Of a DNA stretch of 34,144 nucleotides, positions 1-34,144 are shown in pieces (within the stretch, counting starts at the first letter, position 1; every line of letters begins with the position of its first letter). The notes beneath the pieces are model-generated. The model was not told where the DNA came from. It searched no databases and saw nothing but the letters and a program-made list of their open reading frames with translations. This DNA comes from Verrucomicrobiota bacterium. GTDB lineage: Bacteria > Verrucomicrobiota > Verrucomicrobiia > Limisphaerales > AAA164-E04. Location: contig JAQCFT010000010.1 of the NCBI GenBank assembly GCA_027619545.1, positions 1 through 34,144 of the forward strand, read 5' to 3'. The position numbers were made by a program, and so were the translations under genes.

Positions 1-1
1 C

Positions 2-70
2 GGTGATTACAGGTATTTCGATTTGGGATTCCGGGTGGTTTGCGAGGTGGACGCGGAGGAGGGGAAGTGA
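2..70 (+). CDS. C-terminal end of a formylglycine-generating-enzyme (SUMF1)-like protein, partial
   Basis: The first bases read in frame 2 as GDYRYFDLGFRVVCEVDAEE followed by GK and a TGA at 68-70. An aromatic-rich segment leading to GFRVV close to the stop is the usual end of the FGE-sulfatase/SUMF1 domain (PF03781), whose members oxidise a sulfatase cysteine to formylglycine or act as related C-type-lectin-fold enzymes. Only about 22 codons are in the window, so catalytic cysteines cannot be checked. In this phylum such proteins often sit beside sulfatases and DUF1501/DUF1553 genes, which fits what follows. The assignment rests on this short motif alone. Confidence 0.55.
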   Translation, partial: GDYRYFDLGFRVVCEVDAEEGK

Positions 71-76
71 ATTATT

Positions 77-82
77 TATAAT
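77..82 (+). promoter_or_regulatory. Possible -10 box ahead of the sialidase-like gene
   Basis: TATAAT lies at 77-82, between the stop of the upstream gene (70) and the ATG at 149. No good -35 hexamer is visible 16-18 nt upstream; the bases there read about CGGAGG. This is therefore only a perfect -10 match in an A/T-rich gap. It may give the sialidase-like gene its own promoter. Confidence 0.3.
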
Positions 83-148
83 GTGCGGAGGATTCCGTAG
101 AGTCAGGCGCAAAGAACAGTTTTTCATGCGCGTTCAAAAGTCAAAACG

Positions 149-1507
149 ATGAGAAAAGATATGATTGGCTCGGGACTGGTTTTGTTAATGGGTATTGCGC
201 TGGCTCTTGTTTCAATGACAACGGTCGTCGCGGAAGATTTAAAGCATGCCATGGAATTGGAACCTCAGGTTTCTTTGGGTGTGAAGGAACCGTTGGTTTT
301 GGATTTGGATCAATTGCCTCCTTACCTGGTAGCGGATGAGAGTTTGGGTATGCTCCATCATCGTGCTTTGCAGGGACAGGTCGTACATGTGGCCAAAGAA
401 GGTGTACGAGGATTGTTTGAGACACGGGCGGTGCGGACTCCGAAAGGCGATTTACTTTTAATGTTTCCAGAGGGAAATCATTATGCCGCAGGCGCCGGGA
501 AAGTGAATGATCTCCTGGCTTACCGTTCCAGTGACAACGGACACACCTGGAAGGGGCCTCGAGTTGCTTTTGATATTGATTATAGTCAGCACGGATTCAT
601 TCCTCTCATTCCCAAAGGGAGCCATCGGATTTACGCATTTGGAACCCAGCCCATTCCCAGCGAGTATAGTCGCGAGAAGGGAAAGTTCGAGAATACACCG
701 ATTGGTTTTCGTTGGTCGGATGACGATGGGTATGCCTGGAGCAAAGCCACGCTGATCAAACCTGTCAACGATCCCGGGTTCCTCGGCATGTCGGTGACGC
801 GTATGACCGAAACGGCCAGCGGCGCGTGGTTGTTGGGATCGCATGCAGCCGACTGGTCCAAACAGCCTTTGGAAACGCATCAATATGTGCTGCGCAGTGA
901 GGACAAGGGCCGGTCATGGGAACTGTTGCCCGGAGTGCGGCCTGATGGATGGTTTGTTCCTGGATTCAAGCGCATGGATGAAGGGCGTCCGATCTGGCTG
1001 CAGGGAAGCGAGGTTTTGTTCATGGTACGCACGCCTGCCGGTCTTATTTGGACGGCGCGTAGTGTTGATGACGGTAAATCATGGTCGGAACCGAAGCCTT
1101 CTTCGCTCGTTCATCCGGATGCGCCTCCCATGGTGTTTCACCTGAGTGACCGGAAAACATTGATCACTTTGTTTCACAATCGCCATGCGGGTACACAATA
1201 CACCGGACTGTCCGGCACGATGGATGGCATGAAGGATCGGTCGGAAATATGGGTGGCACTGTCGGCCGACGGGGGGCGTCATTGGTCGGAGCCCAGGTTC
1301 CTTTTCGCAAATGCAACACGACCCAATCCGGATAAGAACGGTTGGTTCAATCATCAGGTGTCTTACCTGGATGCCGTGATCGACGATGGGATGATTCATA
1401 TTTTTTGTCCGCATCTTTGGAACAGGGCCGTGTATTTGAGCATTCAGGAATCAGATCTGGACAAGCTGCCCACCAAAGAAATGCTTCGGTCGGCTTTGGG
1501 CAATTGA
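149..1507 (+). CDS. Exported BNR/Asp-box sialidase-like protein
   Basis: A 452-residue protein with an N-terminal hydrophobic signal (residues about 6-28). It carries five Asp-box motifs of the S-x-D-x-G-x-x-W type: SSDNGHTW (~127), SDDDGYAW (~190), SEDKGRSW (~248), SVDDGKSW (~305) and SADGGRHW (~372). Regularly spaced Asp boxes mark the six-bladed propeller of the sialidase/neuraminidase superfamily (GH33-like, BNR repeat). An arginine in FETRAVRTPKGD (~91-102) sits where the first of the arginine triad is often found. Members cleave or bind terminal sugars outside the cytoplasm, but many bacterial BNR proteins in this phylum are not proven sialidases, so the substrate is unknown. It heads a run of exported genes on the same strand. 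Confidence 0.8.
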   Translation: MRKDMIGSGLVLLMGIALALVSMTTVVAEDLKHAMELEPQVSLGVKEPLVLDLDQLPPYLVADESLGMLHHRALQGQVVHVAKEGVRGLFETRAVRTPKGDLLLMFPEGNHYAAGAGKVNDLLAYRSSDNGHTWKGPRVAFDIDYSQHGFIPLIPKGSHRIYAFGTQPIPSEYSREKGKFENTPIGFRWSDDDGYAWSKATLIKPVNDPGFLGMSVTRMTETASGAWLLGSHAADWSKQPLETHQYVLRSEDKGRSWELLPGVRPDGWFVPGFKRMDEGRPIWLQGSEVLFMVRTPAGLIWTARSVDDGKSWSEPKPSSLVHPDAPPMVFHLSDRKTLITLFHNRHAGTQYTGLSGTMDGMKDRSEIWVALSADGGRHWSEPRFLFANATRPNPDKNGWFNHQVSYLDAVIDDGMIHIFCPHLWNRAVYLSIQESDLDKLPTKEMLRSALGN

Positions 1508-1632
1508 TGGCTGTGACGACTTTTCTCTTACTGATTGATACTCACACTCGTCCCGTGGGCGGCACTTAAGGCACAAAGCCACAAAGTTGATTTTGGCTTG
1601 ATCGATCTTTCGGCAGGATACAGAATGCACGC

Positions 1633-3843
1633 ATGCTTTCCCTGTTAAAGATGCCTGATTGGTCCGCAGCTTCCTTGCGTTGCGTGCTTGGGTGTTTTTC
1701 GGCTGTATTTTTACTGGGCATAACGGTGGAAGCCGGAAGCAACGAATGGCCTTTTTACCCTCCCCGATCGCTCCCACCGCCTGAGGTGAAAAATGAGCGG
1801 CGGGTGCGGAATGAGATTGATTCCTTTCTTCTTAACACTCTGGAAGCAAACGGGCTTTCCTTTGCTCCGGAGACAGGTCGGCGCACGCTTGTTCGTCGTT
1901 TGTATTTTGATCTTATCGGCTTGCCTCCGACACCCGAACAAATCGAAGCCTTTTTGAAGGATGATCAGCCTCAGGCTTACGAGCGTTTGGTGGATGCCTT
2001 GCTTGAGGATGAACGTTATGGTGAACGTTGGGCGAAGTTTTGGCTGGATCTGGCTCGTTACGCCGATACGGCAGGATATGAGGGGGATCCGGATCTGCCT
2101 CATGCCTGGCGCTATCGGGATTATGTGATTGATTCTCTGAACCGCGACAAGCCTTACGATCAGTTCATCAGGGAACAGATCGCTGGCGATGAATTCAAGG
2201 AAATCATGGGCGCCGGTGAGTTGCCTTTGCCCGAACCCGAACATGTCGTAGCCATGACGTTTCTCAGGCTCGCTCCATTCACAGAACCGCGCGGGGATGA
2301 GACGCGTCATGAGATGCTCAGTGAAATGACTTCCACGGTTGGTTCGGTTTTTCTCGGGCTCACGGTGGGTTGCGCAAAGTGTCACGATCACAAGTATGAC
2401 GGAATTTCCACCAGGGATTTTTACCGGATGAAGGCCTTTTTCAACACCGTGCAATTGATGCCCCCTGAACGTGGCGATGCCTATCAAATAGGGGGATCGC
2501 TGCCTGCTTCCTTCTACCGGGAGGGTGAGGCGGAGTGGGCGGAAGCCAAACGGGTAGAGATTCGGTCCGGACTTGAATCGTTTGAAGCTTTGAAGACCCG
2601 CCTGCGTGTTCGGGCCGAGGCACAGAAGCGTTCGGAATCCGATGCAGATTCCGATGAAAAAGAGGGGGAGAAATTAGACCTCCATGCCTGGATCATGGAT
2701 CCGGAAAATGATTCAATCACCTCCGAGGAACGTCAGCGCTATGAGTATCTGTCGCATCAAGCAGCGTTCGCATCACAACATCTCAAACGATTGGAACCTC
2801 GCGCCATGTCGCTGCGTCATTCCTTTGGTCCTCCATACGAACCGGGGGTGCCTGTTTCCAGGGTCATGATTCGGGGGGAATACGACAAGCCGGGTGAAGA
2901 AGTGTTGGCGGGATTTCCCAGTTGTATCACGGGGCATCAGGAACCGGCCGATATTCGATTGGACCCTTTCAAACGTTGGCCCACCCGGAGCCGGAGAATG
3001 GCCCTGGCGGAATGGATCGCTTCAGCCAAGAATCCCATGACCGCCCGGGTGATGGTGAACCGTCTCTGGATGCATCACTTTGGTCAGGGCATTGTGGCGA
3101 CGCCAAGTGATTTTGGAAAACTCAGCGGAGGTCCTTCGCACCCTGAATTGCTGGATTGGCTGGCGCGGAAGTTTGTCGAAGAGAAGTGGAGCGTCAAGGC
3201 GATGCATCGCATCATGCTCAACTCCTCGGCGTATCGACAAAGTTCGACGGAATTTGATCGTCGTGGTTTGGATCTGGATGCGGACAATCGCTGGCTGGGG
3301 CGTTTTTCACCGCGTCGATTGGAGGCGGAAGCGATACGAGATTCGGTGTTGTTTGTCAGTGGCAGGTTGAATCCCGAAATGTATGGACTGCCCATCTTCC
3401 CTGCCTTGCCGGACGGTATCGAAGAACGCGTCAAGTATTCCAAAAGCAAATGGGCGACGGACACAGGTCCGGAAAGTCGCAAGCGAAGCATTTACATCTA
3501 CCAGCAACGCACATTGACCATGCCTTTCATGCAGAATTTTGACAGTCTGGTTTGCGAGGACACGGTTCCCAAGCGTCAAAAATCTGTGACGCCTTTACAG
3601 TCCCTGGCCATGTATAACGGCAGATTGGTCAATGAGGAAGCAGGGCACTTTGCGAAGCGTTTGATTGATGAAGCACCGTCAGATTCAACGTCGCGACTCG
3701 ATCTGGCTTTTCAATTGGCGTTGGGACGTCTTCCTTCACCTGAAGAGCGATCATCACTGGAGGGGGTTTCCACTTCCGCTGAAGGGTTGAACCGTTTGGC
3801 CCGGATTCTATTTAACACCAGCGAATTTATTTATGTCGATTAG
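1633..3843 (+). CDS. DUF1549/DUF1553 domain protein (planctomycete cytochrome type, lacking the PSCyt1 domain)
   Basis: A 736-residue exported protein; a hydrophobic stretch at about 15-35 is the likely signal peptide. DUF1549 spans roughly 45-260 (LVRRLYFDLIGLPPTPEQI, ERYGERWAKFWLDLARYADT) and ends in a haem-type CAKCH motif near residue 247. DUF1553 spans roughly 440-690 (NPMTARVMVNRLWMHHFGQG, RTLTMPFMQNFD). Most relatives have an extra N-terminal PSCyt1 cytochrome domain with its own CxxCH; here DUF1549 begins almost directly after the signal, so this is the short form. The function of the family is not established; it is assumed to be an extracytoplasmic redox protein paired with DUF1501. 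The stop overlaps the next gene by 11 nt, indicating coupling. Confidence 0.88.
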   Translation: MLSLLKMPDWSAASLRCVLGCFSAVFLLGITVEAGSNEWPFYPPRSLPPPEVKNERRVRNEIDSFLLNTLEANGLSFAPETGRRTLVRRLYFDLIGLPPTPEQIEAFLKDDQPQAYERLVDALLEDERYGERWAKFWLDLARYADTAGYEGDPDLPHAWRYRDYVIDSLNRDKPYDQFIREQIAGDEFKEIMGAGELPLPEPEHVVAMTFLRLAPFTEPRGDETRHEMLSEMTSTVGSVFLGLTVGCAKCHDHKYDGISTRDFYRMKAFFNTVQLMPPERGDAYQIGGSLPASFYREGEAEWAEAKRVEIRSGLESFEALKTRLRVRAEAQKRSESDADSDEKEGEKLDLHAWIMDPENDSITSEERQRYEYLSHQAAFASQHLKRLEPRAMSLRHSFGPPYEPGVPVSRVMIRGEYDKPGEEVLAGFPSCITGHQEPADIRLDPFKRWPTRSRRMALAEWIASAKNPMTARVMVNRLWMHHFGQGIVATPSDFGKLSGGPSHPELLDWLARKFVEEKWSVKAMHRIMLNSSAYRQSSTEFDRRGLDLDADNRWLGRFSPRRLEAEAIRDSVLFVSGRLNPEMYGLPIFPALPDGIEERVKYSKSKWATDTGPESRKRSIYIYQQRTLTMPFMQNFDSLVCEDTVPKRQKSVTPLQSLAMYNGRLVNEEAGHFAKRLIDEAPSDSTSRLDLAFQLALGRLPSPEERSSLEGVSTSAEGLNRLARILFNTSEFIYVD

Positions 3844-5296
3844 GGATCAATCAAGCCAAGGCATCGGACGTCGTGATTTCCTTTCCAGGACATGGAATGG
3901 CATTGGCGCTCTCGGATTGGCTGGTCTGTTGCAGGAGGATCTCCAGGCTCATCGTGAGCCGGGTCTCAGCAGTCCACTGGCACCTAAAATCCAGCATCTT
4001 CCCCGGAAAGCCAAGCATTGCATCTTTTTGTTTATGCAGGGAGGGGTCTCTCAGATGGATTCATTTGAGCACAAACCCATGCTGAGAGAATTGCATGGCA
4101 AACCTCTTACCGGTGACCTTTCCGTGAAGGGGGAATTACAGGGCCGACTTTCCTTTCCTCATGTATGTGTCGGGAGTCCCTTTGAATTCAAACAACACGG
4201 CGACACGGGGCGTTGGCTTTCCGAGTTGTTTCCCAATCTGGCGCGTCGGGTCGATGATCTTGCTTTCATCCATGGTATCAAGACTGACAATCAGAATCAT
4301 GGTCCCTCCACCTATCATGTGACAACCGGCAGTCAATTCCCCGGGAGTCCGTCGGTGGGTTCCTGGATTCAATATGGCCTGGGCACGTCCAATCAGAACA
4401 TGCCGGGTTACATCGTGATCCAGGATCCCCGGGGAGCTCCGTGCAATGGCGCCGCTGTCTGGGCCAATGGTTATCTGCCCGCCGTGCATCAGGGGACCTT
4501 GTTGCGTGATCAGGGGAGTCCGATATTGAATTTACAACCTCCCAAGGGATTGAGCGCGACTCATCAGAGAGAAGAATTTAGATTGATTCGAAATCTCAAT
4601 CAACGTCATCTCGCGCAACGTCCATGGGATTCGGAACTCGAGTCGCGAATTGCCGCCTACGAACTGGCTTTTCGCATGCAGACCGCCGCTCCTGAAGCGG
4701 TGGATTTGTCGGGTGAACCGGAATCCATTCGGCGTCTCTATGGTTTGGATAACGACACCACCGCCGGATTTGGCAGGCAATGTCTGTTGGCACGAAGAAT
4801 GGTAGAACGGGGGGTGCGCTACACTCTGTTGATTCATGGGGTGCAGATCGGGTCCCATAGCTGGGATGATCACAGCAATGTCGAAGGCGGCATGCGCAAA
4901 CACAGTCAGGAAGTGGATCAACCCGTAGCGGCTTTGCTGGAGGATCTGGAGCATCGTGGTTTGCTGGATGAAACCCTTGTGGTATGGGCTTCGGAAATGG
5001 GACGCACCCCATTCGTCAACAGCCCCACCATGCCGAAAACACCTGGACGTGAGCACAATTCTTACGGGTTATGCATGTGGATGGCGGGTGGCGATGTGAA
5101 GGGAGGCGCGACCGCTGGAGAAACTGATCCCTTCAGTCTGCGTTCCGAGGGAGAACCGATCCATATCCGAGACGTTCATGCGACCATTTTGAATTTAATG
5201 GGATTGGAGGACGAGAAGGTGACTTACCGGCATGCGGGGCGCATACGAAAACTGACGGATATTGGCGGTCACATCCTGCACAACATCATTGCTTGA
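3833..5296 (+). CDS. DUF1501 domain protein (alkaline-phosphatase-like fold), Tat-type export signal
   Basis: A 487-residue protein starting inside the 3' end of the DUF1553 gene. The N-terminus carries a twin-arginine motif (GRRDFLSRTWNGIGALGLAG, residues ~12-31). Family hallmarks follow: LFMQGGVSQMDSFEHKP near 64-80, HSWDDHSN in the second half, WASEMGRTPF, and a C-terminal stretch ending in HATILNLMGLEDEKVTYRHA plus GRIRKLTDIGGHIL. DUF1501 (PF07394) is related to sulfatases and phosphatases, but its reaction is not established. The DUF1553-DUF1501 pair is a recurring gene pair in Planctomycetota and Verrucomicrobiota, and the 11-nt overlap here supports joint expression. The next gene begins 7 nt after this stop. 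Confidence 0.88.
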   Translation: MSIRDQSSQGIGRRDFLSRTWNGIGALGLAGLLQEDLQAHREPGLSSPLAPKIQHLPRKAKHCIFLFMQGGVSQMDSFEHKPMLRELHGKPLTGDLSVKGELQGRLSFPHVCVGSPFEFKQHGDTGRWLSELFPNLARRVDDLAFIHGIKTDNQNHGPSTYHVTTGSQFPGSPSVGSWIQYGLGTSNQNMPGYIVIQDPRGAPCNGAAVWANGYLPAVHQGTLLRDQGSPILNLQPPKGLSATHQREEFRLIRNLNQRHLAQRPWDSELESRIAAYELAFRMQTAAPEAVDLSGEPESIRRLYGLDNDTTAGFGRQCLLARRMVERGVRYTLLIHGVQIGSHSWDDHSNVEGGMRKHSQEVDQPVAALLEDLEHRGLLDETLVVWASEMGRTPFVNSPTMPKTPGREHNSYGLCMWMAGGDVKGGATAGETDPFSLRSEGEPIHIRDVHATILNLMGLEDEKVTYRHAGRIRKLTDIGGHILHNIIA

Positions 5297-5303
5297 AGAA
5301 TTC

Positions 5304-7778
5304 ATGAAATCAATTGTCTGTCTGATATGCTCGGGAATCTTTTTTGTTTCATTAATGGGGGATGATTGGCCCCATTTCCTGGGCCCCAACGGGGATACGT
5401 CCATTAACGAAGAAGACATCCAAACCAGTTTTCCTGATTCCGGGTTTCCGCTGCTCTGGAAACGAACCGTCGGAGGCGGTTATTCAGGACCTGCAGTGGT
5501 GGACGGGCGCGTCTTTATCACGGATCGTTTGGCGCAGCCTTACCGACCGGGAAAGGTGGAAGGAAACCCCAACTTCATCCGCGCAGAAATTCCCGGTAAG
5601 GAGAGGGTGCGATGTGTTGACTCTTCCAGCGGCGAATTGATCTGGGAATACGAATATGACTGCCCATACACCACCGTGTTTCCATATGCGATTGGTCCTC
5701 GATGCACGCCAACAGTGGTGGGACGGTACGTGTATACCCTGGGGGCTGAAGGAAATCTGTTCTGTTTCGATGCTTCGGATGGTCGGGTGATATGGTCCAA
5801 GGATTTCAAAACAGACTATGCACTCGACATTCCCGAATGGGGGTGTGCCGCCCACCCGTTGGCTTACAAGGACCTGTTGATTTGCATCGTTGGTGGGGAT
5901 GGTTCCACGGTCGTTGCATTTGATCAAAGAACCGGTGAGGAACGTTGGCGGGCGCTTTCATCCACCAAGCCGGGTTACTGTCCGCCCACGATGGTCGAAA
6001 TCCATGGTTTGGAACAATTGCTCGTATGGCACGGGGATGCCTTGGCTTCACTGGATCCTTCCGATGGAACCCGCCACTGGGATGCGGCGGTCAAACCTCT
6101 TTATGGCATGTCCATTGGTGCGCCGCGCGTGCATGGAGATCTGGTGCACATCATGGGCTACAATAATGTTTCCGCCGCCATCAGAGTAGGTAAGGATCAT
6201 CGCACAGTCGACGTCATCTGGGGTCCAGAACCACACAAAGGAGTTGCAGGTGTACTCAATACCGCCCATCTCGACGGGGAAGGATATCTCTATTCGGCAG
6301 GTGGGCGACGAGATTTTTTCTGTGTCGATATTCGAACCGGTGCACGTGTTTGGCAATCACCGTTGCCCCTGTTAAATCTCCATGGCAAACGTTCGACTGC
6401 CTGGCCTTCCGCGTTTACCTTTCATCATACGCCTTCAAAAAAGACCTTTATATACAACGATCATGGAGAACTCATCAGTGCAGATCTGACTCCCGCAGGT
6501 TACCGTGAGTTGTCGCGCACTCAACTGATCGAACCCACACATCGGGTGGGGGGGCGTTTGCTGGTCTGGTCGGCCCCGGCCTTTGCCAGCGGGCGGATAT
6601 ATCTGCGCAATGATCAGGAAATGCGCTGCTACGATCTTTCCGGCCAGCACCCCGATAACAACTTAGGGGCAGGGCTACTCGACTTGCAATCCGAATTCAT
6701 TGAGCACAACGAGGTCCTTTCACATACGTTCCGATGGGTGCGGGACGGGAAAACGGTTTACGATCATGCCATGGATTCCGGAAGAGAAGGGGACCGGTCT
6801 ATTCTGGAGCAGACGCTCTTTCCCATCTGGTCGATGACAAAGCCTGTCACCAGTGTGGCAGCGATGATTCTATACGAGCGTGGATTACTGAAACTGGACG
6901 CGCCCGTTTCAGAGATGCTTCCGAAACTTGCCGAGTTCCGTGTGCAAAAATCCGCCGATTCGGATCTGACTGAACCTCTTAAACGTCCAATTACCTATCG
7001 AGATCTGCTGCTACACACCTCCGGTATCTATGGCTATGACGGCTCATTTGATGAGGAAGGAACCTGGAAACAGGTGATGGAACTGACGGATCTGGAGGGT
7101 TTGATCGAATTGTTGGCTACAATCCCTCTCCAACACCAACCGGGCGAGCGTTATACTTATGGCCTGAGCACCGCTGTCCTGGGAGCCGCCATCGAGAAAC
7201 TGAGTGGCCAATCTCTGGACCGGTTCTTGAAGGAATCGATCTTCGATCCGCTGGGCATGAAGGATACCAAGTTTTACCTCACCCCAGAGGACCGCCTTCG
7301 ATTCCAACCTTTGCATGTCAAAACCGAGGACGGGTTTCGTCTGGGGACACCCGCCGAGGATGAACTTTACTACGCCCCTGACAGCCAATTATTCCTCGGG
7401 GGGGAAGGGCTGGTTTCTACCATGAATGACTTTGGTCGTTTCTGCCAGATGCTGGTGGATCAGGGACGTGCACCCGATGGGCTGGAGATTCTATCCAAGA
7501 AAACATTGGATGTCATGCTCACGGATCAACTTCAGGATGTCCCGGGATATGGTAGTGCTGACAAGGGCTATGTGCTTGGATTTGGATTCCAGATACTCAA
7601 AGAAAAACGAGGTAACGAAGTCGCTTCTATGGGGAGTTTCGGGTGGAGTGGTTATCACACAACCCATTTCTGGATCGATCCGAAGGAAAAACAATATGGT
7701 CTCTTTATGACCCGACTTTATCCGTTCAATGGTGATATCCTCTCAAAACTCCAGCAAGTGATCTATTCCAGCCAATGA
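5304..7778 (+). CDS. Fusion of a PQQ-type beta-propeller with a beta-lactamase-fold serine hydrolase
   Basis: An 824-residue exported protein. The ATG at 5304 was chosen over an upstream in-frame start at 5262 because it lies 7 nt after the DUF1501 stop and begins a signal peptide (MKSIVCLICSGIFFVSLMG). Residues ~20-445 are a PQQ_2/WD40-like propeller: DDWPHFLGPNGD at the start, then repeated blades such as FCFDASDGRVIWSKD and VVAFDQRTGEERWRA. Residues ~455-824 are a class-C beta-lactamase/esterase fold (PF00144): nucleophile motif SMTK at 510-513 and a YGLS tyrosine motif at 619-622. The halves usually occur as separate genes in this phylum. A DNA deletion joining two genes is possible, but both halves look complete and the frame is open. 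The hydrolase could be an esterase or a peptidase; beta-lactam resistance is not implied. Confidence 0.82.
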   Translation: MKSIVCLICSGIFFVSLMGDDWPHFLGPNGDTSINEEDIQTSFPDSGFPLLWKRTVGGGYSGPAVVDGRVFITDRLAQPYRPGKVEGNPNFIRAEIPGKERVRCVDSSSGELIWEYEYDCPYTTVFPYAIGPRCTPTVVGRYVYTLGAEGNLFCFDASDGRVIWSKDFKTDYALDIPEWGCAAHPLAYKDLLICIVGGDGSTVVAFDQRTGEERWRALSSTKPGYCPPTMVEIHGLEQLLVWHGDALASLDPSDGTRHWDAAVKPLYGMSIGAPRVHGDLVHIMGYNNVSAAIRVGKDHRTVDVIWGPEPHKGVAGVLNTAHLDGEGYLYSAGGRRDFFCVDIRTGARVWQSPLPLLNLHGKRSTAWPSAFTFHHTPSKKTFIYNDHGELISADLTPAGYRELSRTQLIEPTHRVGGRLLVWSAPAFASGRIYLRNDQEMRCYDLSGQHPDNNLGAGLLDLQSEFIEHNEVLSHTFRWVRDGKTVYDHAMDSGREGDRSILEQTLFPIWSMTKPVTSVAAMILYERGLLKLDAPVSEMLPKLAEFRVQKSADSDLTEPLKRPITYRDLLLHTSGIYGYDGSFDEEGTWKQVMELTDLEGLIELLATIPLQHQPGERYTYGLSTAVLGAAIEKLSGQSLDRFLKESIFDPLGMKDTKFYLTPEDRLRFQPLHVKTEDGFRLGTPAEDELYYAPDSQLFLGGEGLVSTMNDFGRFCQMLVDQGRAPDGLEILSKKTLDVMLTDQLQDVPGYGSADKGYVLGFGFQILKEKRGNEVASMGSFGWSGYHTTHFWIDPKEKQYGLFMTRLYPFNGDILSKLQQVIYSSQ

Positions 7779-7819
7779 GAAAGGTCTCATGAATTACCTC
7801 CTTAACGATCTTCAACGTC

Positions 7820-7858
7820 TTACTACGCACCTTCAATCCCCAAATAGTGCCGTAGTAA
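7820..7858. repeat. Inverted repeat with 8-bp perfect arms
   Basis: TTACTACG at 7820-7827 is the exact reverse complement of CGTAGTAA at 7851-7858. The adjacent bases CAC (7828-7830) and GTG (7847-7849) extend the pairing with a one-base bulge. An A-run follows on the plus strand, so in neither direction is there a T-run after the stem. It is thus not a classical terminator; an operator or an RNA structure upstream of the DUF1552 gene are alternatives. Confidence 0.45.
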
Positions 7859-7882
7859 AAAAAAGGTTGTTTTGCATGGTAT

Positions 7883-7904
7883 CATCACGAGGTGATGTTA
7901 TTTT
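7883..7904 (+). terminator. Candidate rho-independent terminator of the first gene group
   Basis: CATCAC at 7883-7888 pairs perfectly with GTGATG at 7892-7897 across a GAG loop and is followed by TTATTTT. It lies about 105 nt after the stop of the propeller/beta-lactamase gene. The stem is short and the T-tract is interrupted, so strength is uncertain. Confidence 0.4.
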
Positions 7905-7988
7905 GCCAACCATTCACTATGAATATGCACCCACATCAGCAAAGAGGCGTTCCATGTCGATGGCGTCGTGAAGCAAATGCAAGTAGCC

Positions 7989-9299
7989 ATGCGGCATTCT
8001 AAACAGCAGTTAAAAACTACGAAATACCAGGCGATACGAACACTGACGGATCGCAGGCGGTTTTTGCGTGGTATGGGGATGAGTTTGGCTCTTCCGATGT
8101 TGGAGTCATTTGATGTTCCGTGCCTGCAAGCCTCGACCGTCTCTACGCCGGTGAAACGTTTGGTATGTGTCGGCACTTATCTTGGATTCCATCAGGCTGA
8201 TTTCTTCCCGAAACAAACAGGCAAGACCTATGACATGCCTTATGTGCTTGAACCTTTGGTATCCTTTCGCGATCAGTTTTCGGTCTTTTCCGGATTGGAT
8301 CATCGTGGGCGCAATGGTCACGAAGGTTGGCAGGCGTGGTTGAGCGGATCCGCAACGGGTTCCGTCTCCATGGATCAACTGGTGGCCGAACATGTCGGGC
8401 ATCACACTCGGTATGCCTCACTGCAACTGACGTGTGGCACGCCGCCCGATGCGGCCCGGCTTAGTTTCAGCAAGGAAGGCGTGCCCTTGCCGATGATCGG
8501 GAGACCAAGTGTTCTTTTTCAAACTCTCTTCCGTTCCGATAGTGATCGATCCAGGATGGAGTACGTCCTGAAAGGAAACGGTAGCTTGCTCGATGGATTG
8601 TTGGAAGAAGCTACATCCTTAAAAAGGCGTGTATCCCATCGTGATCAGGGGAAGCTGGATGAATATCTGACCTCCCTGCGTGATGTGGAGAAAATGGTTC
8701 AAAAACAAGAAGCATGGTTGGAACGGCCTTTTCCCACCACCGACTACACGCTGCCTGCTTTTGATCCGGTTTCACCTGACCAATCTCTCGAGTGCGAAAT
8801 GCTCATGTATGATCTCATGGCGCTCGCGTTGGGCACGGACTCCACACGGGTGTTGACCTTTCTGGTTCCAGGATGGAGTCAGGTGTTTGAGATTGATGGC
8901 CGACGTTTGAGCGCGGGTTATCACGGCCTTTCCCATCATGGTAACGAAGCCAGGAAAATTGCTGATTACAATCTGGTGGGCAGGGAACATGTGAAACGCT
9001 TTTCGCGTTTTCTAGAGAAGCTCCAAAGCTATCAGGACCCGGAAGATCGAACACTGCTGGATTCAACCGCCGTGGTTTTTGGGAGTGGAATGGGCGATTC
9101 CAATACACATGACAACAGTAACCTGCCGGTTCTGGTGGCGGGTGGTGGTCTCTCTCATGGAAACCACTGGGCCAACGATCGCGCCGCTTCGGATTCAAGG
9201 TTGCTGGGTGATTTGATGCTGACATTGATGCAGCGGTCCGGCATGGACATTGATCAATTCGCCGGTGCGAGTCGGAACCTCAATGAATGTTTATCCTAG
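7989..9299 (+). CDS. DUF1552 domain protein with Tat signal
   Basis: A 436-residue protein from the ATG at 7989. Alternatives upstream in frame are GTG 7968 and ATG 7977; none has a strong ribosome site, and 7989 gives the most usual spacing to the twin-arginine stretch (DRRRFLRGMGMSLALPMLES). DUF1552 (PF07586) hallmarks are a VKRLVCVGTYLGFHQADFFP-like segment after the signal, a DEYLTSLRDVEKMVQKQE helix in the middle, FLVPGWSQVFEIDG, and a GSGMGDSNTHDNSNLPVLVA block near the end. The family is related to DUF1501 and its reaction is unknown. In this phylum DUF1552 genes typically pair with a DUF1592-type cytochrome gene, here the one immediately downstream. Confidence 0.85.
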   Translation: MRHSKQQLKTTKYQAIRTLTDRRRFLRGMGMSLALPMLESFDVPCLQASTVSTPVKRLVCVGTYLGFHQADFFPKQTGKTYDMPYVLEPLVSFRDQFSVFSGLDHRGRNGHEGWQAWLSGSATGSVSMDQLVAEHVGHHTRYASLQLTCGTPPDAARLSFSKEGVPLPMIGRPSVLFQTLFRSDSDRSRMEYVLKGNGSLLDGLLEEATSLKRRVSHRDQGKLDEYLTSLRDVEKMVQKQEAWLERPFPTTDYTLPAFDPVSPDQSLECEMLMYDLMALALGTDSTRVLTFLVPGWSQVFEIDGRRLSAGYHGLSHHGNEARKIADYNLVGREHVKRFSRFLEKLQSYQDPEDRTLLDSTAVVFGSGMGDSNTHDNSNLPVLVAGGGLSHGNHWANDRAASDSRLLGDLMLTLMQRSGMDIDQFAGASRNLNECLS

Positions 9300-9306
9300 A
9301 AATCCG

Positions 9307-11964
9307 ATGAAGATGTTTCTTTGGTGCCAACTGATTGGCTTTTCGACTGTCCTGTTCGCCGGGGAGTCCATGCCTGCACCGGTGGTGGATTTTCTCAAGC
9401 AACATTGTTTCGAATGTCATGCGGGGCGTGAAGACAAACTGGAAGGGGACGTGAACCTCGATTTGCGATCGGTGGATTGGGCGTCAACGGATAGTCTTGA
9501 ACTTTGGACGACGGTTCACGAGGTTGTGCATTCAGGTGAGATGCCTCCTCGTGATGCGGAATCCATTCCCGGGAGTGTTGATCGTGATACTTTTCTTGCT
9601 TGGCTCGGGGAGGTTTTGACCGAATATTCGCCTCCGGGAGGAACCCTGCCGCGTCGTCTGAACCGTATCGAATATTTGAATACCATTCGGAATTTGTTTG
9701 ACTATCCGGAATTTGAACTGCCGCCTTCCTTTCCATCGGATGTTTCCAAATTTGGTTTTGATAACGTTGCATCTGGACTGGTGATCTCACCTCCCTTACT
9801 GGCGCAATATCTGGAGATAGCCACTGCAATTGCTGACGAATTTCTACCGCAACCGGTGACTCTGCCCAAAGCCGAACCGCATCACTATTCAATCGATGCC
9901 ATGGGATTGAACACCGATGAGGGAGGTGGGGGAGCGTTGGCAGGTGAGGTTTTCCGTCTGGTTTCTTCACGCAATATGGCAAGTGCAGCGGGATGGACCT
10001 CTTCTTTTGAAGCGCCAATCAGCGGCATTTACAGTGTGCGGATTGATGCCCGTGTGTTTCAAACCGGAAGCATGTTTTACGAACGCCGATCCAAGCCCTT
10101 CCTGTTGCAAGTCTTCGCACGTCAGAACGGGGAGCAAAAATACGCGAAGTTTTCGGACATGAGGATGCTTGGCGAGGTTTCCATATCGACATCCGAAGCG
10201 AAGCATTCCGTGGACCCTTTGGAAGTGGAACTTTTTCAAGGCGAGATCATGGGGTTTCGATGGGCGGACGGTCCCGTGTATTCGGATCCGGGGAGGATTG
10301 ATCTTTCACATGATTTCATTGATGACCGTTTGTTGAATGACCCTATTTTCTACGCCGCCGCTCTCAAGTTGAACGGAGGAAAACGAGGATCGAGTCAGGC
10401 GGAGTTTTATGAAGCGATTTGTGCTTTGATGGAGAGTGGAGATCTTGATTTGAGTGATCCGGCTCTGGGTAAACCACCGGCTGTCTATGGCGGGGGTTTG
10501 TTCAATGGGCCGCACAATTGGTGCAAAGCATATGCCCACGAACAAATGCATCGTTTTGGTCCTGCATTGGACATTCTGGAAGTGGCGGTGAATGGTCCCA
10601 ATCGTGTGGTGATCAGTCAGACAATGCGGGACAGATTGGCCAGGTCCAAAGCGTTTTTAGGACGGCAAGCAAGCGAGTCTACGGATATCCTATTTGTTGA
10701 ACGGTTTCTTCGGGATTTTTTATCCAGAGCCTTTCGACGTCCCGTATCCGACGATCAGTTAGGTGGATATATGGAACTTGTTTGTGCACATCGTGACGAG
10801 TTTCCAGAGAAACGCATTGAAGATGCCCTTCACTTGGCTATCCGAAAAGCTTTGCTGTCGCCTCACTTTCTATTCCTTGAGCTTGGAGGAGGCGCATTGG
10901 ATGAGCATGAACTTGCGAGTCGCCTGAGTTACTTCTTGAACGGTTCTCCTCCAGATGCGGAACTCACTGCGCTTGCTTCCTCCGGCCAATTGTCGAAGTT
11001 GGATGTATTGGGAAAGGAGACCCGGCGTTTGTTGTCCAAACCCGAACGATTGGAATTTGTAAAACATTTTACCGGCCAATGGTTGGGCACTCGGATGCTC
11101 AAGGATATCATGCCGGATCCTCGATTGTTGAAATTCTTCAATCCGGATCGTGATGCGCTGATCGAAGAAACTGAACTGTTTTTTGAGGAATTATTGGCGG
11201 GCAATTACACCTTGGACCATTTCATTGATCCTGGATTCAGTTTCAGAAACCAGAATCTCAATAAAATATATGGAGGGGACCTGACGGGGAAAAAAATGCA
11301 GCGGGTAAGTTTTCCAAAAGGAGGAAGACAAGGCGGGCTTCTCGGGTTGGCCTCCATCATGATGGCGACAGCAAATGGTGTGGATACGCATCCGGTGCAT
11401 CGAGGTGTGTGGTTGCTGGAAAACGTGTTGGGGCAGCCGACCCCTCCGCCACCCGCCGATGTTCCGGCTGTTGCGCCCGATACTTCCGGAGCCACCACCA
11501 TGCGTGAACTGATGTTGAAGCATCAGGCAGATGCGGCTTGTGCACGGTGTCATGAGAAGATTGATCCACTTGGTTTTGTGATGGAGCAATTTGATCCGGT
11601 GGGGCGTTGGCGGGAGTATTATCCGATCTACACAGATGGCGCCTCGGAGAAACTCAAGGAAGAGTTCTATTCGAGCCAGGGAGAAGGAACGCGCCTGGGG
11701 CGTCGCATCGACACATCAGCCACCATGCCGGGTGGAACTTTGTTGAACGATGTGACCGATTTAAAAGCTTATCTTATGAACAACATGGAGTTGTTTGCTT
11801 CATGCCTGATCGAAAAACTGCTCATTTACAGCACCGGGCGTGAACTCAGTTTCGGTGATTATCGGATTGTTCAATCCCTGACCAACGACGTGCTTGACGG
11901 AGATCGAGGATTTCAGGATTTGATCGTTTCAGTCGTATTGAGTGAATCCTTTTTAAAACGTTAG
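9307..11964 (+). CDS. Multi-domain planctomycete cytochrome (PSCyt1-DUF1587-1595-1592-1588-1585)
   Basis: An 885-residue exported protein. The ATG at 9307 starts a compact signal peptide (MKMFLWCQLIGFSTVLFAGE); ATG 9283, overlapping the upstream gene by 17 nt, is an alternative. The N-terminal PSCyt1 domain has haem motif CFECH at ~34. DUF1587 follows (LNRIEYLNTIRNLF), then a long inserted region (~200-450), DUF1595 (LSRAFRRPVSDDQL), DUF1592 (LASRLSYFLNGSPPDAEL), DUF1588 (HPVHRGVWLLENVLGQPTPP, with second haem motif CARCH near 745 and KIDPLGF) and a C-terminal DUF1585. It is inferred to be a periplasmic di-haem oxidoreductase component working with DUF1552. The 7-nt gap to the preceding stop indicates an operon. 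Confidence 0.88.
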   Translation: MKMFLWCQLIGFSTVLFAGESMPAPVVDFLKQHCFECHAGREDKLEGDVNLDLRSVDWASTDSLELWTTVHEVVHSGEMPPRDAESIPGSVDRDTFLAWLGEVLTEYSPPGGTLPRRLNRIEYLNTIRNLFDYPEFELPPSFPSDVSKFGFDNVASGLVISPPLLAQYLEIATAIADEFLPQPVTLPKAEPHHYSIDAMGLNTDEGGGGALAGEVFRLVSSRNMASAAGWTSSFEAPISGIYSVRIDARVFQTGSMFYERRSKPFLLQVFARQNGEQKYAKFSDMRMLGEVSISTSEAKHSVDPLEVELFQGEIMGFRWADGPVYSDPGRIDLSHDFIDDRLLNDPIFYAAALKLNGGKRGSSQAEFYEAICALMESGDLDLSDPALGKPPAVYGGGLFNGPHNWCKAYAHEQMHRFGPALDILEVAVNGPNRVVISQTMRDRLARSKAFLGRQASESTDILFVERFLRDFLSRAFRRPVSDDQLGGYMELVCAHRDEFPEKRIEDALHLAIRKALLSPHFLFLELGGGALDEHELASRLSYFLNGSPPDAELTALASSGQLSKLDVLGKETRRLLSKPERLEFVKHFTGQWLGTRMLKDIMPDPRLLKFFNPDRDALIEETELFFEELLAGNYTLDHFIDPGFSFRNQNLNKIYGGDLTGKKMQRVSFPKGGRQGGLLGLASIMMATANGVDTHPVHRGVWLLENVLGQPTPPPPADVPAVAPDTSGATTMRELMLKHQADAACARCHEKIDPLGFVMEQFDPVGRWREYYPIYTDGASEKLKEEFYSSQGEGTRLGRRIDTSATMPGGTLLNDVTDLKAYLMNNMELFASCLIEKLLIYSTGRELSFGDYRIVQSLTNDVLDGDRGFQDLIVSVVLSESFLKR

Positions 11965-11994
11965 TCTGCTTATTGACGGCACAAGAAAGTATCT

Positions 11995-13074
11995 ATGAGC
12001 AATCCATTAAAAAGTCTGTTAAAGTATATGCGATGTTCAGTCGCTGTTCTCAGCACCACAGTCGTATTGTCGGCTGATAGTTTGCCTGATCCGGATGGAC
12101 AACCGGCTGACATGAGCAAGCCCGTGCAGGTCTACATCTTGCTCGGGCAATCCAACATGCTTGGAGCGGGGCAAGTGCAGCCGGGTAAAAAGGGTCCTGA
12201 GGGCTCGCTGGTGCATGCAGTGAAGGAAAAGGGGTTGTATCCTTATCTTGTCGATGATGATGGGGATTGGACCGTGCGCCAGGATATCAGGAATGTTCGG
12301 GTCATGGGCAGCGGTCTCGGTGGGATGCGACTTTTTAACAACGAGTGGATGACCATCAAGGGGGGGAAGATCGGTCCTGAATTTGGAATTGGCCACCATT
12401 TGGGGCATGCTTCCGATGCACCGGTCATGATTTTGAAGAGCTGTATTGGTAACCGTGCGCTTGGTTGGGATTTATTGCCGCCGGGGAGTGAGGGGTACGA
12501 GTTCACGGATTCAATGGGCGTGACTTGGGTGCATCCCGGTTACAAGGGTTCACCCGAGCGCTGGCAGAAAGGAACAGAACCCAAGCAAATCAACTGGTAT
12601 GCCGGCATGCAATACGACGGCGACATTTCCCGCGTCAAACAGGTGCTGAACGAACTCGACAAGTATTATCCCGGTGCAAAAGAGTATGAAGTGGCTGGGT
12701 TTTTCTGGTGGCAGGGGGATCGGGATAGCCGCAGCGAGGCATTATCAAGCAGATACGAACAGAACCTCGTGCATCTCATCAAACAGCTCCGTAAGGATTT
12801 CAGTGCTCCCGAAGCAAAGTTTGTTTGTGCCACCCTGGGCCAAACCTCAAAGGCCGACACTGGAAACGGAAAGAAACTCCTGGATGCCATGTTTGCGGTG
12901 GACGGCGATTCCGGTAAATACCCTGAGTTCAAGGGCAATGTTGCCACTGTTTACAGTCACCCTCTATCCAAAGGCGGAAGTTCAGGGGGGCATTATAACG
13001 GTCATGCTGAAACCTACATGAACGTGGGCGAAGCCATGGGACGTGCGATGGTGAAGCTTTTGTCTGCACAGTGA
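11995..13074 (+). CDS. Exported SASA-family carbohydrate acetylesterase-like protein
   Basis: A 359-residue protein with a signal peptide (~10-30) and an SGNH-hydrolase fold of the sialate O-acetylesterase (SASA, PF03629) type. The nucleophile block is LLGQSNMLGAG with Ser at about 53. FFWWQGDRDS lies at ~237-246, a block typical of the family. HYNGHAETY at ~333 supplies candidate catalytic His residues. Family members remove acetyl groups from sialic acids or plant and algal polysaccharides. With the sialidase-like gene at 149 this makes a plausible glycan-processing pair. An AAGAAAG ribosome-site-like stretch lies just before the ATG. It closes the first plus-strand gene group. Confidence 0.83.
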   Translation: MSNPLKSLLKYMRCSVAVLSTTVVLSADSLPDPDGQPADMSKPVQVYILLGQSNMLGAGQVQPGKKGPEGSLVHAVKEKGLYPYLVDDDGDWTVRQDIRNVRVMGSGLGGMRLFNNEWMTIKGGKIGPEFGIGHHLGHASDAPVMILKSCIGNRALGWDLLPPGSEGYEFTDSMGVTWVHPGYKGSPERWQKGTEPKQINWYAGMQYDGDISRVKQVLNELDKYYPGAKEYEVAGFFWWQGDRDSRSEALSSRYEQNLVHLIKQLRKDFSAPEAKFVCATLGQTSKADTGNGKKLLDAMFAVDGDSGKYPEFKGNVATVYSHPLSKGGSSGGHYNGHAETYMNVGEAMGRAMVKLLSAQ

Positions 13075-13079
13075 AGGTT

Positions 13080-13145
13080 GCCATTCCACGCAATGGGTTC
13101 AGGTTTTTGGTTTATAACAGCGAATCGCGCAATATTCTGCGCGAT
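13080..13145 (+). terminator. Candidate transcription end: hairpin with T-tract plus a second perfect hairpin
   Basis: Just after the esterase stop, CCATT (13081-13085) pairs with AATGG and TTTTT follows a few bases later. A stronger perfect hairpin follows: ATCGCGCA at 13124-13131 and TGCGCGAT at 13138-13145 with a 6-nt loop. It has no T-run, so it may be a transcript-stabilising or repeat structure. Confidence 0.35.
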
Positions 13146-13359
13146 CATGCAAGAAGTTGCGCGAGCTCTGGTCTCGTGGAGGGGAATCAACTAGAGTTTG
13201 GTTGCTGGTATGGTCCTTGCTGTAGCTCTGGCCGGGGTGGGTTTAATACCTTGGGCAGATGCGAACCCCTTTTGTGCGAGTATTTCTGTGATCAAAACGA
13301 ACGATAGCCCGGAAATGGGCATTCAATTTTGGAGGATAAACCTCGAATTGAGCGGGCCT
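13146..13359. other. Intergenic sequence without a supported gene
   Basis: A short plus-strand frame from about 13210 begins with a hydrophobic stretch (MVLAVALAGVGLIPWADA) resembling a signal peptide. It then runs into composition with no recognised domain and ends at 13410, over the opposing DUF2490-like ORF. It could be a small secreted peptide or decayed sequence; it is not called as a gene. The whole 13.1-14.1 kb stretch looks like gene-remnant territory. Confidence 0.35.
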
Positions 13360-13623
13360 TTAATGGACTGGTTGTCGAAATGGCCAATTCGGAAGGAACG
13401 AAACCATTAACGTATGGTTGTTTTCAAATACGCGTCCATCTCTGTGCTGCACTGTTTGTTCCATGTAACCGACTTCGAGCTTGCAATGTTCTCCGATCCC
13501 ATGATCCCCAAAATAATTGAACCAGGCAGTTGCGTTGTGGTCTTGTTCGGCTGCTTTGGCAGAGTTCAAAGTGGCAGCGAACATTGCCAGGATTGAAATA
13601 ATATTCCGTATAGATTTCATCAT
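13360..13623 (-). pseudogene. Truncated DUF2490-like exported protein
   Basis: A minus-strand ORF starting MMKSIRNIISILAMFAATL has a clear signal peptide ending near AKA. It is followed by ATAWFNYFGDHGIGEHCKLE, which resembles the beginning of DUF2490 outer-membrane barrel proteins (WFxYFGxHxIxxxWxxxxE). It stops after about 87 codons, whereas the family is usually around 200 residues or more, and no clear continuation was found in the other frames downstream. It could instead be a genuine small secreted protein. The resemblance is from memory of the family motif, not a search. Confidence 0.35.
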
Positions 13624-13813
13624 AGGGAAATGGCAAAGCATTGGGTATGCCATCGGTTTGCCGAATGTCCGGGGAGCTGTTATTTGTGATTGTTTTTCTC
13701 AATGAGGAGAATTTTGGTTGAATGGTATTGCGAGCTGACTGCAAAGCTTTGCAGTCTTACGCAAATAGATGCATGATTCCCATTGAATCAGTTCGGTGGA
13801 TGGGACGTGGTCT

Positions 13814-14067
13814 CTAGAGCTGGATTTGTTTGATAACCCGGCCGTGGACCTTGGGCTGGAGGTGGTCGTAGTGGCTGTGACGGATGGTGAGCGTTTCGTG
13901 GTGGATTCACCCCAGCCGGAGGACGTTGGCGTGGAAATCTTGATGGGTTTTGGTGCCGAGTTTGTCTTTCCATGACCATCCGTTGCTTTGCCCGACCGAT
14001 GTGCCGGGTTTGGCCTGACCGGCAAACCACGACACAAAGATGCCGCCGTTGGGAATTCTCTCCTTAC
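13814..14067 (-). pseudogene. Remnant of a DUF1501 gene (C-terminal part only, with in-frame stop)
   Basis: Reading the minus strand in a frame that is not one long ORF gives ERIPNGGIFVSWFAGQAKPG, then TSVGQSNGWSWKD, QDFHANVLRLG, a TGA at 13907-13909, IHHETLTIRHSHYDHLQ, and PKVHGRVIKQIQL before a stop at 13814-13816. This follows the C-terminal consensus of DUF1501 proteins: a short glycine-rich WxAGGG segment, H-x-x-D-x-HATxLxLxG, DHEKLTYRHxGRDxRLTDVxG and VIxxIL. The intact copy at 3833-5296 ends in the same way. The 5' part is missing where the next operon begins. The remnant shows that a DUF1501 gene, probably paired with a lost DUF1553 gene, once stood here. Confidence 0.72.
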
Positions 14068-14138
14068 AGCCCTGAGTGAACGTTCAAACTTCCATTGACA
14101 CCCTGGCGGCTATCAACAAGAATGTCAGCATTCCGAAT

Positions 14139-16466
14139 ATGAAACGACACATGAAATATGTATGGACTCTTTGCTGCCTTTGCTGGGGGAGTGTTGTTTC
14201 CCAATCGGCCACAATGGACGGGCTTATTGGAGATTATTGTTTCGATTGTCATGATGGAGATGTAGATAAGGGGGGACTGAATTTGGAAGCTCTCCTGGGA
14301 ATGCCTTTCCACGAACAGACTGAGACTTGGGAAAAGGTAGTGCGAAAGCTGGATGGCCGTCAGATGCCGCCGATTGGGGAAGACCGCCCGAGTGAGAAGT
14401 TGTTCAATCAGATGTCTTCCGAATTGTCGGAAGCATTGGATCAGATTGCCGGGGAACATCCCGATCCGGGGCGCACCGAGACGTTTCGCCGGCTCACTCG
14501 CACCGAATATCAGAATGCGATTCGGGATTTGCTGTCGGTTCAAATTGATGCCAGGGCATGGTTGCCCAAGGATGAATCCAGCCACGGTTTTGACAACATC
14601 ACCGTCGGGTCGCTTTCTCCGACCTTGTTGAACCGTTACATCACCGCTGCCCAGCGCATCAGCCGGTTGGCCGTGGGAGCCTCCGAAGTGAAGCCGGGCG
14701 GGGAAACCTATCGTGTCCCGGCGGATGTGACTCAGGAAAATCACGTGGAGGGCTTGCCGCTTGGGACACGGGGTGGTCTGTTGATTTCCCACACGTTTTC
14801 CCATGATGCCGAATACGAAATAAAGGTGCGTCTTGCACGGGATCGAAACGAAGAGATCGAGGGCCTGAATGGCACGTATGAACTGGATTTTTTGTTGGAC
14901 GACCAGCGCATCCGGCGATTCACCGTAAAACCTCCTGAGATAGCCAAGGATTACGAGAGCGTGGACCGCAATCTGGTGGTGCGTATTCCGGTGACTGCCG
15001 GGTTACACCAGGTGGGTGTCACCTTTGTGGATCATTCCGACGCTTTGCTGGAACGTAAGCGTCAGCCTTATACGGTGGCATTCAACATGCATCGCCATCC
15101 GCGCTTGAGTCCCGCCATCTATCAGGTCAATATCAATGGTCCTTTCAATATCGAAGGGGCAGGGGAATCGGAGAGTCGCCGCAAAATTTTCATTACTCGC
15201 CCTGATCAACCTTCACAGGAAGATGCATGTGCCGAAAAGATACTTTCCAATCTGATGCGGCACGCTTACCGGCGGCCCGTGGATGCGGAAGACCTGGTGC
15301 AGCCGATGGCTTTCTATCGGCGAGAACAAGCCGGAGGGGGATTTGAAGCGGGCATTGAAGCGGCTTTGGGAGCGATTCTGATCAGTCCGGAGTTTCTGTT
15401 CCGTGTTGAGGAAGATCCGGCGGATGTTGGCCCGGATGCCGTTTACAGGATTTCAGACATTCAATTGGCATCGAGGTTGTCCTTCTTTTTGTGGAGCAGC
15501 ATTCCTGACGAAGAGCTGTTGGAACTCGCCATGCGCGGTGAGTTGAGCAAGGCGAACCATCTGGAGGAACAAACGCGACGAATGTTGGCAGATCCTCGGG
15601 CGCGAAGCCTGGTGACCAATTTTGCCGATCAATGGCTCTACTTGCGGAATTTGGACGGATTGACTCCTGATGCCCGATTGTTTCCCGATTTTGACGAAAA
15701 TCTGAGACAGGCTTTTCGTAAGGAAACCGGATTGTTTTTCGAGCATGTTTTAACGGAAAACCGAAGCGCACTCGAATTGTTAAAGTGTGATTACACGTAT
15801 CTAAACGAACGCTTGGCCAGGCACTATGGCATCAAGGGGATTCACGGGGACCATTTTCGCAAAGTAAATCTGGCACCGGAGCTTCACCGCGGTGGCCTTT
15901 TGCGACAGGGGAGCATCCTTTCGGTAACCTCTTACGCGACCCGAACTTCGCCGGTGATTCGAGGAAATTGGATCCTCAGCAATCTCCTGGGGGTGCCTCC
16001 CCCACCGCCTCCTCCGGATGTGCCCGCTTTGGACGAGAATACAGTGGATTCCAGTTTGTCCATGCGAGAACGATTGGCACAGCATCGAGCGAATGTTGCA
16101 TGTGCCAGCTGCCACAATATTCTGGATCCCGTTGGGTTTTCACTGGAAAATTTTGATGCCGTTGGACGGTGGCGAGAGATGGAGAAAGGACGTCCGGTCG
16201 ATGCTTCGGGTGGTTTTCCGGACGGACGCGAGTTTGTGGGGGTAGGCGCATTGGAGGAAGCCTTGTTGGATCGTCCAGAGCTGTTTGTGGGGACACTTGC
16301 CGAGAAGATGCTGACGTTTGCACTCGGGCGTGGGATTGAATCTTTTGATGCGCCGGCGATTCGTCAGATCATTCGGGAAGCCAAAGAAGATGACTTTCGG
16401 ATGCATTCCGTTATTTTAGCTGTTGTGAACAGTCAACCCTTTCAGAAAAGAAAGACATTACCATGA
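14139..16466 (+). CDS. Multi-domain planctomycete cytochrome (PSCyt1-DUF1587-1595-1592-1588-1585)
   Basis: A 775-residue exported protein from ATG 14139; GTG 14076 is in frame but adds 21 residues ahead of the signal, and ATG 14151 is also possible. Haem motif CFDCH is at ~34 after the signal peptide. DUF1587 follows (LTRTEYQNAIRDLLSVQI), then a sugar-binding-like insert (~200-350), DUF1595 (LMRHAYRRPVDAEDL), DUF1592 (LASRLSFFLWSSIPDEELL, FADQWLYLRNL), DUF1588 (SPVIRGNWILSNLLG followed by a run of prolines, second haem motif CASCH near 654, ILDPVGFSLENFD) and DUF1585 (MLTFALGRGIESFD). It is the paralogue of 9307-11964 but about 110 residues shorter, chiefly in the insert. The ATGA overlap with the next gene shows translational coupling. 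Confidence 0.88.
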   Translation: MKRHMKYVWTLCCLCWGSVVSQSATMDGLIGDYCFDCHDGDVDKGGLNLEALLGMPFHEQTETWEKVVRKLDGRQMPPIGEDRPSEKLFNQMSSELSEALDQIAGEHPDPGRTETFRRLTRTEYQNAIRDLLSVQIDARAWLPKDESSHGFDNITVGSLSPTLLNRYITAAQRISRLAVGASEVKPGGETYRVPADVTQENHVEGLPLGTRGGLLISHTFSHDAEYEIKVRLARDRNEEIEGLNGTYELDFLLDDQRIRRFTVKPPEIAKDYESVDRNLVVRIPVTAGLHQVGVTFVDHSDALLERKRQPYTVAFNMHRHPRLSPAIYQVNINGPFNIEGAGESESRRKIFITRPDQPSQEDACAEKILSNLMRHAYRRPVDAEDLVQPMAFYRREQAGGGFEAGIEAALGAILISPEFLFRVEEDPADVGPDAVYRISDIQLASRLSFFLWSSIPDEELLELAMRGELSKANHLEEQTRRMLADPRARSLVTNFADQWLYLRNLDGLTPDARLFPDFDENLRQAFRKETGLFFEHVLTENRSALELLKCDYTYLNERLARHYGIKGIHGDHFRKVNLAPELHRGGLLRQGSILSVTSYATRTSPVIRGNWILSNLLGVPPPPPPPDVPALDENTVDSSLSMRERLAQHRANVACASCHNILDPVGFSLENFDAVGRWREMEKGRPVDASGGFPDGREFVGVGALEEALLDRPELFVGTLAEKMLTFALGRGIESFDAPAIRQIIREAKEDDFRMHSVILAVVNSQPFQKRKTLP

Positions 16467-17803
16467 TCATTACCAAAAAAGCACTGCCACGTCGCACGTT
16501 TTTGAGAACTGTTGGAGCCACCATGGCCCTGCCCATGCTTGACGCCATGATTCCTGCCGCCACGGCATCATCCAAACTTCCCGGTGCGCCAGCGAAACGC
16601 GTGGGGTTTGTGTTCATGCCGATGGGGTGTGATCAGTCCCGATGGTTCCCGCAAAACGAAGGAAAGCTTCAGGAGTTGTCGCCCATTCTGAGTTCATTGG
16701 AACCGGTCAAGAACGAACTGACTGTTCTTGGCAACATGGAACTGGCCAACGCTTATCCGGGATCACACGCCACTTCCAACTCATCCTTCCTAAGTGCCGC
16801 CAAAGCACGACACACAGAGGGGAATGACTACTATCTCGGAACGACCGTTGACCAGGTGGCAGCGAAACAACTCGGGCTTGAAACGCAGTTGCCTTCGCTT
16901 GAATTGTCGATGGATTTGATGCAAACGGTCGGTCAGTGTGACAATGGCTATGCCTGTGTATATCAGAACAACCTTTCATGGTCCACACCCACCACCCCGC
17001 TCCCTGCCGAGGCACATCCCCGCATCGTGTTTGAATCGTTGTTCGGGGAAGGTGGCAATGCTTTTGAGAGGCAGGCCGCCCTGCGTCATCGCGCTTCTCT
17101 GCTGGATGCATTCAATCAGGACATCGCTCGTTTGAAGCGTAAATTGGGCGCCGAAGACCGGGCTCGTGTGGATGTTTACCTGGACACCATCCGTGAGGTG
17201 GAACGGCGCATCCAACGTGCCGAGGCCAATGCCGAAGATAATCCATTGCCAGATTTGGACCGTCCGGTCGGTGTGCCGGCATCGTATGCTGATCATGCAC
17301 GACTGATGTTTGATTTGCAGGTATTGGCGTTTCAGGGGGACGTGACGCGTGTGATCACCTTTCAGCTTGCGCGTGAGACCAGTAACCGAACTTACCCGGA
17401 AATTGGGGTGCCAGATCCGCATCATCCACTTTCGCATCACGGAAACGATCCGGACAAGATTGAGAGGATGTCCCGGATCAATACTTTCCATGTTTCGCTC
17501 TTTGCCGAATATATTCAGAAATTGAAGGATACGCCTGAAGGTGAGGGTTCTTTACTGGACAACACCTTGTTACTATACGGCAGCGGAATAGGGAATCCAA
17601 ACATACACGATCACACCAACTTGCCGACATTGGTTGCGGGCGGTGCGGCGACGGGGCACAAGGGGGGACGATATCTGCGTTATGACAAACCGACTCCATT
17701 GGCCAATTTGCATTTGTCCTTGCTCGACAAAGTGGGTGTGCGATTGGATTCCTTTGCCGACAGCACCGGTAAATTGAAAGAACTGTTCCCGCTTTCCGTG
17801 TGA
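16463..17803 (+). CDS. DUF1552 domain protein with Tat signal
   Basis: A 446-residue protein whose ATG overlaps the upstream stop (ATGA). Twin-arginine signal: LPRRTFLRTVGATMALPMLD. Family landmarks: KRVGFVFMPMGCDQSRWFP after the signal, VDVYLDTIREVERRIQRAE centrally, ITFQLARETSNRTYPEIGV, HHPLSHHGNDPDK, and GSGIGNPNIHDHTNLPTLVA near the end. It is the paralogue of 7989-9299. Members probably act outside the cytoplasm with the adjacent cytochrome; the reaction is unknown. The next start codon overlaps its stop (TGATG). Confidence 0.88.
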   Translation: MIITKKALPRRTFLRTVGATMALPMLDAMIPAATASSKLPGAPAKRVGFVFMPMGCDQSRWFPQNEGKLQELSPILSSLEPVKNELTVLGNMELANAYPGSHATSNSSFLSAAKARHTEGNDYYLGTTVDQVAAKQLGLETQLPSLELSMDLMQTVGQCDNGYACVYQNNLSWSTPTTPLPAEAHPRIVFESLFGEGGNAFERQAALRHRASLLDAFNQDIARLKRKLGAEDRARVDVYLDTIREVERRIQRAEANAEDNPLPDLDRPVGVPASYADHARLMFDLQVLAFQGDVTRVITFQLARETSNRTYPEIGVPDPHHPLSHHGNDPDKIERMSRINTFHVSLFAEYIQKLKDTPEGEGSLLDNTLLLYGSGIGNPNIHDHTNLPTLVAGGAATGHKGGRYLRYDKPTPLANLHLSLLDKVGVRLDSFADSTGKLKELFPLSV

Positions 17804-19317
17804 TGAAACATCTCCTGCTAGCGATACTTTTGACCACCGGTGTTCTCCATGGAGCCAACACCCTGCTGGACGCTGTTCGGCAGGGGGATAATCAGCAGTT
17901 GACCACGCTCCTTTCCCGCAAAGTCAATGTGAATCTGGCCGAGGCGGACGGGATGACAGCACTTCATTATGCCGTTTTCAAAGACAACACCGAAGCTGCC
18001 CTGATGTTGCTGGGGGCCAAAGCGGATCCGGTGGTCAAAAACGCTTATGGCATCACGCCTCTCTGGTTGGCCTGTCAGAACGGTAATGCAAAACTGGTGC
18101 GCGCATTGCTGGAAGCCGGGGCGGATGCCGAAGATCAGCAAACCGGGGGGCAAACAGTTTTGATGACGGCTTCGCGTAGTGGAAGTTTGGATGCAGTAAA
18201 AGCTTTGGTCGGCAAGGGTGCCGATGTTGACGCCAGGGAAAGCCGCGTACAGACCGCCATCATGTGGGCCTCTGCCGAGGGACATGCCGATGTGGTGGCC
18301 TGGTTGATTGAGCAAGGGGCGGATTTCAGAACACCCCTTCGGGGCGGATTTACACCGTTGTTTTTTGCTATCCGTGAAGGACGATTTGATGTGCTCAAGG
18401 TGCTTCTTGCTGCTGGTGTTGATGTGAACGAGGCCATGAAACCGGAACGCCGGGCGGGTCGCGGACCACAAAGCGGGATGACCCCGTTGCTGATGGCAGT
18501 GGAGAACGGACATTTTGAGATGGCCATACATTTAGTGAAAGCGGGGGCCAATCCCAATGACTTGGGAGCCGGTTACGCGGCATTGCACGCGATATCCTGG
18601 GTGCGTAAACCTGACAGCGGTGAAGGAGTCAATGGCCAGCCGCCGCCCGACGGTTCCGGAAACCTGACTTCACTGGATTTCGTCCGACAGATCGTTGCGT
18701 TGGGGGCCGATTTAAACCTGCCTCTGGAAAGAGGAAGCGGTGGACGCGGCAAATTCAATCAGAAGGGTGCCACACCCTTTATGATGGCAGCCAAAACTGC
18801 CGATTTGGAATTGCTGCAGTTGCTGCATGAGTTGGGAGCTGATCCCAACATCAGAACCATCGACGAGGTCACTCCCATCATTGTGGCCGCCGGTCTTGGC
18901 ACCGAGGCGGCTGGTGAGGTGGCTGGAACCGAAGAAGAAGTCCTCGAAACTGTGGGCTGGTTGATTGATATAGGGCAGGACGTCAATGCCGTGGATGTGC
19001 ACGGAGAAACAGCCATGCATTCCGCCTCTTATAAGAACCTTCCCAAAGTCGTGGAGTATCTCGTTGAACGAGGCGCGGATTTGAACGTGTGGAATCAGAG
19101 AAATGAATATGGTTGGACTCCCTTGTTGATTGCTGAGGGATTTCGTCCGGGTAATTTTAAACCTTCATTCGAAACCATCGATGCCATCCACAAAGTCATG
19201 CTTGCTTCAGGCGTTACTCCTCCGCCATTAACTCCTGCAAACGGGGTGAATAACAGCGATTTCGGTCCCGCCAATCGGAAGTATGACGATAAGGATCTTT
19301 GGAAGGATAAGCAGTAA
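17803..19317 (+). CDS. Exported ankyrin-repeat protein
   Basis: A 504-residue protein; the ATG at 17803 overlaps the DUF1552 stop by one base (a GTG at 17800 is an alternative first codon). The signal peptide is MKHLLLAILLTTGVLHGAN. The rest is about ten ankyrin repeats, for example DGMTALHYAVFKDNTEAALM, GITPLWLACQNGNAKLVRAL and VQTAIMWASAEGHADVVAWL. Two repeats are interrupted by proline/glycine-rich insertions (~265-285 and ~365-385). Ankyrin repeats are protein-binding scaffolds; the signal peptide places this one in the periplasm or at the surface. Tight coupling to a cytochrome and DUF1552 suggests it binds or assembles that complex, which is an inference. Confidence 0.88.
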   Translation: MKHLLLAILLTTGVLHGANTLLDAVRQGDNQQLTTLLSRKVNVNLAEADGMTALHYAVFKDNTEAALMLLGAKADPVVKNAYGITPLWLACQNGNAKLVRALLEAGADAEDQQTGGQTVLMTASRSGSLDAVKALVGKGADVDARESRVQTAIMWASAEGHADVVAWLIEQGADFRTPLRGGFTPLFFAIREGRFDVLKVLLAAGVDVNEAMKPERRAGRGPQSGMTPLLMAVENGHFEMAIHLVKAGANPNDLGAGYAALHAISWVRKPDSGEGVNGQPPPDGSGNLTSLDFVRQIVALGADLNLPLERGSGGRGKFNQKGATPFMMAAKTADLELLQLLHELGADPNIRTIDEVTPIIVAAGLGTEAAGEVAGTEEEVLETVGWLIDIGQDVNAVDVHGETAMHSASYKNLPKVVEYLVERGADLNVWNQRNEYGWTPLLIAEGFRPGNFKPSFETIDAIHKVMLASGVTPPPLTPANGVNNSDFGPANRKYDDKDLWKDKQ

Positions 19318-19417
19318 TTGAATGGTGAATTTCCAACCTTTCTTCACACATTATTCCATTCTATTCGATGATTCCTGTCGCGTAAGAAGGTTTGATGCAT
19401 CTGGAGTCACCAGAGCA

Positions 19418-19433
19418 GAATCATTCATGATTC
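19418..19433. repeat. Short palindrome at the convergent gene ends
   Basis: GAATCAT (19418-19424) and ATGATTC (19427-19433) are perfect inverted copies separated by 2 nt, overlapping the stop of the minus-strand gene. It sits in the 114-bp gap between convergent genes, so it may help end transcription, but no T-run follows. Confidence 0.3.
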
Positions 19434-21183
19434 ACCTTTCACTATTTAAATTCAAAAGGTAGATCATGCCTTCATAGCCCACCACGTAGATGTTTCCTGC
19501 CCGATCTTTGCCGAAAGATGCAATGCCCTGGGGAGAGATGGCAATTTGCTTCACACTTTCAAGTTCGCGATCGGTTTGCCGGATGGCCCAGATGCGGCGG
19601 GATGTGTAGTCGCCACAGATATACATTCCGTAATAGGAGGATTGTTTGTCCCCTCGATAAACATAACCGCCGGTGATGGAATTGCCATACTTGCGCTGAT
19701 ATGCAAAGACTGGTGAAATGTAGGTTTCTTCGTCTCGGCGATATTGATCTGAGAACGTATCATATCCTTCCATCACGTTCCATCCGTGATTTTCGCCCGG
19801 TCGCACAATGGCCACTTCCTCCACTTTGTCTTGGCCGACATCACCCACCCACAGGTCTCCTGTCACAGAGTCGAAACTGAATCGCCACGGTTCACGAAAA
19901 CCGATTGCCCAGATCTCCGGGAGGACGTTTTTCCGGTTCAGATACGGATTGTCCGGGGGAATCGTGTAGGGAAGGTCGCCCGTCCGACTGTCGACATCGA
20001 TTCTCATGATCTTGCCGAGGCGTGTGCCGGGATCCTGGCCGTGACCCAGCGGGTCACGTTGAGGACCGGTGTCACCCATGCCGATGTAAAGGTAACCGTC
20101 CGGTCCGAATTGAATGCATCCTCCCGTGTGATTCTGTGTGGAACTTCCCATTTGGATCAATCGACGCGAAGGATTACCAGAATCCGATTTGAAATCAGGT
20201 GCAGCCTCCTTTTCCACCACAATCGTGACGATGTTGTCCGCTTCGTATACCTGGTGCTTCAGATAATACTTTCGGTTCTCGCTAAAGTTTGGGTGAAAGG
20301 TCAGTCCCAATAATCCATTGGGACCGCGTTCATTGAAAAGCTCATCGGAAAAATCTGCGAACAAGATTTTAGAATCGCCTTCCTTTTTCTTTTCAAGCAG
20401 CCACAATTCACCTGATTGGCTTGCAACCAAAAAATGATTTTTCATCCCGGGCATCTCTTCAAACCAGGTCAAGCCAAAGCGAACATCGCCGGGGTTTTTT
20501 ATCATGGCATGGGCAAACTTTAGATCCTCACTGATGAATGGCTCGAGTGTCACCGGGTTCGGAAGGACAGGGATTTCGTTGGGCATGCCATTTCGAGTCA
20601 ATTGATTATCTTCAGTGATTTTCAATGTCGTCAGATAGGTGATCAAATCGCTGAACTCATCGAGTGTCAGTCCTGTGTGAAGCCCTTCGGGCATGAGGCT
20701 GATATTGCTGGTGTGTCGACGGGTGATTTCCGAATGGCGGAATGTTAGACTTTTTCCGTAAGCTCGTAGCAATGTTGTCGTGTCTGCGGACATGTCTTTC
20801 AAGGTTCCAGTGTGTTCTACACCGTTTCGGGTTGTCAGGGTGACACTGGCAAACCCGATTGCGATGAACGCTGAAGGTTCCAGAACTGCGTGAATGATGT
20901 CACCTTTGGAATAGGTGTTCCCAATATCCATCAGGTCTGGCCCTGCTAGCATCCCGGTTCCATCAATCGTATGGCATTGTGAACAAGCAAGTCGTTCTTT
21001 GGAGTGGAAAAGGATCTTCCCTTTCTCTGCGCTTCCGTTTAGTTCAAGTGCATGTGCTTCGTAGTCATCTTTGGTGACCCGAGCGGGTGCTTCCATGGCG
21101 TCTCCATGACAGATCGGTAAGGAGGCGATCAAGAGCTTTGCCAGTATCAGTGAACAAAATGGAGGTCGATGGGTGCCATTCAT
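19432..21183 (-). CDS. Haem-domain / glucose-sorbosone-dehydrogenase-like (GSDH) exported fusion protein
   Basis: A 583-residue protein with a signal peptide (~10-27). The N-terminal part (~45-195) is a cytochrome-c-like haem-binding domain of the type common in this phylum: ACSQCH with Cys67, Cys70 and His71, GPDLMDIGNTYSKGDIIHAV, then LMPEGLHTGLTLDEFSDLI supplying a likely Met ligand. The remainder is a GSDH propeller (PF07995): NGLLGLTFHPNFSENRKYYL, SSTQNHTGGCIQFGPDGYLY, GMGDTGPQRDPLGHGQDPGT, GFREPWRFSFD, DVGQDKVEEV. Related soluble dehydrogenases use PQQ and oxidise sugars; here the fused haem domain could accept the electrons. Haem-first order is opposite to many fusions. The substrate cannot be read from sequence. 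Confidence 0.85.
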   Translation of the reverse strand: MNGTHRPPFCSLILAKLLIASLPICHGDAMEAPARVTKDDYEAHALELNGSAEKGKILFHSKERLACSQCHTIDGTGMLAGPDLMDIGNTYSKGDIIHAVLEPSAFIAIGFASVTLTTRNGVEHTGTLKDMSADTTTLLRAYGKSLTFRHSEITRRHTSNISLMPEGLHTGLTLDEFSDLITYLTTLKITEDNQLTRNGMPNEIPVLPNPVTLEPFISEDLKFAHAMIKNPGDVRFGLTWFEEMPGMKNHFLVASQSGELWLLEKKKEGDSKILFADFSDELFNERGPNGLLGLTFHPNFSENRKYYLKHQVYEADNIVTIVVEKEAAPDFKSDSGNPSRRLIQMGSSTQNHTGGCIQFGPDGYLYIGMGDTGPQRDPLGHGQDPGTRLGKIMRIDVDSRTGDLPYTIPPDNPYLNRKNVLPEIWAIGFREPWRFSFDSVTGDLWVGDVGQDKVEEVAIVRPGENHGWNVMEGYDTFSDQYRRDEETYISPVFAYQRKYGNSITGGYVYRGDKQSSYYGMYICGDYTSRRIWAIRQTDRELESVKQIAISPQGIASFGKDRAGNIYVVGYEGMIYLLNLNSER

Positions 21184-21269
21184 AAGAAAACAATCCGTTT
21201 TGGTTTCACTCCAGCTTGTGAACGGAAGATGCTGACGTCAATGATGATTCGACCACTCGCCGTAAGGAT

Positions 21270-21745
21270 TCAAGGTTCTGTGGTGCCGACTGTGAGTCTG
21301 TAGAATGCCGACAATTCGAGTCGAATCGGTTTCATGAAAATTTTCTCGATGACGTCTTCTACCTGGGTTTCCAATTCATATTCAATGGGTTTGCCCAATC
21401 TGAATTCTCCATTCCGATCCTGCCAGAGTTCGGCGACCCAAGTCACCAGGATATCAGATTTTTCCAATCCAAAGTAAAATTCGCTTCGATCAATACGTCG
21501 TTTGAATCTCAATGTCAGTTTCCCATCCTTGACTTCCACCCTCAGCGGGGAGGCAGCTTTACGGATCGGTGGGGTCAGTGTTCTGGGCAAATTCCATCAA
21601 GTTGGGAATGCCGTCTTCATCAAAATTGGCATCTTCCGCCACCTTGTCCCAGTTGAATGGGCGAGCGCTGTCGTGACTGTGATGGTCATACAAATTCAGG
21701 AGAGGCCCCGGGGTATGCCTTTGAGCAGATGACAAAGCAGTGTGG
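21270..21745 (-). pseudogene. Frameshifted C-terminal remnant of a large repeat-bearing surface protein
   Basis: Two minus-strand frames together give a typical Verrucomicrobia-style C-terminus. From about 21745 one frame reads DHHSHDSARPFNWDKVAEDA, then NFDEDGIPNLMEFAQNTDPT, a calcium-binding thrombospondin-type-3/dockerin-like loop, and stops at DP-TAA. The shifted frame continues (21590-21270) as ASPLRVEVKDGKLTLRFKRR and ILVTWVAELW, the beta-rich tail that normally follows that loop. No start codon or signal precedes the first part, and it butts against the redoxin stop. It therefore reads as the decayed end of a much larger gene. If only the second frame is expressed it would be a 106-residue TTG-start protein, which seems unlikely. 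Confidence 0.6.
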
Positions 21746-21748
21746 TTG

Positions 21749-22615
21749 TTAGGGGATTTTTTCCAATTGCTCGATCAGTGTTTCCGGGCGGACGCGCACA
21801 CGCCAATTTTCGGGCAGAACCCTCCATGCGATGTTTCCTTCGCGATCCAGCACGAAGGTGGCTGGCCTGGCGATGTCCTGATCGCCCATTGGATGGGCGC
21901 TGACATGCTTCAGTCCGAAGGCCTCGATCGCTTTACCATTCAAATCGGAGAGTAATTGGAATCCAAACCGCTGTTTGGTGGCCAGTTTTCGATTGTCCTC
22001 CACGGAATCGACACTGATGGCTAACACTTCGGCGTCCAAGGCTCTGATATCTTCAATGCGTGACTGCAAACCTTGCAGTTCTGATACACAGAATGGTCAC
22101 CAATAGCCCCGATAAAACGTAATGATCAATTTCTTTCCATTGAAGTCCGACGGACTGACCGGATTGCCTTTCTGATCGTTCAAAGTAAATTCGGGGACGA
22201 CATTCAGGCTTTCAGTGATCTCGGTGGGGGCTGGGACTTGATACGAAATGTGAACGATGTAACCGCTGAAAAGACTGGACAGGAACAGAGAGAATGCCAG
22301 GGAAACGGTCCCCAATATCTTACCTCGGTAAATGTTCGATTTGAAAAAGGCGCGCCACGTTCCCAGGCATGACACGCATGTGCCTATCAACACCAGTGGG
22401 AGATTGATAACAGGTGTGTCACGCAGGTCCGGGTAACGAACAAAAAAAGTAAAATAGCTGACCGCACCCACAAAAACAATCAACGGCCCAAGCCAGATGG
22501 CATGGTTGCGCTTTTGTGCGGGCATCGGCTGATCGGCGGCTTTCACTATGGAGTCATCAGCACTCATGGCGCCTATGTTTGTCACGCTTTGACGAAAAAA
22601 CAATGTCCAATTCAT
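21749..22615 (-). CDS. Membrane-anchored redoxin (AhpC/TSA-like) with an in-frame UGA at the active-site Cys: probable selenoprotein
   Basis: One continuous reading frame of 288 codons broken only by TGA at 22097-22099. Residues before it: a cytoplasmic start, three hydrophobic segments (~40-60, ~68-90, ~100-120), then a thioredoxin-fold beginning (PEFTLNDQKGNPVSPSDFNG, KKLIITFYRGYW). The TGA is codon 173, followed by PFCVSELQGLQSRIEDIRAL, LAISVDSVEDNRKLA, HVSAHPMGDQDIARPATFVL and EQLEKIP. Peroxiredoxin/redoxin relatives read FYRGxWCPFC at this point, so the TGA replaces the peroxidatic cysteine, giving UxxC. A SECIS-like hairpin follows. Everything downstream remains coherent, against simple decay. 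ATG 22615 is the longest start; ATG 22567 (MSADDSIVKA) is equally plausible. Substrate is probably a peroxide or disulfide at the outer face of the membrane. The alternative is a nonsense mutation. Confidence 0.75.
22059..22090 (-). promoter_or_regulatory. Candidate bacterial SECIS element
   Basis: In the mRNA the bases after the UGA include a perfect 7-bp stem, ACTGCAA paired with TTGCAGT (genomic 22079-22073 and 22069-22063), closed by a GGU loop at 22072-22070. The first loop G is 25 nt after the UGA. Bacterial SECIS elements are stem-loops just downstream of the Sec codon, with a conserved apical G (often GGU-like) about 16-37 nt away. A lower stem UGUG (22090-22087) with CACG (22062-22059) can extend it across an internal loop. 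Confidence 0.65.
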
Positions 22616-22670
22616 CCGTCAACCATATCGCTTTTTGATGAACATGTGCCGTCCTGAACATGTTGCTTCG

Positions 22671-24875
22671 TTAAACCGAGTCAAAACGTGCGGCCAGGCT
22701 CAGGCGGTGTTTGAGTCCTGAGTGCCGGTGGGCGTTTTTGGCATTGCGTACGGCCATGGCGAGAGCCTTTTTTTGACCGATGAGCAGGACGAGCTTTTTG
22801 CCACGGGTGACTCCGGTGTAGATGAGATTGCGTTGAAGCAGCATGTATTGCTGAGTTGCAACAGGGATAATGACGATCGGGAATTCCGAGCCCTGCGATT
22901 TGTGGATGGTGATGGCATATGCCAGTGAAAGTTCGTCCAGTTCACCGAAATCATAGACGATCTGTCTGTGGTCGAACTGGACTGTGACTTCCTTTTCCAT
23001 CCCATCGATTTTCAGGATGTGTCCGATGTCACCGTTGTAGACTTCCTTATCGTAGTTGTTCTCGGTTTGGATGACCTTGTCCTTCACTCGGAATTGCCAG
23101 CCGAATTTTTCGACATAGGCGTCTCCTTGTTTCATCGGGTTCAAGGTGTTTTGCAAGGTTAGATTGAGATCGCGTACACCCAGGCTGCCTCGATTCATCG
23201 GGCAAAGCACCTGAATGTCCCGGATGGGGTCCACTTTGAATTTGGCCGGAATGCGGTCCCGAATCATCTGCACCAGTGTGGATGCTATTTTCTCCGGTTC
23301 TTCACGTTCGATGAAAAAGAAGTCATTTGACGGTTCATCTTCTTCCGTGAGGGGGAGTTGGCCGTGATTGATCCGGTGTGCGTTGGTGATGATGTGGCTT
23401 CCGGATGCCTGTCGGAAGATTTCCTTCAGGCGAACCACGTGGGTGAGCCCGCAGTCAATCAGGTTTTTGAGCACGGAACCAGGCCCAACAGATGGAAGCT
23501 GATCCACGTCGCCTACGAGGAGCAGATGCGCCTCCCGGGGCAGGGCTCTGAGGAGGTGATGCATCAAAGGGATGTCCACCATGGAGCATTCGTCGACAAC
23601 CAGAAGTTGTGTCTCCAGCGGTGATTGTTCGTTGTGTTTAAATCTTCCGGTGCGTGGATTGACCTCCAATAACCGATGGATGGTTTTTGACGGGAAACCG
23701 GTGGACTCGGACATGCGTTTGGCGGCTCGCCCTGTCGGTGCGCAAAGCAAGAAGGAGACCTGTTTGGCATGCAGGATTTTCAGGATGGATCGAATGATCG
23801 TTGTTTTACCGACACCCGGCCCACCTGTAATAATGATCAGACGATGTTCCAGTGCATTCCGAATTGCCAGCATTTGAGAGGCGGCCAATTGGATTTGAGA
23901 TCGTTCCTGAATCCATTCAATGGCCTTGTCGATGTCGATCGGTGGATAGTGTGCTCTTTGTGCAGCGATGGAACCGATGCGTTGGGCGATGGTTTCTTCG
24001 GCTTGCTTGAGAGCGGGAAGAAATATCAGATCGGTTTCATCAATGCATTCCTTTTCAACATCCCGGGCATTCAAGGATTGTTGCAGGCCATGTCGGACGA
24101 TGTCTTCGCTCACTTGCAGCAGTTCGGTGCTGTGCAGGACCAGCATGTCTTCCGGTAGCGCGCAATGTCCGTTGGAAGTGGCCTCGATCAGGACATGGTT
24201 CAATCCGGCCTGTGCGCGGTGCATGGAGTCTTCAGGGATGCCCAGTTTGCGGGCGATTTGATCGGCGCTTTTGAATCCGATGCCTCGAATGTCTTTTGCC
24301 AGGATGTAAGGATTGGCCTGGATTTTTTCGATCGCTTCCTCGCCGTAGGTTTTGTAGATGCGAACCGCGCGACTGGTGCTGACGCCGTTTGAGTGGAGGA
24401 AAACCATGATTTCCCGAACCATCTTCTGCTCTTGCCAAGCGTCTTTGATCTTTCGACGCCGACCCGGACCGATGCCGTCGATTGTTTCCAGTTTAGCGGA
24501 GGCGGTGTCGATGATGTCGAAGATCGTGTCGCCAAATTTGGCTACCATTTTTTTGGCGTAAACCGGGCCGATCCCTTTGATCATCCCGCTGGCGAGGTAC
24601 TTCTCGATTCCCTCAATGTTGGTCGGCGGTGTGCAGACCAGGTTGTCCGCTTTGAATTGAAGGCCATGATCACGATCGCGTGTCCAAACTCCTTCGGCTT
24701 TGACCCATTCACCCGCATTAGCTGAAACCGATTTACCGACCAGGCTAAGCAGGTCACGACGGCCTTTGACTTTGATGCGTAGCACGACGAATCCGGATTC
24801 CTCATTGAAGTAGGTGACACGTTCAATGAGGCCGGAAAGACTTTCCTTTTTCTGACTGGAACGGCCTTGGGTCAT
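22671..24875 (-). CDS. recD2: RecD2-type ATP-dependent DNA helicase
   Basis: A 734-residue superfamily 1B helicase. The N-terminal OB-like domain (~10-85) and tandem helix-hairpin-helix stretch (MIKGIGPVYAKKMVAKFG, IDGIGPGRRRKIKDAW) are features of RecD2 rather than RecBCD RecD. The motor motifs are in order: Walker A GGPGVGKTTIIRSIL (~350), Walker B VDECSMVD, LLVGDVDQLPSVGPGSVL (motif III), a UvrD_C_2 region with SLAYAITIHKSQGSEFPIVI (motif V) and LIYTGVTRGKKLVLLIG (motif VI). Length matches the family (~730-750). RecD2 is a 5'-3' helicase working in DNA repair and fork processing in the cytoplasm. It is a housekeeping gene among accessory exported genes, with the redoxin gene following about 55 nt downstream on the same strand. 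Confidence 0.93.
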   Translation of the reverse strand: MTQGRSSQKKESLSGLIERVTYFNEESGFVVLRIKVKGRRDLLSLVGKSVSANAGEWVKAEGVWTRDRDHGLQFKADNLVCTPPTNIEGIEKYLASGMIKGIGPVYAKKMVAKFGDTIFDIIDTASAKLETIDGIGPGRRRKIKDAWQEQKMVREIMVFLHSNGVSTSRAVRIYKTYGEEAIEKIQANPYILAKDIRGIGFKSADQIARKLGIPEDSMHRAQAGLNHVLIEATSNGHCALPEDMLVLHSTELLQVSEDIVRHGLQQSLNARDVEKECIDETDLIFLPALKQAEETIAQRIGSIAAQRAHYPPIDIDKAIEWIQERSQIQLAASQMLAIRNALEHRLIIITGGPGVGKTTIIRSILKILHAKQVSFLLCAPTGRAAKRMSESTGFPSKTIHRLLEVNPRTGRFKHNEQSPLETQLLVVDECSMVDIPLMHHLLRALPREAHLLLVGDVDQLPSVGPGSVLKNLIDCGLTHVVRLKEIFRQASGSHIITNAHRINHGQLPLTEEDEPSNDFFFIEREEPEKIASTLVQMIRDRIPAKFKVDPIRDIQVLCPMNRGSLGVRDLNLTLQNTLNPMKQGDAYVEKFGWQFRVKDKVIQTENNYDKEVYNGDIGHILKIDGMEKEVTVQFDHRQIVYDFGELDELSLAYAITIHKSQGSEFPIVIIPVATQQYMLLQRNLIYTGVTRGKKLVLLIGQKKALAMAVRNAKNAHRHSGLKHRLSLAARFDSV

Positions 24876-24993
24876 GCGGACTCATGATCGTCGCAGGTTT
24901 GTGGCTCGATCAAGCAGGAAAATTTGAGAGTTGTTGTGTCTCGAAGTTGTTGATTTTTATGTGAGAAATGAATGGCCTGACGTTTCCCTGATG

Positions 24994-25033
24994 TATCCAG
25001 AGCGGCGCCGTAATCACCGCAGTCCAGGGCGCG
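24994..25033 (-). repeat. REP-like palindromic unit, copy 1
   Basis: Read on the minus strand it is CGCCCTGGACTGCGGTG then a variable centre and CGCCGCTCTGGATAC. It matches the unit at 33605-33645 in both flanks. The GCGGTG and CGCCGC arms can pair imperfectly into a hairpin. Confidence 0.6.
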
Positions 25034-25070
25034 TCTCTGGAGTGCGCCGAGATATCGGAGCTCTGGATGC
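25034..25070 (+). repeat. REP-like palindromic unit, copy 2
   Basis: TCTCTGGAGTGCGCC, a centre with CCGA/TCGG pairing, then AGCTCTGGATGC. It is in the opposite orientation to copy 1 and directly adjacent, making a head-to-head pair of units. Confidence 0.55.
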
Positions 25071-25173
25071 GTTTCTCAGGCGTAGTTTGCGTTCAAAGTT
25101 CACCAGCGTGAACTCATGCGTGAGGAGTTTTCATCATGTTGTGTAGGCGGAAAATGACTGGTCCCTTTTCGTC

Positions 25174-26205
25174 TCAGTACGCAACACACCAAGACATTCG
25201 CAAGGCGAAATCCTTTTGAAAATCGGGGCGCCATCGGTGGACCGTGCCTCTCGGATGGACTTCGCTGGAATCCAGATCCTGATACCATCCATCATCCGCT
25301 CTGCGAAATTGTCCGCCCCAGCCTGGCTGGGTAGGATCGTGGGGCAGGTTGCCGCCTTTCGTTAGAAAGAAGAACCAGGAAGGTGTGTCGCCTTCCTTCA
25401 TGCAGCCATGAGGGTTGGGAGCGGTCCAGGTTTTGGTCGGGTAAAGTGCTCCCAATGGACCCTTGCTTCGGATGTGTTTGTCAATCCATTCCCGGCTTGT
25501 GAGGGATTCATCACCGCCCAGATACATGCCTCGGAACGTGGCTTCGCGTTTATCTTTTCCTTCTGGAGCTTTGTTTAGGATGTAGAACATCCCGGGAAAA
25601 GTCAGTCTCATCCAATCCGCGATGCTGTCCTGGTCTGCGATATCATAAACCCTGAATTTGCCTGTAACTGTTTTGAATTCTTCGGAAGTGCTATGGGTTT
25701 GGATGGACCACAAGGCTTGAGCGAGATCCGTTTGCCCTCCCCATATGGTAATGTTCAAAGGATCCTGAGGGGTCGCTTTGTTGATGCATTCGATGATCCA
25801 TCTGGAACCTTCAGTGTCATGCCCTTCACCGATGTGCTCGCGACCACGCAGGGGATTGCCTGATTTGATTTTTGAGGCAAGAGCGGCCTCGGTGGGCCAT
25901 CCGGTTTCGTGGCGAGATAGGTTGGGGATTACAGCTCCGTATGCTTGGATTGTTTGCCGTATCAGATCTGTGCGTGTTACAGATTCCTTGAGTTCCCCCG
26001 GGGTGCCTGATGCGCTGGCAATGAGCCCTTCTATCCGAAAGTGGTTGGCATACACCATCAAACGGACCAATGATTGTTGATCATCCGGATCTCCCCCGAT
26101 GTCGGTGAGCACTAAAAGGCGTGGCCTCACAGGTTGCTCTGCAAATGCTTCGAAAAACACACAGACCCCCATGAACCCCAGCATGATGCGGAAAAATCTT
26201 GGCAT
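25174..26205 (-). CDS. Exported DUF1593 (nucleoside-hydrolase-like) protein
   Basis: A 343-residue protein. The ATG at 26205 begins a clean signal peptide (MPRFFRIMLGFMGVCVFFEA); a longer in-frame start at 26295 would run deep into the ArsR gene and is rejected. Right after the signal comes RPRLLVLTDIGGDPDDQQSL, an acidic D-x3-DPDD motif resembling the calcium-binding, ribose-holding loop of IunH nucleoside hydrolases. It is followed by RIEGLIASASGT and NITIWGGQTDLAQALWSIQT, all typical of DUF1593 (PF07632). Members are extracellular and probably glycosidases; the substrate is undefined. The C-terminal carbohydrate-binding-like half found in larger relatives is absent, so this is the short form. 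It lies 32 nt downstream of ArsR. Confidence 0.82.
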   Translation of the reverse strand: MPRFFRIMLGFMGVCVFFEAFAEQPVRPRLLVLTDIGGDPDDQQSLVRLMVYANHFRIEGLIASASGTPGELKESVTRTDLIRQTIQAYGAVIPNLSRHETGWPTEAALASKIKSGNPLRGREHIGEGHDTEGSRWIIECINKATPQDPLNITIWGGQTDLAQALWSIQTHSTSEEFKTVTGKFRVYDIADQDSIADWMRLTFPGMFYILNKAPEGKDKREATFRGMYLGGDESLTSREWIDKHIRSKGPLGALYPTKTWTAPNPHGCMKEGDTPSWFFFLTKGGNLPHDPTQPGWGGQFRRADDGWYQDLDSSEVHPRGTVHRWRPDFQKDFALRMSWCVAY

Positions 26206-26237
26206 GAGAGCAATGGGTTGAGGGGGGATGGGTAACG

Positions 26238-26594
26238 TTATTCTCCTCGGAATGCGTTCTGTTGGGATTGAAAACGACGTTCCAGACTGCCGCAAACGTG
26301 GTCACATAATTCAAAAATGGACTTGTCTGCGATAAAGTAAAAGACATTCAAACCTTCCTTCCTTCGTGCAAGAATTCCCGAGTCGGTCAGGTTTTGAAGG
26401 TGACGGGAAGTGTTTGTTTGGGTGGTACCAACGAGTTCCATGAGTTCGGTGACATTTTTCTCTCCGGCCTCCAACGCGATGATCAACTTGAGTCTAGTTG
26501 GCTCACTCAAGGCTTTAAAGCGTGCCGCAATCATTTCCAGTGCTTCACCAGACATGTTACGACGCTGTTGTTTTGAACTCATGCATTGCATCAT
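26238..26594 (-). CDS. ArsR-family winged-helix regulator
   Basis: A 118-residue protein with the standard ArsR fold: ALSEPTRLKLIIAL, ELMELVGTTQTNTSRHLQNL as the recognition helix, then SGILARRKEGLNVFYFI as the wing. The classical metal-binding ELCxCxL box of ArsR/SmtB in helix 3 is missing, but the C-terminal helix has Cys97 and Cys101 (ELCDHVCGSL), a CxxxC pair that could bind metal or sense redox state. ATG 26594 is used; ATG 26582 is possible. It is divergent from the Cys-rich exported protein, with overlapping candidate promoters, so it likely represses that gene and itself, and DUF1593 may be in the same transcript. Confidence 0.88.
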   Translation of the reverse strand: MMQCMSSKQQRRNMSGEALEMIAARFKALSEPTRLKLIIALEAGEKNVTELMELVGTTQTNTSRHLQNLTDSGILARRKEGLNVFYFIADKSIFELCDHVCGSLERRFQSQQNAFRGE

Positions 26595-26605
26595 AAAGAA
26601 ACAGC

Positions 26606-26634
26606 TTGCAAACGCAACTTAATTTGTTTATGAT
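26606..26634 (+). promoter_or_regulatory. Candidate sigma-70 promoter for the Cys-rich protein gene
   Basis: TTGCAA at 26606-26611 and TATGAT at 26629-26634 are separated by exactly 17 nt, reading toward the ATG at 26669. Both hexamers are close to consensus. The -10 box lies inside the palindrome at 26629-26638. Confidence 0.55.
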
Positions 26635-26638
26635 CATA
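26629..26638. promoter_or_regulatory. Candidate ArsR operator palindrome
   Basis: TATGATCATA is a perfect 10-bp palindrome covering the -10 box of the plus-strand promoter. It also sits in the spacer of a minus-strand promoter candidate (TTGACC at 26645-26640, then TTAAGT 17 nt on) for arsR. A repressor bound here would shut both. ArsR operators are usually longer imperfect repeats, so the site may extend further. Confidence 0.45.
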
Positions 26639-26668
26639 TGGTCAATAAAAAATTAACTATATTTGACT

Positions 26669-27292
26669 ATGAAACCTATCAAAAATTCCTCTTGGAAAAC
26701 ACTCAACATTATTGTCATCAGTATGTTTTGTGTTTTGTTTGTCGCCGCCCAACCGATGCCTGTGGAGGCTCGGGACAACATCCATGCTTTGTTCAATCAG
26801 CATGAATTGATCAAGCGAAGTGTTGAGTTGACGGAAACCGGATATATTTCACTGACTGAAACGGAAGATGCAAAGCTTGCGAGTATATTGAAATCGCACG
26901 TACGTCAGATGAGAACACGGCTTAAATCCGGTAAAATGGTTCGCAGGTGGGATCCGGCATTTCCGGAAATGGTGATGCATTATGAGGATATGAATCACCA
27001 GATTGAGCCGACGGATAAAGGAATTAAAGTTATCGTTACCGGCACCACCCCTGAGGCAGTCAAAATTGCCCATAATCACGCCAAGATCGTCTCCGCTTTT
27101 GCGAAAAACGGGTGGGATGAACACGATGTCCGGCATCCGGCGGTCTTGACGGAAGAAGCCGTCGAATCCGAAAAAAGTGAACCATCATCAACTCCGGGGG
27201 CTGCTTGTTGTGAAAAAGGGTGCCGGGAATCGGTGGTAAAAGAATCGACCGAATCGTGTGGAAAAGCTTGTTGTATGAAGGCAGTCAAATAA
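26669..27292 (+). CDS. Exported hypothetical protein with Cys-rich C-terminal tail
   Basis: A 207-residue protein from ATG 26669 (a TTG two codons earlier is also in frame). The signal peptide is hydrophobic around IIVISMFCVLFVAAQ. The middle holds a conserved-looking block with possible His/Met ligands (MVMHYEDMNHQIE, GIKVIVTGTTPEAVKIAHNH, KIVSAFAKNGWDEHDVRHP), resembling a family of periplasmic proteins of unknown function. The last 30 residues contain CCEKGC and CGKACC, seven cysteines in all, suggesting a soft-metal or thiol-active site. Divergence from an ArsR regulator with a CxxxC pair supports a metal or oxidative-stress role. No enzyme motif was recognised. Its stop lies 3 nt from the convergent symporter gene. 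Confidence 0.75.
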   Translation: MKPIKNSSWKTLNIIVISMFCVLFVAAQPMPVEARDNIHALFNQHELIKRSVELTETGYISLTETEDAKLASILKSHVRQMRTRLKSGKMVRRWDPAFPEMVMHYEDMNHQIEPTDKGIKVIVTGTTPEAVKIAHNHAKIVSAFAKNGWDEHDVRHPAVLTEEAVESEKSEPSSTPGAACCEKGCRESVVKESTESCGKACCMKAVK

Positions 27293-27295
27293 GTC

Positions 27296-29230
27296 TTATT
27301 CTTGCTTGGTGGAAGTATGCCCGAAGAATCGATCGACCAGTGCAGTGTCAAGAGGTCGTGTGATTTTCGAAACCAGCACGGTTGCAGCGAGTGAGCCGGC
27401 GATGTCCCACATAAAGGGTTGGATGCCGAGGAATGAGTAGACTTTGAACTCGTGGTGGATGACATACCCGGCTATGTAAAGAATCAGGTGGGTACCGCAT
27501 CCTCCCAACATCCCGGCAATGATGCCTGTCCGTGTGACTTTCGGCCAGTAAAGTGCGAGGGCCATGGGGATCAGGAAGCAACCCGCCAGTCCTCCGGTTG
27601 CAAAGACAATCAGGTTCTGCAGGTACCTCGGCGGATTCAATACGGCCAATACCGCGGCGAGACCGATCAGGGTTGTTACCAGATAGGTCAGCCATTTGAT
27701 CGCTTTTTCTTTGGCGTTGGGATTGATGTGGTGTTGGTAAACATCGCGCACCACCCCGGATGAGACCATCAACAGAAAACTGTCCACACTACTCATCACT
27801 GCCGCAAATGGAGCTGCAACAATGAGTCCGGTCAACCAGGGCATGCCGGCATTGACCGAGAGGGTGCGGGCCATTTCAGGCATGATTCGATCGGGGTCTA
27901 TTTCCATGCCGGGCAGAATCACCCGCGCACAGCAGAATATTATGATCAATGGGAAATAAATGGCGGTGTAGTAAAGCGACACCACAATGATGGAGCGTTT
28001 GAGGACCCGGCTGTCGGTGAAGGCCATTTGGCGCACCATGTTGCTGGGCTGGCCTGCCCCGCCAAAAGCCCAGAAAACAAAGAAACTGAATGCCATGCCC
28101 AGAGAGAGAAAACCCACGTCTTCCTTGGGGTGTGGGCCGGGAGGTCGGACGTAAACACCTGTTTGCCCTGCGCCGCTGGCATAAGGCGTATTGGACACCA
28201 GTGTCACGGTTCCCCATTCTGAGAGGTTCAGCGATTGGTCGATGATTTTTTGTGGTGGATCCGGTTGGATCAGGACTTCCACTCCTTTCAGGTCAGCTTG
28301 ACCTGCTTTCAGAATGGTATGATCTGCCACGCGAAGAATCTGATTGTCAGATGATTTAATCCAAACGCCTTTGGGAAGAGCCACGTCCTCTTCCAAAGGT
28401 GATTTCCATTGAATATCCACTTTCCCCATTTGAGGAGGTTCCATTTTTGCCAATTCCACGGTGGCTTTGCTGAGACCTCCCACCTGACTCAATACCAGCA
28501 CAAGCATGACCATGACTCCGATCACCATGACAATGCCTTGCATCACATCGGTCCAGACGACGGCACGAAAACCGCCGTAAGTCGTGTAAACAATGACGGT
28601 GCCTGCAAACAGGATCAGGCAAAGCAGGTAATCGGCGTCGGTTGCCTGCGTCAGGGCAAATTGACCTTTCCACCCGGCTACCCAGTTCACCGCGGTTTGA
28701 AAGGAATCGATATCCTTCAACAAAGTGGCAAGAATTTCGCTGCCGGCTTTGAATTGGGCCAACAGATAAAAGAACATGAAGAAAGTTAACAATCCTGTAG
28801 CCACCAATCCGACGGAAGGACTGCCGAAACGTTCCCTCAGGATGTCGGGAACAGTCACGGCATTGGCCTTTCTTGAAACCTGGTTCAGTCGTTTGGCAAG
28901 TAGTCCTGTCGTGACCAAAGGAACGATCATGTAACTGGCGATCCAAAGGGCGAGGATCCACCCGTGCGTATAGATTAACGCAGGGAACCCCATAAAACTT
29001 CCGCCCGACGCATTGGTGGCGGCAAACGTGAGGGCAAAGGCCCACATGCCCAGTCCTCGACTGCCGAGAAAGTATTCACTGACGAATTCCTTTTTGGAAC
29101 TACGCACCCTGCCGGCCAACCAGGCAAGCCCGAACACCAGGAGCATGTAAGCAAAGAAACTTCCGAGGGCGGCGTTCTGGCCCTGGGAGTTTCCAATGGC
29201 GTTTTGGATGAGGTTTTCTAGAGATTGCAT
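27296..29230 (-). CDS. Sodium:solute symporter (SSS family, PanF-like)
   Basis: A 644-residue inner-membrane protein with about 13 transmembrane helices. ATG 29230 (MQSLENLIQNAIGN) was chosen because the upstream in-frame start at 29260 overlaps the previous gene. SSS features (PF00474): FFAYMLLVFGLAWLAGR, YFLGSRGLGMWAFALTFAAT followed by NASGGSFMGFP, TTYGGFRAVVWTDVMQG, and FAAVMSSVDSFLLMVSSGVV. A long soluble loop (~260-370) between helices is larger than in PanF itself. The small YhdT-like protein encoded just upstream is the usual partner of PanF-type carriers. The substrate is likely a carboxylate or sugar acid taken up with sodium; pantothenate is not assumed. Confidence 0.9.
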   Translation of the reverse strand: MQSLENLIQNAIGNSQGQNAALGSFFAYMLLVFGLAWLAGRVRSSKKEFVSEYFLGSRGLGMWAFALTFAATNASGGSFMGFPALIYTHGWILALWIASYMIVPLVTTGLLAKRLNQVSRKANAVTVPDILRERFGSPSVGLVATGLLTFFMFFYLLAQFKAGSEILATLLKDIDSFQTAVNWVAGWKGQFALTQATDADYLLCLILFAGTVIVYTTYGGFRAVVWTDVMQGIVMVIGVMVMLVLVLSQVGGLSKATVELAKMEPPQMGKVDIQWKSPLEEDVALPKGVWIKSSDNQILRVADHTILKAGQADLKGVEVLIQPDPPQKIIDQSLNLSEWGTVTLVSNTPYASGAGQTGVYVRPPGPHPKEDVGFLSLGMAFSFFVFWAFGGAGQPSNMVRQMAFTDSRVLKRSIIVVSLYYTAIYFPLIIIFCCARVILPGMEIDPDRIMPEMARTLSVNAGMPWLTGLIVAAPFAAVMSSVDSFLLMVSSGVVRDVYQHHINPNAKEKAIKWLTYLVTTLIGLAAVLAVLNPPRYLQNLIVFATGGLAGCFLIPMALALYWPKVTRTGIIAGMLGGCGTHLILYIAGYVIHHEFKVYSFLGIQPFMWDIAGSLAATVLVSKITRPLDTALVDRFFGHTSTKQE

Positions 29231-29256
29231 GGGGTGTTTGCCGAGCCTTGCATGGG

Positions 29257-29562
29257 TCAATCTTGTTCCTCGGAGTTGGACTGGGAGGGATCTTCCAGCG
29301 GATCATCCTTCATGAATTTTGAAGCAAACCCGATGATCACGATATTTGCTCCCAGCCAGGGAACGGCAATGCCCCAGAACACCCACTTTGGAAATCCGAG
29401 TATGATTTCTGTCGGAGTATCTTGAGCGGCACCATAGCCCAGCCAGGCGGATATGCCGACCACCCACAGTGCAAATGCCGCCCATATGATGAGTATCCAG
29501 AATGTTTCGCGTTTGGAGTTTAGAAATACCGGGTCAATGGATTTAGGCGAATGATGAGGCAT
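29257..29562 (-). CDS. Small membrane protein, DUF997/YhdT-like
   Basis: A 101-residue protein with two hydrophobic helices (ILIIWAAFALWVVGISAWLG and WVFWGIAVPWLGANIVIIGF) and a GFPKWVFWGIAVPW motif typical of DUF997/YhdT proteins. In Proteobacteria yhdT precedes panF in the same order; here too it precedes an SSS symporter by about 26 nt. ATG 29562 is preferred over a TTG at 29571. The acidic C-terminal tail is cytoplasmic or periplasmic. It is probably an accessory subunit of the transporter. Confidence 0.78.
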   Translation of the reverse strand: MPHHSPKSIDPVFLNSKRETFWILIIWAAFALWVVGISAWLGYGAAQDTPTEIILGFPKWVFWGIAVPWLGANIVIIGFASKFMKDDPLEDPSQSNSEEQD

Positions 29563-29577
29563 GGGATACAATTCGAA

Positions 29578-30681
29578 TCAAGGTTTCCAAATGGGCGTTT
29601 TAACTGAATACGCGAAGGACTCTCCACTCCAGTTCAACTCGGTGGTTTTCTCCCTCTCCATGGTTTGCATGTGGTTGATCAAGGTCGACCATAGCTGTGT
29701 CCGTCCAAGTGGCCAGGCTGCCTCCTTGCCTTCCAGGAAAGGGATGATGCGTTCCATCAGGCGACTGTATTGGTGGTCGTTGGGTTTTGGTGGGCGATAA
29801 AATTGTGCCGACACCATACTGCCGTCCTTGGTTTGCGCCGCAAAATGATCGTCGTTCAGGACTCCGTCCATGGTGATGACCGTTGATTTCAATCCATCGT
29901 TATGCTCCAGGATCCAGGCTCGCGTTCCTTTTGCCATGTTGGGAATCATGCCCAGACCGACAATATCCTGAGTGCGCCCGTCGATGGTTGCGTCTCCCAG
30001 TTTGCTGTTGGTGCGGGAGACGGCTGCAGAGAAAACGTCCCAGGAAAATTTCCCCTCGCGTGCCGCTTTCCAGACTTGGGCGCCTTCGAGGCGTTTGATG
30101 TTTGCGATACCGGATTCGCCGCCTCTCCGATGGGCGGTCAGTGCGAGTAATGCGTCGAGACCTTCCTGTTCGGCGTAGGGAAATGCTCCCCTCACTAAAA
30201 CGACCACTTCCTTCAAGTCGGCGCCGACCGGAATATTCCGTTCCGGCAAACGCCAGGTCCAGGGCAAGGGGGTGCTGAATTGAACTTGCATACGACCTTC
30301 TTTGACAAAGGAGGACATCACTTCTTGTGAAAGCCCCCCGGACGGACCCACAACCCAGCCTGGTTTGCTGGAGCCGTATTTGTCCGCAATTGAATGCGTA
30401 TACTGGGAACAGCACGCCCAACTGTCTTCTATGCCCGGCGCCAGAATCCAACAGTCGGCTTCCTCCAAGACATCTTTCATATCGTCGTGGATGACCAGTT
30501 TGGGAGTCCCTTTTCTGCTTTCCAATAGTTGCTTACGGGAAAGTCCGTGAACGAGGACGGATTCAAAAGGCGATTCAAAAAAACGACCTTCAGACGGCCA
30601 ACCCGTGAGGCAACGATCCAGGAGTTGTTGAGCGGGTGTATTCTGGTCGAGATAGACGCTTATTAATCCAAGTTTTTTCAT
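29578..30681 (-). CDS. Protein of unknown function, paralogue of the Tat-exported protein at 30716-32038
   Basis: A 367-residue protein without an export signal from ATG 30681; an in-frame start at 30723 would overlap the upstream gene. Family segments shared with its neighbour are PWTWRLPERNIPVGADLKEV, a YAEQEGLDALLAL region, HRRGGESGIANIKRLEGAQV and a WILEHNDGLKSTVITMDGVL block. The N-terminus (KKLGLISVYLDQNTPAQQLL) is shaped like a Rossmann or flavodoxin strand-loop-helix, but the nucleotide motif is not clear. I do not recognise a named family. Its place beside a sodium symporter suggests processing of an imported compound, which is inference. Confidence 0.72.
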   Translation of the reverse strand: MKKLGLISVYLDQNTPAQQLLDRCLTGWPSEGRFFESPFESVLVHGLSRKQLLESRKGTPKLVIHDDMKDVLEEADCWILAPGIEDSWACCSQYTHSIADKYGSSKPGWVVGPSGGLSQEVMSSFVKEGRMQVQFSTPLPWTWRLPERNIPVGADLKEVVVLVRGAFPYAEQEGLDALLALTAHRRGGESGIANIKRLEGAQVWKAAREGKFSWDVFSAAVSRTNSKLGDATIDGRTQDIVGLGMIPNMAKGTRAWILEHNDGLKSTVITMDGVLNDDHFAAQTKDGSMVSAQFYRPPKPNDHQYSRLMERIIPFLEGKEAAWPLGRTQLWSTLINHMQTMEREKTTELNWSGESFAYSVKTPIWKP

Positions 30682-30715
30682 GCTGACTGTTTTTTTTGTT
30701 GCATGTTGCCTGCTC

Positions 30716-32038
30716 TTATCCACGCCAATAAGTGGATAAAGGTTCGACCTGATATTGGACGTCCAGTTCCGGTGTGTTCAGTTTGACCTCTCCTCTGTAA
30801 AGCGATTCCACTCCGAACAAAGTCATGCCTGATGTCAGTAAAGTGCGTTCCGGCGGATAGGTCGCCTTGCCTGATAGAATGGTTTCTTCAATGCGATGGG
30901 AGAGGGGATTGAAGAAATCAGCTGTGGTGGTTTGTCTTGGTGGCATGGGAAGGTGCATTTGGCAGGAGGTGATCTTGCCATTGCCCATCATGCCGGCGTA
31001 AGTGAAATCCAATACGAGACCGTTCAACATGAACAATGTGGTTTTGAATCCATCGTTGTGTTCAATGAAATACGCAACGGCACCCGGGCTGGCTTGTTGT
31101 ATCCAGTCCAATGCAGGAGGTTTGAATGACCATTCATTGGGCGCCTTGCATTGGTGGCTGCGAGCTAGCGCGGCCATTAAAAGTTCGCGTGTAGAGTCCC
31201 GTTTCTCCAGCAATGGCCAGATATCAGCTCCACGCACTGCGTGAACGGATTTGACGCCAGTTTCGCCACCGGCTCTCCGTTCGGACATGCATTGTGCGGT
31301 TTCCAAACCGTGAATGTCATAAGAATCGATACCGCCGTAACACACGCTGACGCTCTCATGCAGGTCGGCATTCCAGGGAATGTCCACCGACGGAATCCTC
31401 CAGGTGACCGGCAAGGATGAACCAGCCAGGAAGGCAAAATCGAGTCGTTTGGAATCTTCTACCATCTCGACACATTCGTTCCAATCGGTAGAAAGATGTT
31501 TGTCGTTGAACACCGGAACAGATCGTCCGCTGCTTTCGAACACCTCGATCATCTCCTTGAAAAACCGGTAACGAGGATAACGTTTTTGACCTTTGTCGTT
31601 GTTTGGGTAGTCCCCGTGTTCGGCGATGATGATCACACCATCGACATCCAGCTTGTTGCCTCCCTGCGTCAATGCATCGGCAATGGTGGGGTAGATGGGA
31701 ACTCCATGGCGTCGTTCACGGTCCCTCGCGAGGTCGGTCTCGGGAAACTGGTCGACATAGAGCGAGGTCAGCTTGATGCGCGGATAGTAATGTTCCCCAT
31801 GCCAACCGTAGCCTTCCAGTAATCGGTCGATAAAATGTTGGGCATGACTGTGCCTGCGCACCTCCGTGGCCAGCAATGCCACTCGGGGCGGGTTGCTGGG
31901 GTCCGGGTGCGATTTGCTGAACGCTGCGGACAATTGACCACAACCAGCCGCAACACTGGTCAGGGACAACGTTTTCAAGAACGTCCGACGATTCCACAAC
32001 GTGGAAGCCTGGTCTGAATATGGTATTGGATCATTCAT
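30716..32038 (-). CDS. Tat-exported protein of unknown function, paralogue of the gene downstream
   Basis: A 440-residue protein with a twin-arginine signal (NRRTFLKTLSLTSVAAGCGQ); the cysteine in AAGCG could be a lipobox-type site. After the signal, PPRVALLATEVRRHSHAQHF is followed by a GVIIIAEHGDYP block. Segments shared with the downstream protein are LPVTWRIPSVDIPWNADLHE, RRAGGETGVKSVHAVRGADI and YFIEHNDGFKTTLFMLNGLV. The remaining catalytic signature is not recognised; similar proteins occur in Planctomycetota and Verrucomicrobiota. It starts the minus-strand operon (Tat paralogue, cytoplasmic paralogue, YhdT-like, symporter) and is divergent from a PQQ-propeller gene across 135 bp, which must hold both promoters. 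Confidence 0.75.
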   Translation of the reverse strand: MNDPIPYSDQASTLWNRRTFLKTLSLTSVAAGCGQLSAAFSKSHPDPSNPPRVALLATEVRRHSHAQHFIDRLLEGYGWHGEHYYPRIKLTSLYVDQFPETDLARDRERRHGVPIYPTIADALTQGGNKLDVDGVIIIAEHGDYPNNDKGQKRYPRYRFFKEMIEVFESSGRSVPVFNDKHLSTDWNECVEMVEDSKRLDFAFLAGSSLPVTWRIPSVDIPWNADLHESVSVCYGGIDSYDIHGLETAQCMSERRAGGETGVKSVHAVRGADIWPLLEKRDSTRELLMAALARSHQCKAPNEWSFKPPALDWIQQASPGAVAYFIEHNDGFKTTLFMLNGLVLDFTYAGMMGNGKITSCQMHLPMPPRQTTTADFFNPLSHRIEETILSGKATYPPERTLLTSGMTLFGVESLYRGEVKLNTPELDVQYQVEPLSTYWRG

Positions 32039-32173
32039 GAGCCGAAAGTCGGTTCTTGTCTAGGATGTGTCCGGATAGTGCCTTGATAAGAGGGAAACGT
32101 CAATCGGAATGGGGCGGTGGCTGTCCAAACTATTTCCTTTCAAATTTTTCTCATGCTCGTAGGTTTCAATGCC

Positions 32174-33538
32174 ATGAAAAATCACCGCCATGATGCATTG
32201 CTCATCCGCCTTTGCTGTATGTTGTTTGTTTTTGTTTTCGTTGCAAAAGCTGAAGACTGGCCAAGGTTTCTTGGACCCACAGCGGATTGTATCTCTACTG
32301 AAACCGGTCTGCTGGATGAATGGCCCGAGCAAGGCCCGCCCCGAATCTGGAAGAAGGAAATCGGCACCGGATACAGCGCACCTTCCGTCAAAGATGGAAG
32401 GTTGGTGCTGCATCATCGGCTCGGGGATGAAGAAATTGTTGAAGCCATGGATCCTTTGAATGGAGAAACGATGTGGAAGCACTCTTATCCTTCCAGCTAC
32501 AGAGATCCCTATGGTTACAACAATGGGCCACGTTGTTCGCCCTTATTGACGGAAGATCGTTGTTATGTTTTTGGCGCGGAAGGCAAATTGCTTTGTTTGA
32601 ATGTTCAGACGGGAGAAAACGTATGGATGAGGGACGTTTCCAAGGATTTTCAAATTCCCAACGCATTCTTCGGAGTGGGCAGTACTCCGCTGTTGGAAGA
32701 GGATAAATTAATCGTCATGGTTGGGGGGCAGCCCAATTCCGGCGTGGTTGCCTTCGATGCATCTACCGGCAGAACAATTTGGGAAAGTGTGGGTAAGGAC
32801 ACATGGGATGGCGAACGGAAAACCGGATGGCGTGGGGAACCGTTCATCCAGTGGCAGGGACTCGAGAAACAAGCATCCTACGCTTCCCCCGTGGCGGCCA
32901 CGATACACGGGAAACGTCATGTGCTGTGTTTCATGCGTCAGGGTTTGGTTTCGTTGGATCCTGAAACAGGTAAGGAAAACTTTCATTATTGGTTTCGGGC
33001 GACGGTCAATGAAAGCGTCAACGCCATGAATCCGGTGGTTTCCGGTGATACCATTTTGATTTCGGCTGCTTACTATCGAGTGGGATCGGTGTTGCTGAAG
33101 GTGGCCCCGGACGGAAGGTCGGTGGATCAGGTGTGGCGTTCGTTGGCCTTGGAAGTGCATTGGACCACGCCGGTCCTGCTGGACGGAAACCTGTATGCTT
33201 TCAGCGGGCGCAACGAACCGGATGCACGTTTTCGTTGTGTGGAGATGGCAACCGGCAAAGTGCACTGGGATCAGGACGAAAGCTGGCGCAAGAGTTACTC
33301 AGGACCGCCCGAAAAATATGGACGTGGTTCCGCCGTCTATGCCGATGGAAAACTCATCGTCATGGGGGAAGCCGGACAACTGGGTTTGTTCAAACCCAAC
33401 ACAACCGAACCCACCGAGATCAGCAAATTCCAGGTGCCCGAAATGAAGTATCCCTGCTGGACCGCCCCGGTGTTGTCTGACAAGAAGCTTTACCTCCGAT
33501 GTGAGGATCGCCTGATTTGTTATGATCTGAAAGAGTAG
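32174..33538 (+). CDS. Exported PQQ-type beta-propeller protein
   Basis: A 454-residue protein from ATG 32174; earlier in-frame starts (GTG 32117, ATG 32153) lengthen the part ahead of the hydrophobic signal (CCMLFVFVFVAKAE) with no benefit. Mature start EDWPRFLGPTADCI matches the DDWPHFLGP opening of the fusion protein at 5304. Repeated PQQ_2 blades follow, for instance VEAMDPLNGETMWKH, LLCLNVQTGENVWMRD and VVAFDASTGRTIWESVG. Such propellers (PF13360) are related to BamB and quinoprotein dehydrogenases, but PQQ binding is rarely shown in this subgroup. It is the same propeller class as the N-terminal half of the 5304-7778 fusion, but as a single-domain protein. Confidence 0.83.
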   Translation: MKNHRHDALLIRLCCMLFVFVFVAKAEDWPRFLGPTADCISTETGLLDEWPEQGPPRIWKKEIGTGYSAPSVKDGRLVLHHRLGDEEIVEAMDPLNGETMWKHSYPSSYRDPYGYNNGPRCSPLLTEDRCYVFGAEGKLLCLNVQTGENVWMRDVSKDFQIPNAFFGVGSTPLLEEDKLIVMVGGQPNSGVVAFDASTGRTIWESVGKDTWDGERKTGWRGEPFIQWQGLEKQASYASPVAATIHGKRHVLCFMRQGLVSLDPETGKENFHYWFRATVNESVNAMNPVVSGDTILISAAYYRVGSVLLKVAPDGRSVDQVWRSLALEVHWTTPVLLDGNLYAFSGRNEPDARFRCVEMATGKVHWDQDESWRKSYSGPPEKYGRGSAVYADGKLIVMGEAGQLGLFKPNTTEPTEISKFQVPEMKYPCWTAPVLSDKKLYLRCEDRLICYDLKE

Positions 33539-33604
33539 ATGCGTAAGGGTTCGCACATCAGGAGTCCGGTTTCATTATACTTCCCGACGGTAGGATTACG
33601 CCAA

Positions 33605-33645
33605 GCGCCCTCTGGAGTGCGGTGTGCAGCACCGCTCTGGATACC
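33605..33645 (+). repeat. REP-like palindromic unit, copy 3
   Basis: CTCTGGAGTGCGGTG, a TGCAG centre, then CACCGCTCTGGATACC. The GCGGTG and CACCGC arms are perfect complements. Outer TCTGGA hexamers are repeated in direct orientation at both edges. Matches copy 1. Confidence 0.62.
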
Positions 33646-33773
33646 TCAGGTCAGTGTTATTATACTCCTATCACACAGAACCTATACCTTGTTCGCAAAG
33701 CTGCACAACAAATGGACTTTGTCGGTTGCGGGGTTCATGACAGCGATCGTGAGATTTTCGGGGATCCGAACCA

Positions 33774-33810
33774 GATCCAGAGCGGCGCTCATCACGCACG
33801 CACTCCAGAT
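33774..33810 (-). repeat. REP-like palindromic unit, copy 4
   Basis: On the minus strand it reads ATCTGGAGTGCGTGCG, a short centre, then GCGCCGCTCTGGATC. It faces copy 3 across 128 bp. Confidence 0.6.
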
Positions 33811-33930
33811 TTATTCCCTGCCGTGTGGGACTCTTTTTTTAAATCTGAAACGCATTCCAAAAAGGAATGGTGATTGTAATGCGCTTGCTATGTGTGAGTA
33901 GTGGGGTAGCTTGGCGTCTGTTGTTGGTTT

Positions 33931-34144
33931 ATGAAACGTTCTTTATATCTGAAGTTTGTTAAGTGGCTTGCCATCGTGCTTTTGTTGGTGCTTGGGTTTA
34001 AAGTTCTCCAGAAAGCAAACCAACCGCCCTTTGGTCGCATTCAGATTGGGACACCGGTGGAAGGTGGTGTGATCGAGCCGCAATTGGTGGTGCATCAAAA
34101 CTTGGTTGTGTTTCTTTCTCCTGAACGGGAGTTGTTTGCCTGGG
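33931..34144 (+). CDS. N-terminal part of an exported or membrane-anchored protein, cut by the window end
   Basis: ATG at 33931 opens a frame still open at the window end (71 complete codons). It starts with a basic n-region and one hydrophobic helix (YLKFVKWLAIVLLLVLGF), a signal peptide or anchor. The visible mature part includes IQIGTPVEGGVIEPQL and ends in PERELFAW. A glycine-rich turn followed by a G/S-E-R-E-L-F-A-W element is reminiscent of an RCC1-type propeller blade, but too little is present to assign it. Confidence 0.55.
   Translation, partial: MKRSLYLKFVKWLAIVLLLVLGFKVLQKANQPPFGRIQIGTPVEGGVIEPQLVVHQNLVVFLSPERELFAW

Follow-up and report, generated by a model that had tools for sequence, protein, structure and literature searches.

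On the minus strand of the window, i.e. the entire 34,144-nucleotide stretch of DNA that was analysed, positions 22615-21749 form a single frame of 288 codons that terminates with TAA and contains one internal TGA (22099-22097) at codon 173. Translation with TGA read as selenocysteine (Sec, U) joins two minus-strand open reading frames (ORFs) into one 288-residue protein, as had been proposed in the initial annotation of this DNA, which relied on the letters alone. Under Table 11, gene calling yields two ORFs of 172 and 106 aa, of which the second begins at an internal TTG 27 nt past the UGA, and the expectation that standard annotation would lose the gene is thus confirmed. Met17 (position 22567) is an alternative start codon of the complete gene (21749..22615) and may be the true one; homologues begin nearby. 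The joined protein matches PF00578 (AhpC-TSA) over residues 139-264 (21824..22201, minus strand) with an E-value of 9.4e-31, and this match runs across the TGA, which agrees with the earlier view that the redoxin sequence is intact on both flanks. The separate halves give only E-values of 7.5e-4 and 9.5e-7 against NF006960. Within the domain, the UGA codon (22097..22099, minus strand) occupies the first position of a UPFC motif.

Upstream of the selenoprotein gene, a RecD2-like helicase gene is encoded on the same strand (22671-24875, minus strand) and ends 55 nt away from it. Just downstream, positions 21270-21720 of the minus strand carry the apparent C-terminal end of another protein, which is spread over two frames (NLMEFAQNTDPTDP stop, then KAASPLRVEVKDGKLTLRFKRRID...) and probably represents the fragment of a decayed or frameshifted gene. 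A comparison of the neighbourhoods of the homologues revealed no conserved gene neighbour.

The AlphaFold2 model of the protein (mean pLDDT 84) consists of three helices followed by a PrxQ/AhpE-like domain. The three hydrophobic segments that had been noticed ahead of the redox domain correspond to predicted transmembrane helices at residues 39-56 (22448..22501), 68-92 (22340..22414) and 96-121 (22253..22330), all on the minus strand; the first is also apparent from inspection of hydrophobicity, and the second and third are also supported by the charges of the loops. Nearly all members of the family have their net positive charge at the N-terminus and in the helix 2-3 loop, with a helix 1-2 loop that is close to neutral. 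According to the positive-inside rule, this pattern predicts a cytoplasmic N-terminus and a periplasmic redox domain, and the three N-terminal helices would hold the redoxin-fold domain on the periplasmic side of the membrane. For the N-terminal part, no Pfam family matched at a meaningful score. A conserved Cys pair within the helices is absent across the homologues, which makes a DsbD-like relay inside the protein unlikely.

Foldseek searches with the model returned PrxQ and AhpE as the top matches, with TM scores (target) of 0.83-0.89, and the domain thus adopts a peroxiredoxin fold in the model. The initial annotation had placed the Sec at the peroxidatic Cys, but this assignment has to be revised: in profile alignments with Aeropyrum pernix PrxQ and Mycobacterium tuberculosis AhpE, the Thr/Ser of TxxC is matched by U173, and the counterpart of the peroxidatic Cys is Cys176 (22088..22090, minus strand), the final residue of UxxC and present in 35/35 members. 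Compared with the peroxiredoxin motif PxxxTxxC, the sequence RGYWUPFC has Arg instead of Pro and Sec instead of Thr, and the catalytic Arg of peroxiredoxins (R116 in AhpE) is replaced by Pro251 (21863..21865, minus strand), a Pro conserved in 34 of the 35 members. Of the four catalytic residues of peroxiredoxins, only one is thus left, and the combination of UxxC with Pro is thioredoxin-like. Pro251 also coincides with the cis-Pro position of TlpA-type proteins, a term that denotes the position in the alignment here. Two paralogues of the window genome frame this residue: the peroxiredoxin-type L018 has Arg at the position of Pro251, and the TlpA-like L024 combines WCPPC with Pro there.

The alignment of U173 and C176, together with the exchange of the catalytic Arg for Pro, suggests that the active site is thioredoxin/TlpA-like rather than peroxiredoxin-like. 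A PF00578 domain carrying UxxC is the arrangement of the Prx-like UxxC thiol:disulfide oxidoreductases, and as far as the sequence can tell, we favour a thiol-disulfide oxidoreductase over a peroxidase, with some reservation. In the proposed mechanism, UxxC and Pro251 would work as a thioredoxin/TlpA-like thiol-disulfide oxidoreductase, in which Sec173 makes the nucleophilic attack and the mixed selenosulfide is then resolved by Cys176. Such a protein would probably serve to reduce oxidised thiols or disulfides, and possibly peroxides, at the cell surface. The alternative that survives best is a selenoprotein acting as a membrane-bound peroxidase, with Cys176 attacking the peroxide and Sec173 resolving. 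PrxQ and AhpE as the best folds, the alignment of C176 with the peroxidatic Cys and the nearest NCBIfam name, thiol peroxidase, although this match is well under its cut-off, are in line with a peroxidase; the replacement of Pro and Thr of PxxxTxxC by Arg and Sec, and of the catalytic Arg by Pro in 34/35 members, renders it unlikely, if still a serious contender.

Including the window gene, the family comprises 34 three-helix members from two phyla and one single-helix relative, and the identity to the window gene is 30-59%. All 35 members contain one TGA in the same alignment column, preceded by W and followed by Cys at +3. Whether homologues have Cys or UGA at codon 173 had been named as a check, and UGA is present in every three-helix member found. 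Above the search thresholds, a Cys form at the TGA column was encountered in none of the 34 three-helix members and in 0/35 overall. In a set of 58 genomes, in which all candidates were scored at E ≤ 1e-20, the gene is present in seven, including the window genome, with one TGA per copy. Judged by gene content, the window probably belongs to Verrucomicrobiota. Searches of 388 genomes of the phylum and 320 genomes of the order added two and seven genes, respectively, giving a running total of 16, and 396 genomes of a second phylum, selected around the L030 genome, yielded 19 genes; in these large searches, 6-8 candidates were scored per genome and the thresholds were E ≤ 1e-35 or 1e-40. The second phylum is presumably Acidobacteriota, the L030 genome being labelled as Pyrinomonadaceae. 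L030 itself is a distant homologue with Cys, a redoxin that lacks the three-helix anchor, and was the sole find when a genome collection was scanned for close relatives. A haloarchaeal plasmid sequence at first resembled a Cys form that retained some of the membrane region; it was discarded because the annotated gene encodes a 176-aa redoxin lacking that region.

The family tree contains two groups with both phyla present in each, which indicates that the family is old or has been transferred between phyla. One genome (G523) encodes two family copies, L110 and L112, each with a TGA. The residue following Sec varies, with UVFC, UTFC and UGIC in L120, L126 and L130, and the Cys at +3 is retained. 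In L133, the N-terminal part is apparently frameshifted. The single-helix relative, L134, is a divergent and shorter UxxC redoxin in which the catalytic position holds Arg in place of Pro and the hairpin after the UGA differs as well (TGCGCG-AGTT-CGCGCA); it possibly links the family to ordinary Prx-like selenoproteins.

In the window gene, a predicted bSECIS hairpin (ACTGCAA-GGT-TTGCAGT; 22063..22079, minus strand) with a 7-bp stem and a GGU loop begins 17 nt past the UGA, and the distance from the UGA to the loop is 24 nt. It conforms in loop, G position and spacing to the published bSECIS rules, i.e. a loop of 3-9 nt, a G within the first two loop positions and a spacing of 16-37 nt (PMC13188914, section 5). 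Two hairpin types, A and B, occur in the family. Against the energy rule of ≤ -7.5 kcal/mol, the upper stem of type A alone reaches -6.4 to -7.1 kcal/mol; the 50-nt region folds at -10.1 kcal/mol, which is not better than shuffled sequences. With the 9,196 codons of the other genes in the window as background, an equally or more stable hairpin under the same rules follows 4.4% of the codons, and 0.3% are followed by one whose stem has no fewer than 7 Watson-Crick pairs and whose loop does not exceed 5 nt.

In both types, the stem coincides with the top window of synonymous constraint in the gene. For type A (15 sequences), 433 of 511 same-residue codon pairs at codons +7 to +11 are identical versus 253 expected, an excess roughly three times as large as in the best window outside this stretch of the gene. 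For type B (16 sequences), the constraint peaks at codons +4 to +8, on the hairpin AACTCCG-AGTTG-CGGAGTT. An alternative type B hairpin of 11 bp with a CCG loop was rejected: it is broken by L109, and the AGUUG-loop hairpin fits the constrained codons. Covariation counts are small, with three compensatory base-pair changes in total: in L111 the closing pair changes from A-U to G-C, and in L132 two adjacent pairs are swapped and an otherwise conserved Ser becomes Leu. When the partner columns are slid, pairing falls from 96% and 92% to at most 54%. As evidence for a SECIS element, conservation is the stronger argument.

The search for the Sec machinery, the other check that had been proposed, was successful for selA and selB in the window genome, whereas selD and tRNA-Sec were recovered from congeners and not from the window assembly (515 contigs, 88.7% complete). 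selA and selB are directly adjacent in one operon on contig C218 and score 464 bits (cut-off 268) and 302 bits (cut-off 242), respectively, against the NCBIfam models. No selD above the cut-off was found in the 88.7%-complete assembly, and its matches below the cut-off resemble ThiL and PurM, which belong to the same superfamily. Likewise, a tRNA-Sec was not detected in this assembly: seven of eight candidates are tRNA-Ser, -Leu, -Cys or -Trp and the eighth is an ordinary tRNA truncated by a contig end. At 88.7% completeness, the chance of losing both selD and tRNA-Sec is about 1% if the two are independent. Among the congeners searched, selD is present in 4/4 and a tRNA-Sec with a TCA anticodon in 3/4; the selD genes of the congeners and of several relatives (L053-L059, L061-L064) have their own in-frame TGA and probably encode a selenoprotein themselves. 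Across the 58-genome set, selB occurs in six of the seven genomes with the gene versus 19 of the 51 without it (Fisher p 0.02). One relative, G009 (85% complete), has the TGA-containing gene (L035) at a contig edge and no match for selB, selD or tRNA-Sec, which may reflect an incomplete assembly, a binning error or machinery loss.

A strain in which the Sec machinery is under loss, and in which the UGA may now be a stop codon that relatives still decode, could account for the lack of selD and tRNA-Sec in the window assembly and for G009, where the gene is found without the machinery. We consider this improbable in view of the intact selA, selB, gene and hairpin, the fragmentation of the assembly and its completeness, and the presence of selD in all four congeners. 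Still less probable is that the UGA is read as an ordinary amino acid, by a reassigned code or a suppressor, or that two peptides arise by translational restart. The possible TTG start past the UGA and the missing selD and tRNA-Sec are compatible with this, yet TGA terminates 10 of the 20 long ORFs of the window and is thus a normal stop there, which excludes a genome-wide reassignment of the code; in addition, a restart would split the redox fold in the middle of the active site, and both selA and selB are present, as is a constrained hairpin. That the gene is a dying pseudogene with a nonsense mutation at a Cys codon, or a product of sequencing error, as the two truncated ORFs of the annotation and the frame-split fragment just downstream might suggest, is already refuted by the comparative data, namely the same-codon TGA in 35/35 members from two phyla, intact coding sequence on both flanks and synonymous constraint exactly on the hairpin.

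From these sequence comparisons, the gene very probably encodes a real selenoprotein. Both parts of the earlier proposal, a UGA read as Sec and a membrane-fused UxxC redoxin, hold up, the first through the same-column TGA, the constrained hairpin and selA-selB, the second through UxxC within the PF00578 domain and the three-helix model. UGA173 would be decoded as Sec by SelB and tRNA-Sec under the direction of the hairpin. The reading as a whole, i.e. a selenoprotein with a PrxQ/AhpE scaffold that is anchored by three helices, faces the periplasm and works as a UxxC thiol-disulfide oxidoreductase, is assigned a probability of about 0.8.

UxxC redoxin selenoproteins are well established and have been known since 2005 (PMC1088965, PMC2398784, PMC1794560, PMC13188914), and UxxC instead of TxxU has already been described for Prx-like selenoproteins (PMC1088965). 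The window family shares with the Prx-like UxxC selenoproteins the PF00578 redoxin domain and Sec as the first residue of UxxC (PMC1088965, PMC2398784, PMC13188914), but it has, in addition, a conserved N-terminal anchor of three helices, and the searches recovered no Cys form of it. The TxxU Sec-peroxiredoxins and PrxQ/AhpE have the same fold, PrxQ and AhpE being the closest solved structures, whereas the Sec of the window protein lies three residues before the peroxidatic position and Thr and the catalytic Arg are missing. With TlpA/ResA, the protein has in common a CxxC-type motif, Pro at the cis-Pro position (as seen in the alignment with L024) and a presumed periplasmic domain; different from these proteins, it has three helices instead of one, Sec replaces the first Cys, the sequence and fold are closer to PrxQ/AhpE, and it scores far under the cut-offs of the ResA and TlpA models.

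A three-helix-anchored form is not described in the openly available main texts searched, and to this extent the membrane-fused form is indeed little described. An earlier unlabelled listing may exist, e.g. as a catalogued 'Redoxin family protein' with UxxC. What appears to be new is that the family has a three-helix anchor, is distributed in Sec form only and lacks a curated family model. Among UxxC selenoproteins, many families are small Sec branches of Cys enzymes that are themselves abundant; as GOS Prx-like 1 is mostly Cys (225 Sec versus 2,740 Cys sequences), a family for which no Cys form was found is unusual. With no Cys form found in either searched phylum, this membrane-anchored and probably periplasmic selenoprotein would provide a good test case for Sec retention. 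More tentatively, and at somewhat less than even odds, these proteins could represent an undescribed, Sec-obligate family of three-helix membrane redoxins in two phyla, in which Cys cannot substitute for Sec. Such a selenoenzyme would be exposed at the surface and have a substrate or membrane partner of its own, instead of being the Sec version of a common Cys enzyme.

The SelL-related model NF040769 is matched weakly by 34/35 members, and the window protein reaches 39 bits at a cut-off of 120. The motif of SelL is UxxU, and that of the window protein is UxxC. The best E-values of the other members against NCBIfam are modest. Every NCBIfam cut-off lies well above the score of the window protein, and annotation pipelines will therefore probably continue to split such genes.

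Follow-up and report, generated by a model that had tools for sequence, protein, structure and literature searches.

A Prx-like gene with an in-frame UGA was found in the genome of a Verrucomicrobiota bacterium. The hairpin that follows this codon is, with high confidence, a genuine bacterial SECIS (bSECIS) element through which selenocysteine (Sec) is inserted into a Prx-like oxidoreductase of the UxxC type that is probably anchored in the membrane. The analyzed stretch of DNA, herein referred to as the window, is 34,144 nucleotides long. The following features were assigned in it, in order of translation:

21749..22615, minus strand: Prx-like gene of the AhpC/TSA fold with one UGA read through (288 aa)
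22247..22501, minus strand: N-terminal part with three helices at residues ~39-56, ~71-92, and ~96-123 (AlphaFold2 model)
21752..22201, minus strand: thioredoxin/AhpC-TSA-fold domain with U173 and C176 (PF00578, Foldseek, AlphaFold2)
22097..22099, minus strand: in-frame TGA, predicted selenocysteine-173, motif W-U-P-F-C (UxxC); the same codon is TGA in 18 of 18 full-length genes
22063..22079, minus strand: predicted SECIS hairpin with 5' arm ACTGCAA (22079-22073), loop GGT (22072-22070), and 3' arm TTGCAGT (22069-22063)

The minus-strand open reading frame (ORF) running to 22097 encodes 172 aa. The frame is open on either side of the TGA at 22099-22097 and continues beyond it as far as a TAA at 21751-21749. 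Standard ORF calling splits the gene in two (22097-22615 and 21749-22069), which would conceal the encoded redox protein together with the need for selenium. The read-through product matches PF00578 at residues 139-264 (106.8 bits). The focal protein has the AhpC/TSA domain with a UxxC active site (motif FYRGYW-U-PFC) by which Prx-like UxxC selenoproteins are recognized. The Met start of one relative (L025) aligns with Met17 of the focal protein (position 22567), and this residue is the probable true start, giving a product of ~272 aa. In the proposed mechanism, SelB carrying Sec-tRNA(Sec) would bind the GGU-loop hairpin, located in the mRNA 24 nt downstream from the UGA, and would deliver selenocysteine to the ribosome at this codon. 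The product would be a membrane-anchored AhpC/TSA-fold protein of 288 residues (about 272 from Met17) with the redox pair U173-P-F-C176. Its probable role is that of a thiol/selenol oxidoreductase or a peroxidase, working on the outer side of the inner membrane.

For bacterial SECIS elements, the published limits are 16-37 nt between the UGA and the apical loop, a loop size of 3-9, a stem of 4-16 bp, and a minimum free energy (MFE) of -7.5 kcal/mol or lower (PMC13188914). The focal hairpin is located in coding sequence and lies within these limits for spacing (24 nt between the UGA and the first loop base), loop (GGU), and stem (7 bp). A sequence-only reading of this DNA had placed a perfect 7-bp ACTGCAA/TTGCAGT stem with a GGU loop inside 22059-22099, at the distance expected after a Sec codon. 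The perfect helix was confirmed at 22079-22063, the spacing agrees with the published range, and folding gave a stable apical loop within the 16-37 nt window; the same helix is present in the ensemble centroid. The hairpin shares with the bSECIS model (E. coli fdhF type, bSECISearch consensus) its location in the coding sequence just after the UGA, a 3-nt loop beginning with G, and a 7-bp stem. The isolated stem differs from the model in its MFE of -6.4 kcal/mol, which is weaker than the -7.5 limit; this limit is reached only when adjoining structure is included. With flanks, the MFE is -7.1 (32 nt), -10.1 (45 nt after the UGA), and -11.5 kcal/mol (58 nt). No Rfam family match was found in scans of the window and of positions 21900-22200.

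By itself, the single hairpin is only marginally beyond chance and is weak evidence. The folding z-scores against dinucleotide shuffles were only -0.99 (76 nt) and -0.26 (58 nt), and the folding energy by itself was discarded as an argument for a SECIS element. When the window was scanned with the published limits, an equally stable model-type hairpin was found after 55 of 1382 TGA triplets (4%). Synonymous recoding of the peptide ELQGLQ matches the stability of the focal hairpin in 6.5% of draws (p = 0.065), and recodings in the focal subgroup reach the hairpin stability in 2-9% of draws. Such matches arise because Leu-Gln...Leu-Gln codons readily form an inverted repeat. The earlier statement that the perfect inverted repeat, lying as it does within a coding region, provides independent support for Sec insertion was therefore too strong, since neither the folding nor the recoding statistics are significant for the single hairpin. 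These same values, the recoding p of 0.065 and the 4% of window TGAs, are what favours the explanation that the TGA arose by nonsense mutation (pseudogene) or sequencing error and that the hairpin is due to a coincidence of the LQGLQ codons.

Homologues were collected by profile and sequence searches over overlapping samples of 116, 320, 387, and 384 genomes. In total, the full-length family comprises 18 genes in 17 genomes, the focal gene included. The Sec codon is TGA in all 18 genes, and Cys was found at this codon in none of the full-length genes from these overlapping samples. The relatives from part of the survey share 35-60% identity with the focal protein. Genomes outside the order are among those with this TGA in a full-length gene. 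The reading frame downstream of the TGA is preserved. A nonsense mutation or sequencing error is thus extremely improbable, and is effectively refuted, because the UGA and the frame downstream of it are conserved in many species; codon-level conservation within the hairpin, described below, also stands against it. Shorter relatives have TGA as well, most of them in the motif RSADW-U-x-x-C. Two further candidates, L133 and L134, were not counted among the UGA homologues because the W-U-x-x-C motif is absent from both. Distant homologues have at the aligned position either Cys (CxxC) or Thr/Ser (PrxQ/Bcp type, TxxC). A contig scan by back-translated pattern gave one Cys relative only, partly because the active-site pattern had Cys for the UGA.

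Comparison with homologues lifts the hairpin far above chance. The presence of hairpins in other UGA genes had been proposed as a check, and a model-type hairpin within the published bSECIS limits was found in every UGA gene of the scanned set (32/32; 16 full-length and 16 short genes). Two additional genes, L142 and L143, also have one. A hairpin of -4.5 kcal/mol or lower was found in 30 of 30 distinct UGA sequences vs. 7 of 28 Cys/Thr homologues (Fisher p 3.5e-10, with a cut-off chosen after the weakest UGA hairpin, -4.7, had been seen). Comparison of the stabilities without a cut-off gave a Mann-Whitney p of 7e-7; both p values overstate independence because the sequences are related. In the first control set, a stable hairpin was found in one of eight close CxxC homologues. 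This homologue (L023 5001-5456, from a Pyrinomonadaceae MAG) has Cys and a strong SECIS-like hairpin, GCAGCT-GGCGG-AGCTGC, which may mark a Sec-to-Cys change of recent date or be a coincidence of GC-rich sequence.

Three types of hairpins were found in the UGA genes. The first, focal type is ACUGCAA-GGU-UUGCAGU with its variants, located 24 nt after the UGA in 9 genes. The second type, AACUCCG-AGUUG-CGGAGUU and variants at 16 nt, belongs to a second full-length branch, whose members are L030, L031, L032, L099, L104, L136, L137, L142, and L143. In L032, L136, and L137, the MFE fold is an alternative 11-bp hairpin with a CCG loop, and either this or the AGTTG hairpin may be the fold recognized by SelB. 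The third type, GCAGUU-AGUUG-AACUGC and variants at 20-21 nt, was found in the short relatives.

Codon usage within the hairpins was compared as mean pairwise codon identity at residues invariant within each group. The focal subgroup has values of 0.82 within the hairpin and 0.41 outside it (p 2.7e-4). The corresponding values are 0.96 and 0.55 in the second subgroup (p 1.1e-4), and 0.62 and 0.38 in the short UGA relatives (p 0.013). Judged from these alignments, the codon conservation in the hairpin is a constraint beyond the protein. The sequence-only reading had also suggested that synonymous covariation would support the stem. This was borne out strongly in the short UGA relatives, in which 4 of 7 pairs vary in both of their bases, with a covariation score that was reached by none of 500 shuffles. 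In the focal subgroup, such a double change was seen at the closing pair only, where A-U has become G-C in L106 through two silent substitutions; here, the score was reached by 64 of 500 shuffles.

These data also bear on the explanation that the UGA does encode Sec but that the hairpin is conserved merely with the peptide ELQGLQ, the working SECIS element being another fold in this region. The peptide favours self-complementary codons, as seen in the 2-9% of matching recodings in the focal subgroup, and in L029 the overall MFE fold differs from the model-type hairpin. However, the Leu codon CTG in the hairpin is fixed in 9 of 9 genes, and CAA..TTG is changed to CAG..CTG in L106, whereas six-fold degenerate residues elsewhere in the gene have a codon identity of 0.27. 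UGA subgroups with different peptides have hairpins too, and this explanation is very unlikely. Taken with the conserved UGA in 18 of 18 full-length genes and the hairpins in 32 of 32 UGA genes, the codon conservation in the hairpin supports a SECIS element and Sec insertion, the reading originally preferred to a nonsense mutation.

Genes for Sec synthesis and decoding were found in part. The selA (464 bits) and selB (302 bits) genes are adjacent on contig C218 of the same genome. Neither tRNA-Sec nor selD over the cut-off was found in this assembly, which is 88.7% complete and consists of 515 contigs. The best match to RF01852 in the genome, and the sole one above the cut-off, was rejected as a tRNA-Sec because it is a tRNA-Ser. 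A single match from a pattern search for tRNA-Sec was also rejected, as it does not look like a tRNA, and no tRNA-Sec was found by ARAGORN in the window or on the selA/selB contig. In three genomes of the same genus (G002, G003, and G004), both a tRNA-Sec with the anticodon TCA and SelD over the cut-off were found. The SelD genes of same-genus and other relatives (L082-L089) have their own in-frame TGA, and SelD is itself probably a selenoprotein in these genomes.

Among the 116 relatives, selA was found in 12 of the 15 genomes that have a UGA gene among the matches listed vs. 31 of the 101 without one (Fisher p 3.8e-4; counts compiled by hand). The genomes with UGA genes and without a selA match (G009, G064, and G079) are all incomplete, fragmentary assemblies. 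One of them, G009, has UGA-type Prx genes (L029 and L130) and is without selA, selD over the cut-off, or a tRNA-Sec match; an incomplete assembly, a clustered loss in a gap, or mis-binning may account for this. The missing tRNA-Sec and selD in the focal assembly would fit the explanation that the UGA is recoded as another amino acid, by a suppressor tRNA or an altered code, or is read through without a SECIS element. This explanation is nevertheless hardly credible, given the selA and selB genes in the same genome, the co-occurrence of UGA genes with selA, the SECIS-type hairpin in each UGA gene that was scanned, and the Cys that some of the more distant homologues have at this position.

The AlphaFold2 model of the focal protein has a mean pLDDT of 81 and shows a thioredoxin-fold domain preceded by three long helices at the N terminus. 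The helices are hydrophobic in sequence and are probably transmembrane, anchoring the thioredoxin-fold domain. The positive-inside rule suggests that the catalytic domain is periplasmic, because positive residues are located between helices 2 and 3. The closest folds are those of PrxQ/Bcp, AhpE, and ResA/TlpA (Foldseek target-normalised TM about 0.8-0.87), which were also found as PDB sequence matches. In the alignment with 2cx3, U173 stands at the Ser/Thr position within the TxxC motif of Prx, and C176 at that of the conserved Cys. All NCBIfam models scored below their own cut-offs on the focal protein.

Prx-like thiol:disulfide oxidoreductase selenoproteins with a PF00578 domain and a UxxC motif have already been described in Geobacter, the Sargasso Sea, and others (PMC1088965, PMC13188914, PMC1794560). 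The focal protein shares with them the PF00578 domain and UxxC in place of TxxU. The mechanism is likely ordinary, well-known Sec decoding, and the protein a relative of this described kind. Compared with the described proteins by domain and motif, the focal protein may differ in its N-terminal three-helix, probably membrane, anchor, and in the full-length family only the UGA form was found. The family would add a full-length, apparently Sec-only branch to the PF00578 selenoproteins. The chances are about even that it represents a membrane-anchored, Sec-only Prx-like family of this bacterial class for which no Cys form was found and which no named family model covers, and that two unrelated SECIS elements (GGU, 24 nt; AGUUG, 16 nt) serve its sister branches. 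If so, the Sec codon would have been retained in the course of descent although its SECIS element was exchanged or moved, and two SECIS types on one Sec codon would offer a case for studying the replacement of coding-region SECIS elements.

No obvious redox operon partner was found among the genes flanking the focal gene, which encode a RecD2-like helicase (22671-24875, minus strand) and a glucose/sorbosone dehydrogenase that also matches cytochrome c (19432-21183, minus strand).
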